From positions 434,001 through 498,000 of the forward strand of contig NZ_OY787470.1 in assembly GCF_963678835.1 (NCBI RefSeq): a stretch of DNA of 64,000 nt, in the 5' to 3' direction. The notes under the pieces are model-generated. The model saw only the letters and a list, made by a program, of their open reading frames with translations, was not told where the DNA came from and ran no database searches. The DNA is from an uncultured Desulfuromonas sp. GTDB lineage: Bacteria > Desulfobacterota > Desulfuromonadia > Desulfuromonadales > Desulfuromonadaceae. The position numbers and the translations under genes are program-made. This document shows positions 1 through 64,000 of this stretch, in pieces (the first letter of the stretch is position 1; every line of letters begins with the position of its first letter).

Positions 1-1503
1 CCGCCACCGCACCACGATATCTATTCTATTGAGGATTTGGCGCAACTGATTTTTGACCTCAAGCAGATCAATCCGGAAGCCACCATCAGCGTCAAACTGG
101 TCTCCACCGCCGGTGTCGGCACCATTGCCGCCGGGGTCGCCAAGGCGTACGCGGATAAGATTGTCATCTCCGGCAATGACGGCGGTACCGGCGCGGCTCA
201 GCTCAATTCCATCAAGCATGCCGGGAATCCATGGGAATTGGGTCTTTCCGAGGCGCACAATAGCCTCAAAGGCAACGGCTTGCGCGAGTTGGTGCATTTG
301 CAGACTGACGGTGGCTTGAAGATCGGCCGCGATATCGTCAAGGCCGCCATGCTCGGTGCGGAAAGCTACGGTTTCGGTACGCCGTTGCTGGTACTGCTTG
401 GCTGCAAAATGTTGCGTGTCTGCCATCTCAATCGTTGCACCGTCGGTGTTGCCACCCAGGATGATTTCCTGCGCAGCCATTATCAGGGCACCGTCGACAA
501 GGTGGTCAGTTATCTGACCAATGTGGCGCAAGATGTCCGCGAGATTCTCGCCGAACTCGGTTTCCGCAGTCTCAACGAGGTGATCGGTCGCAGTGATCTG
601 CTCAAAGCTATTGACGATGAGACAGCCGACAAGTTTGATTTCTCTGCCGTGTTGCAGCGCTGTGATGGTGTGGATATCAAACAGAAGGCCAACGATCCTT
701 TCGATGACAATGCCTTTGAAAAAGATGTGCTCAAAGAAGTCTATTCCAGCCTGAAGAATCCCAAGGAAGAGATTGTCGTTGAGCGCGATATCATCAATAC
801 CTGCCGCAGCTTCGGCACCATGATCAGTGGTGAGATTGCCCGCTATTATGGCGATGAAGGGCTGTCCAAAGATACCATCACCGTTAAGCTCACCGGTGTG
901 GCGGGCCAATCCCTCGGGGCGTTTCTTGCCAATGGTCTGACGATTCATGTCGACGGGGTGGCCAATGACTATGTCGGTAAAGGGATGCACGCCGGCTTGA
1001 TCAGCGTGGTGCCGCCCGAATACAAGCCGGGCATGTCGGCAGTTGGCAACACCTGCCTTTATGGTGCCACTGGCGGTAAGTTATTTGTCGCCGGAACTGC
1101 TGGCGAACGCTTTGGCGTGCGCAACTCCGGCGCCCTGGCCGTGGTGGAAGGCAGTGGTGACCATGCCTGTGAATACATGACCGGCGGTACCGTGGTGATT
1201 CTCGGTGAAACCGGCATCAATTTCGGTGCCGGGATGACCGGCGGCGCAGCCTTCGTCTATGATCGCAACAAGAACTTTATCGATAAGCTGAATCAGGAAC
1301 TGGTTGAGGCTCGGCGCATAGACGTTGATGATGACAATGAGGGCAAGCTGTACCTCAAGCAGATTCTTACCAGTTACCACAATCGCACCCGTAGCCCCCT
1401 AGCGCGCTACGTGCTGGATAATTTCCGTGAAGAACTGGCGTATTTCTGGATGGTGGTGCCCAAAGATATGAAAGCGCCACTCAATCCGAAAGAGGGGGAT
1501 TAG
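1..1503 (+). CDS. gltB: Glutamate synthase large subunit, C-terminal part (cut by window edge)
   Basis: The reading frame is open from base 1, so this is the 3' part (about 500 codons) of a gene that starts outside the window. It encodes the FMN/3Fe-4S synthase domain and the C-terminal GXGXG beta-helix of the NADPH glutamate synthase alpha subunit, which makes two glutamates from glutamine and 2-oxoglutarate. Visible signs are the FMN-site segment SGNDGGTGAAQ, the spaced cysteines CKMLRVCHLNRC (C-x5-C-x4-C, the 3Fe-4S ligands) and the repeated Gly-rich segment around GATGGKLFVAGTAGERFGVRNSG. gltD follows after 9 bp, so the two form an operon. Identification is firm; the amidotransferase domain lies off the window. 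Confidence 0.96.
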   Translation, partial: PPPHHDIYSIEDLAQLIFDLKQINPEATISVKLVSTAGVGTIAAGVAKAYADKIVISGNDGGTGAAQLNSIKHAGNPWELGLSEAHNSLKGNGLRELVHLQTDGGLKIGRDIVKAAMLGAESYGFGTPLLVLLGCKMLRVCHLNRCTVGVATQDDFLRSHYQGTVDKVVSYLTNVAQDVREILAELGFRSLNEVIGRSDLLKAIDDETADKFDFSAVLQRCDGVDIKQKANDPFDDNAFEKDVLKEVYSSLKNPKEEIVVERDIINTCRSFGTMISGEIARYYGDEGLSKDTITVKLTGVAGQSLGAFLANGLTIHVDGVANDYVGKGMHAGLISVVPPEYKPGMSAVGNTCLYGATGGKLFVAGTAGERFGVRNSGALAVVEGSGDHACEYMTGGTVVILGETGINFGAGMTGGAAFVYDRNKNFIDKLNQELVEARRIDVDDDNEGKLYLKQILTSYHNRTRSPLARYVLDNFREELAYFWMVVPKDMKAPLNPKEGD

Positions 1504-1512
1504 GAGCGGACT

Positions 1513-2904
1513 ATGCAGAGTTTTATTCAGACATCACGAACCGAACCGGTCAAAAGCGAAGTCAGTGAGCGGATTTGCGACTTCGGTGAAATCTATACCC
1601 TCTATACCGCGAAAAAAGTGGCGTTGCAGGCTGAACGCTGTGTGCAATGCGGTGACCCGTTTTGCACCGCCATCGGCTGCCCGTTGAATAATGCCATCCC
1701 GCAATGGTTGCAGGCCATTGCTGAGCATGATCTGGAAAAGGCGTTCCGCCTGTCTAATGAAACCTCCCCGTTTCCCGAGGTGCTTGGTCGGGTGTGTCCC
1801 CAGGCCAACCTGTGTGAAGGGGCCTGTACTCTGGATGACGGCTACGGGGCGATCACCATTGGCGCCATTGAGGCCTCGATTACTGATCTGGCCTTTAAGG
1901 AAGGATTGGAAATTCCGTTTCCCGGCGTGATTCGCGATAAAAAGGTAGCCGTGGTCGGCTCCGGTCCGGCGGGGATGTCCTGTGCCCACTTTCTACTGCG
2001 TGCCGGTATTGAAGTCGAAATGTTCGAACGAGCTTCCAAGCCCGGCGGACTGCTGACCTATGGCATTCCCGGTTTCAAACTGGAAAAAGGCATTGTTGAG
2101 CGACGTTTCAAGATGCTCAAAAGGGCAGGGCTGGTGCTCCGCCTCAACTGTGCGGTTGGCGAAGATATCACATTGCAGGAGTTGCACGATCAGTACGATG
2201 CCGTGTTCCTCGGCACTGGTGCCACCGAGGGTAAGAGTGCCCGTCTCGACCACGAAAACAGCGACCAGGTGTTCTACGCCATGGATTATCTGACCCAGGT
2301 ACAGCAACGCCTTTACGGCCAGGAATGGGATGCGCGGTTCAATGTTGCCGAGCGCAACGTCATTGTTATCGGCGGCGGCGATACGGCCATGGACTGTGTG
2401 CGCACGGCCATTCGTGAGCAGGCCAAGAACGTCACTTGCCTCTACCGCCGTGACCAGACCAACATGCCCGGTAGTGTCAAAGAGTATCGCAATGCCGTGG
2501 AGGAAGGGGTGGAATTCCTGTTCAACGAAACACCCCATGCCATTGTGGTGGATGACAATGGCAAGATTATCGGTGTGGATGCCGTGCGCACTGAACTGGG
2601 CGAGCCCGGTGAAGACGGTCGTCAGCGGGTGCGTGAGATTGACGGCAGCGAGCACTGTGTGGCTGCCGATATCATCATCCTGGCGCTGGGATTTGACGTG
2701 GCGGAAAATGGCGCGCTGGAGACGTTGGGCGTTAAAGCCAATCAATGGCATGAGATTCAGACCGATGCCGAGAGCGGACAAACCGGTAACGCTAAAATTT
2801 TTGCCGGCGGCGATTGCTGTCGCGGTGCTGATTTGGTGGTGACGGCGGCGGCCGATGGACGCAAGGCGGCTATGGCGATTATGGAGCAGTTGCTGGGGGA
2901 ATAA
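1513..2904 (+). CDS. gltD: Glutamate synthase small (beta) subunit
   Basis: A 463-residue NADPH-oxidising subunit that passes electrons through FAD and 4Fe-4S clusters to GltB. The N-terminus carries the Fe-S cysteines CVQCGDPFC and, near residue 95, CPQANLCEGAC. Next come an FAD Rossmann motif VVGSGPAGMSCA (about residue 146) and an NADPH motif VIGGGDTAMDC. Length is normal for GltD. The ATG has an AGGAG ribosome site overlapping the gltB stop region. The gene is followed directly by a repeat array, and no clear terminator hairpin with a T-run was seen. Confidence 0.97.
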   Translation: MQSFIQTSRTEPVKSEVSERICDFGEIYTLYTAKKVALQAERCVQCGDPFCTAIGCPLNNAIPQWLQAIAEHDLEKAFRLSNETSPFPEVLGRVCPQANLCEGACTLDDGYGAITIGAIEASITDLAFKEGLEIPFPGVIRDKKVAVVGSGPAGMSCAHFLLRAGIEVEMFERASKPGGLLTYGIPGFKLEKGIVERRFKMLKRAGLVLRLNCAVGEDITLQELHDQYDAVFLGTGATEGKSARLDHENSDQVFYAMDYLTQVQQRLYGQEWDARFNVAERNVIVIGGGDTAMDCVRTAIREQAKNVTCLYRRDQTNMPGSVKEYRNAVEEGVEFLFNETPHAIVVDDNGKIIGVDAVRTELGEPGEDGRQRVREIDGSEHCVAADIIILALGFDVAENGALETLGVKANQWHEIQTDAESGQTGNAKIFAGGDCCRGADLVVTAAADGRKAAMAIMEQLLGE

Positions 2905-2931
2905 AAATTAGGTTATTTACCGCCAAGAGTT

Positions 2932-3682
2932 TCCTGGCGTGCGGGCGCGGAAGCCCGCGTCACGTGGGTACCACCATTGCGAACGGATGAAGTTCGCTGG
3001 TGCGATTAGCTTCGGATTACGAGCCACTGAAGATCAAAGTCAAGGTCGCCGGGATTCGTCCCGGCAGCCGACATCCTTTTGACTGGCCGCTCAAAAGGAT
3101 GCAAAAACCAGCTTGAACACCTCCTGAACCTGGATTCACCTACACTGTGCCTGTTTCCGTTGTGCGTCACAGATTCGGCTCGCCGCCCTTTAGGTCGGCG
3201 AATCGTGCAACTCATCGTCTGTGGCGTAAAACGTTGATAACCAATTGAAGCTGCACTTTATTTCTTCCGTGGCACCGATCAAACGGGTGGGCAGTGTCCA
3301 CCCTTGCCTGGGTTTGTTGTTGAGCAGCCAAGCCCTCCCGTTCAGCAGCGCCGAACGAAGAAAACGGTCAGCGCGATGGTCGTCGGCAACCTGTTTGAGC
3401 GTCAGCGAGTTTTGCCGACATCGCGATGTTAGTGAACGCAGAGAGGGAACCCGTAAGGGCGCAATGACGGGAGTCGATTTTGCGGTACTTTTGTCGACGC
3501 AAAAGTGCCCCGACGTGCGGGCGCGGAAGCCCGCGTCACGTGGGTACCACCTTCGCGAACGGATGAAGTTCGCCAGAGCGATTCGTTTCGGATTACGAAC
3601 CACTGAAGCTCAAGATCAAAGTCAAGGTCGCCGGGTTTCGTCCCGGCAGCCGACATCCTTTTGACTGGCCGCTCAAAAGGAT
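2932..3682. repeat. 575-bp repeat array I, left part (interrupted by an IS3 element)
   Basis: Non-coding. It holds about 1.3 units of the repeat also found at 6.6-7.8, 18.2-20.6, 22.8-23.05 and 50.35-50.5 kb. The recurring segment GCGGGCGCGGAAGCCCGC begins at 2941 and again at 3517, a 576-bp step. Each unit contains several inverted repeats: the GCGGGC/GCCCGC hairpin, a GCCGGG/CCCGGC hairpin, CATCCTTTTGA/TCAAAAGGATG around an 8-nt loop, and GGTACTTTTG/CAAAAGTGCC around TCGACG. The unit at 3517 breaks at 3682, where the IS3 element begins, and resumes at 6625. Open frames across it are not credible genes. Confidence 0.9.
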
Positions 3683-3756
3683 TGTAGTGGTCTACTAAAC
3701 TTGGACACCCACAAAGGTGGTAACATCCACCTAAACGAGAAAGGGGTCTAAGGACT

Positions 3757-4059
3757 ATGGGAAGAAAAATATTCACAAATGAATTCAAGGTTGAATGTGC
3801 CAGCCTTGTTTTGGATCAGGGATACAGTGTCCCAGATGCTGCCCGAGTTATGGATGTTGGAGAAACGGCCATGCGTCGTTGGGTAAAGCAGCTCAAACAG
3901 GAACGGGCTGGGACGACACCGGAAACTCCAGCCCTTACAGAGGACAAAAAGCGTATCCAGGAACTCGAAGCCCATATTCGTCGTCTGGAGAAAGAGAAGC
4001 AAATCCTAAAAAAGGCTACCGCTCTCTTAATGTCGGAAGACAAGCTTCGTTTGAGTTGA
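3757..4059 (+). CDS. IS3-family transposase OrfA
   Basis: A 100-residue DNA-binding subunit. The N-terminal half is a helix-turn-helix (YSVPDAARVMDVGETAMRRWVKQ) and the C-terminal half a leucine-zipper-like coiled coil (IQELEAHIRRLEKEKQIL) used for multimerisation. The ATG has an AAGGA ribosome site. Near the 3' end sits a heptamer A AAA AAG that would allow a -1 frameshift into orfB, giving the OrfAB transposase. The frame is intact, but its partner is split by the inner element, so transposition from this copy is unlikely. Confidence 0.93.
   Translation: MGRKIFTNEFKVECASLVLDQGYSVPDAARVMDVGETAMRRWVKQLKQERAGTTPETPALTEDKKRIQELEAHIRRLEKEKQILKKATALLMSEDKLRLS
4008..4014 (+). other. Programmed -1 frameshift heptamer A AAA AAG
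   Basis: In the orfA frame the codons read CTA AAA AAG. The heptamer is in the right phase to shift ribosomes into the orfB frame, which then reads through to the insertion point at 4126. This is the canonical IS3-family slip signal; usage was not tested. Confidence 0.75.
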
Positions 4060-4126
4060 TCAGTACATTCAGAGAGCATGACTGCGTTTGTATCCTTTGC
4101 CGTCTTTTTGATGTTTCGCCTTCTAG
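4014..4126 (+). pseudogene. IS3 OrfB, 5' fragment before the inner insertion
   Basis: In the -1 frame relative to orfA this stretch encodes the start of OrfB, ending FDVSPSS at the insertion point. Joining base 4126 to 5827 restores the frame exactly (SSYYAYLNRRAH), which shows the gene was intact until the IS1380-type element inserted. Confidence 0.85.
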
Positions 4127-4220
4127 CCCGAATTTCTCACCAATAAATAGAATAAGGCTGTATTTCGTGGCATAAATGTAGTGAGACCAATCACTTACAT
4201 AGCGCGAAAGGAACAGCCTT

Positions 4221-5606
4221 ATGAAAACAGAGTGTAACACAGAGCAACTTGAGTTTCATAGCTTTGGTCGGCGTGAAATTATTGGTCAATTCGATGGCAT
4301 CAAGATCAGTTCCGATGGCGGTGGCATCCTTCTTCGAGAGGTCGAAAAACGCACCGGCATATTGCGTCGTTTGAGTCAATGCTTCACGGACTATCGCAAT
4401 CCAGAGATGATTACCCACAGCCTCGAATCCTTGATTAGCCAGCGCATCATGGCGCTGGCATTAGGCTACGAAGACCTCAACGACCATGATGTTTTGCGCC
4501 ATGATGCCTTGCTCAGTGTTTTAAGTGGTAAGTCCAATGGAAAAATGGGAGCCGGGAAAAGCACTCTCAACCGTCTTGAACTGACACCTGCGACGGGCTC
4601 AAGTTCATCGCGCTACAAGAAGATTGTCGCCAATAGTGACGCTATGGACGAGCTTTTGATTGATTTCTTTCAGAAGTCATTCAGTGAAGTTCCAGAAGAG
4701 ATCGTCTTGGATGTAGACGCTACAGATGATCTAATCCACGGTACTCAGCAGGGGCGTTTTTATCATGGCTATTATCGAAGCTACTGCTATTTGCCGCTGT
4801 ATATTTTTTGTGGGGAACAGCTGTTGTGCGCCCGCTTGCGTACGGCGGATCAGGATGGTGCCGCCGGAACAAAAGAAGAACTGGAACGCATTGTCCGACG
4901 CATTCGCCAATCATGGCCGGATGTTCGCATCGTTGTGCGTGGAGACAGTGGTTTTTGTCGCGACGAGATTATGACTTGGTGCGAGCACGAAGAAAACCGC
5001 GTGGACTATGTCTTGGGATTGGCGAAAAACTCTCGCTTGAAGACACTGCTAGAAGAGGAGATGGAACAGGCGAAACAAGAGCATGAGCAGACAGAAAAAG
5101 CCGCACGGGTATTCAAAGACTTTCACTACCAGACCCGCAATAGCTGGAGCCGGTCCAGGCGCGTTGTGGGCAAAGCGGAATATTTGTCCAAGGGAGAAAA
5201 TCCCCGCTTTGTCGTAACGACACTGAGCGAGGAAAAAGCGGATGCCCGCAGCTTGTATGAAGACATTTACTGCGCCCGCGGCGACATGGAAAATCGGATC
5301 AAGGAACAACAACTGGCCCTGTTTGCCGACCGGACGTCCTGTCATGAAATGCGTGCCAACCAATTGCGCCTGTATTTTTCCAGCTTTGCCTATGTTCTGT
5401 TACAAACTCTGCGGCGCATCGGATTAAAAGAAACGGAATTGGCCAAAGCACAGAGCGAAACAATCCGTCTGAAATTACTGAAGATTGGCACCCGGATCAA
5501 AATCAGCGTGCGCAAGATCTGGCTGTCATTTTCAGAAAGCTATCCCTATGCGGACTTGCTGCGCCAAGTTTTGGGGAATCTTCAAAAAATACCGATACGC
5601 TGTTAA
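4221..5606 (+). CDS. IS1380-family transposase
   Basis: A 461-residue DDE transposase with no frameshift. The N-terminal part (SSDGGGILLREVEKRTG) is typical of the family. Likely catalytic acidic residues lie in LDVDATDD (about 169), VVRGDSGFCRDE (about 240) and the family signature YCARGDMENRIKEQ (about 352-365). The ATG follows GCGAAAGGA. A 28-bp perfect palindrome downstream may end transcription. Family assignment is strong from the signature motifs. Confidence 0.93.
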   Translation: MKTECNTEQLEFHSFGRREIIGQFDGIKISSDGGGILLREVEKRTGILRRLSQCFTDYRNPEMITHSLESLISQRIMALALGYEDLNDHDVLRHDALLSVLSGKSNGKMGAGKSTLNRLELTPATGSSSSRYKKIVANSDAMDELLIDFFQKSFSEVPEEIVLDVDATDDLIHGTQQGRFYHGYYRSYCYLPLYIFCGEQLLCARLRTADQDGAAGTKEELERIVRRIRQSWPDVRIVVRGDSGFCRDEIMTWCEHEENRVDYVLGLAKNSRLKTLLEEEMEQAKQEHEQTEKAARVFKDFHYQTRNSWSRSRRVVGKAEYLSKGENPRFVVTTLSEEKADARSLYEDIYCARGDMENRIKEQQLALFADRTSCHEMRANQLRLYFSSFAYVLLQTLRRIGLKETELAKAQSETIRLKLLKIGTRIKISVRKIWLSFSESYPYADLLRQVLGNLQKIPIRC

Positions 5607-5768
5607 GGCCAAGGGGAATAGTCAGACAAAATCAAGAGGAGAAAAAAACGAAACCTGGGAGAGGTGCGCCTTTTTTCATAAACATATTGCTCAACGCCGA
5701 CCCATTTGAGTCATTGATGGAGACTGCATTCCACAGGAAGAGCCAATTTGACTATTGGACAGAACAAT

Positions 5769-5796
5769 AGGCGTGATTTTCGCGAAAATCACGCCT
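5769..5796. terminator. Perfect 28-bp palindrome near the right end of the IS1380 element
   Basis: AGGCGTGATTTTCG is followed directly by its exact complement, with no spacer. It lies 163 bp after the transposase stop and just inside the right terminal repeat. It could act as a terminator or as a shield against outside transcription; there is no long T-run. Confidence 0.5.
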
Positions 5797-5827
5797 CAAA
5801 AAACAGTGGTGAGAAATTCGGGCTAGC

Positions 5828-6613
5828 TACTATGCCTATTTGAATCGTCGAGCTCATCCAGATACTGAACGCATCAAGTTACGTATTCGGATCAAGGAGT
5901 TGTTCAATAAAAGTCGTTATTCAGTTGGAAGCCGCAGTCTTACCAACATGTTACGCAGTGAAGGCATCACCATAGGACGTTTCAAAGTACGTCGTCTGAT
6001 GCGTGAGGCGAGCATATTCAGTAAACAACCTAAACCGCGTTTGTACAGAGTTGCCAAAGTAGAACATCCAAAGATTCCGAACCTGTTGAATCGGGATTTT
6101 GATGCGAAGAGGAAAAACCAGACATGGTGTAGTGATATTACCTATGTTCGAGTTGGAAAACGTTGGATTTATGTCGCTGCGGTATTAGATCTTTACACTC
6201 GGCGCGTTGTTGGCTTGAGCTTATCAGAAAACTGTGACGCACAACTTGCAGTCAACGCTGTCAAAAACGCTTATCGGACAAGGACAAAGCCAACTGGGGT
6301 TTTGGTTCACACAGACCAGGGACAACAATATGGCAGTGATTTGTTCTGTCGCCAGCTTCGATGCTATCAGATGAAACAGAGCATGAGTCGGCGAGGAAAT
6401 TGCTGGGATAATGCACCAATGGAGCGTTTGTTTCGCAGTTACAAAAGCGAATGGATGCCAAAAGGTGGCTATCAAACGTTTGCAGAAGCACAACTCGACA
6501 TAGAGCACTACTTTATGAACTATTACAACTGGAGCAGACCTCATCAAAGAAATAAAGGAATGGCTCCGGCTGTAGCGGAAAAAAAACTTATATCTGTGTC
6601 CAAAAATAGTTGA
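5828..6613 (+). pseudogene. IS3-family transposase OrfB, 3' part (separated from its start)
   Basis: Encodes the integrase core of OrfB. The rve-type DDE residues are visible in WCSDITYVRV, LVHTDQGQQYGSD and NCWDNAPMERLFRSYKSEW. The C-terminal YNWSRPHQRNKGMAP segment is typical. The frame is undamaged but the first 38 or so codons are stranded at 4014-4126 on the other side of the IS1380 insertion. An internal start could give a truncated product, probably inactive. Confidence 0.9.
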
Positions 6614-6621
6614 CCACTACA

Positions 6622-7790
6622 GATGCAAAAACCGGCTGAACACCTCCTGGCCCTCAGATTAACCGACAATGAGTTTGTTTCCGTTATGCGTCACGGATTC
6701 GGCTCGTCGCCCTTTAGGACGACGAATCGTGCAACCCATCATCTTTGGCGTACAACCGTGATAACAATCTTAAGTCGTGCTCTATCTCTGGTGTGGCCCC
6801 GATCAAACGGGTGGGACGGTGCCCACCCTTGCCTGGGTTTGTCATTTAGCAGCCAAGCCCTCCCGTTCAGCAGCGCCGAACGAAGAGAACGGTCAGCGCG
6901 ATGGTCGTCGGCAACCTGTTTGAGGACTGATGCAGACTGGGCGAGTTTTGCCGACATCGCGGTGTTAGTGAACGTAGAGAGGGAACCCGTAAGGGCGCAA
7001 TGGGGTTGTTATTGATCAGATGAACGAGAGATGTTGCGTGAGATTTTTTGCGTCAGCAAGGCAGAGGGAGGAGCTATAGTCGTTCTATGGCGACGACCGA
7101 TAACGCGGCTGACGTGAAAAAGATCCGCAACAACTCCGTGAAGGCTGATTGATGACAACCCGTTGGGAGTCGATTTTGCGGTACTTTTGTCGACGCAAAA
7201 GTGCCCCGACGTGCGGGCGCGGAAGCCCGCGTCACGTGGGTACCACCTTCGCGAACGGATGAAGTTCGCCGGTGCGATTCGTTTCGGATTACGAGCCACT
7301 GAAGATCAAGAACAAAGTCAAAGTCGCCGGGTTTCGTCCCGGCAGCCGACACCCTTTTGACTGGCCGCTCAAAAGGATGCAAAAACCAGCTGAACTTCTC
7401 CTGACCCTCAGATCAACCGACACTGAGTCTGTTTCCGTGATGCTTTGCAGATCCGGCTCGCCGCCCTTTAGGTCGGCGAATCGTGCAACTCATCAGCTTT
7501 GGCGTAAAATGTTGATAACAGTTTGACGCTGTTCTCTATTTTTTTTCGTGGCACCGATCAAACGGGCGGGACGGTGCCCGCCCTGCAGTCGTGTGTTATT
7601 GAGCAGCCAAGCTCTCCCGTTCAGCAGCGCCGAACGAAGAGAACGGTCATCGCGATGCTCGTCGGCAACCTGTTTGAGTGATAGCCCGCGTCATGTGGGT
7701 ACCACCATCGCGAATGGATGAAGTTCACTAGAGCGATCAGCCCCGAATGACGAACCACTGAAGTTCAAGATTATATAGGCAGGATTCCCA
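6622..7790. repeat. 575-bp repeat array I, right part
   Basis: Continuation of the unit broken at 3682, then another full unit and a truncated one. Markers repeat at the expected phase: the CCCGTTCAGCAG segment at 6862 and 7616, and the GCGGGCGCGG hairpin at 7213. The step between 6862 and 7616 is 754 bp because a roughly 162-bp palindromic insert sits at 7003-7164. The last unit has lost its middle: the text jumps from CAACCTGTTTGAG (about 7678) to the CCCGCGTCATGTGGG segment. No gene is supported here. Confidence 0.88.
7003..7164. mobile_element. MITE-like palindromic insert inside a repeat unit
   Basis: Absent from all other copies of the unit, where CAATGACGGGAGTCG is continuous. The ends GGGTTGTTATTGATCAG (7003-7019) and CTGATTGATGACAACCC (7145-7161) are inverted repeats matching at 14 of 17 positions. 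Further nested arms pair: GTTGCG with CGCAAC (7033/7126) and CGTCAGC with GCTGACG (7051/7108), with a CTATAG/CTATGG hairpin at the centre. There is no coding capacity. This looks like a small non-autonomous element or a structured-RNA cassette. Confidence 0.6.
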
Positions 7791-7916
7791 CCCCATGGGT
7801 ATTGAAAATTCATCAGAGAGGATAACCGGTCAAGGTGTCGTTCTGTCGTATCGGACAACGGGTGACTGGCCTCTTGTTTTCTCCGTGTCTCACTGCTTCC
7901 GTGGAGATTCCTTTCC

Positions 7917-8831
7917 CTACAGCATCTCCGGCGTAAACGCCACCACCTCATCAATGGTTGTACTGTCCGTCAGCAGCATGGCCAAGCGGTCAATCCCTAA
8001 GGCAATCCCTGCCGATGGCGGCAGATGTTCCAGTTCCTGTAAAAACGGCTCTGGCAAAGGTGACGGCGCTTTGCCCATCTGCTCACGCAGCGCCTGCTCG
8101 GCAACGAATCGCTGGCGTTGTTCGGCCGGATCATTCAGTTCACTAAACGCATTGGCCAGTTCCATCCCGGCGATGTACAGCTCAAAGCGTTCGGCATGGT
8201 CGGGATCTTCGGGACACAGTCGGGCCAGGGCGGCCATGTCAGCCGGATAATGGGTGATGAAGGTTGGCTGGTGCTTACCGAGGTTGGGCTCGATGTGCTG
8301 AGTGTAAATTTCATCAAAGCACGTGTTGTCAATTGCTTCAGTCAGTGACATGGGTGCGTAACGGTCAAATGCGTCACTGAGTGTCAGACGTTCAAAAGGG
8401 TCTTGAAGCGTGATCGACGCCCCTTGATAGCTGAGTGTTCCTTGTGGGCACAGAGCGCGCAGCAGTTGCTCGCAGTCATTCATCAGGTCGGTGTAATCGG
8501 ACTCTGCGCGATACCATTCCAGCATGGTGAATTCGCCAAGATGGCGTTGCCCACGCTCTTCAGCACGCCAACAGTGGCAGAGTTGAAAAATCCGCTCATA
8601 GCCGGCGGCCAGCAGCCGTTTCATGCACAGTTCGGGGGAGGTGTGCAAAACTTGTTCGCCGCTGGTGACCGGATCAATATGCGCTTCCGGGGCATTGCAG
8701 GGGATGCGGTACGGGGTGTCCACCTCAAGAAACGCCTGCGCGACGAAAAACGCCCGGATGGTTTGCATCATCCGGGCGCGCTCGTTTAAGCGGTGTTTCT
8801 TTTTCAGCAGACCCCAGTTTGGGTCGCTCAT
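7917..8831 (-). CDS. epmA: EF-P lysyltransferase (lysyl-tRNA synthetase paralogue)
   Basis: A 304-residue stand-alone class II catalytic core without the anticodon-binding domain of LysRS, as in EpmA/GenX/PoxA. Motif 2 region FQLCHCWRAEERGQRHLGEFTMLEWYR and motif 3 GIALGIDRLAMLL are present. EpmA activates (R)-beta-lysine and attaches it to a lysine of elongation factor P. The gene follows efp on the same strand after 3 bp, so the modifier and its substrate are co-transcribed. The EpmB aminomutase that supplies beta-lysine is not in the window. Confidence 0.94.
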   Translation of the reverse strand: MSDPNWGLLKKKHRLNERARMMQTIRAFFVAQAFLEVDTPYRIPCNAPEAHIDPVTSGEQVLHTSPELCMKRLLAAGYERIFQLCHCWRAEERGQRHLGEFTMLEWYRAESDYTDLMNDCEQLLRALCPQGTLSYQGASITLQDPFERLTLSDAFDRYAPMSLTEAIDNTCFDEIYTQHIEPNLGKHQPTFITHYPADMAALARLCPEDPDHAERFELYIAGMELANAFSELNDPAEQRQRFVAEQALREQMGKAPSPLPEPFLQELEHLPPSAGIALGIDRLAMLLTDSTTIDEVVAFTPEML

Positions 8832-8834
8832 GAT

Positions 8835-9398
8835 CTATTCCTTGACGCGGGTCACGTATTCACCGGTACGGGTGTCGATCTGGATCAGAATGCCTTCTTC
8901 AACAAAGGAAGGAACCTGCAGGTTGTATCCGGTTTCGACCGTGGCCGGTTTGTTGTTACCCGCGGCGGTGTCGCCCTTTACCCATGGCTCGGCCATAGTG
9001 ACGCGCAGAGTAACAAAGTTGGGCAGTGTGATGCCGATGCCCAGTTCGCCGAACATGAGAATTTTGACTTCCATGTTGTCGACCAGAAAGTAACGATCAT
9101 CCCCCAGCGTTTCTTCAGTAAGGGAAATCTGCTCGTAGGATTTGTTGTCCATAAACACGTAACCTGTCTCATCCTGATACAGGTACTGCATGTCGCGCTC
9201 TTCCAGGGGGGCGGGCTCAAAGTTCTCACCGCTGCGGTAGGTGCGGTCAAACAAGGCGCCGGTAATCATGTTGCGCAATTTGCATTTATACAGAGCCTGG
9301 CCTTTGCCGGGCTTGGTGAAGTCGAAACCGGCAATGACATGAGGCTCACCGTCGATCATCAATTTAAGACCTTTTTTCAGGTCAGAACAGGTATACAT
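8835..9398 (-). CDS. efp: Translation elongation factor P
   Basis: A 187-residue protein of normal EF-P length with the three beta-barrel domains. It relieves ribosome stalling at polyproline. The loop FTKPGKGQA puts Lys32 at the modification position, in line with the adjacent lysyltransferase gene. The C-terminal signature is present (VETGYNLQVPSFVEEGILIQIDTRTGEYVTRV). The start ATG has an AAGGAG site (9404-9409). Confidence 0.97.
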   Translation of the reverse strand: MYTCSDLKKGLKLMIDGEPHVIAGFDFTKPGKGQALYKCKLRNMITGALFDRTYRSGENFEPAPLEERDMQYLYQDETGYVFMDNKSYEQISLTEETLGDDRYFLVDNMEVKILMFGELGIGITLPNFVTLRVTMAEPWVKGDTAAGNNKPATVETGYNLQVPSFVEEGILIQIDTRTGEYVTRVKE

Positions 9399-9509
9399 GT
9401 CAGTTGTACTCCTTGTATGGTTTTTTTCTCAATGAAAATGGCCCACATTTAATCATACCGGCTGCAAATTGTCATGGGAAAACCACCCATTAGCAAATAT
9501 CATCAAAGC

Positions 9510-9538
9510 AAAAAGCCACCCGGGCGGGGTGGCTTTTT
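9510..9538. terminator. Bidirectional rho-independent terminator
   Basis: AAAAAGCCACC and GGTGGCTTTTT form an 11-bp stem round a 7-nt loop, with A/T runs on both sides. It would stop leftward read-through from the acetate-permease gene before the efp promoter. Confidence 0.8.
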
Positions 9539-9815
9539 GAAAATTCGGCGTTATGTGGTTTGGTATGGGTATGGGTTGTTTTGCAATAACGCCTGACGAT
9601 GCCGATTGCTTTGGTAGAGCAATTCACGTTGTTCCCGGCGCGGTTGGTGTGGGTGCGGCGGGAGTGTGGGTAACGTGGGGGTACCGTCATGTTTTAATGA
9701 TATTAGAATGCAGAGGATATGCCAAGAATTTCTTTTTGCAGTAAAAAACAAACAAGGTTCTGTTTTTAAAAGGAAAATCTCGTTTGTCGCTTCATTCCAG
9801 AGTGTCGTCGTTCGA

Positions 9816-9845
9816 CAAGATATTTGCATGCCTGCAAATATCTTG
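9816..9845. repeat. 13-bp perfect inverted repeat
   Basis: CAAGATATTTGCA, loop TGCC, then TGCAAATATCTTG. It is AT-rich without a T-run, so it looks more like a protein-binding palindrome or RNA hairpin than a terminator. Function unknown. Confidence 0.6.
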
Positions 9846-9909
9846 GAACACATTGTTCCGTTGTGAGAAACGGTGTGAGAAAAAGGCGCAACATTGAGCG
9901 GTTAAAACA

Positions 9910-9947
9910 GTTATGCCCGTTTTGCAAAATTGCAAAACGGGCATAAC
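9910..9947. terminator. 18-bp perfect inverted repeat downstream of the acetate-permease gene
   Basis: GTTATGCCCGTTTTGCAA, loop AA, then the exact complement. It lies 63 bp beyond the stop of the leftward gene and, read on that strand, is followed by CTGTTTTAAC. A terminator role is likely but the T-run is short. Confidence 0.6.
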
Positions 9948-10010
9948 ATAGTTCGGCATCATTGCAAGAATGAAAACGCTGTTATGCTTTTTTACTCGTA
10001 TTGCCGTGAA

Positions 10011-10835
10011 TTACTTCTTGATAACAACGGCACCAAGAGGAGCAACTTCACGATCAAATACTTCGTTCAACACTTGGGCGAGGCCGGTGTAGATTGCGGA
10101 CAGTCCGCAGAAGATGCCTTCGTAGCCGGCGATCATTTTCAGCGCGTGGTTGCCGGTGAAATCCGCGGCGGCCAGCAGGGCAAACAGCAGAACCAGTGAA
10201 CCGAAAACGACTTGCAGGGCACGGCTGAGGCGGAAGGTGCCGAGGAACAGAACGGCAGTGAACAGGGCCCAGCAGCTCAGGTAGAAGCCCATGGCGAACG
10301 GTGAGGAGGCTTCAACAACACCCGTCTTGGGCAACAGAATCAGGGCGACCAGGGTCAGCCAGAACAGACCGTAAGAGGTAAAGGCGGTGGCGCCGAAGGT
10401 GTTGTTCTTTTTCCATTCCATGATGCCGACGATGATCTGGCCGAGACCGCCGTAAAAAATACCCATGCCGAGAATCATGGCATCAAGGGGAAAGAAACCT
10501 GCGTTGTGCAGGTTGAGCAGTACGGTGGTCATGCCGAAGCCGAGCAGGCCGAGCGGTGCAGGGTTAGCAGTGGTGTCTTGCAGGGACAGATTTTGTGTTT
10601 CGTTTGCCATGATCTTCTCCTTATTCATTCCATTGGTATGAGATTGAAAGGCCGCCTCTTCCGGCAGCATTCCGGGAAACCTCTCGCTTAATTCGCCATA
10701 TTTGATGCACTGATCATATTTGTCAGTGCAATACGTAATGATCGTTTTGATGTCGTGGTTCGACATGTATTCACAGCCCACATCGCAGATGTCTTCATCT
10801 TTTCTGAAAAATGGGCAAACGGTTTTATCGCGCAT
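10011..10835 (-). CDS. AceTr-family (GPR1/FUN34/SatP) acetate permease with an in-frame Cys-rich N-terminal extension
   Basis: The C-terminal 200 residues are a six-helix acetate/succinate transporter of the SatP type, with the signature NPAPLGLLGFGMTTVLLNLHNAGFF. A start at 10610 (MANETQ, with AAGGAG) gives the usual family length. The frame continues upstream without a stop to an ATG at 10835 with its own AGGA site, adding 75 residues with ordered cysteines (CPFF-x6-CDVGC, then YC-x4-YDQC). A sigma-54 promoter at 10878-10893 places the transcript start near 10867, so the extension is inside the message. Either both forms are made or the protein is a true fusion; the longer form is given here. 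Assignment as acetate permease is firm. Confidence 0.8.
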   Translation of the reverse strand: MRDKTVCPFFRKDEDICDVGCEYMSNHDIKTIITYCTDKYDQCIKYGELSERFPGMLPEEAAFQSHTNGMNKEKIMANETQNLSLQDTTANPAPLGLLGFGMTTVLLNLHNAGFFPLDAMILGMGIFYGGLGQIIVGIMEWKKNNTFGATAFTSYGLFWLTLVALILLPKTGVVEASSPFAMGFYLSCWALFTAVLFLGTFRLSRALQVVFGSLVLLFALLAAADFTGNHALKMIAGYEGIFCGLSAIYTGLAQVLNEVFDREVAPLGAVVIKK

Positions 10836-10877
10836 CACACGAGTCCTGCTGAACAAGTTAACGTTATGTATACGTTT

Positions 10878-10893
10878 AGCAAGTGGCGTGCCT
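10878..10893 (-). promoter_or_regulatory. Sigma-54 promoter for the acetate-permease gene
   Basis: On the minus strand it reads AGGCACGCCACTTGCT, with GG and GC exactly 10 bases apart, matching the -24/-12 consensus at nearly every position. It is identical over 16 bases to the promoter at 32137-32152. The sigma-54 activator encoded at 10999-12387 lies just upstream and is a natural candidate regulator. Confidence 0.85.
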
Positions 10894-10998
10894 GTTTTTG
10901 AATTTAATGTGTAAATTGCCGATATTACATCGTTATTAAGGTTTTGGCTGCAAGGACAGATCGGGCGGGATGGGCTTTTTTTGCATTTTTGCAAAAAA

Positions 10999-12387
10999 TT
11001 ATTGGGATAAATAGTCTTCTTTGCGAATTTGATATTTTTTCAGTTTGCGATAAATGGTAGCCATGTTCATGCTGGCCTGACGAGCGGCTTCTTCAACATT
11101 GCCACCGGTGGCGTTGAGAAGGTTGATCAGATAGTTGGTTTCAAATTCCCCCAGTGCTTGGGCGTAGTCTTCCGAGGATGTTGGGGCCGGAGTGGTTTGA
11201 TTGGTGGCATCGACTGTGATGAACTGAGACAGGACCGATAAACTGATGAGGTCGGCACTCTCCAGAGTCATGCATGCTTCGACAACGTTTTCCATCTGAC
11301 GGATATTGCCCGGCCACTCGTAGGCACACAGTAGTTGCATGGCCTCGGGGGTGAGACCCTGGACGCTGGTGCCGAATTTCTTGTTTTGCTGGCGGATGAA
11401 ATGGGCGGCCAGCAGCGGCAGATCTGTGGTGCGTTCGCGCAGCGGCGGCAAATGGATGTTGACGACATTGAGGCGGTAGAATAAGTCCTCGCGATAGCGC
11501 CCTTCGTCCATCTCTTCCTGCAGGTCGGCGTTGGTGGCGGAGATTACTCGTACGTCGACCTTGATCGGCTTGGTGTCACCGATGCGCATGAACTCCTGTT
11601 CCTGAAGAAAGCGCAACAGGGTTTTTTGCACGTTCATTGGCAGGTTGCCGATCTCGTCGAGAAACAGGGTGCCGCCGTCGGCGGTTTCGAGAATGCCTTT
11701 GCGGTCGCTGCCGGCACCGGTGAAAGCGCCTTTTTTGTAACCGAACAACTCACTTTCCAGTACGGATTCAGGCAGTGCACCGCAATTGATGGCCATAAAA
11801 CGTTGGTTGCGGCGTGGTGAATTGTGGTGGATGGCCTGGGCAATTAACTCCTTGCCGGTGCCGGATTCACCGGTAATCAGGACTGAGGTGTCGCGAACCG
11901 CAACCTTCTTGACCGTTTCCAGCACTGATTTGAGACCGGAGGAGGCTCCGATAATATTGTCGAAGGAGAACTTGTCGGACAGCTCTTTCTTCAGTTCCTG
12001 ATTTTCTTCGGCCAGCAGGGTGTGATTAAGAGCGTTCTTGACCCGGTACAACAGCTCTTCGGGTTCGAACGGTTTGGTGAGCATGTCGTAAGCACCTTTA
12101 CGCAACGCCTGAATCGAGGTTTCCACCGTGGCATAAGCGGTAATCATAATGACGGGAACACGCTGGTCTTTGCTGCGGATTTTTTGCAGAACTTCCAAGC
12201 CGTCCATACCGGGCATCTTGATATCGCTGATCACCAGATCATAGGTTTCGGCTTCAAAATCTTCGACGGCTTCAAAGGAACGGGTGTAGGATTTGACCTG
12301 ATAGCCACTGTCCTTAAGGACCGCTTCCATCATGCGGCAGAGACCTTCCTCGTTGTCGATCAACAGGACACGTTGTCCTCCACTCAT
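10999..12387 (-). CDS. Sigma-54-dependent response regulator (NtrC/AtoC type)
   Basis: A 462-residue regulator. The receiver domain (about 1-120) has phospho-acceptor Asp in LVISDIKMPGMDG. The AAA+ domain has Walker A GESGTGKE and the sigma-54 contact loop GAFTGA, and a Fis-type helix-turn-helix ends the protein (GNVEEAARQASMNMATIYRKLKKY). Its start overlaps the kinase stop by 4 bp (ATGA). It would activate sigma-54 promoters, and one lies directly downstream at the acetate-permease gene. Ligand and regulon are inferred, not shown. Confidence 0.93.
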   Translation of the reverse strand: MSGGQRVLLIDNEEGLCRMMEAVLKDSGYQVKSYTRSFEAVEDFEAETYDLVISDIKMPGMDGLEVLQKIRSKDQRVPVIMITAYATVETSIQALRKGAYDMLTKPFEPEELLYRVKNALNHTLLAEENQELKKELSDKFSFDNIIGASSGLKSVLETVKKVAVRDTSVLITGESGTGKELIAQAIHHNSPRRNQRFMAINCGALPESVLESELFGYKKGAFTGAGSDRKGILETADGGTLFLDEIGNLPMNVQKTLLRFLQEQEFMRIGDTKPIKVDVRVISATNADLQEEMDEGRYREDLFYRLNVVNIHLPPLRERTTDLPLLAAHFIRQQNKKFGTSVQGLTPEAMQLLCAYEWPGNIRQMENVVEACMTLESADLISLSVLSQFITVDATNQTTPAPTSSEDYAQALGEFETNYLINLLNATGGNVEEAARQASMNMATIYRKLKKYQIRKEDYLSQ

Positions 12388-14333
12388 AACAGGTACTCCT
12401 CACTGTCCTGCGGCAGTCGCACTGTGACCGTTGTTCCCACGCCCGGGGTGCTGGTCATGTTGATGCTGCCGTGATGCTGTTCAATAATCTGTTTGGAAAT
12501 CGCCAGGCCCAGTCCGGTCCCTTTTGCTTTGGTGGTGAAAAAAGGTTCAAAGATCCGCTCAAGGATCTCCTGTTCAATACCGACGCCGCTGTCGCGGAAA
12601 ATGATCAGAACGTCTTCGTTGTCACGCTTTGTCTCCACTTCAAGGCGACCATGGTCCTTGATCGCGCCACCGGCGTTGAGAATCAGGTTGATGGCCACCT
12701 GGCGCATCTGATCGCCGTCTATATTCAGCTCAGGCAAGCCGGGACTGAGATTTTTGACGATGGTCACATGGTGCATGTCTGTATGGTTGGCGGCAAAGTC
12801 GACAATCTGATTAAGCAGGGCATTGATGTCAGTTTTCTCCAAAACCGATTGCGGGGTGCGGGCATAGCTGAGCAGGTCCTGAACAATTTTGCGGCAACGC
12901 TTGCTCTCGCGTTTGATCTCATGAATGTAATGGTAGTTGGGATCCTCTTCGCCGATCTTGTTTTCGATATAACCGGCATAGCCGAGGATGACACCGAGTG
13001 GATTATTGATTTCGTGAGCCACGCCGGATGATAATACACCGAGAGAGGCCATTTTCCCATGCTGAGCAAGGCTGGCCTGCATCTCCTGGTTCTGAGTGAT
13101 GATTTCGGTCATGCGGTTAAAGGTGTGAGCCAGTTCGCCGAGTTCATCATTGCTGTCGATCGCCATCTGCTCGTCGAGGTGGCCTTTTTTTACGCGGCGG
13201 ATGACACGAATCATCTCGCGGATTGGATCGGTAAACACCTTGGAAGTGTAGCTGACCAGCAACACGCAGATCAGGCTGGTGATCAGCGTGACGGCGAGGG
13301 TCAGTTTGGCGCTGTTCCAGCTGATGGTGTTGGCGGCTTCGTAAAATTCATCTTCATAACAGCCAACAGCAACAATCCAGTCCCAGGGTTCGAAGTATTC
13401 ATAACGGACAATCTTCATCCGAGCCGTACCTTCGTCGCCCCACGGGTAGCGGATCCAACCCTGTTTGTTCTCGCACATCTCGCGGATGAACTCGTGACCG
13501 CTGCGGTCGCGAATATCGATAAAGTTTTGTCCTTCATCCTGAGGATGAATGGTGAAGGTGCCTTTGCTGTTCATACAGAAGATGTAACCGGTTTGGCCGA
13601 CCTTCTTCTGTTTAATCTTCTCTTTGAGGTCATTGAGGGCCTGCTGCTCGAACATCATGTCGGTGTAGCTTTCCGAGATGTAGCCGGCAGCGGCAATGAC
13701 CCAATCCCATTGAGGAAAATACAGATAGGCGGCGAGTTTTTCGCGGAACAACGTGTCGCCGAGGGCTTCATTGCGCCATGGATAGCGGATCAGGTTGAGC
13801 TCACCCGGTTCAGTGGCCTTGGCGGTTTCGACCATCTGACGGATGAAGAAGCGACCGTTACCATCCTGTTCATCAATGATGTTTTCCTGCTCTCTGGCCA
13901 CATGGACCTGCAGGGTGCCGTCGCTGGTCAGAGCGTAAAGGTAGCCTGTTTCGCCAATGTTGACCTGTTTGAGCTGCTTGCGGACACGCTGCTGGGCTAC
14001 TTTGAGGGTGATCTCGCCGTTTTCCACCAGGCGTTGCTCAGCAGCCACCATGTTTTCTGCGATCTTGGCCAGGGTTTTTAAGTCGGTAATGAAGTCGTCT
14101 TTACGTTCCTGCTGGTAGACCTGAAATTGCTGATGGTGAGATTCGAGCAAGTGGCGGGTAAAGGCCGCCATGTGTTCGAGATCGTCCATGCTGGCCTTAT
14201 TAATCCCCTGACGGGCCAGGTCGACAGAGGTGTAGCTGACGATGCCGCCGACAACGATCAATGGAATCAGCACCAGCGGCAGGACCACCACCAGCATTTT
14301 CCATCTCAAGCGCAAATTTTTCATCAGCTTCAT
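12384..14333 (-). CDS. Membrane histidine kinase with two Cache-type sensor domains
   Basis: A 649-residue kinase. The N-terminal membrane helix is at about 10-32. The periplasmic region holds two similar Cache modules ([19 protein letters not shown] and [19 protein letters not shown]), each ending in a WDWVIA segment. A second membrane helix, HAMP, HisKA with phospho-His in [10 protein letters not shown], and an HATPase domain ([12 protein letters not shown]) follow. Such Cache pairs usually bind small organic acids or amino acids. ATG 14333 is preferred over GTG 14336. It pairs with the overlapping regulator. Confidence 0.92.
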
Positions 14334-14371
14334 CACAGCCGTTCTATCCTCTCCGTGTCAAGTTGCCGTGG

Positions 14372-15484
14372 CTACGGCGATGAATGGCGTTCACCACCGG
14401 TTTCCGGCAAGGCAAAGGCCCGGCGGTAGTGGCGAATTTCAATAAAGGCGATTTTAAAGGCGCTTGCAATGGGTACGCCGATGATCATGCCGAGCACGCC
14501 ATAGAGCTTGCCGCCCATAATGATGGCCAGGATCACCAGCACCGGATGCAGATTGGCAACGCGCGAGATCAAAATCGGAATCAGAATAAAGTTGTCGAGA
14601 ATCACCTGGGCAATGAGAATGTAGAGGATGACGATCCACCAGAACTGGCCGCCGAAACCGAGGTCGACGGCGGCAATAAGGATGCCGGGGATCATGCCGA
14701 CAATCGGGCCGACATAGGGAATCAGATTCGTGATTCCGGCAAACAGGCCGAGCAATGGTGCATAACGGATGTCGGTGAGGCTGAGTCCGGCGGTGACCAC
14801 GGCACCGATAATCACCGCTTCGATAATGCGGCCGCGGACGAAATGGGCCATCTGTCGACTAATCAGAAACGACAGGTCGTGGGCCATCTCAAAATAGCGG
14901 TTGGGGGCCAGTGAGGTCAGACCGCGCATAATAGTGGTGCCGTCGCGTAAAAAGAAAAACGAGAAGATTGGCACCAGAATCATCAGACTGCCCAGTTTTA
15001 AGGCGGATTTTGGCGTCTGAACCAAGATGAATGACAACACCTGTTCCGCCGTTGTCCGTACGGTCTGGGTCAGATCGTATTGTTCCAAAAAGGGGAAACG
15101 GCTCTGCCAGGACGCCTGCGCCTCACGCAGATAGGTAATCAGTTGTGACGTGTAGCGGGGGAAATCGGACAGCAGAGAGCCCCACATGTTTTGTGTATAG
15201 GGAACCAGCCAGCTACCGAGCAGCAGCAGCGTTGCTGATATCATAAAAAAAACGCTGAAGATTGCTCTGGTGCGCGGAATGTGACGTTTTTCCAGGCTAT
15301 TGACCAAAGGGTCAAGCAGGAAAGCGGCAATCACTGACAGCAGCAGTGGAACAAACAGTCCGGAGGCTGCGGAGCGCAGCAGAACCGTGATGGTCGAGGC
15401 TGAAGAAAAAATGGCCAGGCCGCTGGCAATTGCTGCTGTCATGGTCAGGTAGAACAGCAGAAAATGTGCTTTGTTGAAGCTCAT
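14372..15484 (-). CDS. AI-2E family (PerM/YdiK-type) membrane permease
   Basis: A 370-residue protein with about eight membrane helices and the family's conserved segments GGLTNLIPYVGP-like (AGITNLIPYVGPIVGMIPG) and an LHPVLVILAIIMGGKLYGVLGMI motif near the C-terminus. Members export diverse solutes; some handle autoinducer-2 or Na+/H+. The substrate here cannot be assigned. It starts 22 bp after the cNMP-domain gene stop, so they probably form one transcript. Confidence 0.9.
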   Translation of the reverse strand: MSFNKAHFLLFYLTMTAAIASGLAIFSSASTITVLLRSAASGLFVPLLLSVIAAFLLDPLVNSLEKRHIPRTRAIFSVFFMISATLLLLGSWLVPYTQNMWGSLLSDFPRYTSQLITYLREAQASWQSRFPFLEQYDLTQTVRTTAEQVLSFILVQTPKSALKLGSLMILVPIFSFFFLRDGTTIMRGLTSLAPNRYFEMAHDLSFLISRQMAHFVRGRIIEAVIIGAVVTAGLSLTDIRYAPLLGLFAGITNLIPYVGPIVGMIPGILIAAVDLGFGGQFWWIVILYILIAQVILDNFILIPILISRVANLHPVLVILAIIMGGKLYGVLGMIIGVPIASAFKIAFIEIRHYRRAFALPETGGERHSSP

Positions 15485-15506
15485 AGGCCAGACTCCGTCA
15501 CGGCGA

Positions 15507-16031
15507 TCATGGCTGGGGAGAGTCCTTCTCTTCGATGCGCTGCTGAAGGTTGCGCAGTTGCAGCGTTGCGGTTTGCAGGCGTTCGCTGATCATCTTTGTC
15601 AGTCCGAACAGAATGCGGTTGGCGATTTCCGGGTGCTTGTCCGAGGTTGCCAGCAGGTCTGAGCGAAACAGTCCCAGCAGTTCGCAGGACTCCGTGGTTC
15701 GAGCCGAGACGGTCCGTGGAGCCGGTGACGCCAGGGTGGTTTCACCAAAAAAATCACCGGGGCCGAGTAGGGCCAGTTCCTCTTCGCGGTCGTGATTGTC
15801 GCGGGTGAAAATCGCCACATTCCCACTACGGATGATATACAGACCGGAACCGGGATCGCCTTGCTCAAAAACCGTTTCGTGGGCTTTGTAGTTTCGTACG
15901 TGAACCAGGTTTTCCAGATAGCTCAGGTCGCGTTTGCCCAATTCGGTAAATACCGGTATCTTGGCCAGAAAACCGGCTAAGGTCTCCTCATCTGTGTTGG
16001 AACGGAAAATCGATTCCCACAGTCCGTTCAT
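15507..16031 (-). CDS. Cyclic-nucleotide-binding domain protein (Crp/Fnr superfamily, no HTH)
   Basis: A 174-residue protein with one cNMP-binding beta-roll: VFEQGDPGSGLYIIRSGNVAIF and GPGDFFGETTLASPAPRTVSARTTESCELLGL. The stretch after it is a helical tail (LRNLQQRIEEK), with no helix-turn-helix for DNA binding. ATG 16031 has an AAGGAG site, better than the upstream in-frame start at 16082. It may regulate the adjacent permease at the protein level. Ligand unknown. Confidence 0.88.
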   Translation of the reverse strand: MNGLWESIFRSNTDEETLAGFLAKIPVFTELGKRDLSYLENLVHVRNYKAHETVFEQGDPGSGLYIIRSGNVAIFTRDNHDREEELALLGPGDFFGETTLASPAPRTVSARTTESCELLGLFRSDLLATSDKHPEIANRILFGLTKMISERLQTATLQLRNLQQRIEEKDSPQP

Positions 16032-16294
16032 ACGGTAACTCCTTGTATCTTCATGATTAACAGAAGGGCAAAAGGTTTTCACTGTCGGAACACGCTGATC
16101 GGTGCAGATTCAGCAAGTTTCATCCAACCATCTGTTAATACAGAATCAATGTAAAACGTGATTATACCAACATGGCAAGTCAAGACCAGAAAAAACGTTG
16201 ACACCTCTCGTGCAGGGAGGACTGATTCCGCAGGTTGACAGCTTCTGACCAGGTTGCTAACGTCAGGACACCGTTTCTTTTCCCTGGAAGGCTC

Positions 16295-18133
16295 ATGAAC
16301 TCCATTCACGATCTTGATCTGTCTCTGATTGCCACTCGCCCCGGCGTCTATCTGATGTCCGGCGAAGATGGCCGAGTGTTGTATGTCGGCAAAGCACGCA
16401 ATCTGCGGGCCCGTTTGCGCAACTATGTGCGCGGTGAAGACACGCGTGCCCATGTTCAGTTTTTATTGCGCCGGGTGGTGCAGGTGGAAACCATTGTCAC
16501 CGACACGGAAAAAGAGGCGCTGATCCTTGAAAACACTCTGATCAAGAAACATAAACCGCGCTACAACATTAATTTACGCGACGATAAAACCTACGTGTCG
16601 CTACGCATTGATATCACCGAACCGTTTCCCGGCATTCAGATTGTCCGTCGGGTCAAGCGGGATGGAGCCCTGTATTTCGGGCCTTATTCCTCCGCCGGAG
16701 CCTTAAAGGAAACCCTTAAGGAGTTGTATCGGATCTTTCCGTTGCGTCATCACCGCTGGCAGCAGTGCCGACGTCGTGATCGGCCCTGCCTGTTTTATCA
16801 GATCGGTCAGTGCAGTGCGCCCTGTCATGGCAAGATCAGTCAGGAGGATTATCGCAAACTGGTCGATACAGTCATTGCCTTCCTCTCCGGTCGTCATGAT
16901 GATGTCATTAACATGCTGCGCGACAAGATGGCTCAGGCCGCTCAAGAGATGAATTACGAAGAGGCCGCGCGGTTGCGTGACCAGATTCGGGCCATGGAGC
17001 AGACCATTGAGCAACAGAAAGTGGTCAGTGCCGACGGGACCGATAGCGATGTTGTCGGGCTGCATCGCGAAGGCGGCGAAGTGGAAGTGTGCCTGCTGTT
17101 TGTCCGTGCCGGTCGACTGGTGGGGCGGCGCAGTTATCTTTTAAGCTGGACCCTGGACGAAGATGAACTTCTGGCCGGATTTCTTCAGCAATACTACGGT
17201 CGCGATACGCTGATTCCGCCGAAGGTGCTGCTGCCGTTGTTGCCCAGCAGTGCCGAGACGTTACAGTTGTGGCTCAGTGAGCGGCGCGGCAGTAAAGTGC
17301 ATCTGCAGGTGCCCAAGCGCGGGGCACGCAGTGAGTTGCTCGAACTGGCTAATAAAAATGCCACAGAAAGCTATCGTGAGCGAGGTGACCGCCGTGATGC
17401 CCGAACCGCGGTTCTTGAAGATATTCAGAAGTCGTTGGGGCTGTCCCGGCTGCCGCAACGGATGGAGTGTTACGATATCTCCAATGTTCAGGGTCAGTAC
17501 AGTGTTGGTAGTATGGTCGTCACCACCGATGGTGAACCCGATAAAGCCGCGTACCGCCATTATCGCATTAAAACCGTGGAAGGCGCTGATGACTTTGCCT
17601 CATTGCATGAGGTCCTGACCCGCCGATTGACGCGTGGCATCGAAGAGCAGGATCTGCCCGATATGGTGCTGATCGATGGTGGTAAAGGGCAGTTGGCCAT
17701 GGTGGACGATGTTTTGACCACTCTCAATCTTCATTCCTGCATCGACTTGGTGTCCATTGCCAAAAGCCGGGTGAAGCGCAATGTGCGCGGCCATGCTGTT
17801 GAGCGCAGCGAGGAGCGATTCTTTCGCCCCGGGCGCAAAAATCCCGTTGTGTTACGCCAGGGATCGCCAGCGCTGTTTATGCTTGAACGGCTGCGGGACG
17901 AAGCGCATCGCTTTGCCATTACCCACCATCGTAAATTACGCAATAAAGCAACCCTTGAATCGGAGCTGGATAAAATACCCGGTGTCGGTCCGGGACGGCG
18001 TAAGGCGTTGCTTAAATCGTGTGGCAGTGTGGCCAAGGTGAAAAAAGCATCGCTGGAAGAGTTGCAGCAGGTTCCAGGGGTTCCGGACAATGTGGCTCAA
18101 GCCGTGTACGATTATTTCCATTCTGTTGAATGA
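16295..18133 (+). CDS. uvrC: Excinuclease ABC subunit C
   Basis: A 612-residue protein of normal UvrC length that makes both incisions in nucleotide excision repair. Domains in order: GIY-YIG nuclease (PGVYLMSGEDGRVLYVGKARNLRARL), a Cys-bearing linker (RPCLFYQIGQCSAPCHGKIS), a UVR helix pair, the RNase H-like endonuclease (DISNVQG and DMVLIDGGKGQL) and C-terminal helix-hairpin-helix motifs (IPGVGPGRRKALL). ATG 16295 has a GGAAGG site; the frame extends 20 codons upstream but without support. Confidence 0.97.
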   Translation: MNSIHDLDLSLIATRPGVYLMSGEDGRVLYVGKARNLRARLRNYVRGEDTRAHVQFLLRRVVQVETIVTDTEKEALILENTLIKKHKPRYNINLRDDKTYVSLRIDITEPFPGIQIVRRVKRDGALYFGPYSSAGALKETLKELYRIFPLRHHRWQQCRRRDRPCLFYQIGQCSAPCHGKISQEDYRKLVDTVIAFLSGRHDDVINMLRDKMAQAAQEMNYEEAARLRDQIRAMEQTIEQQKVVSADGTDSDVVGLHREGGEVEVCLLFVRAGRLVGRRSYLLSWTLDEDELLAGFLQQYYGRDTLIPPKVLLPLLPSSAETLQLWLSERRGSKVHLQVPKRGARSELLELANKNATESYRERGDRRDARTAVLEDIQKSLGLSRLPQRMECYDISNVQGQYSVGSMVVTTDGEPDKAAYRHYRIKTVEGADDFASLHEVLTRRLTRGIEEQDLPDMVLIDGGKGQLAMVDDVLTTLNLHSCIDLVSIAKSRVKRNVRGHAVERSEERFFRPGRKNPVVLRQGSPALFMLERLRDEAHRFAITHHRKLRNKATLESELDKIPGVGPGRRKALLKSCGSVAKVKKASLEELQQVPGVPDNVAQAVYDYFHSVE

Positions 18134-18199
18134 TGGAAAAGTTGTTAAAATCAGATCCGCCACGACGCGCCGGTCGCACCATTCTTCACGTTTCGCAGT

Positions 18200-20643
18200 T
18201 CAGCTCCACCGTTCAATAGCGCCGAACGCAATGAACGCTAGCTCAATCTGTTGCGCAGAACGATCAAGATCAAAGTCAAGGTCGCCGGGTTTCATCCCGG
18301 CAGCCGACATACTTTTGACTTGCCGCTCAAAAGGATGCAAAAACCAGCTTGAACACCTCCTGAACCTGGATCAACCGACAATGAGTCTGTTTCCGTCATG
18401 CTTCACAGATTCGGCTCGCCGCCCTTTAGGTCGACGAATCATGTAATTCATCAGCTCTGGCGTAAAACGTTGACAACATTTTACGCCTTTTTCTACCTCT
18501 TCCGTGGCACCGGTTAAACGGGTGGGCAGTGCCCATCCTGCCATGGTTTGTTATTTAGCAACCCAGCCCTCCCGTTCAGCAGCACCGAACGCAATGAACG
18601 TCAGCGCGATGGTTGTCGGCAACCTGTCTGAGCGTCAGCGAGTTTTGCCGACATTGCGATGTAAGAGAATGGAGTGAGGGAACCCGCAGGGTGCAATGAC
18701 GGGAGTCGATTTTGCTCCCCTTTTGTCGACGCAAAAGGGGACCGACGGGCGGGCGCGGAAGCCCGCGTCACGTGGGCACCAACTATGATAACGGATGAAG
18801 TTTGCCGGTGCGATTCGTTTCGTATTACGAACCACTTAAGGTCAAGGTCAAAGTCAAGACCGCCGGGTTTCGTCCCGGCAGCCGACATCCTTTTGACTGG
18901 CCGCTCAAAAGGATGCAAAAACCAGCTGAACACCTCCTGACCCTCAGATCAACCGACACTGTGTCTGTTTCCGACGTGCTTCACGGATCCGGCTCGCCGC
19001 CCTTTAGGTCGACGAATCGTGCAACTCATCAGCTTTGGCGTAAAACGTTGATAACAATCTTCAGTCGCGCTCTATTTCTGGTGTGGCACCAATCAAACGG
19101 GTGGGACAGTGCCCACCCTTGCGGCAGAGTGTAATTGAGCAGCCAAGCCCTCCCGTTCAGCAGCATCGAACGCAATGAACGTCAGCGCGATGGTTGTCGG
19201 CAACCTGTTTGAGCGGTAGCGAGTTTTGCCGACATCGCGGTGTAAGAGAATGGAGTGAGGGAACCCGCAGGGCGCAATGACGGGAGTCGATTTTGCGGTA
19301 CTTTTGTCGACGCAAAAGTACCCCGACGGGCGGGCGCGGAAGCCCGCGTCACGTGGGTACCACCTTCGCAAACGGATGACGTTCGCTGGTGCGATTCGTT
19401 TCGGATGACGAACCACTGAAGGTCAAAGTCAAGACCGCCGGGTTTCGTCCCGGCAGCCGACATCCTTTTGACTGGCCGCTCAAAAGGATGCAAAAACCAG
19501 CTGAACTTCTCCTGACCCTCAGATCAACCGACAATGGGTCTGTTTCCGTAATGCTTCACAGATTCGGCTCGCCGCCCTTTAGGTCGACGAATCGTGCAAC
19601 TCATCATCTTTGGCGTAAACGTTGATAACCTTTTACGTCTCACTCTATTTCTTCCGTGGTCCCGCTCAAATGGGTGGGACGGTGCCCACCCTTGCGGCAG
19701 AGTGTAATTTAGCTGCCAAGTCCTCCCGTTCAGCAGCACCGAACGCAATGAACGTCAGCGCGATGGTTGTCGGCAACCTGTCTGAGCGTCAGCGAGTTTT
19801 GCCGACATCGCGGTGTAAGAGAATGGAGTGAGGGAACCCGCAGGGTGCAATGACGGGAGTCGATTTTGCTCCCCTTTTGTCGACGCAAAAGGGGACCGAC
19901 GGGCGGGCGCGGAAGCCCGCGTCACGTGGGCACCAACTATGATAACGGATGAAGTTTGCCGGTGCGATTCGTTTCGTATTACGAACCACTTAAGGTCAAG
20001 GTCACAGTCAAGACCGCCGGGTTTCGTCCCGGCAACCGACACCCTTTTGACTGGCCGCTCAAAAGGATGCAAAAACCAGCTGAACTTCTCCTGACCCTCA
20101 GATCAACCGACAATGGGTCTGTTTCCGTAATGCGTCACAGATTCGGCTCGCCGCCCTTTAGGTCGACGAATCGTGCAACTCATCATCTTTGGCGTAAACG
20201 TTGATAACCTTTTACGTTTCACTCTATTTCTTCCGTGGCTCCGCTCAAACGGGTGGGACAGTGCCCACCCTTGCGGCAGAGTGTAATTGAGCAGCCAAGC
20301 CCTCCCGTTCAGCAGCACCGAACGCAATGAACGTCAGCGCGATGGTTGTCGGCAACCTGTTTGAGCGGTAGCGAGTTTTGCCGACATCGCGGTGTAAGAG
20401 AATGGAGTGAGGGAACCCACAGGGTGCAATGACGGGAGTCGATTTTGCTCCCCTTTTGTCGACGCAAAAGGGGACCGACGGGCGGGCGCGGAAGCCCGCG
20501 TCATGTGGGTACCACCATCGCGGACGGATGAAGTTTGCCAAAGCGATCCGTTGCGTATTACGAACCACTGAAGATCAAAGATAAGGTCGCCGGGTTTCGT
20601 CTTGGCAGCCGACATCCTTTTGACTGGCCGCTCAAAAGTATGC
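18200..20643. repeat. 575-bp repeat array II, left part
   Basis: About four head-to-tail copies of the same unit as array I. The CCCGTTCAGCAG marker falls at 18572, 19152, 19725 and 20304, and the GCGGGCGCGG hairpin at 18749, 19330, 19903 and 20482; steps are 573-581 bp. The first copy (18203-18570) lacks an internal segment. Copies differ in one hairpin: GGTACTTTTG/CAAAAGTACC at about 19297 versus TCCCCTTTTG/CAAAAGGGGA at about 18715, 19869 and 20449. The array stops at 20643, next to the islet. Confidence 0.92.
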
Positions 20644-20774
20644 AAAAGCTCCCTTTAACTGTTTTTTTTACATGTCAAGTGTTGACGGTCCATGATGCGC
20701 CCCATAACAACTTAATTTTCAAAACTGTTTTGACGCTGACTAACAGTTGATATATAAACACTGTTAATAACTGT

Positions 20775-21044
20775 TCAGCTGGCGGCACAGTGTTTAATAG
20801 ACTCAACACGCGGGCCACGACCATACGCTGGATAGCGGGTAGGGAAAACCTCAGACACATCCAACTTTATCGCCGTGGCAATTGCACGTTGAACACGATC
20901 AGAGGTGGACTTTCCCAAAATAACCCGATGCACATGGGCGGCGGAAACTTCACAGGTACGGGCAACCTCAGCCTGTGATGTTCCGTACCGAATCATGGCA
21001 ATTTTGATTTCGGCAAGGCTATAGTCCTGCTCCGTAAAACTCAT
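20775..21044 (-). CDS. Ner/Nlp-like helix-turn-helix regulator
   Basis: An 89-residue DNA-binding protein. The helix-turn-helix spans about residues 20-45 (GTSQAEVARTCEVSAAHVHRVILG), and the tail IATAIKLDVSEVFPTRYP resembles the WPSRY ending of phage Mu Ner. The ATG has a GAAAGGAG site. It is divergent from the XRE gene with 120 bp between, the layout of a transposable-phage control region. It probably represses one or both promoters; no other phage gene is nearby. Confidence 0.75.
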   Translation of the reverse strand: MSFTEQDYSLAEIKIAMIRYGTSQAEVARTCEVSAAHVHRVILGKSTSDRVQRAIATAIKLDVSEVFPTRYPAYGRGPRVESIKHCAAS

Positions 21045-21119
21045 GACGTACTCCTTTCGAGGTTTGTTTATTTGTTGCGCTTTTTTTCTGCGCTTTTTTA
21101 TTAACTTAAAATAACCATA

Positions 21120-21135
21120 GTGCAGGTATCTGCAC
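21120..21135. promoter_or_regulatory. Operator-like palindrome between the divergent regulators
   Basis: GTGCAG, spacer GTAT, CTGCAC is a perfect 6-bp inverted repeat 30 bp before the XRE start. It sits just after an AT-rich TTAAAATAAC promoter-like stretch. A half-site GTGCAG recurs at 21151, and a near copy lies inside the gene at 21295. Confidence 0.6.
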
Positions 21136-21164
21136 TTGTCAATGGAAAAGGTGCAGATATTTTC

Positions 21165-21572
21165 ATGATCGGAGAAAGACTTCGCAATGAGAGAAAACGG
21201 CTGGGTATGACACAGCCAAAGTTTGCTGAGGCTGCTGGGGTATCAAAGCGAACTCTTATCGACTGGGAAAAAGGAGCGACATTTCCTACGGCAATGCAGC
21301 TATCTGCACTTTTTAATGTTGGCGTAGATATTCAGTATGTTGTTGCCGGAAGGCGTGAATCACAGAACCAGCGATCTCAGGTTTTGAATGGTGATGGCAA
21401 CATCCAATTCGGCAATGTTTCAGTTAATGGAAGAGGTCGTTTTTTATCGGGTGAAAAGCATCCAGGCATAACCGATAAAGAGGTAGTAGAAGTCGGGAGA
21501 GTTGCCGAAGCGATTGAAGAATATGTTTCTCAAAAGGTGGCAAAGAAGATTATCGATGAATTGAAAAAATGA
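21165..21572 (+). CDS. XRE-family transcriptional regulator
   Basis: A 135-residue protein with an N-terminal helix-turn-helix (RLRNERKRLGMTQPKFAEAAGVSKRTLIDWEKGATFPTA), a middle GDGNIQFGNVSVNG segment of the kind that follows phage-repressor HTHs, and a helical tail (EVVEVGRVAEAIEEYVSQKVAKKIIDELKK) that may oligomerise. A GTG at 21120 would add 15 residues but would lie in the operator, so ATG 21165 is preferred. It probably autoregulates through the GTGCAG-N4-CTGCAC site. Confidence 0.78.
   Translation: MIGERLRNERKRLGMTQPKFAEAAGVSKRTLIDWEKGATFPTAMQLSALFNVGVDIQYVVAGRRESQNQRSQVLNGDGNIQFGNVSVNGRGRFLSGEKHPGITDKEVVEVGRVAEAIEEYVSQKVAKKIIDELKK
21295..21308. promoter_or_regulatory. Second TGCAG-N4-CTGCA palindrome, inside the XRE gene
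   Basis: TGCAG, CTAT, CTGCA repeats the arms of the site at 21121-21134 with one spacer change. The surrounding 25 bases are also similar, so it may be an internal operator or a chance codon match (MQLSALF). Confidence 0.35.
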
Positions 21573-21597
21573 AATGATATTTAATTGAGGAGGGCCA

Positions 21598-21684
21598 GTG
21601 AAAAAAAAAGCTCGCCAGAGGATAAAAGGATCAAAAAATATTCAAATAGGAGATGTGAACCTAAATTTTTTAAATAAAACCTAG
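21598..21684 (+). CDS. Putative 28-residue basic peptide
   Basis: GTG start with a strong GAGGAGG site 6 bp before it, 25 bp after the XRE stop. The first half is very basic (MKKKARQRIKGS). The second half, KNIQIGDVNLNF, echoes the GNIQFGNVSVN segment of the upstream regulator. This similarity and the ribosome site make translation plausible, perhaps as a partner or antagonist of the regulator. No family is recognised. Confidence 0.45.
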   Translation: MKKKARQRIKGSKNIQIGDVNLNFLNKT

Positions 21685-21831
21685 GCCGATAAATGTCTAA
21701 CATCTGTTCAAAAAAAGATTCACATAATACTCTCGTGTAGCCTTGTAGCCACGACATTTCCCAACTACACGATAAATCAGGCGTCATGTATTGTTGTCAT
21801 AACCTGCGCAACAATCATTCTCGGTATAGCT

Positions 21832-22137
21832 ATGTGGCGATCCGAAACCAAATTTAAACACCTACGCATGACAACCTCGGCAATGCTTATACTCTCTTTA
21901 TCGACAGGATGCAGCGGTCCTATGCTGGCAAAAATTCAAGACAACCATATTCAGCAACTTGCTGCAAAATACAAAACAGGAACCATTGATGGCTTCTGTT
22001 TTATGGGGTTCGGCTTAGAAGACATAAACATCAACAAAGCCGCTGAACAAGGCGGGATAAAAAATATTCACTTCATAGACTCAGCCCGCAGTTACGGACT
22101 GATAAGCTACGCCAAGGTAACGGTTTTTGGAAAATAA
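21832..22137 (+). CDS. TRL-like family lipoprotein
   Basis: A 101-residue protein. The N-terminal part is a lipoprotein signal: positively charged start, hydrophobic MLILSLSTG, then the lipid-acceptor Cys (LSTGC). The rest matches the TRL-like pattern: a short segment (GFCFMGFGLEDININKAAEQGGIKNIHFID) followed by a second strand (YGLISYAKVTVFGK). These small exported proteins often lie in accessory regions; function is unknown. A start at 21868 is also possible. Confidence 0.7.
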   Translation: MWRSETKFKHLRMTTSAMLILSLSTGCSGPMLAKIQDNHIQQLAAKYKTGTIDGFCFMGFGLEDININKAAEQGGIKNIHFIDSARSYGLISYAKVTVFGK

Positions 22138-22145
22138 CAGGAGGC

Positions 22146-22715
22146 ATGATGATTGAAAAGAGCAAACTTCCACATTATATAACTTATATTTTCTGTTCCA
22201 TTTTCCTCCTCATGGGGATCGTTTACGTTTCAGGCCAAGACCTTGATGGTAAAAAATTAACTGACGACGAAAAGAGCCTCATAAGCTTAATTTTGAATTC
22301 TAAAAAAGCTAAAAATGGCGAGAAATTATTTCGCAATATTCTTGCTGCACACCCATTCATTGACCAATATTACTACCAACCCAGCATCTTTGGAGAGGGA
22401 ACTGAAAAACCGAAACTAAGTATCTCGCTACCGGCTGGAGTCTGGGTCAATCTAACACCATCCCAGCAAGAAATGATTGAAGCATATGTGGCCAGCGAGA
22501 TACTTACAGTTTGGCGGACCCCTTTCAAATATTCCGTAGTCAAAGCAGACGCCCCCGGAGCCTTCATTACAAAGAAAAACGTAAAAAATATGTCGCTTTA
22601 TGACTGGGTAATTATCGAAGGGAAATTAACAAATAACGGAAGGGATATATTGTCAGATAAAACAATTTCAACCGGCGAAAAATGGCAAGGCCAAGACCTA
22701 TCAAAATACTTTTGA
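22146..22715 (+). CDS. Unknown membrane-anchored protein
   Basis: A 189-residue protein of no recognised family. It has an AGGAGGC site, two possible ATG codons (22146, 22149) and one N-terminal hydrophobic helix (YITYIFCSIFLLMGIVYVS), probably a membrane anchor or signal. The rest is soluble and would lie outside the membrane. It is 8 bp after the TRL-like gene and likely co-transcribed. Codon use is AT-rich like the rest of the islet. Confidence 0.7.
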   Translation: MMIEKSKLPHYITYIFCSIFLLMGIVYVSGQDLDGKKLTDDEKSLISLILNSKKAKNGEKLFRNILAAHPFIDQYYYQPSIFGEGTEKPKLSISLPAGVWVNLTPSQQEMIEAYVASEILTVWRTPFKYSVVKADAPGAFITKKNVKNMSLYDWVIIEGKLTNNGRDILSDKTISTGEKWQGQDLSKYF

Positions 22716-22811
22716 AAACACACCAAAAAATAATCCATTCAAGGCAAACGTAAATCAACGTAAACCTCAATTATCGCAATAATGCCCTATCCATAATCGT
22801 CCCCCCCCTCA

Positions 22812-23050
22812 AAAAGCCAGCTTGAACACCTCCTGGCCCTCAGATTAACCGACAATGCATCTGTTTCCGTGATGCTTTACGGATTCGGCTCGCCGCCCTT
22901 TAGGTCGGAGAATCGTGCAACTCATCGCCTCTGACGTAAAACGTTGATGACAGTTTGGCGCTGCTCTCTATTTTTTTCGTGGCACCGACCTAACGGGTGG
23001 GCAGTGCCCACCCTACGACAGAGTGTTATTTAGCTCCCGAGCTCTCCTCT
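22812..23050. repeat. 575-bp repeat array II, remainder of the unit split by the islet
   Basis: Resumes the consensus at AAAAAGCCAGCTTGAACACC and continues through the GGCTCGCCGCCCTTTAGG segment and the GTGGGC/GCCCAC hairpin, then ends near TTTAGCTCCCGAGCTCTCC. It fits onto the copy that stops at 20643, so together they make one interrupted unit. Confidence 0.85.
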
Positions 23051-23078
23051 ATCAAAGTGGAAGTGGTTCACAAACAAA

Positions 23079-23110
23079 AAAGCCCCTGCAGAAATCTCTG
23101 CAGGGGCTTT
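23079..23110. terminator. Terminator after the cytochrome gene
   Basis: AAAGCCCCTGCAGA, loop AATC, TCTGCAGGGGCTTT: a perfect 14-bp stem followed on the minus strand by TTTTGTTTG. It ends the ext-like operon. Confidence 0.88.
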
Positions 23111-23131
23111 AAAGTGTTGCTTTAGCGCCTC

Positions 23132-24493
23132 TTAGCGCGGGCTACCAAGACCGTCAGATTTGATCGTGATAGTTTCTTCCCACTCTTTCCACAATTGAGC
23201 AGAAGTCCGCTTGTTGCCAAAAGGCAGGTACCACAGCTCAACGGTGACGTCCATCTCGCGCTCGAGAGTTTCTCGTACCATTTTGCCGGCAGCATTTTTC
23301 ACGTCATCCGTGGGGAAGAAGATGTCGAAGCGCTCTTCAACTTCTTTTCCTGGAGGCAGGCAGGTGTCTTCGATGATGCCGCTCTTCTCGTAAGGTCCAC
23401 GACCCATGATGTCGCTGCGACCGAATTGCTGAGGCGTCGGCATGTAGATGATGTCTTTGGTGAAAATTTCCCCTTCTTCTTCTGTTGTTGCACGTACCGA
23501 CAGAACCAGTCGGTTAGGGGTCGGTCAGCCATCAGGGATGGCGTGGCCGGCACGGTTGGTCATTTTCACTTTCAGGACGGTTTTCGGAGTGAGTTTGCTG
23601 CCATCACGCCAGCGGGTGGCAAAGGCTTCGACGTCGAAGTCAACAGCCATTTCCTGCATGGTGGGATCGCTGTAGCTCAGGATCTTGTGACCCAGGCCGG
23701 ATTTCTCCATGTGACATTCCTGACAACGCTCGTGGCCACCTTCAGCGGTGTAAGACCACAGGTAGCTGCCGTACAGGGTGGCGCACTGGGTGGGGTTTTC
23801 CAGCTCGAAGTTGGGGCCGAGACCGTGGCACTGACCACAGAAGATCGACTCGTTCATGATCGGGCTGACTTTCATCTTGGTGAAGTGCTCGTCTTCGTGC
23901 TCTCCTTCGTTGAAACCATACACGGTATCGCTTTGCGGATAACCGTCGGTCCACTTGTGGGTGATGGCCATGCGGTTGTGGCAGATCAGACAGTTGATGT
24001 TGAGGGCCAGCAGAGTTTCCTCGTACTTGGCGCGCTCTTCTGTTTTACCGGCTTTGGCGGCATCGTACCAATCGTACAGGGTGTGAACCAGCTCAACGGC
24101 AACGCTGTCTTCGGCGTCAGCCAATTGCGGCAGGTGACACTTGGCGCAGCCCATCAGGTGCTCAACCTTAACGTCTTCCGGACCGTTAACGCCGGAGTAC
24201 GCCCAGGACATGAAACCGTTTTTCATGGCGGTGATCATGGTGGCAGCGGTGCGGCCGGTGCCGTACATGGGACGGGCGTGGGGAGATGCCGCCCAGTCGT
24301 CGTGAATCTCTTCGTGGCAATCAATGCAGGCGGTCGAGTCGTACATATCGATCAGCTCTGCCAGGGTTTTGGCTTTGCCTTTGGTGGCTGCGATGGTGCC
24401 GTCACGACCAACGCCGGCGCCAATGGCGAAGACGCAGGTGGCGCTGAGCAGCACGATCAGCAAAGAAATGCTGATGTTTTTAAATTGATTCAT
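23132..24493 (-). CDS. extKL: Five-heme cytochrome c, ExtKL-like, with in-frame UGA (probable selenocysteine)
   Basis: A signal peptide (to about residue 23) precedes five CXXCH heme sites: CIDCH, CAKCH, CLICH, CGQCH and CQECH. The frame then meets a TGA (23525-23527) after GHAIPDG and continues in the same frame as PTPNRLVLSVRATTEEE for another 130 residues to a TAA, 453 codons in all. The downstream part is clean coding sequence with no frame change, and a hairpin begins at the UGA itself. I therefore read the UGA as selenocysteine, in place of a cysteine. Gene order (porin, small periplasmic protein, this cytochrome) matches extI-J-KL of Geobacter, linked to selenite/tellurite reduction. 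A nonsense mutation remains the alternative. Confidence 0.8.
23496..23525 (-). promoter_or_regulatory. SECIS-like hairpin immediately after the in-frame UGA
   Basis: In the mRNA, ACCGAC (starting with the A of UGA) pairs with GUCGGU. Inside, AACC pairs with GGUU round a GACU loop whose first base is G. Position and shape fit a bacterial selenocysteine insertion element, though the stem is short and the apical loop is nearer the UGA than usual. Confidence 0.55.
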
Positions 24494-24520
24494 TGTAATA
24501 TCCTATAGATGTGATTAAAA

Positions 24521-24548
24521 GAGACCCGCATCGAAAGATGCGGGTCTC
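24521..24548 (-). terminator. Hairpin between extJ and extKL (attenuator or partial terminator)
   Basis: GAGACCCGCATC, tetraloop, and the exact complement form a 12-bp GC-rich stem. On the coding strand it is followed by TTTTAATC. It lies inside the operon, 27 bp after the extJ stop and 27 bp before the extKL start, so it could lower cytochrome expression relative to the porin. Confidence 0.7.
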
Positions 24549-24574
24549 AAGGTCAAGCTATGATTGCGAAAGGC

Positions 24575-24808
24575 TTAGCAGCCAGTCAGCATATCGCTGC
24601 CGCCGGAAGGAGCGGAAGCAGCACCTTTTTCAATGTCCATCTCAACTTTGTCGCCTTTAGCAACGGCTTTAGCGTCAGAGCGGGAAACTTCTACAGTTAC
24701 TTTGCTGCCGCGTACTTTTACAACTTCGCCTTTAATACTGGCGAAAGCAGCGCAGCTCAGGCCACCGATAAATGCCGCAGCAGCCATCAAAACGATCATT
24801 TTTTTCAT
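24575..24808 (-). CDS. extJ: Small exported protein, ExtJ-like
   Basis: A 77-residue protein with a signal peptide (MKKMIVLMAAAAFIGGLSCAAFA) and a short beta-rich domain (IKGEVVKVRGSKVTVEVSRSDAKAVAKGDKVEMDIEKG), ending in Gly/Ser and a final Cys. Size and place between the porin and the cytochrome match ExtJ. Biochemical role unknown. AAGGAG ribosome site. The gene name rests on context more than on motif. Confidence 0.65.
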   Translation of the reverse strand: MKKMIVLMAAAAFIGGLSCAAFASIKGEVVKVRGSKVTVEVSRSDAKAVAKGDKVEMDIEKGAASAPSGGSDMLTGC

Positions 24809-24853
24809 GTTGCTTCTCCTTAAGTAATTGAAATAAAACCTGGAAGTTTTGGC

Positions 24854-26620
24854 TTAAAAGAACGCTTCCATGGTCAGGTAAACTTGGTCCATGCTGTCGA
24901 TCGGAGCAAAGAACTGGGCCTTGAGAGGATCGCTCAGGTCATCAACGTCAGCAGGAGCACCCAGCCAGTTGCCACTGCCGGTGTACTCGTACTCGTAGTG
25001 CTGGTAGCCGAGACGCATGAAGGCTTTGGTTTTGCTGCTGAGCAGGTTGCCAACAGGCAGGTCCCAGATCAGGTAAGCTTCACCAACGTGACCGCGGGTT
25101 GCCAGTTTGGCTTGGGTCATGTCGTCGTGGGCCGGAGTCATGGAGATCCAGTTCTTGGTGCCGTAGTTGTACTCAAGACCGAATTTCAGACCGTAGTCAT
25201 CCATGTCGTAGCGGATACCGCCGTAGATGCAGTAACCGTCTTTCTGGCCGGGATCTTCCCACCAGGAACCGAGCAGGGTGGAACCCATTTCGTCAACACC
25301 ATCAGGATCTGTACGGCTCCAACCACCTGCGATGAAGTAGTTGAGGTCTGCGGCTTTGTCCATGTAGACGGTAGAGATGTGGTAGATGTCACCAAGATTT
25401 TCTTGATCCAGGGTGCCGTTGCCTTCAACAACGCCGTAAGCTTCCAGCGGGTTAACGAAGGTAACGCCATCGGGAACGTTGATGATGTTGGCAGCCAGGA
25501 ACGCCTGGATGTTCATGAAGCGGGGACCTTTGTTGATGATGTCCCAGCTCAGGCCACCGAAGTCCATGTCGTCCAGTTCGTTGCTGGTTTCGGTCGGGCC
25601 TGCTTCAAAACCACGGCCATAGCAAAAACGGATTTTGCTGTAACCCATGAATTCGAAGGGATTGTTGAATACGGCACCCAGAGTGGCACCGTCAAAGGCG
25701 TAGTCCATGAAGTTAATCGGAGTTGCCATACGCTTGCCGGTACCCATGCGCAGGTGCGCCGGGGGACCGTCAGTGGTCGGGCGACGACCAACAGAGAACC
25801 AGATCGGCAGATCCGCGATGCCGGTCCAGTTGATGTAAGCACGGTCAACACGGACAATGCTGTCGGAAGGTTGACGGGTAGTCGCACCGTCCATCTCATT
25901 GAACTGGTTCATGAAGTAGGGGCCATTGGAGGTCGGGTTAGACTGCATACCCCAAGCCTTGTACATGGCCAAGCGGCCTTTGAACTCCATTTGATCAGAG
26001 ATCTTGGCTTTCATGCCGAGGCGGAAACGGTTGGTGTAGAGAATGTCATTCTCGTAGTTGTTCTTGGGAGTCATGGTGTAACCTTCGGTTACGCCAGCAG
26101 CCTGAACGTTAGCCAGAGCGGTCGGGAACGCGGCATCAAATGCAGGAGTTCCAGGCATAACGCCTGACATCATGAGCCCCATTTGAGCCAATGATGCAGG
26201 AAGATTTTCCATCATCGCTTTACGCTCGTCGGCAGAGTAGGTGCTCATCAGCCCCAGAATGCTTTGTACATCATAGCCCGTAACGGTTTTCATGTCACCA
26301 ACGGCACTGGCGATGTCTCCTGCACTCCAGAACGCTTTGGTGTCGGTATCGCTGTAGTCCATGCGGAAGCGGTAGTCGCCGAAGAACTCAAAGCGGCTGT
26401 GCTCGTCCCATTTTTCAGCGCTGGTTTCCAGCAGCTCAACGGAATCGGCATTGTCATAGGTTGTGTCTTGAACTTCGTTCAGTTGCTCCTGCAGATCGCT
26501 CAGTTGCTTGGTCAGCATGTCGATCTGACGGGCGAGATCTGCTGTCGAGGGTGCTGCAAATGCGCCTGCGGGCAGGAGCATCAGAGCGACCAGGATCAGA
26601 CCTAGTGTTCTTTTCACCAT
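24854..26620 (-). CDS. extI: Outer-membrane porin of the DUF3373/ExtI type
   Basis: A 588-residue exported protein: signal peptide to about residue 22, a coiled-coil segment (TADLARQIDMLTKQLSDLQEQLNEVQD), then a long beta-barrel-like region rich in aromatic residues and ending in a C-terminal Phe (YLTMEAFF), as outer-membrane proteins do. In Geobacter, ExtI is a porin-like protein needed for selenite and tellurite uptake/reduction. Here it heads a three-gene set with the cytochrome. The rhodanese-type extH seen upstream in Geobacter is absent here. Good GGAGG site. Confidence 0.75.
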   Translation of the reverse strand: MVKRTLGLILVALMLLPAGAFAAPSTADLARQIDMLTKQLSDLQEQLNEVQDTTYDNADSVELLETSAEKWDEHSRFEFFGDYRFRMDYSDTDTKAFWSAGDIASAVGDMKTVTGYDVQSILGLMSTYSADERKAMMENLPASLAQMGLMMSGVMPGTPAFDAAFPTALANVQAAGVTEGYTMTPKNNYENDILYTNRFRLGMKAKISDQMEFKGRLAMYKAWGMQSNPTSNGPYFMNQFNEMDGATTRQPSDSIVRVDRAYINWTGIADLPIWFSVGRRPTTDGPPAHLRMGTGKRMATPINFMDYAFDGATLGAVFNNPFEFMGYSKIRFCYGRGFEAGPTETSNELDDMDFGGLSWDIINKGPRFMNIQAFLAANIINVPDGVTFVNPLEAYGVVEGNGTLDQENLGDIYHISTVYMDKAADLNYFIAGGWSRTDPDGVDEMGSTLLGSWWEDPGQKDGYCIYGGIRYDMDDYGLKFGLEYNYGTKNWISMTPAHDDMTQAKLATRGHVGEAYLIWDLPVGNLLSSKTKAFMRLGYQHYEYEYTGSGNWLGAPADVDDLSDPLKAQFFAPIDSMDQVYLTMEAFF

Positions 26621-27027
26621 GTGTTGCCTCCTTGTGGTGCGTTTTGATTGAGTTAGAGCGTTCGCTCTACGAAATCATTTCACAGCAGACCATCTGCTGT
26701 GCTCTAAGACGATGTGCGAGATCAGCCATGTGTGACAGGGCCACGTCTGATCACGGATCGTATTTATCTAGATAGCGACAATGTTATGTCCTTATATTCG
26801 CATATCACAATGTGTGCCACTTTTCGTAACTGGTGGTTTTTGTGCCTTTTCTTGTTTTATACCTTGAGGGAAAAGTGCAATTCAGGGATTTGTTAGGTGA
26901 TATGACGACTTCTGTTCCGTAAAATGGCCGTATCGGCTGACGTTCATCATAGGAGTATACTGCAAGAATAAAAAAAGACGAGCCATAGCTCGTCTTTTTT
27001 AGGTTTTTTTTATTTTTTAGAATATGG
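26621..27027. promoter_or_regulatory. Upstream region of the porin gene with two palindromes
   Basis: No gene seen. Two inverted repeats lie close together: AGAGCG-TT-CGCTCT (26655-26668) and CACAGCAGA-CCA-TCTGCTGTG (26681-26701), 35-80 bp before the porin start. They are candidate operator sites or 5' leader hairpins. The far end holds the terminator of the glutamate-synthase operon. Confidence 0.5.
26970..27000. terminator. Terminator after the split glutamate synthase operon
   Basis: AAAAAAGACGAGC, loop CATA, GCTCGTCTTTTTT: a 13-bp stem with A/T runs on both sides, 28 bp after the leftward stop. It works in both directions. Confidence 0.9.
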
Positions 27028-29340
27028 CTACACCACTTGCTCCATCGTCCAGATGCCGCACGGGCACAGGCCGGCACAGATGCCGCAGCCGATGCAGACG
27101 TGGTCGTCGGAGACGTATTCGAAGGTGCCGTTCGGCCCTTCAATGCGGCGGATTGCCGCTTCCGGACACGCTTCGAGACACATGGAACAGTCACGACAGG
27201 TGCCGCAGGAGATGCAGCGGGTGGTCTCTTCGCGACCGTCGGTGATGTTAAGACGTCCGCGATTTCGCGGACGGAACAATTCCTTGCTCAGACGGTGCTG
27301 AGGGATCACTTCCAGTTTTTTGCGTTCCACCACTTCCAGGCCGTTGAGCCAATCGCTGCAGTAGTCCGCAGCTTCATGGCCGTGGCCAATGGCATTGGTT
27401 AACAGGCCGGGGCGTGTCGTGTCGCCAATGGCAAAGATGTTGTCCTGGCCGTGAACCTGCCAGCAGCTGTTGACATCCATCATGCCGCGATCGGTCAGCC
27501 ATTCGTTGGGAACGTAAGACAGGTCAGGGCGCTCCCCGATGGAGATAATCACATCGTCCGCTTCGATCAGTTCGCCATCCTTGGTGTGCAGGCCTTGTTC
27601 ACTGATGTGATCGGTAAAGACCGGCCAGCGGATTTCACCACCCAGTGATTTGACGTGATCGATCTCTTTCTGGTAGGCCGCCGGACGCTGGACGTCGATG
27701 GCAATGACCTTTGTGGCACCCATAGCATAGGCGCCGAGCACGACATCCATGCCGGCGTTGCCTGCGCCAATAACGACGACTTTTTTACCAATCGACGGTT
27801 TTTGACCGGCATTGATCTGCTTGAGAAAGTCGAGTCCTTTGACCATGCGCTCGTGGCCGGGGAATGGAATAACCACCGGATTGTGAGCGCCCGTGGCGAT
27901 GATAACGGCATCGTTGTTCTGGCGGATTTCATCAAATAATGTGGCATCGACCTTGGTCCCGGTCTGGGCTTTGATGCCGCTGCTGAGCATGCGATCAATT
28001 TCCCCCTGGAGGATCTCTTCAGGCAGGCGTTCGGTCGGGATAGCCTGGTACAGCTTGCCGCCCAGTCGCTCATCCGCTTCATAGACGGTGACGTCATGCC
28101 CTTTGAGGCGCAGTTGCCAGGCCGCAGACAGACCGCCGGGGCCACCACCGATGACGGCGATTTTCTTGCCGGTGTCCGGTTCACATTCTGGAGCCGGTGT
28201 GCCGACGGACAGGGCACCGAGTTGCTTCATGGAAACCGGACTGTCGAGGAAGCGACGGCTGCAGGCGTCCATGCACAGATTCGGGCACACCTGGCCGCAG
28301 ACGCTGGCCGGGAACGGCGAGTAGCGCAACACCAGTTCCATGGCCTCTTTTTCTTTGCCTTCACGCAGCAGTTTGAGGCGGTCCTGGGTCGGGATGAACG
28401 ACGGGCAGGAGGACTGACACGGTGCGGCGTAGCGTTTTTCCATCCAGTGTGGCACTTTCAGGCGGTCGTCGCCGGCATTAACCAGTCCGGCAACGTGGTT
28501 GTAATCGTCGTCAACGATGTCGCCGAAAATGCCGCCCTCGACCCACTTGCCGAGTCGGAATTCATTCAGAGAGATGCGCTCCTTGGCGTTGCGTTCTTCG
28601 TAGGTCTTGGCAACAATCTTTTTCCACGGGCGCATATCGGTCAGGGTGTCGGTCAGATCCTGACGCTCAATGCGCTCCAGAAATTCCGGAAGACCCTGGC
28701 GGAGGAATTGGTGGTCGGCCTCGTCCAGTTCCATCAACCAGACATCGTTGGACAGGCCGGTAACCGGACCGCGGATGTACAGGGTGCCGCCAACCATGCC
28801 GGCGCAGCCGCGATCACCGAGGATGGATTCCTCGTTTTCGCAGTCAACACCGCAGATGACACCAATACCGCCACCCATAAATTCAAACGAGAAGGATCCG
28901 GTCTTTTTCAGAACCCACAGTTCCGGGGCGTCAAATGCCGGGTCGTGTTTCATCAACGAACCACTACGGGTTCCCACCTGGCCGGCGACGTAGATTTTAC
29001 CGCTTGCCGCACAGTGGGCCGTGGTGTCGCCGCTGTCGCCGAGAATCGTCAGGGTGGCACCGGCATTGAGCCAGCCAGCATCAGCCGGTGCTGAGCCGTC
29101 AACAACAATATCGGTGCCGTTGAGGCCGAAAGAGCCGACACGCTGGCCGGGGTTTTTCACCCGGAACTTCAGTGGCGTACCATCTTCGGTCCACAGTGGG
29201 CCGCCAATATTGTGATGTCCGGAGGAGAGTACCTCAAATTCGGTTTCTCCCTGTTCCAGAGCGGTGTAGATTTTTTGCAGTAATATTTGAGTGGAGAGAC
29301 GCCGGGCATTGGCATCAAAACCATTAATTTGTGCAGCCAT
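27028..29340 (-). CDS. Split glutamate synthase: GXGXG domain fused to a GltD-like FAD/NAD(P) domain and ferredoxin
   Basis: A 770-residue protein. The first 280 or so residues are the beta-helix GXGXG domain of GltB (IYVAGQVGTRSGSL, GGTLYIRGPVTGL). A GltD-like reductase follows, with Fe-S cysteines CGQVCPNLCMDAC, FAD motif VIGGGPGGLSAAW and second dinucleotide motif VIGAGNAGMDV. The C-terminus holds two 4Fe-4S ferredoxin motifs (CISCGTCRDCSMCLEACP, CIGCGICAGLCPCG). ATG 29340 has an AAGGAGG site. It is the last gene of a three-gene operon that together covers all glutamate-synthase domains. NADPH or ferredoxin may be the donor. Confidence 0.9.
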   Translation of the reverse strand: MAAQINGFDANARRLSTQILLQKIYTALEQGETEFEVLSSGHHNIGGPLWTEDGTPLKFRVKNPGQRVGSFGLNGTDIVVDGSAPADAGWLNAGATLTILGDSGDTTAHCAASGKIYVAGQVGTRSGSLMKHDPAFDAPELWVLKKTGSFSFEFMGGGIGVICGVDCENEESILGDRGCAGMVGGTLYIRGPVTGLSNDVWLMELDEADHQFLRQGLPEFLERIERQDLTDTLTDMRPWKKIVAKTYEERNAKERISLNEFRLGKWVEGGIFGDIVDDDYNHVAGLVNAGDDRLKVPHWMEKRYAAPCQSSCPSFIPTQDRLKLLREGKEKEAMELVLRYSPFPASVCGQVCPNLCMDACSRRFLDSPVSMKQLGALSVGTPAPECEPDTGKKIAVIGGGPGGLSAAWQLRLKGHDVTVYEADERLGGKLYQAIPTERLPEEILQGEIDRMLSSGIKAQTGTKVDATLFDEIRQNNDAVIIATGAHNPVVIPFPGHERMVKGLDFLKQINAGQKPSIGKKVVVIGAGNAGMDVVLGAYAMGATKVIAIDVQRPAAYQKEIDHVKSLGGEIRWPVFTDHISEQGLHTKDGELIEADDVIISIGERPDLSYVPNEWLTDRGMMDVNSCWQVHGQDNIFAIGDTTRPGLLTNAIGHGHEAADYCSDWLNGLEVVERKKLEVIPQHRLSKELFRPRNRGRLNITDGREETTRCISCGTCRDCSMCLEACPEAAIRRIEGPNGTFEYVSDDHVCIGCGICAGLCPCGIWTMEQVV

Positions 29341-29351
29341 TGAGATCCTCC

Positions 29352-30995
29352 TTAACACACGTACTGGATTTGCAGGCGATCGGCGACGGCTTTATCCATG
29401 GCGACCAGTGCATCGGAGCGACCGATGGGCAGCGAGGAGTTGCCGATAGGAGCCATGAGCTTTTTCAGCTCCTGGTCCATGGCCAGGAAGTAGTTGACGA
29501 TGTTTTCGGCAACCTTTTCCGGATCGAGACGGTGGGCCAACGCCGGGATTTGCGAGGTGATTCCTGCCGGGCACAGGCCGGTGTTGCAGGCATTGCAGCG
29601 ACCGAGGTCGTTGCCGACGCAGCCCGCCATCTGCAAGATCAGCTTGCCGCTGAAGACGCCGTTGGCACCAAGGCACATCATCTTAAAAGCATCAGCTGCC
29701 AGATCGCCGGTCTTGCCGAGGCCGCCGGCCGCCCACAGTGGGATCTGACCCTGGCGTCCCTGGGTGACGGCAGCGAGGTAGCAATCACGCAGCTTGCTGA
29801 CAATCGGGTGACCGGTGTGGTCCAGAGAAACTTCGTGGGCCGCTGCGGTACCGCCGTCGATACCGTCGAGGAAGAAACCGCCGACGATATTGTAAGGGTC
29901 ACGGACCAGGTTGTTGAATACCGAAACACTGGTCGCTGAGGCCGCTACCTTGATGGACACCGGAACGCGGAATTTGAATGCCGCGTTGAACGACAGGAAC
30001 ATTTTTTGGACACTCTCCTCGATGGAGTAGAGGCCCTGATGGTTTGGCGGGCTGAGCAGGTCGGCTTTGGGAACCCCGCGAATGGCCATGATGTGTTCAG
30101 CGACCTTCTGCGCCTGGAGCAAGCCACCGTCACCGGGCTTGGCGCCCTGGCCGATCTTGATCAGAACGCCGGCCGGATCTTCCACCATATGCGGCATGGC
30201 TTTGATGATCCGGTTCCAACCGAAGTGTCCGGACGCGACCTGCAGGATCAGGTATTTGAGGTATTTGCTTGTGAGCAGACGCATTGGAACGCCCCCCTCG
30301 CCGGAACACATCCGCACCGGCAGGCCACATTCCTCATTGAGGTAGGCAACAGCCATGGCCACGCCTTCCCACATCCGCCAGGACAGTGCACCGATGGACA
30401 TGTCGCCGATAATGACCGGGTAGATCCAGTTGACCGGCGGCGTCTGGGCGTTGTTGACCAGCTTGCCGTTGCTGTCCAATGTCATGGACAGTTCTTCAGC
30501 CGGCAGAATGCGACCGAACGGTGCCAGCATGTCAAAGGTGTGACGCTGGGCATCGAGGCTCGGGTCGGTCATTTGCGAAATGCGGCCGACGCGCAGCTGG
30601 TCTAGAGTGCGGGTGCTGCCGGTCAGATTTTTACGACCGCCACGCTTGATCGAGTCGCCACCGCTGCAGCGGGTGACGATGGGATGACGCGTATCCGGGT
30701 TGCGCACTGGAGCAATGGCGTCGTTGGGGCACACCTTTTCGCAGATACCGCAGCCACGGCAGTAGTTTTTCAGCGAGTTGACCTGTTGGATCACCGGCAC
30801 CGCGGAGAAGCGGGCACGCGGATCCGGCAGGTCGCCTTCGGAAAAGACCATGCGACGACGCTCGATTTTCGGCTCGATGGCGCGAAAAGAGCAGGCCGCA
30901 ACGCAGGAGCCGCACAGGGTGCAGCGGCTGGCGTCGTAGCGAATCTTCCATGGCAGATCATTGGGGGTGATATCCTGTATTTTTACTGTTTCCAT
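29352..30995 (-). CDS. Split glutamate synthase: FMN-binding synthase domain with ferredoxin domain
   Basis: A 547-residue protein. The N-terminus has two 4Fe-4S sites (CTLCGSCVAACS and CRGCGICEKVCP). The rest is the TIM-barrel glutamate-synthase domain, with FMN-site DGIDGGTAAAHEVSLDHTG and a cluster region CNACNTGLCPAGI. It matches archaeal-type GltB with added ferredoxins. It overlaps the amidotransferase gene by 13 bp and has a GGAGG site. It would combine ammonia from its partner with 2-oxoglutarate. Confidence 0.92.
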   Translation of the reverse strand: METVKIQDITPNDLPWKIRYDASRCTLCGSCVAACSFRAIEPKIERRRMVFSEGDLPDPRARFSAVPVIQQVNSLKNYCRGCGICEKVCPNDAIAPVRNPDTRHPIVTRCSGGDSIKRGGRKNLTGSTRTLDQLRVGRISQMTDPSLDAQRHTFDMLAPFGRILPAEELSMTLDSNGKLVNNAQTPPVNWIYPVIIGDMSIGALSWRMWEGVAMAVAYLNEECGLPVRMCSGEGGVPMRLLTSKYLKYLILQVASGHFGWNRIIKAMPHMVEDPAGVLIKIGQGAKPGDGGLLQAQKVAEHIMAIRGVPKADLLSPPNHQGLYSIEESVQKMFLSFNAAFKFRVPVSIKVAASATSVSVFNNLVRDPYNIVGGFFLDGIDGGTAAAHEVSLDHTGHPIVSKLRDCYLAAVTQGRQGQIPLWAAGGLGKTGDLAADAFKMMCLGANGVFSGKLILQMAGCVGNDLGRCNACNTGLCPAGITSQIPALAHRLDPEKVAENIVNYFLAMDQELKKLMAPIGNSSLPIGRSDALVAMDKAVADRLQIQYVC

Positions 30996-32089
30996 CGTGC
31001 AACCTCCAGCTCATCATTGATCACGACGATTTCGCGTTCGTTGGGGTAAATATCAGTCGACCATTCACGATCCGGCAGGATTTCGTTAATGCCGCATACT
31101 TCCGAAGCGATGGCGATGGTGTCCTCTGTTTGACCAAGAACAACCGGCCGCAGTTTTTTAGCGTCGCAGCAGGTGAACAGTGTGTTGTCCGGCAGCACGC
31201 CGATGATGGTGTTTGGTCCGTTAATCTCCAGGTGGGCCAGAGACTGACGGATGGAGCGCAGTTGGTCAGCATCGTCACGGCTCTGCAGTTCATCGAATGG
31301 CAGTGGCGTGATGACATGTTTGAAATACTGCAGCGGCCATTTTAGCTGGCGGTGGATATAGTGCAGGCTGTAGAGGAAGCACTGTGAATCTGATTCAAAG
31401 CCGATGTAGCCACGGTGCAGCTTGGCCTGTATTTCCTTGTTCTTTTGATAAAAGGTGTTCTCGCCGTTGGCCAGTCCGGTATATCCCTGGAGGAAAAACG
31501 GATGGGCCGCATAGCGCACGATATCGTAGTTGGTATTCTGACGGCATTGGGCGGTAATCACCTTGGCGGTGAAATTCTCGTCAGGCTGCCACAGGTTGAA
31601 AAAAGTGCCGATGTCGCGTGGGTCGCCGATCTCTTTCAGGGTAACGACATCCGGCCAGAACGAGTAAACAAAGCCCTGCTCGTCCGGCTCCAGTGCGGCG
31701 CGCATTTTCAGGCGCATGTCGAGCAGTAGCTCCTCTTTTTCCTCTTGGGTGGCGTGCTTGTAGCTTTTCGGGTAGCTGAAGGTCTCAAACACGTAGTTCG
31801 GCATCGCATTGATGTCGAGTTCTTCACTGGGAAAGGTGTCAGGCACCCATTGCAGAACGCGGCGAAAGCCAGCTCCGTGCAGGATGTTTTCCGCCAGATT
31901 TAAGCCCTCATCGGTGCAGGCCATAGACAGGGTGGGCAGATGCTTATACCCCTCAAAAATACCGCCCAGATCCTGCATGACCATGGCAAACCCTGAGTTG
32001 TCGTGCCCTTTTTGCTGAGATTGCATCAACTGCAGGGCTTTACTCGGGTGGGTATAGTTTTTACTTTTAATTGCTCCAATTCGACACAT
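30983..32089 (-). CDS. Split glutamate synthase: class II glutamine amidotransferase subunit
   Basis: A 368-residue protein beginning Met-Cys-Arg-Ile-Gly. Removal of Met exposes the N-terminal nucleophile Cys, as in PurF and GltB. I chose the second ATG (32089) because it puts Cys in position 2 and has better spacing to GGAGG; the first ATG (32095) would add Met-Pro. Conserved segments include NSGFAM and an RYAAHPFFLQGYTGLANGENTF loop. It releases ammonia from glutamine for the next subunit. The operon sits behind a sigma-54 promoter, fitting nitrogen control. Confidence 0.9.
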   Translation of the reverse strand: MCRIGAIKSKNYTHPSKALQLMQSQQKGHDNSGFAMVMQDLGGIFEGYKHLPTLSMACTDEGLNLAENILHGAGFRRVLQWVPDTFPSEELDINAMPNYVFETFSYPKSYKHATQEEKEELLLDMRLKMRAALEPDEQGFVYSFWPDVVTLKEIGDPRDIGTFFNLWQPDENFTAKVITAQCRQNTNYDIVRYAAHPFFLQGYTGLANGENTFYQKNKEIQAKLHRGYIGFESDSQCFLYSLHYIHRQLKWPLQYFKHVITPLPFDELQSRDDADQLRSIRQSLAHLEINGPNTIIGVLPDNTLFTCCDAKKLRPVVLGQTEDTIAIASEVCGINEILPDREWSTDIYPNEREIVVINDELEVARWKQ

Positions 32090-32136
32090 TGGCATTGTCC
32101 TCCAATCGAATGATTTCTTTGACCTTGGAACTTATA

Positions 32137-32152
32137 AGCAAGTGGCGTGCCT
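32137..32152 (-). promoter_or_regulatory. Sigma-54 promoter for the split glutamate synthase operon
   Basis: Minus strand AGGCACGCCACTTGCT, GG and GC spaced by 10 bases. The predicted start, about 32126, gives a leader of some 36 nt. It is identical to the acetate-permease promoter over all 16 bases. Confidence 0.85.
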
Positions 32153-32291
32153 ATTTTTTCGACGTGGGGCCAATACTTGTAACTGATTAAATAAGCAAAG
32201 GAATTGTGCTGTGTTAAGGTCAGATGTGGAGTGTGGTATGGGTAGGGGTGAGTTTTTGTGTGTGTTTTTGTGTACTCAATAGGGCGTATAC

Positions 32292-32325
32292 AACAAAGCC
32301 CCGCTTGTCATGCCGGGGCTTTGTT
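32292..32325. terminator. Terminator after ilvE
   Basis: AACAAAGCCCCG and CGGGGCTTTGTT form a 12-bp stem round a 10-nt loop, 18 bp beyond the leftward ilvE stop. Confidence 0.8.
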
Positions 32326-32343
32326 GGTGTAAAGAGGTCGAAT

Positions 32344-33411
32344 TTACAGGGTTTCAACCCAGTTGTGTTTGTCTTCACAGCGACCGTACTGAATGCCGGT
32401 CAGAGTGTTGTAGAGTTTCATGGTCAGTTCACCGGCTTCGCCATTGCCGAGGTCAACTTCGCGTTCTCGGTACGTGAAATGACCAACCGGAGAAACGACG
32501 GCAGCAGTACCGGTGCCAAAGGCTTCGGTAAGTCGACCGTTGGCGGCGCCGTCGAGAATTTCGTCAATGGTCAGGGCGCGTTCTTCGACCTCGTAGCCCA
32601 TCTCCTTAACCAAGGTCAGGATAGAGCGGCGGGTGATGCCGTTGAGAATCGAGCCACTCAGTGGCGAGGTGACGATCTTGCCGTCGTAGAGGAAGCAGAT
32701 ATTCATGCTGCCGACCTCCTCGACATATTTGCGTTCAACGCTGTCGAGCCATAATACCTGGTCGTAGCCTTTCTGCGCAGCCAGAGCTGACGCGTAGAGG
32801 CTGGAGGCATAGTTTCCGCCGGTCTTTGCTTCGCCGGTGCCGCCGCTGGGAACACGTACATATTCATCAGAGACCCAGATTTTAACAGGTTTCAACCCGC
32901 CTTTGTAGTAAGCGGCCACTGGAGACAGGATGATGAAAAACAGGTATTCATCAGCTGGTTTAACACCAAGAATCGGTTCTGTGGCGATCATAGTCGGGCG
33001 GATGTACAGGCTGGTGCCTTCACTTTTCGGCACCCAGTTCTGTTCCAGTTTGAGCAGTTCACGCAGTGCCTTGAGGCACAGATCGACATCCAGCTCCGGC
33101 ATGCACATGCGACGGGCACTGAGGTTGAAACGCTCGAAGTTGTCTCTGGGGCGGAACAAAGCGATTTCGCCGTCATCACGGCGAAAAGCTTTGAGCCCTT
33201 CAAAAATTTCCTGGGCGTAGTGTAATACCACTGCCGCCGGGTCGAGACTGAACGGTCCGTATTGTTGGATGCGTGGTGAGTGCCAGCCCTGTCCGGTTTT
33301 ATATTCCATGACAAACATGCGGTTGGTGAATTCTTTGCCGAAAACCAGCTGCGATTCATCCTGAACCGGTTGTTTGGTCTCATCCACAGGTAAGATCTGG
33401 ATGTCCTGCAT
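32344..33411 (-). CDS. ilvE: Branched-chain amino acid aminotransferase
   Basis: A 355-residue fold-type IV PLP enzyme of the larger, eukaryote-like IlvE class (about 355 residues rather than the 300 of E. coli). The substrate/cofactor segments are visible: HYAQEIFEGLKAFR, SLYIRPTMIATEP, the likely PLP lysine in GEAKTGGNYASSLYA, VEEVGSMNICFL and SPLSGSILNGITRRS. It catalyses the last step of Val, Leu and Ile synthesis with glutamate as donor. GGAGCA ribosome site. Single-gene unit with its own terminator. Confidence 0.95.
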   Translation of the reverse strand: MQDIQILPVDETKQPVQDESQLVFGKEFTNRMFVMEYKTGQGWHSPRIQQYGPFSLDPAAVVLHYAQEIFEGLKAFRRDDGEIALFRPRDNFERFNLSARRMCMPELDVDLCLKALRELLKLEQNWVPKSEGTSLYIRPTMIATEPILGVKPADEYLFFIILSPVAAYYKGGLKPVKIWVSDEYVRVPSGGTGEAKTGGNYASSLYASALAAQKGYDQVLWLDSVERKYVEEVGSMNICFLYDGKIVTSPLSGSILNGITRRSILTLVKEMGYEVEERALTIDEILDGAANGRLTEAFGTGTAAVVSPVGHFTYREREVDLGNGEAGELTMKLYNTLTGIQYGRCEDKHNWVETL

Positions 33412-33539
33412 AGTTGTGCTCCTTCACGAAAAATGGAATGACAGCGTAAACGCAAAGAAATTATCTAGCACATTGGCTAGGGGCGGGCAAGGAGATTGTG
33501 TGGTCTTGTCGGGGGCAGGCAGATGCCTGCCGAGGAAAG

Positions 33540-33698
33540 TCAGGACTCGTCGCTCGTCTCAGAGGGTCCGTAGAGGAGATTTTTCATGTTGCGCTGCTGC
33601 TCTTCGCTATTGAAATAGCGACTTTGACGCTCTTTTTCCGCTTTTTTTGCCTGATTTTCAAGCTGTGCGGAAGAGGGTGTCTGACGTTTTTTTGCCAT
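33540..33698 (-). CDS. Small highly charged protein of unknown function
   Basis: A 52-residue protein rich in Lys, Glu and Gln (NQAKKAEKERQSRYFNSEEQQRN). ATG 33698 has an AAGGAG site; the longer frame upstream has no such support. Predicted to be helical and soluble. No family recognised. It stands alone between ilvE and comF. Confidence 0.65.
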   Translation of the reverse strand: MAKKRQTPSSAQLENQAKKAEKERQSRYFNSEEQQRNMKNLLYGPSETSDES

Positions 33699-33837
33699 GA
33701 GAAACTCCTTTGTGCTTTTTAACGATGTTAGCACCTCTATTTCGTCAGTCAAGACATAAAATACCAAAATTGGTAAAAAGCTGATCTTGCGTCGGGCTGG
33801 CGTGTTTTTGACGGGCTGTTGTGGTTGCGGGTGGGTG

Positions 33838-34581
33838 TCAGTGACGAGGCAGGGCTCGGGCGACAACCAGTACCGCGACCTTGTGGCCGCGTTGCGTCAA
33901 GGCGCGGCTGCAAGCTCGGGCGGTGGATGTTGTTGTGGCAATGTCGTCTATCAGTAGGATTTTTGATGGCCGTGCTTCTGGGCTGTAAAACACGCTGCGC
34001 ATGTTGTCCATGCGTTGAGTCAGGCTGAGTGTCGATTGTGGCGGTGTTGGTCTGTTGCGCAGGACCAGTGAGCCGTTCACGGGAAGGTTAAGATGTCTTG
34101 CCAGTTGTTGTCCGATCAGCTGGGCCTGATTGTAGCCGCGTTCACGGAGACGCTGCGGGTGGAGTGGGATCGGGACGATGGCATCGGCTGCAAACTGATC
34201 GATAGCCTGCTGATGTTGGTGCAGGATTAGATCGGCCAGAGGCGATGCCAGGGATGTTTTGTGGTGGAACTTGAACTGTTGCAGCAGCTCAGCAAGCTGC
34301 CCTTGGTAGATTCCCGCAGCCTTGAGCCAGTTAAAGGGAGGGCTGGAGGTCAAGCAGTGGCTGCATAGATGGTTCTGCTTGGTTGTTGCAGGGTGGGCAT
34401 GGCCGCAGCGTGGGCAATAGGTTGTCGGCTGTTGCAGGCACGATGTTTGGCAGTCATGGCATAGGAATGACTCCTCGGTGTTCAGTCGTTTCTGACATGC
34501 GGGGCAAGCAGGTGGAAACAGGCTGATATCGACAGCCTTGAAGAGCTTAACAAGGGGATGGATTGCGTGGGCAATGGCCAT
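33838..34581 (-). CDS. ComF/GntX-family phosphoribosyltransferase-like protein
   Basis: A 247-residue protein with an N-terminal zinc-ribbon-like set of cysteines (CPACQKRL, CHDCQTSC, CPRCGHAH, CSHC), then a PRTase-like domain with VPIPLHPQRLRERGYNQAQLI and the PRPP-type loop ILLIDDIATTTSTA. ComF proteins act in DNA uptake in competent bacteria; GntX has other roles, so the exact job is open. It lies 20 bp after gpmI on the same strand. Confidence 0.9.
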   Translation of the reverse strand: MAIAHAIHPLVKLFKAVDISLFPPACPACQKRLNTEESFLCHDCQTSCLQQPTTYCPRCGHAHPATTKQNHLCSHCLTSSPPFNWLKAAGIYQGQLAELLQQFKFHHKTSLASPLADLILHQHQQAIDQFAADAIVPIPLHPQRLRERGYNQAQLIGQQLARHLNLPVNGSLVLRNRPTPPQSTLSLTQRMDNMRSVFYSPEARPSKILLIDDIATTTSTARACSRALTQRGHKVAVLVVARALPRH

Positions 34582-34601
34582 CTTCTGAGGTTGTCCTCAG
34601 C

Positions 34602-36137
34602 TCAGCGGTTGCTGAGCAGGCTATGGCCGGTCATCTCCACCGGTTGCGGCAGGTTCAACAGTTGTAGCAATGTTGGAGCCAGATCGGCCAGTTTTCCGGG
34701 TTGCAGGGAAACACCGTCAGTGTGCTCGCTGACGTAGAGGAGTGGAACCGGGTTGCTGGTGTGTGCGGTGTGTGGTGATCCTGAAGCGTCCGCCATCTGT
34801 TCGCAATTGCCGTGGTCAGCGGTGATCAGCAGACATCCTCCGGCATCCAAGGCGGTTTCCACAACCTGTTGGACGCAGTGGTCAACGGTTTCCATCGCAG
34901 TGATGGCTGCGGAGAGAATGCCGGTGTGACCGACCATGTCCGGATTGGCAAAGTTGAGGATGATCAGGTCGTAGGTATGACTGCGAATTTGCTCCGTGAC
35001 TTGACGACTGACCTCTTCAGCACTCATTTGAGGTTTCAGATCGTAGGTGGCCACTTCTTTTGGTGAAGGGACCAGAATGCGGTCTTCGCCGGTGTAGCTG
35101 GTTTCATTGCCGCCGTTGAAAAAGAAGGTGACGTGGGCATATTTTTCTGTCTCGGCAATGTGCAGCTGTTTCAGCCCGGCCGCTGCGACCGTTTGGGCCA
35201 GAATGTTGGGATAGGTTTCTGTCGGGAAGGCAACAGGCAGCTTGAGGTGCTCGTCGTACTCGGTCATGCACACATAATGGGCCAGGTCGATTTTTTTCTG
35301 TCGGCAGAACCCGTCGAAATCGTCTGTGGTGAACGCACGGGAGATTTCACGTGCCCGGTCCGCCCGGAAATTGAAAAAAATCATGCCGTCATCGTCGCTG
35401 ACGGCTTTGCCGCCTTCGATGAGGCAGGGCACGATAAATTCGTCACTGACATCATTGGCGTAGGAGGCTTGAATGGCGGCAGCGCTGGAAGCAAAAGTGT
35501 TGCCCTGACGCTCGACCATGGCACGGTAGGCCTGTTCGACACGCTCCCAACGTTGATCGCGGTCCATAGCGTAGAAGCGGCCGGAGATGGTGGCAATGGT
35601 TCCCGTGCCGAGTTGCTGCAGCTGCTCTTCAAGTTGCTGCAGATAGGTTGCACCGCTGCGCGGTGGCGTATCGCGGCCATCCATAAAGGCATGGATGTAA
35701 ACTTTTTTGATTCCCTTGTCTTTGGCCAGCTTAACCAGTGCGTAAAGGTGGCTGTTCAGGGAGTGGACACCACCATCGGAAAGCAGGCCCATGAGGTGCA
35801 GATCTCCGCCCCGTGATTTGGTACGATCCATGGCTTCGCAGAGAGCTGCGTTGGTGAAAAAATCGCCGTCGCTGATGCTTTTTGTGATGCGGGTCAGGTC
35901 CTGATAGACGACCCGACCGGCACCGATATTCAAATGCCCCACTTCCGAATTGCCCATTTGCCCTTCCGGCAGTCCGACGGCCAGACCTGACGCTTCAAGG
36001 CGGCTGTTGGGGTAACGCTGGAACAGCCCGTCAAGAAACGGCGTGTCAGCCAAAGCTGCCGCATTGTTCTCCCGGTTGGGGTTGATTCCCCAGCCGTCGA
36101 GAATAGTCAGGATGACGGGACGTTGAGCGGGGGCCAT
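34602..36137 (-). CDS. gpmI: 2,3-bisphosphoglycerate-independent phosphoglycerate mutase
   Basis: A 511-residue, Mn2+-dependent glycolytic enzyme of normal length. The catalytic Ser is in [17 protein letters not shown], and the metal-binding sites are seen in [18 protein letters not shown] and TADHGNCE. It interconverts 3- and 2-phosphoglycerate. It starts 5 bp after the upstream TPR gene, so it is co-transcribed with that gene and comF. Confidence 0.97.
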
Positions 36138-36142
36138 GATGG

Positions 36143-37498
36143 TTATACTCCCGCCTGGGGGATCACCGGTTCAACAACCTTGCGATCTTCGATCAGTTTG
36201 CGGAAGGCGATGCTGTAGCTGCCCCAGGTGCCACACTGCTCGCAGCGGCTCATCCACTCCAGAGAGGTGGTGCCGCAGCAGTCGCAGACATAACCGAGGC
36301 TGAGCTGGTTGTCGACGCCGAGGGCTTTCTGGTACTCTCCGATCGCTTCGTCAATGCGGTTACGGCGACGATGCGCTTCGGCCAGCAATAGGTGGATCTG
36401 CGGAAAGTCGGGTGCGGAACTCTCCACGGTGTAGATGTGCTCAAGTGCTTCGTCAACCATTTCCAGACGCAAACAGAGCTTGCCGTAGAAAAAGCGCAAC
36501 ACCAGGTCGTTGCTGCGCGCCATCAGGGCGCTGCTGTAAAACGACAGCAGAGATTGCGGGTCTTCCTGTTCGATGTAGAGATTCTCCAGACGAGATAGAA
36601 AAACGCTGCGGCCGAGTTTTTTGTAGCTGTCCTGCCAGATGAGTGCCGCATCTTCAGCATTGTCCTGCTGGGCATAGGCATCGCCGAGGGTGACGCGGGC
36701 CGCCGTGAATTCCGGCGCTTCCTTAATGATCTGTTTCAGAGACGAAATGGCCTGATCTTCATCGTTGTTGGCCAGTTTCTGGCGGGCAACCTCGTAACGG
36801 ATAGAGAGGATTTTTTCTTTCTCTTCCTGGATGCGGTTGCCACTTGGACCGGCTTTAAGCAGGCGCTTCTGCAGTTCAAGTGCCTGTTCCCAACGCTGAT
36901 GCTTCATGTGCAGGTCGCGGAGGGCGCGGATAGCTTTGCGGTTATCTTTCTCCAACTCAAGGATCTCTTCGATCTCCTTGCTCGCCGAATCGTCTTCACC
37001 CAGGTCTTCGTAGGTCGCCGCCAGTTTGAACAGGACTTCAAGGCTTTTACCGTTAATGCTTTTGGCTTTACGCAGTAAGGTAATCGCTCCTTGTTGGTCA
37101 CCTTCCTGGGTGTTGACGCTGGCCAGGGCGATATAGCTTTCCACCTTGTTGGGATCTTTGTCGATGGCTTTTTGCAGCAGGGCGTGGGCTTTTTTGATGT
37201 CCCCGGAGAGCAGGCGACCGACACCGTCACGGTAGATGGTATCGATCTCTTTGTTTCTTTTTTCACCGCGTCCGCGCAGCCAGTTGCGCAGCCCGTAAGT
37301 CAGGGCACCGTAGAGGTGGAAACCGTAGCCGATGAAAAGGCCGACCAGGATGCAGCCAATGACCACAACGGTCACCGGGTAGGTGACCGAACTGTCCGGC
37401 AGGAAAAAAATGGTCATTTCCTGGGGGTTAATGCCTGAGAAAAAGACAAAAAAAGCCAGGAACATGATGACAACGAGAAGAAATGACATGAGGGTCAT
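36143..37498 (-). CDS. LapA-like membrane domain fused to a LapB/YciM-like TPR protein
   Basis: A 451-residue protein. The N-terminal 75 or so residues have two membrane helices flanking a short segment ([18 protein letters not shown]), like the LapA (DUF1049) protein. A string of TPR-type helices follows from about 90 to 390. The C-terminus ends in a rubredoxin-type metal knuckle pair, CDCCGTT and [10 protein letters not shown], the hallmark of LapB. LapB in E. coli sets LPS synthesis by guiding LpxC degradation; there LapA and LapB are separate genes. Strong GGAGG site. Confidence 0.85.
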
Positions 37499-37612
37499 AC
37501 GGTCCTCCTGCGGGAAACTCCCGAGATAAATATAAAATTGTATCTACAATACACCAGATGTATGGATGATTCAGTTTTTGTCCCGTCCGGCGGGGCCGGG
37601 CAACGGCAGCCG

Positions 37613-38089
37613 TTAACTGTTATGATACGGCTCCCGACGGATAATTGTCATGGCCCGGTACAGTTGTTCGTAGAGGAACATGCGGGCCATCTGGTGGGTC
37701 ATGGTCATGTCGGACAGCGATAACAGGCTATCGCAACGTTGTCGCAGTGTGTCTGTCAGACCGTATGCGCCACCAATGATCAAGCACACATTGCCTGTGC
37801 CCTGATTCATATGTTTTTCCAGACTGGCGGCCAGTTTCTTGGAACTGAGCCGGTGCCCTTTTTCGTCGAGACCGATGACGTGGCTTCCCGGTGGAATACG
37901 TGCCATCAGGGCTTCGGCCTCATGGTTGCGGACAAAGTCGGGCGTGGCTTTTTTGCCGCCGCGTTTTTCTTCTTTCAGCTCAATCTCGTCAACAGGTAGA
38001 TAGCGTTTCAGGCGTTGGTGATATTCGTCGCGGCCTTCCTTAAGAAAAGGCAGCGACAGTTTGCCGACACAGAGAATCGTCAGTTTCAC
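37613..38089 (-). CDS. rlmH: 23S rRNA pseudouridine-1915 N3-methyltransferase
   Basis: A 158-residue SPOUT-fold methyltransferase of normal length. The SAM-binding knot is seen in LIIGGAYGLTDTLRQRCD and the C-terminal LSLSDMTMTHQMARMFLYEQLYRAMTI. It modifies helix 69 of 23S rRNA on assembled ribosomes. It follows rsfS by 12 bp, a common pairing. Confidence 0.97.
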   Translation of the reverse strand: MKLTILCVGKLSLPFLKEGRDEYHQRLKRYLPVDEIELKEEKRGGKKATPDFVRNHEAEALMARIPPGSHVIGLDEKGHRLSSKKLAASLEKHMNQGTGNVCLIIGGAYGLTDTLRQRCDSLLSLSDMTMTHQMARMFLYEQLYRAMTIIRREPYHNS

Positions 38090-38101
38090 GGTAGCCTGTC
38101 T

Positions 38102-38467
38102 TTATCGGTTGGCAGCGTTTTCCTGAAGCAGTTCCAGTTCGTCTGCCTCAGACCACAGACCGTCCAAATCGTAAAATGAGCGGACCTCCTGTTGAAATAC
38201 GTGCACCATCACATCGCCATAGTCCAGCAGGACCCAGCGTCCTTCGTTCATTCCTTCGACGGCGAGGGGCTGCAGATTGTAGTTCTGCTTCAGTCCCAGT
38301 CGGACAGACTCAGCAATGGCCTGCACCTGACGATCCGAGGTGCCGGTGGCCAGGACCAGATAGTCCGCCAGAGAGGACAGTTTGCTGATATGGAGCACCT
38401 TGATATCGAGGGCTTTTCTGTCCGAAGCGTATTCAGAACACAACAGAGCGCGTTGATCGGATTGCAA
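38102..38467 (-). CDS. rsfS: Ribosomal silencing factor
   Basis: A 121-residue RsfS/Iojap protein that binds ribosomal protein L14 and blocks subunit joining in starvation. Family segments LADYLVLATGTSDRQVQAIAES and EGMNEGRWVLLDYGDVMVHVF are clear. The start is a TTG with an AAAGG site, 5 bp after the nadD stop. No in-frame ATG gives a full-length product. Confidence 0.93.
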   Translation of the reverse strand: MQSDQRALLCSEYASDRKALDIKVLHISKLSSLADYLVLATGTSDRQVQAIAESVRLGLKQNYNLQPLAVEGMNEGRWVLLDYGDVMVHVFQQEVRSFYDLDGLWSEADELELLQENAANR

Positions 38468-38472
38468 AATCG

Positions 38473-39126
38473 TTAACCTTTCCCGGACGCATACAGGTGA
38501 TGCGTCTTGATATATTCATAGACCGCCTGCGGAAGTGCTTCTTCAACAGGGCGATTGTCAGCCAGGTTGTGACGTATTTGTGTTGACGAGATGTTGATGA
38601 ACGATTCCGTCAAGAAATACAGGTGGCTGCCACTGGTGTGGCAAAAAGTTTTAAGTACGGAATCATAACAGAACTGTCCACGGATAGCAACGGGCAGAGC
38701 GTCTGTTGACGCTGGTTTCGCCACGCCTGGGCGACGGGCGACGACCAGGTCGCATAAGGGGAAAATATCCTCGAAATGGTACCAGGTGTGCAAGCTGTGA
38801 AGCGAGTCCATGCCGATAAGGAAATAGAAGCTGTCCTCGGGGTAAAGGGCATGGAGTTGTTGCAGGGTGTCGCGTGAATAACTTTTTCCTTGGCGGCGTC
38901 CCTCAATGTCGCATGCCTCAAAGCCGTCTGTCCCGGCTATGGCGCATTCAACCATAGCCAGCCGTTGGGCAAACGGCGGCAATCCTTCGACCTGTTTGTG
39001 CGGTGGGGTGGCTGCCGGGATAAACAACACCCGGTCCAACGCAAAACGTTGCTGCATCTCCCGGGCAATAGCCAAATGGCCCAGGTGGATGGGGTTGAAT
39101 GTGCCGCCGATAATCCCTGTTTTCAT
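38473..39126 (-). CDS. nadD: Nicotinate-nucleotide adenylyltransferase
   Basis: A 217-residue nucleotidyltransferase making deamido-NAD. The (T/H)xGH signature is in GIIGGTFNPIHLGHLAIA and the second motif in SSTQIRHNLADNRPVEEALP. ATG 39126 matches the family start; the frame extends upstream over the proA stop but this is unlikely to be used. Ribosome site weak, suggesting coupling to proA. Confidence 0.95.
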   Translation of the reverse strand: MKTGIIGGTFNPIHLGHLAIAREMQQRFALDRVLFIPAATPPHKQVEGLPPFAQRLAMVECAIAGTDGFEACDIEGRRQGKSYSRDTLQQLHALYPEDSFYFLIGMDSLHSLHTWYHFEDIFPLCDLVVARRPGVAKPASTDALPVAIRGQFCYDSVLKTFCHTSGSHLYFLTESFINISSTQIRHNLADNRPVEEALPQAVYEYIKTHHLYASGKG

Positions 39127-39139
39127 CGTGTCGGTTTCG

Positions 39140-40396
39140 TCAGGGGCGCACTTGGCCATTACCGAAGACCACAAATTTGCGCGTGGTTAAATCTTCCAAA
39201 CCCATGGGGCCAAAGGAGTGTAGTTTGGTGGTTGAGATGCCGATTTCAGCACCGAGGCCCAGTTGGTTGCCGTCGGAAAAGCGCGATGAAGCGTTAACCA
39301 TGGTGACGCTGGAGTTGACGCTGCGGGTAAACTTCTGCGCATTCGTGTAATTGCTGGTGACAATAACCTCGGTGTGGAGCGAGGTATGGCGGCGGATGTG
39401 GTCAATGGCCTGATCGAGACTATCAACAATGCGTACTGCAAGGATCAGATCGAGATATTCCTCGTCCCAATCGGTGTCCGTGGCGGCAATGGCGTCATCG
39501 GTCAGGGCACAGGTGGCCGGGCAGCCGCGCAGCTCCACGTTGTGTTGTTTCATGGCTCGGGCAATATGCGGCACAAAGGTTTCCGCAATATCCTTGTGGA
39601 TCAACAGAGTCTCCATGGCGTTGCACACGCCGGGGCGCTGCACTTTGGCGTTAAGGCAGATTTCGGTGGCCATGTCGGTGTCGGCGTCGGCGTCGACAAA
39701 TGTGTGACACACCCCTTTGTAGTGCTTGATCACCGGAATGTGGGAATTCTCGCTGACAAAACGGATCAGGCCTTCGCCGCCACGCGGAATGATCAGGTCG
39801 ATCTCTTCGTCGCGTTTTAATAGTTCATGGACGGCCTGGCGATCCGTGGTGGTTACGACCTGCAGCGCTGCTTCCGGCAGTCCCATCGCGTTCAATTCGT
39901 TTTTGAGGATGGCACCGATGGCGGTATTGGAGTGAATGGCCTCGGAACCGCCACGCAGGATCACCGCATTGCCGCTTTTCAGACACAGGGCGGCGGCGTC
40001 GGCGGTGACGTTGGGACGCGACTCAAAAATGATGCCGATGACGCCCAAAGGGATGCGCATGCGGCCTACCTGAATGCCGTTGGGGCGAAGCCACATGCCG
40101 GTAACTTCACCAACCGGATCCGGCAGGGAGGCGACTTCGCGCAGCCCGTCGGCCATGGCTGTGATGCGGTCATCATTGAGAACCAGGCGGTCGATCATGG
40201 CGCTGGACAGACCGTTGTCGCGGGCGGCCTGCAGGTCTTTTTCATTCTCCTGTTGCAGTTGGCTGGTTTCGGCTTCCAGGGCCGCGGCCATACGGCATAA
40301 TAGGTCGTTTTTGACAGCCGAAGAGAGCTCGGCCATAGTTGTCGCCGCCTGTTTGGCCTCGACGGCCAGTTGTTTCATCTGCTCTGCAACATTCAT
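39140..40396 (-). CDS. proA: Gamma-glutamyl phosphate reductase
   Basis: A 418-residue aldehyde-dehydrogenase-fold enzyme, second step of proline synthesis. The catalytic Cys lies in AKVQRPGVCNAMETLL; cofactor and substrate segments VGRMRIPLGVIGIIFESRPNV and LIIPRGGEGLI are typical. ATG 40396 with GGAG is preferred over an in-frame TTG. It follows proB by 27 bp. Confidence 0.97.
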   Translation of the reverse strand: MNVAEQMKQLAVEAKQAATTMAELSSAVKNDLLCRMAAALEAETSQLQQENEKDLQAARDNGLSSAMIDRLVLNDDRITAMADGLREVASLPDPVGEVTGMWLRPNGIQVGRMRIPLGVIGIIFESRPNVTADAAALCLKSGNAVILRGGSEAIHSNTAIGAILKNELNAMGLPEAALQVVTTTDRQAVHELLKRDEEIDLIIPRGGEGLIRFVSENSHIPVIKHYKGVCHTFVDADADTDMATEICLNAKVQRPGVCNAMETLLIHKDIAETFVPHIARAMKQHNVELRGCPATCALTDDAIAATDTDWDEEYLDLILAVRIVDSLDQAIDHIRRHTSLHTEVIVTSNYTNAQKFTRSVNSSVTMVNASSRFSDGNQLGLGAEIGISTTKLHSFGPMGLEDLTTRKFVVFGNGQVRP

Positions 40397-40423
40397 TCTC
40401 AATGCTCCTTGCGTGATCTTGAA

Positions 40424-41566
40424 TTAGCTGTTTTCGTCACCGTCGTCTTCGGTCAGAACCAGGTTGTCGCGGTGAATGATCTCATCGCCATATTTATAGC
40501 CGAGAACCTGCTCAATTTCAGCGGTTTTTTTGCCCATGATCTGCAGTAGCTCGGCCAGGGCGTAGTTGGTGACACCTTTGGCGAATTCGTTGCCCTGCTC
40601 GTCGCATAGGCGCACGGCGTCGCCACGGTCAAAACCGCCTTCCACCCCTTTGATGCCTGAGGGCAGCAGGCTGCGACCGTTGTTGACAATGGCATTGACC
40701 GCCCCGTCGTCGACGAGTAACTTGCCGCGCGGTTTTTTAGTGAAGGCGATCCAGTGCTTTTTAGCTGCCATGCGGTTGCTGGCCGGGAAAAAATAGGTGC
40801 CGACATCTTCGCCGTCAAACAGGCGGAGCAGGTTGCCCGGTGTCAGGCCGTTGATAATGGCGGTGCCGACTCCGTGCATGGTGGCGCGCTTGGCCGCCTT
40901 GAGTTTAGTGGCCATGCCGCCGGTGCCGAGTTCGCTGTCGGCAACGCCGGCCATCGCTTTAATCTTTTCATTAATCCGTTCCACCTCTTGGATCAGGGTG
41001 GCATCGTCGTGTTTGCGCGGATCTTTGTCGTAAAGCCCGTCGACATCGGACAGGATGACCAGCAGGTTAGCGTCGATCAGGTTGGTCACCAGCGCCGACA
41101 GGTTGTCGTTGTCGCCAAAGCGGATTTCGTCAACAACGACGGTGTCGTTTTCATTGATAATCGGGACAATGCCGTAATCAAGCAGCGTTGTCAGAGTGTT
41201 GCGCGCATTGAGATAGCGGCGGCGGTTGGCCAGGTCGTCACGGGTCAGCAGCACCTGGGCGACATTTTCCTTGCGCTCGCGAAACGCCGTGCGGTAGTAA
41301 CGCATCATACGGCTTTGGCCAACGGCCGCAGCAGCCTGTTTGAGCGGGATGGTCTTCGGCCGGCCGGTAATGCCCAGATCTTTTTTTCCCGCCGCCACGG
41401 AACCCGACGAGACCAGGATGACTTCGTAGCCACGCTGTTTCAGCGTGCAGATATCCTGGGCCAGAGCATCAAGGTGGTCGCGATCAAGGCCGTCCTGATC
41501 AGAAATCACCGCACTGCCAACTTTGATTACCACCCGCTTTGCCGGTGAAATCAATGTTTTGCGCAT
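40424..41566 (-). CDS. proB: Glutamate 5-kinase
   Basis: A 380-residue enzyme, first and feedback-controlled step of proline synthesis. Amino-acid kinase domain at the N-terminus (RVVIKVGSAVI, ILVSSGSVAAGK, INENDTV, LSDVDGLYDKDP, GTGGMATKLKAA) and a PUA domain at the C-terminus. I chose ATG 41566, 4 bp beyond the obgE stop, as in the family; ATG 41587 or 41590 would overlap obgE. Confidence 0.94.
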   Translation of the reverse strand: MRKTLISPAKRVVIKVGSAVISDQDGLDRDHLDALAQDICTLKQRGYEVILVSSGSVAAGKKDLGITGRPKTIPLKQAAAAVGQSRMMRYYRTAFRERKENVAQVLLTRDDLANRRRYLNARNTLTTLLDYGIVPIINENDTVVVDEIRFGDNDNLSALVTNLIDANLLVILSDVDGLYDKDPRKHDDATLIQEVERINEKIKAMAGVADSELGTGGMATKLKAAKRATMHGVGTAIINGLTPGNLLRLFDGEDVGTYFFPASNRMAAKKHWIAFTKKPRGKLLVDDGAVNAIVNNGRSLLPSGIKGVEGGFDRGDAVRLCDEQGNEFAKGVTNYALAELLQIMGKKTAEIEQVLGYKYGDEIIHRDNLVLTEDDGDENS

Positions 41567-41570
41567 GGCT

Positions 41571-42605
41571 TTAATTCGTCGTGCCATCATCGGGAGTTAC
41601 TTCCTTTAACGCGTCGAGACGTGTTCCCACTTCCTCGACCAGTTCTTTAAGACCGTCGCCGCTGATGGCGGAGATGGTAAACACCTGATAGCCGCGTTGT
41701 TCAAACAGGGGGCGAGCGATGTCAGCTCGTTCACGGACATCGGTGACATCATTTTTTGTCAGTACCACCAGTTGCGGCTTGTCGGCCAGAGTGGCATCGT
41801 GGCGTTTCAGTTCGCCATTGATGATGTCAAACGGCTCAAGCAGATTGTCTTCCGGGGAGCTGGTCAGGTCCACCAGATGGAGGAAAAAGTCGGTTCGCTC
41901 CACATGGCGCAGAAAACGGGTGCCAAGCCCCTGGCCGTCACTGGCGCCCTCAATCAATCCGGGGATATCGGCCATGACAAAGGTTTTGAATCCGCCATAG
42001 CGCACGACGCCAAGGTTGGGTACTAGCGTCGTGAACGGATAATCGGCCACTTTGGGCCGGGCTGCAGAAACCGCGCGGATCAACGTTGATTTCCCGGCGT
42101 TGGGCATGCCCACCAGGCCGACATCGGCCAGCAACTTCAGTTCCAGCCGCAGGGTGAGGGTTTCGCCGGGAGTGCCCGGCTGGCAATGGCGTGGTGCGCG
42201 ATTGGTGCTGGTGGCGAAGCGCGCATTGCCACGTCCGCCCTGACCGCCGCTGAGCAACTTGGTGGTTTGGCCGGGTTCCACCATATCCGCCAGCAATTCG
42301 TCGGTTTCGGCATCGTAGACCAGCGTGCCGGGAGGCACGTGGATGGTCAGGTCGTCGCCGGTTTTACCGTGCATGTTTTTGCCCATGCCGGGCGCGCCGT
42401 TGGTTGCTTTATAGTGGGCATTGTAGCGAAAATCGAGCAGGGTGGTCAGGCTGGAGTCGGTGTGCAGATAAACGTCGCCACCGCCGCCGCCGTCACCGCC
42501 GTCGGGACCGCCGCGGGGAATAAATTTTTCACGTCGAAACGACATGCAGCCGCGGCCGCCGTCGCCGGATTTGATGTGGATTTTGACTTGATCAACGAAA
42601 CGCAT
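41571..42605 (-). CDS. obgE: Obg-family GTPase
   Basis: A 344-residue ribosome-assembly GTPase. It has the glycine-rich Obg fold (SGDGGRGCMSFRREKFIPRGG) then the G domain: GMPNAGKST, DIPGLIEGAS, TKND. The C-terminus is short, without the long acidic tail of E. coli. Position between rpmA and proB is the usual one. ATG 42605 matches the family start (MRFVDQVKI). Confidence 0.96.
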   Translation of the reverse strand: MRFVDQVKIHIKSGDGGRGCMSFRREKFIPRGGPDGGDGGGGGDVYLHTDSSLTTLLDFRYNAHYKATNGAPGMGKNMHGKTGDDLTIHVPPGTLVYDAETDELLADMVEPGQTTKLLSGGQGGRGNARFATSTNRAPRHCQPGTPGETLTLRLELKLLADVGLVGMPNAGKSTLIRAVSAARPKVADYPFTTLVPNLGVVRYGGFKTFVMADIPGLIEGASDGQGLGTRFLRHVERTDFFLHLVDLTSSPEDNLLEPFDIINGELKRHDATLADKPQLVVLTKNDVTDVRERADIARPLFEQRGYQVFTISAISGDGLKELVEEVGTRLDALKEVTPDDGTTN

Positions 42606-42795
42606 GATCGGGTATTGTCTTTCTTGCGACGCGCGTTGTAAACGCGATGATCGCATGAATTTTAAAGTCGGCTGGTGTTGTGAATCGTGTTGCCTGGCAA
42701 CACCGCAACGTTTTTTAACGGTTTATGGGGCCATGGGTAGTCGAAATGAATATCCGGCGTTTTTTTTGTAAAAACGTTCTCCCAATCTACCATAA

Positions 42796-42833
42796 AAAAA
42801 CCCGAAGTTCTCAACGCTGAACTCCGGGTCTTT
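42796..42833. terminator. Terminator after rpmA
   Basis: ACCCG-A-AGTTC pairs with GAACT-C-CGGGT (one mismatch) around an 8-nt loop. A T-run follows on the minus strand. It separates rplU-rpmA from obgE, which has roughly 190 bp of leader. Confidence 0.75.
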
Positions 42834-42854
42834 AGTTGTGTGTTGTTCGCGCGA

Positions 42855-43109
42855 CTAGTTGGCGTAAACAGAAATTTTCTGACGCTTCTTGTCTTTGCGC
42901 TCAAACTTGACAACGCCGTCGATCAGGGCGAACAGGGTATAATCCTTGCCGCAACCAACATTGTTACCTGGGTGGAACGTGGTCCCACGCTGACGTACCA
43001 GGATGGAACCGGCTGTCACTTCCTGACCACCGAATCGCTTGACGCCAAGGCGCTTACCAACACTGTCGCGACCGTTCTTGGAACTGCCGCCCGCTTTTTT
43101 GTGAGCCAT
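42855..43109 (-). CDS. rpmA: Ribosomal protein L27
   Basis: An 84-residue protein of normal length: [16 protein letters not shown] at the N-terminus, which reaches the peptidyl-transferase centre, and the [15 protein letters not shown] motif. 11 bp after rplU. Confidence 0.98.
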
Positions 43110-43120
43110 GAGTAGCCTCC

Positions 43121-43429
43121 TTAAGCCTCAATGCCTGTAATCATCAGACGAGTGATGGGTTGACGGTGTCCATAGGTCTTGCGAAAGCCCTTGCGACGCT
43201 TGGATTTGAAGACGAGAACTTTTTTGTCCTTGCCCTGCTCGACAATGCGAGCTGTAACCTTTGCGTCTGGCAATAGAGGTGCTCCGATTTTTACCTCTTC
43301 TCCGCCGACCATGAGGACCTCGCTCAGTTCGATGGTTTCACCCACAGAACCGGCGATTTTTTCAATTTTTACTGTGTCACCTTCGGATACTTTGTATTGT
43401 TTTCCTCCGGTCTTGATCACCGCATACAT
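43121..43429 (-). CDS. rplU: Ribosomal protein L21
   Basis: A 102-residue large-subunit protein ([19 protein letters not shown]-terminal [21 protein letters not shown]). ATG 43429 with GAGG eight bases upstream is preferred over an overlapping GTG three codons earlier. First gene of the rplU-rpmA unit. Confidence 0.97.
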
Positions 43430-43500
43430 GTACTTCACCTCGTTTCTCTGTGTTTTTATGCTTCAGTAACGGCGCACTGTACCGTTCGATCGGGGCGCTG

Positions 43501-43971
43501 TCAAGGAGATTTTTCCCCTTGACGGGCAGGCTGATCCGCCCCGTTTGGCAGGGCGTCGAATTGCATAAACTTCGCATCGGCGCGTGCCATCAGGCAGTCC
43601 TCCTGATGGAGTTGCGCCTCGACTCGATAGACCGGTGGTAGGCTGTGGGTGATGCGCGCCGACAACTGTAGAGTGGCTTCGGCGGGGACCGGCTGAACAA
43701 AACGGATTTTCAATTCTCCGGTCACCGCCTTGATGCGATGGGCGAACAGGCAGTGGGTCATGGCGCTATCAAGCAGGGAACAGATGATGCCGCCGTGGAG
43801 CAGGCTCTGGTAGCCCTGCAGCCACGGCGAACCGCGAAAAGAGGTGTGGACACCTCCCTGACCGTCGTCGCTGAACGAAAGTTTCAGCGACAGCGGATTG
43901 TGCTCACCACACATAATGCAGTGTTGATGCCCTTGACCTTGACCGGTGGCTGTTGCCAGATCAATGGTCAC
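43501..43971 (-). CDS. Hotdog-fold thioesterase (PaaI-like)
   Basis: A 156-residue protein with the acyl-CoA thioesterase signature LLHGGIICSLLDSAMTH and strands following it. The N-terminus has a CIMCGEHNPLSLKL segment, seen in a subgroup of these proteins. Substrate unknown. Its start overlaps the preceding NifX-like gene by 11 bp, so it is part of that operon. Confidence 0.88.
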   Translation of the reverse strand: MTIDLATATGQGQGHQHCIMCGEHNPLSLKLSFSDDGQGGVHTSFRGSPWLQGYQSLLHGGIICSLLDSAMTHCLFAHRIKAVTGELKIRFVQPVPAEATLQLSARITHSLPPVYRVEAQLHQEDCLMARADAKFMQFDALPNGADQPARQGEKSP

Positions 43972-44296
43972 AGAGATTGATCCCGGTGGTCAGGCTGCCG
44001 TTGAGATGTTGTTGGACCAACACTTGAGGCAATTCGGCAGGTGCGCCGGTAATGACCTGAATGCCGTTGTTGTCAAACAGTTGCTTGGCGCGCTGGCCCA
44101 TGCCGCCGGCAATGATCAGAGTGACCTGCTTTTCAGCCAGCCATTGCGGCAGGACACCCGGCTCATGTGGCGGCGGGGTGACAAATTCGGGACTGCCGAT
44201 TTCGGCATTTTCGTCGACAGTGACAATGGCAAATTTTTCACAGTGGCCGAAATGGGGGGTAAGTTTGCCTTCGGCTGTAGGGATAGCGATTTTCAT
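43961..44296 (-). CDS. NifX/DIMC-type dinitrogenase cofactor-binding-like protein (third copy)
   Basis: A 111-residue protein of the dinitrogenase iron-molybdenum cofactor family (MKIAIPTAEGKLTPHFGHCEKFAIV, with the AGGMGQRAKQLFDNNGIQVI segment). Relatives bind Fe-S or Fe-Mo cluster precursors. The HFGHC segment offers metal ligands. Overlaps the upstream ATPase gene by 4 bp. No nitrogenase genes are in the window. Confidence 0.92.
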   Translation of the reverse strand: MKIAIPTAEGKLTPHFGHCEKFAIVTVDENAEIGSPEFVTPPPHEPGVLPQWLAEKQVTLIIAGGMGQRAKQLFDNNGIQVITGAPAELPQVLVQQHLNGSLTTGINLCDH

Positions 44297-45207
44297 ACAC
44301 GAGACTCCTGGTTTTTCGGTAAGAGGTTTGGGGGTTCAAGAACGGTTACGAGACCGTTGAGGTTATTCCATAGATCGCGAATGGCCATGGCGGCAATGCT
44401 GTCCTGCTGGCGGACCACCGGTTGGGCCTTGAGCTGGGCGTTGACCATATGGCGATCAAACGGGATCAGACCGATGCAGTCCACATGGCGGCGGGCTGCC
44501 GCGTCGCGAATCTGCCGGGTCATGTTGGGGTTGATGTCCCAGCGGTTGACACACAGGCTGCCGGGGATTGAAAAATGTTCCAGCAGGTCGATAATCCGCT
44601 CCATGTCGTGTAACCCCGACAGGGTGGGTTCCGTAACGATCAACACATGGTCGGCACCGGTGATGGAAGCGATAACCGGACAACCAATCCCTGGGGGGCC
44701 GTCAATCAACAACAGGGGGATGTTGTACTTCTTTGCCCATTGATGTGCCTTCTCGCGGACCAAACTGACCAGTTTGCCGGAGTTTTCGGCGCCGACATCA
44801 AGCCGAGCATGGATCATCGCGCCCTGCTCAGTGTGGGACTGATACCATTCTCCACAGCGACGTGGTTCCATGGTGATGACCTGCTGCGGGCAGAAGCGAG
44901 CACATACACCGCACCCTTCACAGCCGGACGGCTGAATGGTGTAGGGCGGTGTGGCACTGATGCCGCCAAATCGGCACAATCGTTGGCATTCACCACATTG
45001 AGTGCAGCCCTGCTCGTCGATTACGGCAATGGTACCGCTGATAAATTCATGGCAGTGGTCGACTTGCGGTGACAGCAGCAGGTGGAGATTGGCCGCATCG
45101 ACATCGCAGTCGGCAATAACGCACTGGTCAGCCAGATCGGCCAGAGCTGCGGTCAAGCTGGTTTTTCCTGTGCCGCCCTTGCCACTGATGATAGTCAGTT
45201 CTTTCAT
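44293..45207 (-). CDS. MinD-type P-loop ATPase with inserted ferredoxin domain (second copy)
   Basis: A 304-residue ATPase. Deviant Walker A GKGGTGKTS at the N-terminus, two 4Fe-4S motifs in the middle (CTQCGECQRLC and CEGCGVCARFCP), then Walker B-type LLLIDGPPGIGCPV. Related to the Mrp/NBP35 cluster carriers. It overlaps its paralogue by 4 bp (ATGA), which suggests the two work as a heterodimer. Role unproven. Confidence 0.93.
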   Translation of the reverse strand: MKELTIISGKGGTGKTSLTAALADLADQCVIADCDVDAANLHLLLSPQVDHCHEFISGTIAVIDEQGCTQCGECQRLCRFGGISATPPYTIQPSGCEGCGVCARFCPQQVITMEPRRCGEWYQSHTEQGAMIHARLDVGAENSGKLVSLVREKAHQWAKKYNIPLLLIDGPPGIGCPVIASITGADHVLIVTEPTLSGLHDMERIIDLLEHFSIPGSLCVNRWDINPNMTRQIRDAAARRHVDCIGLIPFDRHMVNAQLKAQPVVRQQDSIAAMAIRDLWNNLNGLVTVLEPPNLLPKNQESRV

Positions 45208-46052
45208 GACAGAGTCTCCCGATACAGTTTCTCAGCATGATGCAACACTATCCCGAGTTGCGCCTCCAGGCCGGGCAGGGCGTCAAGCAGCCCTTCGCCG
45301 CGTGAATACGCCACGGCCACCCGTTTTTCATACGGCAACTGCAGTAATACCGGGATCCTTTCCCGCCGACAATAGCTGATAATGCTGTTGTCGCCGAGAT
45401 CACTGCGGTTAATGATCACGGCAATGGGGCGCTTGAGTTGACGCACCGTTTCCACGGCTATTTCCAGATCATGCAGGCCGAACGGGGTCGGCTCAGTGAC
45501 CAGCAGGACCATGTCTGCATCCTGGATGGTGGTCGACAAAGGACAGGAGGTCCCCGGTGGACAATCAAGCAGGATCAGCTTTTCTTCGTCTTGATGGCGC
45601 TTCAGGGCCCGAATCAGCGGGGGTGACATCGCCAGGCCAACATCCAGCACACCGCTGAGCAGGTCGATCTTGCCGTGACGGGCTTTGCGAATTACGCCAA
45701 TGCGTTGCTGTTGTTCGCTGATAGCACCGTGGGGGCACACCAGACGACAGCCGCCGCAGCTGTGACACAATCCGTCAAACAGAACCGTTTCGGTTGGCAG
45801 GCAGGCCAGGGCGTTAAACGCGCAAAAATCACCACACGCCCCACAATGCTGGCAGCGCTGTTCATCAATGCGTGGCACCGGCACTGTGACAATTTCACAA
45901 TCCGTCGCGGCCTGCTCAAAAAACAGATGGCTGTTGGGTTCTTCGACATCGCAGTCGAGCAGTTGAACCGGTCTGTCGGCGACCTGGGCCAGAGCAACGG
46001 ATAGCGTCGTTTTGCCGGTCCCTCCCTTGCCGGAAGCGATGGCGAGTTTCAT
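45204..46052 (-). CDS. MinD-type P-loop ATPase with inserted ferredoxin domain (first copy)
   Basis: A 282-residue paralogue of the next gene: GKGGTGKTTLS, Fe-S motifs CQHCGACGDFC and CHSCGGCRLVCP, then LILLDCPPGTSCPL. Such tandem pairs with DIMC proteins are found across anaerobes and lack a defined substrate. It overlaps the upstream DIMC gene by 4 bp. Confidence 0.93.
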   Translation of the reverse strand: MKLAIASGKGGTGKTTLSVALAQVADRPVQLLDCDVEEPNSHLFFEQAATDCEIVTVPVPRIDEQRCQHCGACGDFCAFNALACLPTETVLFDGLCHSCGGCRLVCPHGAISEQQQRIGVIRKARHGKIDLLSGVLDVGLAMSPPLIRALKRHQDEEKLILLDCPPGTSCPLSTTIQDADMVLLVTEPTPFGLHDLEIAVETVRQLKRPIAVIINRSDLGDNSIISYCRRERIPVLLQLPYEKRVAVAYSRGEGLLDALPGLEAQLGIVLHHAEKLYRETLS

Positions 46053-46417
46053 ACTTCACCCCAATGGCCCTCAACTGTGGCAGCCTGAGTTGGCGAAAGC
46101 TGACCATTCTTTAGCTTTTCAAGTGCCTCACTGATGACAATTGGCGGCGTTGGGTACACGGTAATATCTGAGCGATTTAACAGGGTAAACGCTTTTGGGC
46201 CGCATTGTCCGGTAATGACGGCGTTGACATTGTTTTGAATCAGGCGCGTGGCGCTTTGAATGCCGGCGCCTTGTGCGGACTGGCGGTTTTGGGTGTTTTC
46301 AATCACTTCGAAGGATTCCTGCTCGGTATCGACAATCACAAAGCGTTCGCTGCGACCGAAGCGGGTGTCCACCAAAGCATTGAGATCGGTTCCTTGGGTA
46401 CTGAAAGCTATTTTCAT
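46049..46417 (-). CDS. NifX/DIMC-type protein (second copy)
   Basis: A 122-residue protein (MKIAFSTQGTDLNALVDTRFGRSERFVIVD; VNAVITGQCGPKAFTLL). ATG 46417 has an AGAGGA site; an upstream in-frame ATG at 46435 is less likely. The single Cys lies in the GQCGPKA loop where family members place a metal-binding residue. Confidence 0.92.
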   Translation of the reverse strand: MKIAFSTQGTDLNALVDTRFGRSERFVIVDTEQESFEVIENTQNRQSAQGAGIQSATRLIQNNVNAVITGQCGPKAFTLLNRSDITVYPTPPIVISEALEKLKNGQLSPTQAATVEGHWGEV

Positions 46418-46481
46418 GGTTCCTCTGTTCATCACGGCGGCCTATCGCCGCCGTGATGCCTTGAATTGCTGATGAAAAAAA

Positions 46482-46733
46482 TCAGTTGCGTTGTCGGCCG
46501 AGTTCTTCCAGCGATTTGCTCATGGTGTTGAGCTGTTGTTGCATCTCGTCCATTTGCTGACGCAGGGCTGTGTCATTGGTGTTGTCGAGACGGCGAATGC
46601 CTTGCCGCATCATTTGCTGACGGCCCATACCGCGGCCAGCCCCACCGTTGCGTTGTCCACGGCCGCAACGACCGGCACCGCGACCCGTCATGGGGCCATC
46701 TCCTAAAGGTCCTGTTCCGTTTTGATTGGGCAT
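46482..46733 (-). CDS. DUF5320-like Gly/Arg-rich small protein
   Basis: An 83-residue protein. The first half matches the family opening (NGTGPLGDGPMTGRGAGRC) and is rich in Gly and Arg; the second half is a coiled coil (ALRQQMDEMQQQLNTMSKSLEELGRQ). These proteins are almost always beside DIMC and MinD-type genes. Function unknown. Confidence 0.85.
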   Translation of the reverse strand: MPNQNGTGPLGDGPMTGRGAGRCGRGQRNGGAGRGMGRQQMMRQGIRRLDNTNDTALRQQMDEMQQQLNTMSKSLEELGRQRN

Positions 46734-46751
46734 GATCGACTCCTTTATAAA

Positions 46752-47144
46752 TTATTTCGGGGGGCGCAGCATCATCTGTCTGTTGCGTCGTCCGCGTCGC
46801 TGTCGTCCGGCACCGCCACAACCCGGCATCGGAAAGTGGTGTTCCAGCGGCAGGTGGTTAAGCCAGCCGTCAATGACAGCATGGCAGGGTCCGGCGATGA
46901 AACGGTATACTGTAATTCCGTAACCATCCGCCGCGTAGTAACTGCTGCAGGTCATGGCACCGCACACCAATGTAGTGACCTGCTGTTGCTTGAGAAACCA
47001 CAGTTTTTCCAAGGCGGAACCTTCGGGAAGGGACAATTGTTGCCAGGGCTGGTTCGACTGTTCATCGACAACGATCAGCTGACTGGCCACATCAAATACC
47101 GGCGCAATGCGGTCATTCCAAATAGTAAATCCTGCAGTAGCCAC
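46752..47144 (-). CDS. NifX/DIMC-type protein (first copy) with Cys/Arg-rich tail
   Basis: A 130-residue protein: TIWNDRIAPVFDVASQLIVVD is the family opening, LVCGAMTCSS follows, and the tail PMPGCGGAGRQRRGRRNRQM is basic. First gene of the operon, some 35 bp downstream of the predicted sigma-54 start site. GGAGCTG ribosome site. Confidence 0.88.
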   Translation of the reverse strand: MATAGFTIWNDRIAPVFDVASQLIVVDEQSNQPWQQLSLPEGSALEKLWFLKQQQVTTLVCGAMTCSSYYAADGYGITVYRFIAGPCHAVIDGWLNHLPLEHHFPMPGCGGAGRQRRGRRNRQMMLRPPK

Positions 47145-47191
47145 AGGCAGCTCCTTCCCGCGTGGTTTCTAGAGTGTTGTTTGACCATAAA

Positions 47192-47207
47192 AGCAAGAGG
47201 GGTGCCA
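47192..47207 (-). promoter_or_regulatory. Sigma-54 promoter for the DIMC/MinD operon
   Basis: Minus strand TGGCACCCCTCTTGCT: GG and GC 10 bases apart and a near-perfect consensus. Possible activator sites lie upstream: CGCAT-TT-ATGCG and GCCA-TAT-TGGC between about 47290 and 47330. Confidence 0.85.
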
Positions 47208-47346
47208 TCGTCTGATTTTTGGGTGGATTTTTGTTTTATCTATTCGACTTTGTTGATTTTTTTTATTTTTATTTTGGTGGATACCTGGTGCGCCATATTG
47301 GCATGAATGACGCATTTATGCGACGGTTGCGGTGGGGGGAGTTGCG

Positions 47347-48723
47347 TTATTGCGACGCTGTGTTGTGGCGTCCATCCTGATCGGGCAGGGAGATGTTTAA
47401 TGCCGTAATCTTACGGTAAAGCGTAGCTTTGTGGATGTTGAGTTCGCGCGCCGTGGCAGCGCGGTTGAAGTGGTTGCGTCTCAGGGCTGCGAGGATCACC
47501 TGCCGCTCGTGTTGCTGGCGGCTGGCGCGCATGGCTTGGGCTCCGCTGTCAGTGGCTCCCTGCTGCAATGCTGCCGGTAAGCAGGACAGGTCGATTTCGC
47601 TGGATTTGCACAGCACAAAGGCCCGTTCGACCACGTTTTCGAGTTCGCGCACATTGCCCGGCCAGTGGTGGGCCATCAGGGCGCTGAGCGCCGCCGGTGT
47701 GACGGTGGTGATGTTCTTATGTTGCAGCTGGTTGAAGCGTTGGATGAAGTGATCGACCAGCAATGGCAGATCTTCCATGCGCTGGCGCAGAGGAGGCAGA
47801 TCGATCTGTACGACCTGAATACGATAGAACAGGTCGCGGCGGAAGGTTCCCTCTTCGACCAGTTGCTCCAGATTACGATTGGTGGCGGCCAGGATGCGGG
47901 CACGGCAAGGTTCACTGTGGTTGGAGCCGAGTGGTTCAAACTGATGTTCCTGCAGCACGCGCAACAGGCGGACCTGCAACGCCTGGCTGATTTCTCCGAT
48001 TTCGTCGAGAAACAGGGTGCCGCGTCCGGCGGCGGCAAAGCGTCCCGCTTTGTCGGCGACGGCACCGGTAAACGCCCCTTTTTTGTGGCCGAACAGCTCG
48101 GATTCGAGCAGCGTGTCGGGCAAGGCACCGCAATTGATGGCAACAAATGGCTGTTCGGCGCGGTCACTGATGCTGTGGATAGCACGGGCAACCAGCTCTT
48201 TGCCGGTGCCGGTTTCTCCCTGGATCAGCACCGTGCTGCTGCTGGCGGCCACAGCGGTGATCAGCTGGAAGATGTCGTGCATCACTGGGCTGTTGCTGAC
48301 CAGATCGCCCAGCTGGCGTTGGCCGCTGAGTTGCTTGCGCAGCGCTTCCACTTCGGTGAGATCGCGAAATGTTTCGGCACCGCCGATGATGTGACCGTGA
48401 CTGTCGCGTAGCACAGCGGTGGAGATACTGATGGGGATGCGGCGGCCCGAGGCATTGATCATGTAGCCGGTGCGGTTGATAATCGGTTTGCCGTCGGACA
48501 GGGTCTGACGCAAGGCGCAGTGGTTTTCGCACATGCTGGAGCGGAACACCTCCGAGCACAACTGGCCGATGGCTTGGTCGCGCGGCGTGTCGGTAATTTC
48601 CTCGGCGGCACGATTAAATGAGGTGATGCGCCAGTCCTTGTCGACAGTGAATACACCGTCACTGATGCTCTCGAGAATCGCCTCGGTGGAGGTGGTTAGC
48701 TTATCCTTATCCTGTTTGGCCAT
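47347..48723 (-). CDS. PAS-domain sigma-54 enhancer-binding regulator
   Basis: A 458-residue activator without a receiver domain. The N-terminal PAS (about 15-130) contains a cysteine group (CSEVFRSSMCENHC) that could hold a metal or sense redox. The AAA+ domain has GETGTGKE and the GAFTGA loop, and a Fis-type HTH ends the protein (HFNRAATARELNIHKATLYRKI). It sits upstream of the sigma-54 operon and is its likely regulator. Confidence 0.92.
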   Translation of the reverse strand: MAKQDKDKLTTSTEAILESISDGVFTVDKDWRITSFNRAAEEITDTPRDQAIGQLCSEVFRSSMCENHCALRQTLSDGKPIINRTGYMINASGRRIPISISTAVLRDSHGHIIGGAETFRDLTEVEALRKQLSGQRQLGDLVSNSPVMHDIFQLITAVAASSSTVLIQGETGTGKELVARAIHSISDRAEQPFVAINCGALPDTLLESELFGHKKGAFTGAVADKAGRFAAAGRGTLFLDEIGEISQALQVRLLRVLQEHQFEPLGSNHSEPCRARILAATNRNLEQLVEEGTFRRDLFYRIQVVQIDLPPLRQRMEDLPLLVDHFIQRFNQLQHKNITTVTPAALSALMAHHWPGNVRELENVVERAFVLCKSSEIDLSCLPAALQQGATDSGAQAMRASRQQHERQVILAALRRNHFNRAATARELNIHKATLYRKITALNISLPDQDGRHNTASQ

Positions 48724-48734
48724 GGTTCGCCCTG

Positions 48735-50243
48735 TTAGCCGGCACCGATCTCAAATTGTTCGATGTGGAAATTGGGCCGGGCGATAATGGTGATCTGTTT
48801 CTGATAATGGCGTTCCAATTCATCGATCACACCGCTCTCTTCATCGTAAAGCAGCGCGGCAACATCGGGATGAACCTGCAGGTTGATCCGGTAGCCGGGC
48901 AGATCGTTCATCTCCCGCTTCAGTTTACGGAAGATCTCAAACACCATGGTCGTGCGGCTCTTGATGTAACCGGTTCCCTCGCAATAGGGGCAGGGTTCGC
49001 ACAGGGTGCGACCGATGCTTTCGCGCACCCGCTTGCGCGTCATCTCGACCAGACCCAGCTCGGAGATTTTGAGAATGTTGGTTTTGCTTTTGTCGTTTTT
49101 CAGAGCCTCTTCCAAAGCGCTATGCACCTGCTCGCGGTGAGCTTCCTTCTCCATGTCGATGAAATCGATGATGATCAGGCCGCCGATATTGCGCAGACGC
49201 AGCTGATAGGCGACCTCGCGTACCGCTTCGAGGTTGGTCTTGAGGATGGTGTCCTCAAGATTGCGTTTGCCGACAAAACGACCGGTGTTGACATCGACGG
49301 CAGTCAGGGCTTCAGTCTGCTCAATGATGATATAGCCGCCGCTTTTCAGCCATACTTTTCGGCCCAATGCCCGGGCGATCTCCACTTCAAGACCGTATGT
49401 GTCGAACAGCGGTTCGTTTTTGTCATGCAGCTCAATGGTGTATTGCTGTTTGGGCATGTAGGTGCCGAGGAACTGGACGATTTTATCGTACTCACTTTGC
49501 GAATCAACGACAATATGGCGGATATCTTCGGTGAGGATGTCACGCAACACCTTGCTGGTGACGTCGAGGTCGGAGTGGATCAGGCACGGGGCTTCGGCAT
49601 CCTTCTGACGCGAATCGATATCTTTCCATAATTCAGAGAGATACAGCATGTCGGCACGCAGATCCTCCTCGCTTTTTCCTTCAGCTGCGGTGCGGACGAT
49701 ATAGCCACTGCCGGCCGGGCGGATCTCTTCCACGGTGGCACGCAGCCGTTCCTTCTCTTCCTCATTTTCGATACGCCGTGAGATGCCGATGTGGTCGATT
49801 GTCGGCATGTAAACCAGATGGCGACCGGGCAGGGAGATGTGAGAGGTGATGCGTGCACCCTTGGTGCCGAGAGGTTCCTTGGCAATCTGGGCGAGGATTA
49901 CCTGGCCCTCCTGAAGCAGGTCTTCAATGGGCGGCAGTGGTTTCTCCTCCATCCCTTCATCGCCAGGGTCGGCGCTGGTGCTGCGTCCGTCAACGTAATC
50001 GACCACGGCATCCATTTCGTCAATCACGTCAGCAACGTAAAGAAAACCGGCCTTTTCCAGACCGATATCGACAAAGGCGGCCTGCATGCCGGGAAGCACG
50101 CGGATCACTTTACCCTTGTAGATGTTGCCGACGATGCCACGATCGCAGCAGCGTTCGATGTAGAGTTCGGCGATGTGGCCGTTTTCCTGCAAGGCGACGC
50201 GGGTTTCGCGCGAGGTGGTGTTGATGACCAGCTTTTTGGTCAT
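48735..50243 (-). CDS. rng: Ribonuclease G
   Basis: A 502-residue RNase E/G family endonuclease that matures 16S rRNA ends and degrades mRNA. S1 domain at the N-terminus (IVGNIYKGKVIRVLPGMQAAFVDIG), catalytic metal site in TAVDVNTGRF and IIDFIDM, and the Zn-link CEPCPYCEGTG. No long C-terminal scaffold, so RNase G rather than E. 11 bp before the downstream PAS regulator. Confidence 0.95.
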   Translation of the reverse strand: MTKKLVINTTSRETRVALQENGHIAELYIERCCDRGIVGNIYKGKVIRVLPGMQAAFVDIGLEKAGFLYVADVIDEMDAVVDYVDGRSTSADPGDEGMEEKPLPPIEDLLQEGQVILAQIAKEPLGTKGARITSHISLPGRHLVYMPTIDHIGISRRIENEEEKERLRATVEEIRPAGSGYIVRTAAEGKSEEDLRADMLYLSELWKDIDSRQKDAEAPCLIHSDLDVTSKVLRDILTEDIRHIVVDSQSEYDKIVQFLGTYMPKQQYTIELHDKNEPLFDTYGLEVEIARALGRKVWLKSGGYIIIEQTEALTAVDVNTGRFVGKRNLEDTILKTNLEAVREVAYQLRLRNIGGLIIIDFIDMEKEAHREQVHSALEEALKNDKSKTNILKISELGLVEMTRKRVRESIGRTLCEPCPYCEGTGYIKSRTTMVFEIFRKLKREMNDLPGYRINLQVHPDVAALLYDEESGVIDELERHYQKQITIIARPNFHIEQFEIGAG

Positions 50244-50343
50244 GGGAGACTCCTTTTTATAGAAAGAAAAGCAAAATAAGTGTTTTGTTTATTTTGTAAG
50301 GGCGCAGCAAGAAAAAAGGGTGTCGCGCTTGTTGACGGCATCC

Positions 50344-50525
50344 GCTCACTAAGCTTGGTGCCCACGTGACGTGGACTTCCGCGCCCACACGTCGGGTCCC
50401 CTCTCTTTATTCACTTACCCTGCGATGTCGGCAAAAGCTTGGCCTGTTTACAACAGCCCTCAAACACGTTGCCGACAAACATCGCAGTGACGTTCACTCC
50501 GTTCGGCGCTGTATGTGTCTTCGTG
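50344..50525. repeat. Solitary inverted, diverged copy of part of the 575-bp repeat
   Basis: Read on the minus strand it gives CGCCGAACGGAGTGAACGTC, then TTGTCGGCAAC, TTTTGCCGACATCGCA and GGGCGCGGAAGTCCACGTCACG in the same order as the array units. The hairpins are partly degraded. It lies between the radical SAM gene and rng, showing the element occurs outside the two arrays and in both orientations. Confidence 0.75.
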
Positions 50526-50533
50526 ACGCCGAT

Positions 50534-53047
50534 TCAGTCCTCAAACGACTCGGGAACCTCCAGGGTTACGGCTGTTTTGCAGATGCGCAGGCTGCGGACT
50601 TCGTGATCGCCGAGGCCGAGCAGGTGTGCGGCGATGGCGACCGGGCTGCCTTTGCGCAGGGTCATGATCAGGGCATTCTGTTCCAGGTGCAGGGCTTCAA
50701 CATCGCCACGGATGTCCATTTCGACCACTTTGTTGCCCTTGTTACGTTGTACGATAACATGGTCGGCGTCCAGAAATGGATCAATTTGTTCACTTACTCG
50801 CTGGCGAACGGTTTCATCCAGGGGGACGCGGTAGTCACTGGCGACAATACAGCTGCCCGGTGACGGCATGCGCCAATGAATATTTTCGACCGATGTCACG
50901 GCAAAGCCGCTAGGCAACTCTGCGGCTAATTGTTGACAAAGTTGCTTGCTGTCGATGGGTTGGAACAGCTCGACATCGACCACTTCGCTGATGCTTTCCA
51001 CGCCGGTGGGCAGGGCATCGGGAAACGACAGCCGTGGATGGGGGTGAAATCCTTGGGAAAAACGGACCGGCGCATTAATGCGACGCAAGGCGCGCTGGAT
51101 AACGGTCATGAACTCCAGGTGGCTGACAAAGCGCGCCTGATCGGTCTTGTGCAGACACAGGCGAACTTTGTAGCGTTCGTCACCCTGGCTTGGTTTGGCC
51201 TGCGGCGTCGCGAACTGTGGCTGGGCTTCGGCATAGCGCATGCGCAACTGGTTAAAATCGCACACGCCGCAGCCGCTGCACGGTCCGGTACGGCAGTCCG
51301 GGGTGTAGTGTTCGGCCAGAGCATTGCGGCGCTCGGCGAGGAAGAACGTTTTTTCAATGCCGCAATCGATATGATCCCAGGGCAGGATCTCCGCTTCATT
51401 GCGGGCACGCAGATAAAAATCGCTGTCGATACCGCAGTCGGCAAAGGCCTGCTGCCAGCGGCTGAATTCGAAGTGGTCGCGCCAACCGTCAAAACAGCTC
51501 CCCAGTTCGACCGCTTTTTCCAGCACTGCTCCGAGACGCCGGTCACCGCGGGCAAACACACCTTCGAGGTAAGACAGTTCGGCTTCGTGCCATTTCAGGC
51601 GTAGTTTTTTGCGCTGCAATGCATCGCGTAAGTAGTGCTGGCGTTCCACGGTTTCAGCAATGCTTAACTGTGCTTCCCACTGGAATGGCGTGTGCGCCTT
51701 GGGCACAAAGGTGGAGACCGCGACGTTGACGTCACCGCCACCTTCGGTGCCTTTGGCGCAACGCTTGACCTGGCGGGCCAGCTCGACGATGGCGTCAAGG
51801 TCGTCACGGGTTTCCGTGGGCAGTCCCATCATAAAGTAGAGTTTGATCAGCCGCCAGCCCAGGGTGTAGATGGTGCGGGCCGTGTCCAGAAGATCGTCGG
51901 CTTTGATCCCTTTGTTGATCACATCGCGCAACCGGTCGGTTCCAGCCTCCGGTGCCAGAGTGAAGCCGGTCTTGCGCACTTTGCGCACCTCTTCGATCAG
52001 CTCGTCGGTCAGGGAGCCGACCCGCAGACTCGGCAGCGACACGGCCACGCGTTCCTCGGCGTAACGGGCCATGAGGTGTTTGAGTAGCGGTTCAATGGCG
52101 GTGTAGTCGCCACTGGACAGCGACAACAACGACACTTCGTCGTAGCCGCTGTGTTTCAGGGCGGTGTCGATGAGCTTGGCGATGGTCTCCGCCTTGCGTT
52201 CGCGTACCGGCCGATAGATGTACCCGGCCTGACAAAACCGGCAGCCGCGTGTGCAGCCGCGGGCGATCTCCACGGCAACGCGATCGTGAACGGTGTGCAT
52301 GAATGGGATCACCGGTTTGTCGGGATACACAGCGCTGTCGAGGTCGGTAATGAAGCGTCGTTTCACTTTTTGGATATCGGCATCGAGTGCGTTACGTTCT
52401 TGAATGTGCCCCTCGTCATCGTAGTGAAACTCAAATAAGTGGGGCAGGTAGATGCCGTCAATCTGTTTGAGACGATCATAGCATTGTTGACGGTTTTCCC
52501 CGGCGTGGCGGCTGTCGCGCACCGCCTGGCACAGTTCAATGATCGCCTCTTCGCCGTCACCGATCAGAGCCAGGTCGATAAAATCAGCCAGGGGTTCCGG
52601 GTTGTAGGCGCACGGGCCGCCGACCACGATCAGCGGGTGACTGTCGTTCCGCTGGTCGCGGCGCAGGGGAATGCCGGCCAGTTTGAGCATGGTCAGCACA
52701 TTGGTGTAGCACAGCTCATATTGGAGACTGAAGCCGATCAGGTCGAATTCACCCAACGGTGTTTGCGATTCCAGCGATAGCAGGGAGATGCCCTGATCAT
52801 CCATTTCTGCGGCCATGTCCGGCCACGGGCAATAGCTGCGTTCCGCGCCAATCCAGGGTTGGCCGTTAAGCACGCGGTAAAGGATGGACGAGCCGAGATG
52901 GCTCATGCCGATTTCATAGGTATCGGGAAATGCTAAGGCAAAGCGCAGCTCAACCTGGCTGGGGTCTTTATGGATACTTCCCGCCTCGCCGCCGATATAG
53001 CGGGCCGGACGGTTGATGTGCAGCAGGGCATCGCAGGAATTCATCAT
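50534..53047 (-). CDS. TIGR03960-type radical SAM protein fused to a TIGR03936 (DUF2344) domain
   Basis: An 837-residue protein. The N-terminal B12-binding-like region includes IGMSHLGSSILYRVLN. The radical SAM core has CTRGCRFCQAG (CxxxCxxC) near residue 268. Near 620 is a Cys group (CRTGPCSGCGVCDF), and the last 200 residues form the DUF2344 domain (VSHLEFMTVIQRALRRINAPVRFSQGFHPHP). The pairing with rng is conserved in many bacteria, and a role in tRNA or rRNA modification has been suggested but not settled. Confidence 0.93.
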   Translation of the reverse strand: MMNSCDALLHINRPARYIGGEAGSIHKDPSQVELRFALAFPDTYEIGMSHLGSSILYRVLNGQPWIGAERSYCPWPDMAAEMDDQGISLLSLESQTPLGEFDLIGFSLQYELCYTNVLTMLKLAGIPLRRDQRNDSHPLIVVGGPCAYNPEPLADFIDLALIGDGEEAIIELCQAVRDSRHAGENRQQCYDRLKQIDGIYLPHLFEFHYDDEGHIQERNALDADIQKVKRRFITDLDSAVYPDKPVIPFMHTVHDRVAVEIARGCTRGCRFCQAGYIYRPVRERKAETIAKLIDTALKHSGYDEVSLLSLSSGDYTAIEPLLKHLMARYAEERVAVSLPSLRVGSLTDELIEEVRKVRKTGFTLAPEAGTDRLRDVINKGIKADDLLDTARTIYTLGWRLIKLYFMMGLPTETRDDLDAIVELARQVKRCAKGTEGGGDVNVAVSTFVPKAHTPFQWEAQLSIAETVERQHYLRDALQRKKLRLKWHEAELSYLEGVFARGDRRLGAVLEKAVELGSCFDGWRDHFEFSRWQQAFADCGIDSDFYLRARNEAEILPWDHIDCGIEKTFFLAERRNALAEHYTPDCRTGPCSGCGVCDFNQLRMRYAEAQPQFATPQAKPSQGDERYKVRLCLHKTDQARFVSHLEFMTVIQRALRRINAPVRFSQGFHPHPRLSFPDALPTGVESISEVVDVELFQPIDSKQLCQQLAAELPSGFAVTSVENIHWRMPSPGSCIVASDYRVPLDETVRQRVSEQIDPFLDADHVIVQRNKGNKVVEMDIRGDVEALHLEQNALIMTLRKGSPVAIAAHLLGLGDHEVRSLRICKTAVTLEVPESFED

Positions 53048-53195
53048 TGTCTTTCAACGGTGTCGTGTTAAATTAAGGGGCTGTTTGGGGCAATTATGCC
53101 ATTTTCTGGCATGTTGCGCCAGCAAACCACGCAATCTACAATGTCGCTTGCGGCACTGACAAGTTTTTTGTTTTTTAACTGTAAGGAGGGAACAC

Positions 53196-53927
53196 ATGTC
53201 GGAAATTTTGCCCCCCGAGGTGGACCTGCACGTCCACACCATCGCTTCGGGGCATGCGTTCAGCACCATTGAGGAAAACGCCCGGGCTGCTGCGGCACTC
53301 GGCTTTAAAGGGATTGGCATGACCGACCATGGCCCGTCCATGCCCGGTGCACCTCACTTTTACCATTTTATGGTGCTCGGCTTTATCCCCGACACCCTGT
53401 GCGGGGTGCGCATATTTCGTGGTATTGAGGCCAATCTGCTTGACGAGGGGCGGATTGACCTCGACGAAAGTTATCTGCAAAACCTCGATGTGATACTGGC
53501 CGGGTTTCACGCTGATTGCGGTTACACCGGAACAACGCGTGACGACCACACCCGAACCATGATGCTGGCCATGGAAAATCCTCTGGTGCACATCATTTCC
53601 CATCCCGGCAATCCGGAGTTCCCCATCGACTATGAGGCTATTGTCCGCCAGTCCGTGGCCACCGGCACGGCGTTGGAAATCAACAGCTCGTCGTTCCGGC
53701 GTACGCGGCGTGGCAGCGCGCCCAACTGTCTGGAAATCGCCCGACTGTGCGCCGAATACGGGGCACCGATAGCCGTCGGCAGTGATGCCCATATTGCCCA
53801 GGGAATCGGCGAATTCAGTGATTCCCTTGAGGCTGTGAAGCAGGTTGGCATCGCGCCGGAACAGATCGTCAATCGCACGATGGAGTCGACCCTGGCGTTT
53901 CTTGGTCTGAGTGGGGATGACGCATGA
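53196..53927 (+). CDS. PHP-domain metal-dependent phosphatase (YcdX-like)
   Basis: A 243-residue protein with the four PHP metal motifs: DLHVHT, TDHG, ISHPGNP and GSDAH. Members hydrolyse small phosphoesters. AAGGAGG site. The downstream aldolase overlaps by 4 bp, so the two probably act in one sugar-phosphate salvage step. Substrate unknown. Confidence 0.92.
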   Translation: MSEILPPEVDLHVHTIASGHAFSTIEENARAAAALGFKGIGMTDHGPSMPGAPHFYHFMVLGFIPDTLCGVRIFRGIEANLLDEGRIDLDESYLQNLDVILAGFHADCGYTGTTRDDHTRTMMLAMENPLVHIISHPGNPEFPIDYEAIVRQSVATGTALEINSSSFRRTRRGSAPNCLEIARLCAEYGAPIAVGSDAHIAQGIGEFSDSLEAVKQVGIAPEQIVNRTMESTLAFLGLSGDDA

Positions 53928-54580
53928 AACTCTCTTTTGAACGGCAGCTGATTGCCGATTACGGCCGTAAATTGGTTCACGCGGGCTTAACCACCGGCAG
54001 TGGCGGTAACCTCAGTCTCTTAAGTGCCGAGGAAAATCTGATTGCCATTGGTCCAAGCGGTATGGATTACGCGGATGTTTCTGCACAGGATGTGGTGCTG
54101 GTTGATCGTGCCGGCAAGGTGGTGGATGGCCGCTGGAAGCCGTCGAGTGAGTTGAGTTTTCATCTGGCCCTGTACGATCGCCGTCCTGATGTCCGCGCCG
54201 TGGTTCACACCCATTCGGTTTATGCGACCACCATGGCTTGTTTGCATCGCGAAATTCCGGCCGTGCATTATCTGGTCGCCTTTGCCGGCAAAAAGGTCCC
54301 TGTCGCGCCTTATGCCACCTTCGGCACGGCGGAGCTGGCTGAATCGGTGCGTAACCATATTGGCGACAACAACGCTTTGTTGCTGGCCAACCATGGCCTG
54401 GTGGCGGTGGGTCACGATCTGCCCCAGGCGTTCAATGTGGCGGAGGAGATTGAACTGGTGGCACGCATCTATTATCAGGCCTGTTCCATTGGCGAGCCGG
54501 TGTTGGTGGCGGATGAGGAGATGGACCGGGTGGTGGAGAAGTTTCGCACCTACGGGCAACAGGATTGTTCTAAAACGTAG
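53924..54580 (+). CDS. Class II aldolase (fuculose-phosphate aldolase-like)
   Basis: A 218-residue zinc aldolase/epimerase-family protein: GNLSLL, PSGMDY, SSELSFHLALY, the Zn ligands HTHS and later ANHGLVAVG. Relatives are L-fuculose-1-P aldolase, ribulose-5-P epimerase and methylthioribulose-1-P dehydratase; sequence alone does not separate them. Pairing with a PHP phosphatase suggests sugar-phosphate salvage. Confidence 0.9.
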   Translation: MKLSFERQLIADYGRKLVHAGLTTGSGGNLSLLSAEENLIAIGPSGMDYADVSAQDVVLVDRAGKVVDGRWKPSSELSFHLALYDRRPDVRAVVHTHSVYATTMACLHREIPAVHYLVAFAGKKVPVAPYATFGTAELAESVRNHIGDNNALLLANHGLVAVGHDLPQAFNVAEEIELVARIYYQACSIGEPVLVADEEMDRVVEKFRTYGQQDCSKT

Positions 54581-54630
54581 GTTGGCCACTCTAACAACAA
54601 GGATGTGGATGAACCGTATCTTTTTATTTT

Positions 54631-54670
54631 GACAAAAAACGCCCGGACTGTGTGCCGGGCGTTTTTTGTC
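54631..54670. terminator. Bidirectional terminator between convergent genes
   Basis: GACAAAAAACGCCCGG and its exact complement form a 16-bp stem around an 8-nt loop, with A and T runs on both sides. It serves the aldolase gene on the plus strand and the cytochrome gene on the minus strand. Confidence 0.93.
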
Positions 54671-54679
54671 ATCAAGAAA

Positions 54680-54934
54680 TTATGGCGTTGCCTTGTGGCA
54701 GAACAGGCACCGGTTTGGATCGGGGTGATCCGGCGGAAATTCCATGCCGGGTTGGCCGTGACAGTCTTTGCAGAATTTTTCGGCGGCTTTTTTGCCGTCC
54801 TGCTTGACGATCTGATGAAATTCCTTATGGGTATCGTCCATGGGCAGGTGGGGGGTGGTTTCGTCTGGAGCAGCCCAGAGTACGGCCACAACGATGATCC
54901 CGAGAACGATCATGATAATATCGCGTTTACTCAC
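54680..54934 (-). CDS. Small membrane-anchored diheme cytochrome c
   Basis: An 84-residue protein. One N-terminal membrane helix (IIMIVLGIIVVAVLWAA) anchors a short periplasmic domain with two CXXCH sites, CKDCH and CLFCH. His residues between them (HPDPNR, FPPDH) could be axial ligands. It probably carries electrons near the inner membrane. Partner unknown; the next gene upstream is a membrane protein. Confidence 0.85.
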   Translation of the reverse strand: MSKRDIIMIVLGIIVVAVLWAAPDETTPHLPMDDTHKEFHQIVKQDGKKAAEKFCKDCHGQPGMEFPPDHPDPNRCLFCHKATP

Positions 54935-55037
54935 TGAACATAGTCCTTCCGGATGGGGGTAATGCCTGAGGGCGGTTCTTTTGTGTTTGTTGGCTGTTTA
55001 CAACAACGGGTTATGGTCAGGGCGGGGTTTCGCGCAG

Positions 55038-55358
55038 TTACTCACTGCGTAGAAATACCATGTAGATCAGAAAGAAGATAATGATGGCACCGCCACCGAT
55101 AAACATAAACAGACTGTCGGAGGATTTGTCAAGTTCTGTTCCCTGTTGATGAACGACCGTGACCAAGCCAATCAGACCAGCCAGACTCAGGGTGCAGGAG
55201 AGCAACAGGTGCCATTTGAGGAGCAGACTGACAACGATAAACAGGATCGCCCCGGCAATAAACCAGGGGTTGTGGATCAGGTCCAGTTCGGTGACGTAAC
55301 TCACCACGTGCTTGGTCTCGAACATCGACAGCCCATCCATAAACTGATCCATTGTCAT
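55038..55358 (-). CDS. Small integral membrane protein of unknown function
   Basis: A 106-residue protein with three predicted membrane helices (WFIAGAILFIVVSLLL, WHLLLSCTLSLAGLIGLVTVV, SLFMFIGGGAIIIFFLIYMVFL). No catalytic motif seen. Weak ribosome site; a second ATG two codons in is possible. Same strand and upstream of the diheme cytochrome, so they may be co-expressed. Confidence 0.75.
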   Translation of the reverse strand: MTMDQFMDGLSMFETKHVVSYVTELDLIHNPWFIAGAILFIVVSLLLKWHLLLSCTLSLAGLIGLVTVVHQQGTELDKSSDSLFMFIGGGAIIIFFLIYMVFLRSE

Positions 55359-55725
55359 TTTTTGCAGCCTTTATAAAAGAAGCGGCGGTGGTTGTCGCCG
55401 ACTGATTATTGCAGTGTCCGCCGTTTTTAAGCTCATGAAACCACGTGGAGTATTAACAACCAAGCTCTTATCGAATAACCTGTTTGAAAGACTCTTCATA
55501 AGACAATTCATAAAAGATAGCATTTTTATGAGGAAATACAAGGGCGAAATGTGCTGAAAACCTTGACTACTCGTGGCTTTACACCTATCATCAGCAGCGC
55601 TGAGAAGTTGATTGTTTTTGTCGCAGCGGCAACAGGTTGGCGCTGTTTTTATTCACTTTTATTTGAACCGCTTCAGGCGTGGTGTTTTGACGGTGTGCCG
55701 GGAGTGTTTCAGTGCAGGAACTTCG
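55359..55725. other. Intergenic region between divergent genes
   Basis: Holds the divergent promoters of the membrane-protein gene and murI. I see no further gene and no strong hairpin or clear operator. Open frames at 55551 and upstream of murI lack ribosome sites. Confidence 0.6.
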
Positions 55726-56562
55726 TTGTCTTTATCTGAAAACGCCATCGGTGTCTTTGATTCAGGTGTGGGCGGCCTGACCGTGTTGCACGAGTTGCGC
55801 AGGCTATTGCCGGGAGAGAATCTGGTTTATCTTGGTGACACCGCGCGGGTTCCTTATGGAACCAAAAGTCCTGAAACCGTTTGTAGTTACTCTGAACAGG
55901 CGGCTGAATTTTTGCTGGGCAAGCAGGTCAAAATGATTGTGGTCGCCTGTAATACGGCGTCCTCGTTTGCACTGGAGCGCCTGCAGCAGCGCTTGCCGGT
56001 CCCGGTAGTTGGGGTGATTTTGCCTGGTGCACGGTGTGCGGTGCGTTTGAGCCGCCGTCATGTGGTGGGCGTAATCGGAACCCATGGCACGGTGAGCAGT
56101 GATGCCTACCCCCGGGCGTTAAAAGCATTGCGGCCTGATATGCAGGTGGTTTCCGAACCCTGTCCGCTGTTTGTGCCGTTGGCTGAAGAGGGCTGGGCTG
56201 AACACCCGGTGGCTCACCAGGTGGCCCAGGAATATCTGGCACCTCTTCTGGAGCAGCAGATTGATACGTTGGTGCTGGGGTGTACCCATTATCCATTGCT
56301 CAAGTCGACATTACGGCAGGTGTTGCCCGACACGGTACAGTTGGTTGATTCCGCACAGGAGACCGCTTTGGAGGTCAAAGAACTGTTGTCGGCACACGGT
56401 TTGTTGAATCCCGGTGAACGGGGATCATGGACCTTTTTTGTGACCGATGTGCCGACACGCTTTGTTCAGGTTGGTCAGGGGTTTCTCGGTGAGCCGGTTA
56501 CGCCGGTGACACGGATCAGTTTGCCCGTGTGCCCGGACTGTGCCCAGGAGTTGTCATTGTGA
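55726..56562 (+). CDS. murI: Glutamate racemase
   Basis: A 278-residue enzyme making D-glutamate for peptidoglycan. The catalytic cysteines are in VACNTASS and LGCTHYPLL; the start of the fold is IGVFDSGVGGLTVL and the substrate segment YLGDTARVPYGTKS. No in-frame ATG fits the family length. TTG 55726 has an AGGA site six bases upstream and puts the fold start at residue 6. GTG 55693 is a possible alternative. Confidence 0.94.
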   Translation: MSLSENAIGVFDSGVGGLTVLHELRRLLPGENLVYLGDTARVPYGTKSPETVCSYSEQAAEFLLGKQVKMIVVACNTASSFALERLQQRLPVPVVGVILPGARCAVRLSRRHVVGVIGTHGTVSSDAYPRALKALRPDMQVVSEPCPLFVPLAEEGWAEHPVAHQVAQEYLAPLLEQQIDTLVLGCTHYPLLKSTLRQVLPDTVQLVDSAQETALEVKELLSAHGLLNPGERGSWTFFVTDVPTRFVQVGQGFLGEPVTPVTRISLPVCPDCAQELSL

Positions 56563-57176
56563 AAAATATGTTACGCTGGTTTGGCCTGCTCGCTCTGGTG
56601 GCATTTATTGCCGGTGTCGGTGCCGTTTTTAATCCATTTAATCGGGACACTGAGCCGGAAACGGAATCGGTGGCGGTTGTGGTGGAAGAGGATCAGCCGG
56701 TACAGCGCGATGTGGTGCTTTATTTTGGTGATCCCGCTTCACCGTTTTTGGCTCAGGAAGAGCGGTCCATCGCGGAATGCGACGACGATCTGACCTGTAT
56801 AGAAGCCATCGTACGCGAGTTGATTGTCGGCCCACAAACCGCGTTGGTGCCGGTTTTACCGGAGCAGGCGTTGCTGTTGGGGGTGGAGATCGACGAGGAC
56901 CGGGTGGTGCTGGATTTTAATCAAGCCTTGGTGACCAACATTCCGGCGGGGAGCAGTTCAGAACTGTTGAGTGTGCATGCCCTGGTCAATACTTTAGCAG
57001 CCAATATCCCGTATGTGCGCCGTCTGGTGCTTCAGGTGGAAGGCCGTGAAATCAAAACCCTGCGTGGCCATGTTGATTTAACGGAACCGGTTCCCGCTGA
57101 TTTTTCATTGGTGCATCGTGAACTCGATGTTCCGGTGGTGGAAGATGTCGCAGCCTCGGTGGAAAAACAGGAATAA
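56559..57176 (+). CDS. GerMN-domain protein
   Basis: A 205-residue protein starting at a GTG that overlaps the murI stop by 4 bp (AGGAG site). One N-terminal membrane helix (WFGLLALVAFIAGVGAVF), then a GerMN domain (DVVLYFGDPASPFLAQEERSI, IVRELIVGPQ, VLDFNQALVTN, VHALVNTLAAN). In Bacillus such domains occur in spore germination protein GerM; in Gram-negatives the role is probably envelope-related but unproven. Confidence 0.87.
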   Translation: MKNMLRWFGLLALVAFIAGVGAVFNPFNRDTEPETESVAVVVEEDQPVQRDVVLYFGDPASPFLAQEERSIAECDDDLTCIEAIVRELIVGPQTALVPVLPEQALLLGVEIDEDRVVLDFNQALVTNIPAGSSSELLSVHALVNTLAANIPYVRRLVLQVEGREIKTLRGHVDLTEPVPADFSLVHRELDVPVVEDVAASVEKQE

Positions 57177-57183
57177 ACAAAGA

Positions 57184-59595
57184 ATGAACAGATTTCTTGA
57201 AGCAATACAGCAGCGTGTGCTGATTCTTGATGGTGCCATGGGGACCATGCTCCAGGCCCGTGGCCTTGCTGCCGGTGGGTGTCCGGAGTTGATGAACCTG
57301 GAGAAGCCGGAGGTGGTCGAGGGGGTGCATCGGGATTATGCCCAGGCCGGAGCGCAGATCATTGTCACCAATACCTTTGGCGGCACCCGCAGCAAACTGG
57401 AGCATTACGGTCTTGAGGACAAGGTGCATGAGATCAATGTTCAGGCTGCCCGCCTGGCACGTGCCGCTCTTGCCGATCCGGCCAATGATTTTGTTGCCGG
57501 CAGTATTGGTCCGACCGGCCGCTTTGTCGAACCGGTGGGTGATGCGGGTTTTGATGACATGGTCGAAATTTACGCCGAGCAGGTCAAGGCGCTGGTCGCC
57601 GGTGGTGTTGATCTGCTGACCTGTGAGACCTTCCTTGATATTCGTGAGCTCAAGGCCGCCGTGATGGCGTGTCGCGAGTATGCCGATGTGCCGGTGATGG
57701 CTATGATGACCTTTGACGATGGCGGTCGCACGGTGTTGGGAACACCGCCCGCCGCAGCGGCGGTAATGCTCGAAGGTCTCGGTGTGGACGTGGTCGGCAC
57801 CAACTGTGGTCTTGGCATTGATGGCATGTACGAATTGCTGGCACAGATGCGCGACGTATGTTCCTGTCCTCTCATTGCCCAGGCCAATGCCGGATTGCCG
57901 ATCCTGAAAGACGGCGAGACCATCTTCCCGGCAACGCCCGTGGAGATGACCAGTCATCACGACCAGCTGATTGCGCTGGGGGTGCGGGTCCTTGGCGGTT
58001 GTTGCGGAACCACGCCGGAGCATATCCGGGTGATGCGTCAGGCCATGGATGAACGTGGTCAGCAGTGGACGGCTCCAGCACGCCGTGGTGTGCTGTCGAG
58101 TCGTACCCAGGTGGTTGCCGTCGGGCCTGAGCAGCCCTGTGCCATTATCGGTGAGCGGATCAATCCCACCGGCAAAAAAGGCTACAGTGCCGAACTGCGC
58201 GAGGGCAAGACCGCCTATATCCGTCGCGAAGCCCAACAACAGACCGATGCCGGGGCAACCCTGCTTGATGTTAACTGCGGTGCGCCTGGAGCGGATGAAC
58301 CGCTGGCGTTGGAGCGTGCCGTGCATGCCATCACCGGTGTCGTTGGAACCCCGCTGGTTCTCGACTCGTCTGATCCCATTGCTCTGGAGCGCGGCTTGAA
58401 AGCGGCTGACGGCAAGGTGTTGATCAACTCGGTTAATGGCGAGGAGAAAAGTCTTGCCACCGTGTTACCGTTGGCGAAGAAGTACGGTGCTGCCATTATA
58501 GGTCTGACTCTGGATGGCCAGGGGATTCCCCAGACAGCCGAAGGGCGGGTCGAGATTGCCGAACGCATTATTGAACGGGCACAGGCGGTAGGTATTCAGC
58601 GCTGTGATATCGTCATCGACTGTCTGGCCTTGACCGTTTCGGCCGAACAGGATCAGGCGATTGAAACGCTCAAGGCGATCCGTACCCTGACTCAGGATCA
58701 CGGTATGGCGACGGTGCTTGGGGTGAGTAATATCTCGTTTGGTTTGCCGCGGCGACCGTTGATGTCGTCGACCTTTTTTGCCATGGCATTGCAGGCTGGA
58801 CTGAGTGCGGCGATCATCAACCCCAAAGATCAGGCCATGATGGATGCGTTTCGTTCTGCCATGGTGTTGCTGGGTAAGGATCTGCGTGCCGAGCGCTACA
58901 TTGATGCCTATGCCGATGTTCAGGAGACTGCTCCTGCCGTGGCAGCGGTGGCCGGTGCAGAGCCGTCTATCCGCGAGCGTTTGGCCCAGGCAATCATTGA
59001 CGGCGATCAGGATGGGGTGGTGGCCCTGGTTGAGCTGGCTCTGAAGGACGGGCTGGATGTGCTGCAGATCAGTAATGAAGGATTACTTGCCGGCCTCGAA
59101 GAGGTCGGGCGTCGGTTTGGCGCAAACCGCATCTTTTTGCCGCAGGTGCTGCTCAGTGCCGAAACCATGAAAACCGCCTTTGCCCGTCTCAAACAGGAGA
59201 TGAAGGGCGAGCAGGTTGCTTCGCTGGGCAAAATCATGATGGCGACGGTAGAAGGTGATATTCATGACATCGGCAAGAATATCGTCTGCACATTGCTGGA
59301 GAATCACGGCTACGAAGTGATTGATCTGGGCAAGAATGTCTCCGCAGTGCACATTGTTGAACAGGCCCAGGCTGCTGATGTCGATGCCGTTGGGCTGTCC
59401 GCACTGATGACGACGACATTGCAGCAGATGCAAATTACCATTGATGCCCTCAAGGAAGCCGGCGTCAAGGTCTTCACAATGGTGGGTGGCGCAGTTGTCA
59501 CCCAGGATTATGCCGATGAAATCGGTGCTGATCTCTACGCGGAAGATGCGTTGGAAGCCGTGGCTAAAATTAAGCAAATGCTCCAGAGCACTTAA
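57184..59595 (+). CDS. metH: Cobalamin-dependent methionine synthase lacking the reactivation domain
   Basis: An 803-residue enzyme. Homocysteine domain (residues 1-290) with Zn ligands in GTNCG and GGCCGT; pterin-binding domain (about 310-570; GERINPTGKKGYS, DVNCG); then the cap and cobalamin domain with EGDIHDIGKNIV (base-off His). It stops there: the 300-residue AdoMet reactivation domain of E. coli MetH (1,227 residues) is missing, as in Thermotoga and many anaerobes. Seven bp after the GerMN gene. Confidence 0.95.
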   Translation: MNRFLEAIQQRVLILDGAMGTMLQARGLAAGGCPELMNLEKPEVVEGVHRDYAQAGAQIIVTNTFGGTRSKLEHYGLEDKVHEINVQAARLARAALADPANDFVAGSIGPTGRFVEPVGDAGFDDMVEIYAEQVKALVAGGVDLLTCETFLDIRELKAAVMACREYADVPVMAMMTFDDGGRTVLGTPPAAAAVMLEGLGVDVVGTNCGLGIDGMYELLAQMRDVCSCPLIAQANAGLPILKDGETIFPATPVEMTSHHDQLIALGVRVLGGCCGTTPEHIRVMRQAMDERGQQWTAPARRGVLSSRTQVVAVGPEQPCAIIGERINPTGKKGYSAELREGKTAYIRREAQQQTDAGATLLDVNCGAPGADEPLALERAVHAITGVVGTPLVLDSSDPIALERGLKAADGKVLINSVNGEEKSLATVLPLAKKYGAAIIGLTLDGQGIPQTAEGRVEIAERIIERAQAVGIQRCDIVIDCLALTVSAEQDQAIETLKAIRTLTQDHGMATVLGVSNISFGLPRRPLMSSTFFAMALQAGLSAAIINPKDQAMMDAFRSAMVLLGKDLRAERYIDAYADVQETAPAVAAVAGAEPSIRERLAQAIIDGDQDGVVALVELALKDGLDVLQISNEGLLAGLEEVGRRFGANRIFLPQVLLSAETMKTAFARLKQEMKGEQVASLGKIMMATVEGDIHDIGKNIVCTLLENHGYEVIDLGKNVSAVHIVEQAQAADVDAVGLSALMTTTLQQMQITIDALKEAGVKVFTMVGGAVVTQDYADEIGADLYAEDALEAVAKIKQMLQST

Positions 59596-59798
59596 CAGGC
59601 TGTTGCGGAACAGCGAGTTAAGGCTCTATCAACACGACGTATTCAGGTCTGTTTTCGTCTCGCACCATTTCTACGGCGTTGCAACACCTTGAAGCGGGTT
59701 GGCCGGTTCGGCGATTTCGTGTTTTGTGTGAACGGCACGCTGCAGTGGCTTACGCACGAATATTGAGCATTGACAGTGCACTCGAAGGAGAACCGCCT

Positions 59799-60344
59799 AT
59801 GGTGGGAGGATTTAACCATAATTTCCGTTATCGTGGACACATGTTTCATGTCCAGACGGAGGACAGCGGCGTTAAAAAAGCCGAGATCACCTCGCTGTTG
59901 TACAGTGGTGGAAGCGTTCTAGCTCGGCTTACCTCGAGATACCAAGACCTGCGTGACCTGTCAGACATGGCCGTGCAGGTGGAAGAGCGGATGAAAGAGC
60001 AGCATAAACAAATGCTGCGCGATCTGAAAAACGGTGGATTTGACGACCGTATTGCGGCGATGAATATCCCTCTTACGGAGGATGCAATAGAGGTTGAGAA
60101 GCCGGTTGAGAAGCCGGTTGAGAAGCCGGTTGAGAAGCCGGTTGAGAAGCCGGTTGAGAAGCCGGTTGAGAAGCCGGTTGAGAAGCCGGTTGAGAAGCCG
60201 GTCGAGAAGCCGGTTGAGAAGCCGGTCGAGAAGCCGGTCGAGAAGCCGGTCGAGAAGCCGGTCGAGAAGCCGGTCGAGAAGCCGGTCGAGAAACCGAAGA
60301 GTTTGCGGGAGCTGGTAAAGCTTTACCTCAAAGCCGGTCGTTAA
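59799..60344 (+). CDS. Protein with 17 tandem VEKP repeats
   Basis: A 181-residue protein. Residues 1-95 form a conserved-looking domain ([38 protein letters not shown], then a helical stretch); the latter part is 17 copies of Val-Glu-Lys-Pro, followed by a basic tail ([14 protein letters not shown]). ATG 59799 has a GAAGGAG site. The repeat is likely an extended rigid rod or spacer. Function unknown. Confidence 0.85.
60093..60296 (+). repeat. 17 x 12-bp in-frame minisatellite
   Basis: Unit GTTGAGAAGCCG, 204 bp in all. The third base of the first codon is T in units 1-9 and 11 and C in units 10 and 12-17, the pattern expected from slippage of two unit variants. The last unit has AAA for AAG. 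Copy number can change without a frame shift. Confidence 0.97.
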
Positions 60345-60371
60345 TAATCGACAACGGCAGTGGAGTCAACG

Positions 60372-61880
60372 TTGTTTAGTAGCAGTCTGATCAGACGAAT
60401 CATTGTCATGAATGTATTGTTGTTGACGCTTGGAATCGGCTTTTTTGCCGCGTTTCACCATAAGCGTGATCAGCAGAACATGATCGAGTTGACCACTCAA
60501 GGGGCCGAAATTGTCATGGCCACCATTGAAAATGCCATTTTTAACTCCAAGTGCAAGGGGGATGCGGAACGGCTGCAAAAAACGCTGCAGTTTATTTCGC
60601 AGAGCCCCAACCTGCTCGGTGTGCGCATTTTCGATCCCCAAGAAAAACGGATCATCAATTCCTCGTTTGACTCGGAAATTGACCAGCCGGTATCGCCTCA
60701 GGATCTGGAGGTTTACACCAGTGGCCGCACCTCCGGACTGATCGAGGGCAAAGACGAGGAAGTGCTCAGCATTGTCAAACCGATCAGGGCGCGTGAGTTG
60801 TGCCAGGAGTGCCATGGTCCGGATGCCGGAGTGCTCGGTGTGCTGAACCTTGAATATTCCATGCATGAGACCAATGCACGCCTGGACAGTTCATCGCGTT
60901 GTTTCTCCCTGTCGATGATTTTTATCACGGTGTTGCTGTCGGTTGGTGTCGCCGTGATTCTGATGCGTTTTGTGCGTAAACCCATCCAGGTGATCAGTGA
61001 CCGCATGGCACGGGTGGAAGCCGGTGATCTCAAAGTGCGTATGGTGCCGAAACACCATGATGAGATTGCTTTTCTGATGCGCAGTTTCAACTCCATGGTC
61101 GAAAAGCTCGAAACCGCCAAGCACGAACTCGAAGCCTACCATTTCAGCCAGATGGAGCAGGCTGATCGTCTGGCATCGATTGGTGAGATGGCCACGGGCA
61201 TGGCCCATGAGATTAAAAACCCCCTGGCTGGGATCAGTGGCGCGGTGACGGTTCTGGCTGATGATTTGGCCAAAGATGATCCACGTCGGCAAGTGGTGCA
61301 GGATATCCTGGCCCAGATCGCCCGACTCAACAAAACTGCTACCGATCTGCTTAATTTTGGTCGCCCCGGTTCACCACAGTGTGATTTTGTCGATGTCAAT
61401 GATGTGGTCAAGCAGACGCTGTTCTTCGTCGCGCAGCATCCGGAAGCCAAAAATATTCATCAAATCACTGAGTTGACGCGTGACTTGCCGCCGGTATGGG
61501 CCGACCGCAAGCAGATTCAGCAGGTGTTGCTCAACATCATCATCAATGCCCTGCAATCCATGCCAAACGGCGGCTCACTCACGGTACAGACGGAGTTGAC
61601 CCGCGAACATGATGAGCGCCGTTACGTGCGGATTCAGATTGTTGATACCGGCAGCGGCATTCCGGTGGAGACGCTGGACAAAATCTTCACCCCGTTCTAT
61701 ACCACGAAAAACCGTGGTACCGGTTTGGGACTGGCTATCTGCAAACAGCTGGTCAAGCAGAATGACGGGCATATTTCCGTATTAAGTTCCCCGGACGAGG
61801 GGACCTCCTTTGCCATTTCACTGCCAGTGGCGGACCTGCCGCAGATTGAGCAGTCACAACACGAGGATGCGCATGAATAA
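60372..61880 (+). CDS. Histidine kinase with a c-type heme motif in its periplasmic sensor
   Basis: A 502-residue kinase. First membrane helix at about 10-28. The periplasmic domain (about 30-180) contains CQECH at about 144-148, a covalent-heme motif in a region that resembles the Tll0287/DUF3365 sensor type. Second helix (MIFITVLLSVGVAVILMRF), HAMP, HisKA (phospho-His in HEIKNPLAGI) and HATPase ([12 protein letters not shown]) follow. It likely senses redox state, oxygen or NO. TTG 60372 has GGAG upstream; a GTG at 60360 is possible. Confidence 0.88.
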   Translation: MFSSSLIRRIIVMNVLLLTLGIGFFAAFHHKRDQQNMIELTTQGAEIVMATIENAIFNSKCKGDAERLQKTLQFISQSPNLLGVRIFDPQEKRIINSSFDSEIDQPVSPQDLEVYTSGRTSGLIEGKDEEVLSIVKPIRARELCQECHGPDAGVLGVLNLEYSMHETNARLDSSSRCFSLSMIFITVLLSVGVAVILMRFVRKPIQVISDRMARVEAGDLKVRMVPKHHDEIAFLMRSFNSMVEKLETAKHELEAYHFSQMEQADRLASIGEMATGMAHEIKNPLAGISGAVTVLADDLAKDDPRRQVVQDILAQIARLNKTATDLLNFGRPGSPQCDFVDVNDVVKQTLFFVAQHPEAKNIHQITELTRDLPPVWADRKQIQQVLLNIIINALQSMPNGGSLTVQTELTREHDERRYVRIQIVDTGSGIPVETLDKIFTPFYTTKNRGTGLGLAICKQLVKQNDGHISVLSSPDEGTSFAISLPVADLPQIEQSQHEDAHE

Positions 61881-63237
61881 CTATCGGGTACTGGTTGTCG
61901 ATGATGAACATCTGATCCGCTGGTCGCTGGAGCAGAGCCTCAAAAAACAGGGCTACCATGTCCACACCGTCGGTTCCGGCGAAGAGGCTCTTGATTATGT
62001 GCGCAGTGACTCACCGGATCTGGTGTTTCTCGATATTCAGCTGCCGGGCATTGACGGAATTGAAACCCTGGAAAAGATCAAAGAGATCGACAGCGATATC
62101 AGTGTGATCATGATCACCGCTCTCGGTGTTCTTGAAACAGCGGTTAAAGCTATGCAGCTCGGTGCCTACGATTATATCAACAAACCGTTTAACCTCGATG
62201 AACTGTCGGTGGTTTTACGTAAGGCCCTGGAAACCCAGGCGCTGAAAAAAGAGGTGGAACATCTGCGTACCGAAAAGAAACGGACGCAGAGTTCTTCACG
62301 GATTGTTGCTGAAAGCAGTCACATGAAAAATGTGCTGGACATGGTGTCCAAGATCGCCCAGAGCGATGCGGCCACGGTGCTGGTACAAGGCGAGAGCGGT
62401 ACCGGCAAAGAACTGGTGGCGCGTGCCCTGCATTACGACAGCCCACGCAGTGAGCTGCCGTTTATGGCCATCAACTGTGCTGCCGTGCCGGAAACCCTGC
62501 TGGAAAGTGAGTTGATGGGCCATGAAAAAGGCTCGTTTACCGACGCCAAAAACCAGAAAAAGGGCCTGTTTGAACTGGCCAACGGCGGCACGGTGTTTCT
62601 CGATGAGATCGGCGACATGCCTCTGGGTACCCAAGCTAAATTGCTGCGTGTTCTTGAAGAGCGCTCATTCCGGCGTATCGGCGGCACCAAGGATATTCAT
62701 GTTGATGTGCGTATCGTCGCAGCGACCAACAAGGAGCTGCTCAAGGCGATTGATGAAGGCACCTTCCGCAAGGACCTCTACTATCGTATTCAGGTGATTC
62801 CCATCTATCTGCCACCGTTGCGTGAGCGGCCGGACGATATTTTGTCTTTGGCCCATCATTTTGTTCAGCATTTCAATGCTGAATTCGGCAAAAACGTTAC
62901 GGGATTCTCCAACTCTGCCGAGCGGTATCTGCTCGAATATGATTGGCCCGGCAACATTCGTGAATTGCGCAATGTCATTGAACGGGCGATCATTCTCGAA
63001 AGTGGTGACACCTTGAAACTGGAGTTGTTGCCACGCGAGATGCTCAGTCAGACCCCGGCGGCGTCCAACGGCAATTTTCAGCTGCCGCCTGAGGGAATTG
63101 ATATCGAGGTGGTGGAAAAACAACTGATCCAGCAGGCTTTGGCCTTGAGCAATGGCAATCAATCCCAGGCCGCACGGAAACTTCACCTCGGCATTGACGC
63201 ATTTCGCTATCGGATGAAGAAGTTTGGTTTGTTGTAA
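61873..63237 (+). CDS. Sigma-54-dependent response regulator, partner of the heme kinase
   Basis: A 454-residue regulator: receiver with LVFLDIQLPGIDG, AAA+ with GESGTGKE and a variant sigma-54 loop (GSFTDA where GAFTGA is usual), and a Fis-type HTH (GNQSQAARKLHLGIDAFRYRMKKF). It overlaps the kinase stop by 8 bp. The changed loop may weaken or alter sigma-54 contact. Confidence 0.93.
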   Translation: MNNYRVLVVDDEHLIRWSLEQSLKKQGYHVHTVGSGEEALDYVRSDSPDLVFLDIQLPGIDGIETLEKIKEIDSDISVIMITALGVLETAVKAMQLGAYDYINKPFNLDELSVVLRKALETQALKKEVEHLRTEKKRTQSSSRIVAESSHMKNVLDMVSKIAQSDAATVLVQGESGTGKELVARALHYDSPRSELPFMAINCAAVPETLLESELMGHEKGSFTDAKNQKKGLFELANGGTVFLDEIGDMPLGTQAKLLRVLEERSFRRIGGTKDIHVDVRIVAATNKELLKAIDEGTFRKDLYYRIQVIPIYLPPLRERPDDILSLAHHFVQHFNAEFGKNVTGFSNSAERYLLEYDWPGNIRELRNVIERAIILESGDTLKLELLPREMLSQTPAASNGNFQLPPEGIDIEVVEKQLIQQALALSNGNQSQAARKLHLGIDAFRYRMKKFGLL

Positions 63238-63261
63238 TTTTTTCTGACAGTGTCTTTTTTT

Positions 63262-63288
63262 AGTAAGGCCCGCACTGCGGGCCTTACT
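63262..63288. terminator. Hairpin between the regulator and polA
   Basis: AGTAAGGCCCGCA, one C, then TGCGGGCCTTACT: a 13-bp perfect stem. It is 24 bp after the regulator stop. The T-run follows weakly (GTTCTT), so termination may be partial. Confidence 0.75.
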
Positions 63289-63305
63289 GTTCTTCAGAGG
63301 TTTTC

Positions 63306-64000
63306 ATGTCTTCAGCTCCCCGCCTGTTTCTCATTGACGGATCGTCCTATATCTATCGTGCCTATTATGCCATTCGCCATCTGTCCACATCGCAAGGCAT
63401 GGCGTGCAATGCGGTGTTTGGGTTTACCAAGATGCTGCTCAAGGTCGTGCGTGATCACAACCCGGATCAACTGGCGGTGATCTTTGATGCAAAAGGGCCG
63501 ACTTTTCGTAAAGAGATCTACTCTGAATACAAAGCCAACCGCAGCAAAATGCCTGAGGATCTGGTGCCTCAGATCCCCCTGATCAAGGCGGTGGTGGCGG
63601 CGTTTAACATTCCGGCGTTGGAAATGAACGGTTTTGAGGCCGATGACATCATTGCCACGTTGGCTCGGCAGAAATCGGCGGCAGGTATGGATGTGACCGT
63701 GGTCACCGGGGACAAAGACCTGATGCAGGTTGTTTCCGACAAGGTGTGCCTGCTCGATACCATGAAGGATAAACAATCCGGGTTGGCCGAAGTCGCCGAA
63801 CGATTTGGTGGCACCCCGGACAAGGTGATTGAAGTGCAGGCGTTGGCCGGCGATAGCTCAGACAATGTGCCGGGGGTGCCGGGAATTGGCGAAAAGACCG
63901 CCAAAGCTCTGATTGAAGAGTTTGGCGATGTTGAAAACCTGCTCGCCCATGTGGATCAGGTCAAAGGGAAAAAACGTCAGGAGAACTTGCGCGAGTTTGC
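63306..64000 (+). CDS. polA: DNA polymerase I, N-terminal part (cut by window edge)
   Basis: The first 231 codons. They encode the 5'-3' exonuclease (FEN) domain: LFLIDGSSYIYRAYYAI, AVIFDAKGPTFRKEIYSEYKANR, EADDIIATLA, VTGDKDLMQVV and the helix-hairpin-helix GDSSDNVPGVPGIGEKTAKALI. The polymerase domain lies off the window. Start ATG has CAGAGG upstream. Confidence 0.96.
   Translation, partial: MSSAPRLFLIDGSSYIYRAYYAIRHLSTSQGMACNAVFGFTKMLLKVVRDHNPDQLAVIFDAKGPTFRKEIYSEYKANRSKMPEDLVPQIPLIKAVVAAFNIPALEMNGFEADDIIATLARQKSAAGMDVTVVTGDKDLMQVVSDKVCLLDTMKDKQSGLAEVAERFGGTPDKVIEVQALAGDSSDNVPGVPGIGEKTAKALIEEFGDVENLLAHVDQVKGKKRQENLREF

Follow-up and report, generated by a model that had tools for sequence, protein, structure and literature searches.

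The earliest prediction of the ExtKL family that was found is that of Fujita et al. 2007 (PMC1914089). The available passages of that paper give the in-frame stops of the family as exclusively TGA, report a failure to identify any downstream SECIS, and hold that the family would lack homologues without selenocysteine (Sec). In the accessible sections of the 2018 ExtI paper, ExtKL is a proposed selenoprotein, and a possible part in selenite reduction is cited from a preliminary study (PMC5877670); those of the 2018 conduit paper note that a TGA separates ExtK and ExtL (PMC6148476). A 2026 review, in the portion available, names ExtKL (NF040886) as one of the selenoprotein families (PMC13188914). 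Among selenoproteome papers, the excerpts of one list a 'cytochrome c family protein' (PMC9312934), and the passages found by term in three others (PMC1794560, PMC2398784 and PMC12013277) name no cytochrome. The family is also represented among solved structures. A profile of 63 relatives, searched against the PDB, returned two distinct sequences named 'Multiheme cytochrome c selenoprotein (MccSep)' at 640 bits. These entries (9WT8, 9WT9, 9WTA, 9WTB and 9WTC) match profile positions 8-425 of 427 and belong to the same family as the protein described below; the residue deposited at the site in question is X in 9WT8, 9WTA and 9WTB, and Ala in 9WT9 and 9WTC, one name reading U325A. A literature search for the solved MccSep, or for Sec together with multiheme cytochromes, covered few subscription journals and returned nothing on the solved protein.

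The extKL gene and its product

The gene for a pentaheme c-type cytochrome selenoprotein, extKL, lies on the minus strand (nt 23132-24493) of the window, the 64-kb stretch of DNA analysed here, and was identified by its reading frame, its match to NF040886 and its MccSep relatives in the PDB. Direct reading places the start ATG at nt 24493 and the final stop at nt 23132-23134, giving a product of 453 residues when the internal UGA is read through. The N-terminus appears signal-like by eye. Residues 13-445 score 601.7 bits (profile 5-423 of 423) with the NCBIfam model NF040886, 'multiheme c-type cytochrome (seleno)protein ExtKL', whose cut-off is 250. Five CXXCH heme motifs are present, at residues 56-60 (nt 24314-24328), 116-120 (nt 24134-24148), 168-172 (nt 23978-23992), 219-223 (nt 23825-23839) and 257-261 (nt 23711-23725), all on the minus strand, and the two Cys and the His of each are invariant in all 63 rows of an alignment of relatives. 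That alignment (A1) was drawn from 81 distinct sequences after removal of truncated rows, near-duplicates and one row with extra heme motifs. His72 and His269 are likewise invariant (63/63), as are an extra cysteine, Cys237 (nt 23783-23785, minus strand), and His317 (nt 23543-23545, minus strand). Across the 64 kb, no other frame carries three or more CXXCH motifs.

A single in-frame TGA had been reported to split this frame at nt 23525-23527 (minus strand), and direct reading confirms it. The UGA is codon 323, lies 3' of all five heme motifs, and would place Sec323 in the motif GHAIPDG-U-PTPNR, six residues after His317. The combination of five CXXCH with GHxIPDG-U, a motif as seen here and not a curated rule, is thus found in one protein. 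Mechanical ORF calling divides the gene into a frame of 322 aa (nt 23525-24493) and one of 103 aa that begins at a later ATG (nt 23132-23443). The first-pass annotation had concluded that standard annotation would miss the gene; this is out of date, as NCBI now has a dedicated selenoprotein model. Its identification of an ExtKL-like selenoprotein holds, on the NF040886 match, the MccSep relatives, the presence of selABCD, and a UGA that is conserved, with some Cys. The extKL gene of the window is a further copy of an already named and catalogued selenoprotein family.

Decoding of the UGA codon

Taken together, the frame, the Sec machinery, the conservation of the UGA, the RNA constraint 3' of it, the Cys replacements and the family match make it almost certain, as judged from sequence, that a single exported pentaheme cytochrome is the product of extKL, with SelB and tRNA-Sec inserting Sec at UGA-323 under the direction of a short hairpin. 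The genome (4,525,000 bases in 2 contigs) carries selA, selB and selC, which the first-pass annotation had proposed to look for, as well as selD, each above its curated cut-off (611, 365, 71 and 369 bits for selA, selB, selC and selD, respectively). The selD, selB and selA genes adjoin one another on contig C1 (nt 1497890-1502190), and selC is at nt 1543300-1543391 of the same contig; two matches exceeded the tRNA-Sec cut-off, and this is the stronger one. ARAGORN found no tRNA in the 64-kb window, so selC is located elsewhere in the genome. The selD gene (L198, genome G000, C1:1497890-1498807) itself carries one in-frame TGA, and is probably a selenoprotein gene as well. Among genomes with a family match, selB was found in 64 of 67, a count that includes G170, where the match is under the cut-off, and does not cover G050 or the genome that contains the window, both of which have selB. 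The three without a detected selB are G073 (96% complete), G106 (78%) and G248 (76%). As most genomes of the order have selB in any case (115/136), its co-occurrence with extKL adds little and was dropped as an argument.

Within the order, 30 of 136 genomes gave an above-cut-off family match, with 34 matches in total, and 33 of these have a TGA in frame, in one case together with a TAG; the remaining match stops at profile position 235, short of the Sec site. A sample of the phylum gave 51 above-cut-off matches in 40 of 395 genomes, with one TGA in 44, no stop in six (one being cut off before the site) and a TAA in one. Two genomes, G000 and G046, belong to both sets. When the residue at the site was compared across homologues, as had been suggested, it proved to be encoded by TGA in 58 of the 63 aligned rows and to be Cys in three. 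The last two have Ile or Val. A residue that is neither Cys nor Sec had been regarded as counting against a selenoprotein, but both rows come from tandem paralogue pairs in one family of the phylum (f50) and do not refute the Sec reading; their occurrence shows that the fold tolerates loss of the residue. Two loci (L098, nt 2056-4759, and L195) carry such paired non-Sec ExtKL paralogues; in one member PDS is followed by Ile or Val, and in the next PDG is followed by Cys. Three genomes with a Cys form (G162, G412 and G456) have a Sec copy on another contig as well, so that the Cys form there is an additional paralogue. Genome G336 has non-Sec copies only, and for one of these the contig ends before the site is reached.

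Synonymous codons are also constrained here. The codons just 3' of the UGA have the highest mean conservation of all the scored 13-codon stretches of the gene, and no other stretch is as conserved, either in the group that shares the SECIS type of the window (0/243) or in the other group (0/57). Some single codons elsewhere in extKL are fixed within the window's SECIS group too.

Three other explanations of the UGA were weighed. It is very improbable that translation really ends at this codon, with the second ORF (nt 23132-23443, 103 aa) forming a separate, adjacent gene. Frames interrupted by a single stop, flanked by 300 or more open codons upstream and 120 or more downstream, occur at three places in the window (TGA 23525, TAA 40424 and TAG 1993), so that frame geometry alone is weak and non-decisive evidence for readthrough, and in the available text of Fujita et al. 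(PMC1914089) 'a highly conserved operon' was retained as a possibility. However, protein-level conservation (for example PTPNRLVLS) is seen between the UGA and the later ATG, homologues with Cys are encoded by one frame across the site, the deposited sequences of the solved relatives span it, and the codons at the UGA are under constraint. Readthrough with some other residue, such as Trp, deserves even less credence. No support for it was found, whereas the Sec machinery and a SECIS-type hairpin are both present, and the non-Sec homologues show Cys (five distinct loci) or Ile or Val (three) but never Trp. Least credible of all is a sequencing error or pseudogene mutation, in favour of which there is nothing beyond the stop being there, while the UGA is found in both copies of the gene in this genome and in 33 of the 34 above-cut-off matches of the order.

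Proposed SECIS hairpins in two registers

The bacterial SECIS (bSECIS) model, as given in the accessible part of the 2026 review (PMC13188914), has a loop of 3-9 nt with a G in its first two positions, a stem of 4-16 bp, a UGA-to-loop distance of 16-37 nt and an energy of at most -7.5 kcal/mol. A hairpin at nt 23496-23514 (minus strand; ACCGAC-UGGUUCU-GUCGGU), here called type A, agrees with this model in every respect and is the proposed SECIS of Sec decoding in extKL. It has a 6-bp stem, a 7-nt loop (nt 23502-23508) with G at loop position 2, and a UGA-to-loop distance of 16 nt; its energy is -9.1 kcal/mol by fold and -8.1 kcal/mol as the bare hairpin evaluated alone. Synonymous recodings of the stretch gave an equally stable SECIS-like hairpin in only 35 of 5000 cases. 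All six pairs are kept in 30/30 distinct sequences of this type, and none is changed on both sides, which makes the stem invariant and without covariation. A scan of the window with Rfam at gathering thresholds gave no match. A permissive scan (nt 18000-24600) gave two weak sub-threshold matches, over the 3' end of extKL and the hairpin downstream of it, which were taken as chance.

The same stretch can also fold into a longer hairpin that begins at the A of the UGA (nt 23496-23525, minus strand), in which the ACCGAC/GUCGGU stem is joined by AACC/GGUU pairs. This was the structure noted in the first-pass annotation. It is indeed there, and the 48 nt beginning with the UGA have their lowest energy in this fold (-11.5 kcal/mol, versus -9.1 for the shorter hairpin), which speaks for it as the functional SECIS. 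Its apical loop starts 13 nt after the UGA (counted by hand from the fold), too near when set against the 16-37 nt of the model, and among distinct 40-nt type-A sequences its outer stem is broken in 3/27 and its inner stem in 2/27, while the shorter stem is kept in 27/27. The longer form is therefore an unlikely candidate, and the nested hairpin at nt 23496-23514 is preferred as the element that fits.

Across the family, 127 fragments following a Sec codon were collected, from which 120 distinct 45-nt sequences were tested. Thirty of these are of type A. The other 90, type B, form a bulged stem at positions 19-24/30-36 (counting the U of the UGA as 0), with the loop 22 nt after the UGA. In type B, 98.3% of cells are paired, and three pairs are changed on both sides (7 cells). 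None of 500 shuffles was as good as this stem on any of three measures, and registers slid along the sequence reach at most 66.9% pairing; one of them has 6 doubly changed cells against 7 in type B, though only 66.9% of its cells are paired. Both-side changes occur in L136, L085, L153, L173, L111 and L112, among others, and the compensatory pair in L136 is synonymous on both sides. Four of the 90 sequences (L073, L077, L081 and L144) break two or three pairs.

A complete type-A stem occurs in none of 87 distinct 40-nt type-B sequences, and the four core type-B pairs occur in 4 of 27 distinct 40-nt type-A sequences, although type-A sequences laid on the type-B stem still have 76.1% of cells paired. 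The fixed codons differ accordingly in position, being 327-332 in 21/21 type-A rows, while codons 330, 331, 333 and 334 stand out in type B. Neither stem is complete in any of seven distinct non-Sec fragments, a number that is a lower bound, the Cys homologue L097 not being among them; in one of the seven a weak type-B stem is possible (-1.5), along with a 4-bp candidate (-0.3). Type-B fragments fold weakly, with a mean energy of -4.9 kcal/mol and an uninterrupted stem reaching -7.5 kcal/mol in 1/90, and for this reason the type-B hairpin fails the published energy rule. A scan for uninterrupted stems found a bSECIS-like hairpin in only 22 of the 90 type-B sequences.

A maximum-likelihood tree of the 63 proteins requires a single change to type A, which is nested among type-B rows. 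Support for this single origin is low (57/74, and 58% of 200 bootstrap trees), and the program warns of long branches. Type B is kept in most other lineages, and is also found within the window's order, in genome G026, which lies in a distant branch. It seems reasonably likely that the SECIS register has shifted within the family, with the type-B helix at 22 nt lost in the lineage of the window and an invariant hairpin at 16 nt found in its place, the Sec codon being unmoved and the local protein sequence little changed. A single relocation is favoured, rather than shown, by these data. No account of two SECIS registers was found in the literature searched. The two registers offer a testable case of SECIS relocation and, if the interpretation is true, naturally paired versions in which to study how a change of SECIS position is tolerated or followed by SelB.

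Protein model, gene surroundings and related systems

The whole-protein model (mean pLDDT 91.7) consists largely of helices up to about residue 283 and of strands from residue 284 on. Sec323 is placed by the model in a loop between strands 300-313 and 328-337. One exported cytochrome would thus combine an N-terminal five-heme part with a C-terminal beta-sandwich. Decoding of UGA-323 by SelB and tRNA-Sec would be directed by the hairpin with its loop 16 nt downstream, and the GHxIPDGU loop of the beta-sandwich would bring the Sec to the heme part as a redox-active residue, so that electrons may move, in either direction, between the hemes and a Sec-containing site. The invariant His317 may ligate a heme, as a candidate distal ligand, and the invariant Cys237 may pair with the Sec. 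The role in metalloid redox chemistry that the first-pass annotation suggested for the Sec is a proposal from the literature, in which selenite would be the substrate. The Cys and Ile/Val paralogues are natural variants for asking what role selenium plays beside five hemes.

The minus strand carries, in order, genes for a DUF3373 protein, an extJ-like protein and ExtKL. The DUF3373 protein (588 aa, nt 24854-26620; PF11853, 419.5 bits) is encoded where Geobacter has extI, the gene for an outer-membrane porin. The small secreted extJ-like protein (77 aa, nt 24575-24808, minus strand), directly upstream of extKL, was recognised by its position and by relatives in the same place in neighbours; it matches no Pfam family at cut-off. 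A gene with glutamate-synthase-type domains lies beside the extKL unit of the window. By eye, two perfect hairpins are seen, one between extJ and extKL (nt 24521-24548, 12-bp arms) and one just after extKL (nt 23079-23110, 14-bp arms), the latter looking like a terminator. Nearby, at nt 18262-20647 and 22812-23047, lies a repeat of about 580 bp (example unit nt 18860-19440) that is dispersed and in many cases arranged head to tail; it has 187 matches in the 4.5-Mb genome and occurs in nine of ten genomes of the genus, its own included (four or fewer matches in three); it gave no Rfam match.

A second copy of the extJ-extKL unit (nt 23069-24838) lies near 894-896 kb of contig C1, with 96.8% identity over 1776 bp. 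The matching segment at the second site is L049 nt 8124-9896. This copy lies beside genes recognised by eye as apparent ATP-synthase genes, and its extKL carries the UGA too. Within the genus, genomes G027, G034 and G035 also carry two copies, and the genes flanking them are exchanged in G027. The extKL identity is 94.9-99.3% between copies within a genome and 83.7-95.9% between species. Because copies within a genome are more alike than those of different species, copying between the two sites is suggested, as if by recombination or gene conversion.

What is new here is the probable location of the SECIS and its difference between bacterial groups, which are modest additions to a known family; the two gaps of the 2007 prediction, a SECIS and a non-Sec homologue, are both filled here by sequence. 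Among other described cytochromes, the best Foldseek match to the model, in a structure library extending to April 2026, is the pentaheme cytochrome c552 of Thermochromatium tepidum (PDB 5ZE8; E 4e-14, TM 0.54/0.62). The same protein is found by sequence profile (E 7.9e-18) at 19% identity, and is not described as a selenoprotein in the search outputs. The small pentaheme cytochromes (sPHC) of cable bacteria are structurally homologous to ExtKL and, in one strain, have a two-gene structure, according to the available passages of the paper describing them (PMC11976967), from the main text of which the words 'selenocysteine' and 'selenoprotein' are absent. The closest parallel to the window is ExtKL of Geobacter sulfurreducens (GSU2937 and GSU2936), which has five CXXCH motifs, a gene likewise split by UGA, and a small extJ ahead of it. 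In Geobacter the gene stands within extHIJKLMNOPQS, as given in the accessible part of PMC5877670, whereas in the window it is accompanied by the extJ-like and DUF3373 genes, in a unit that occurs twice in the genome.
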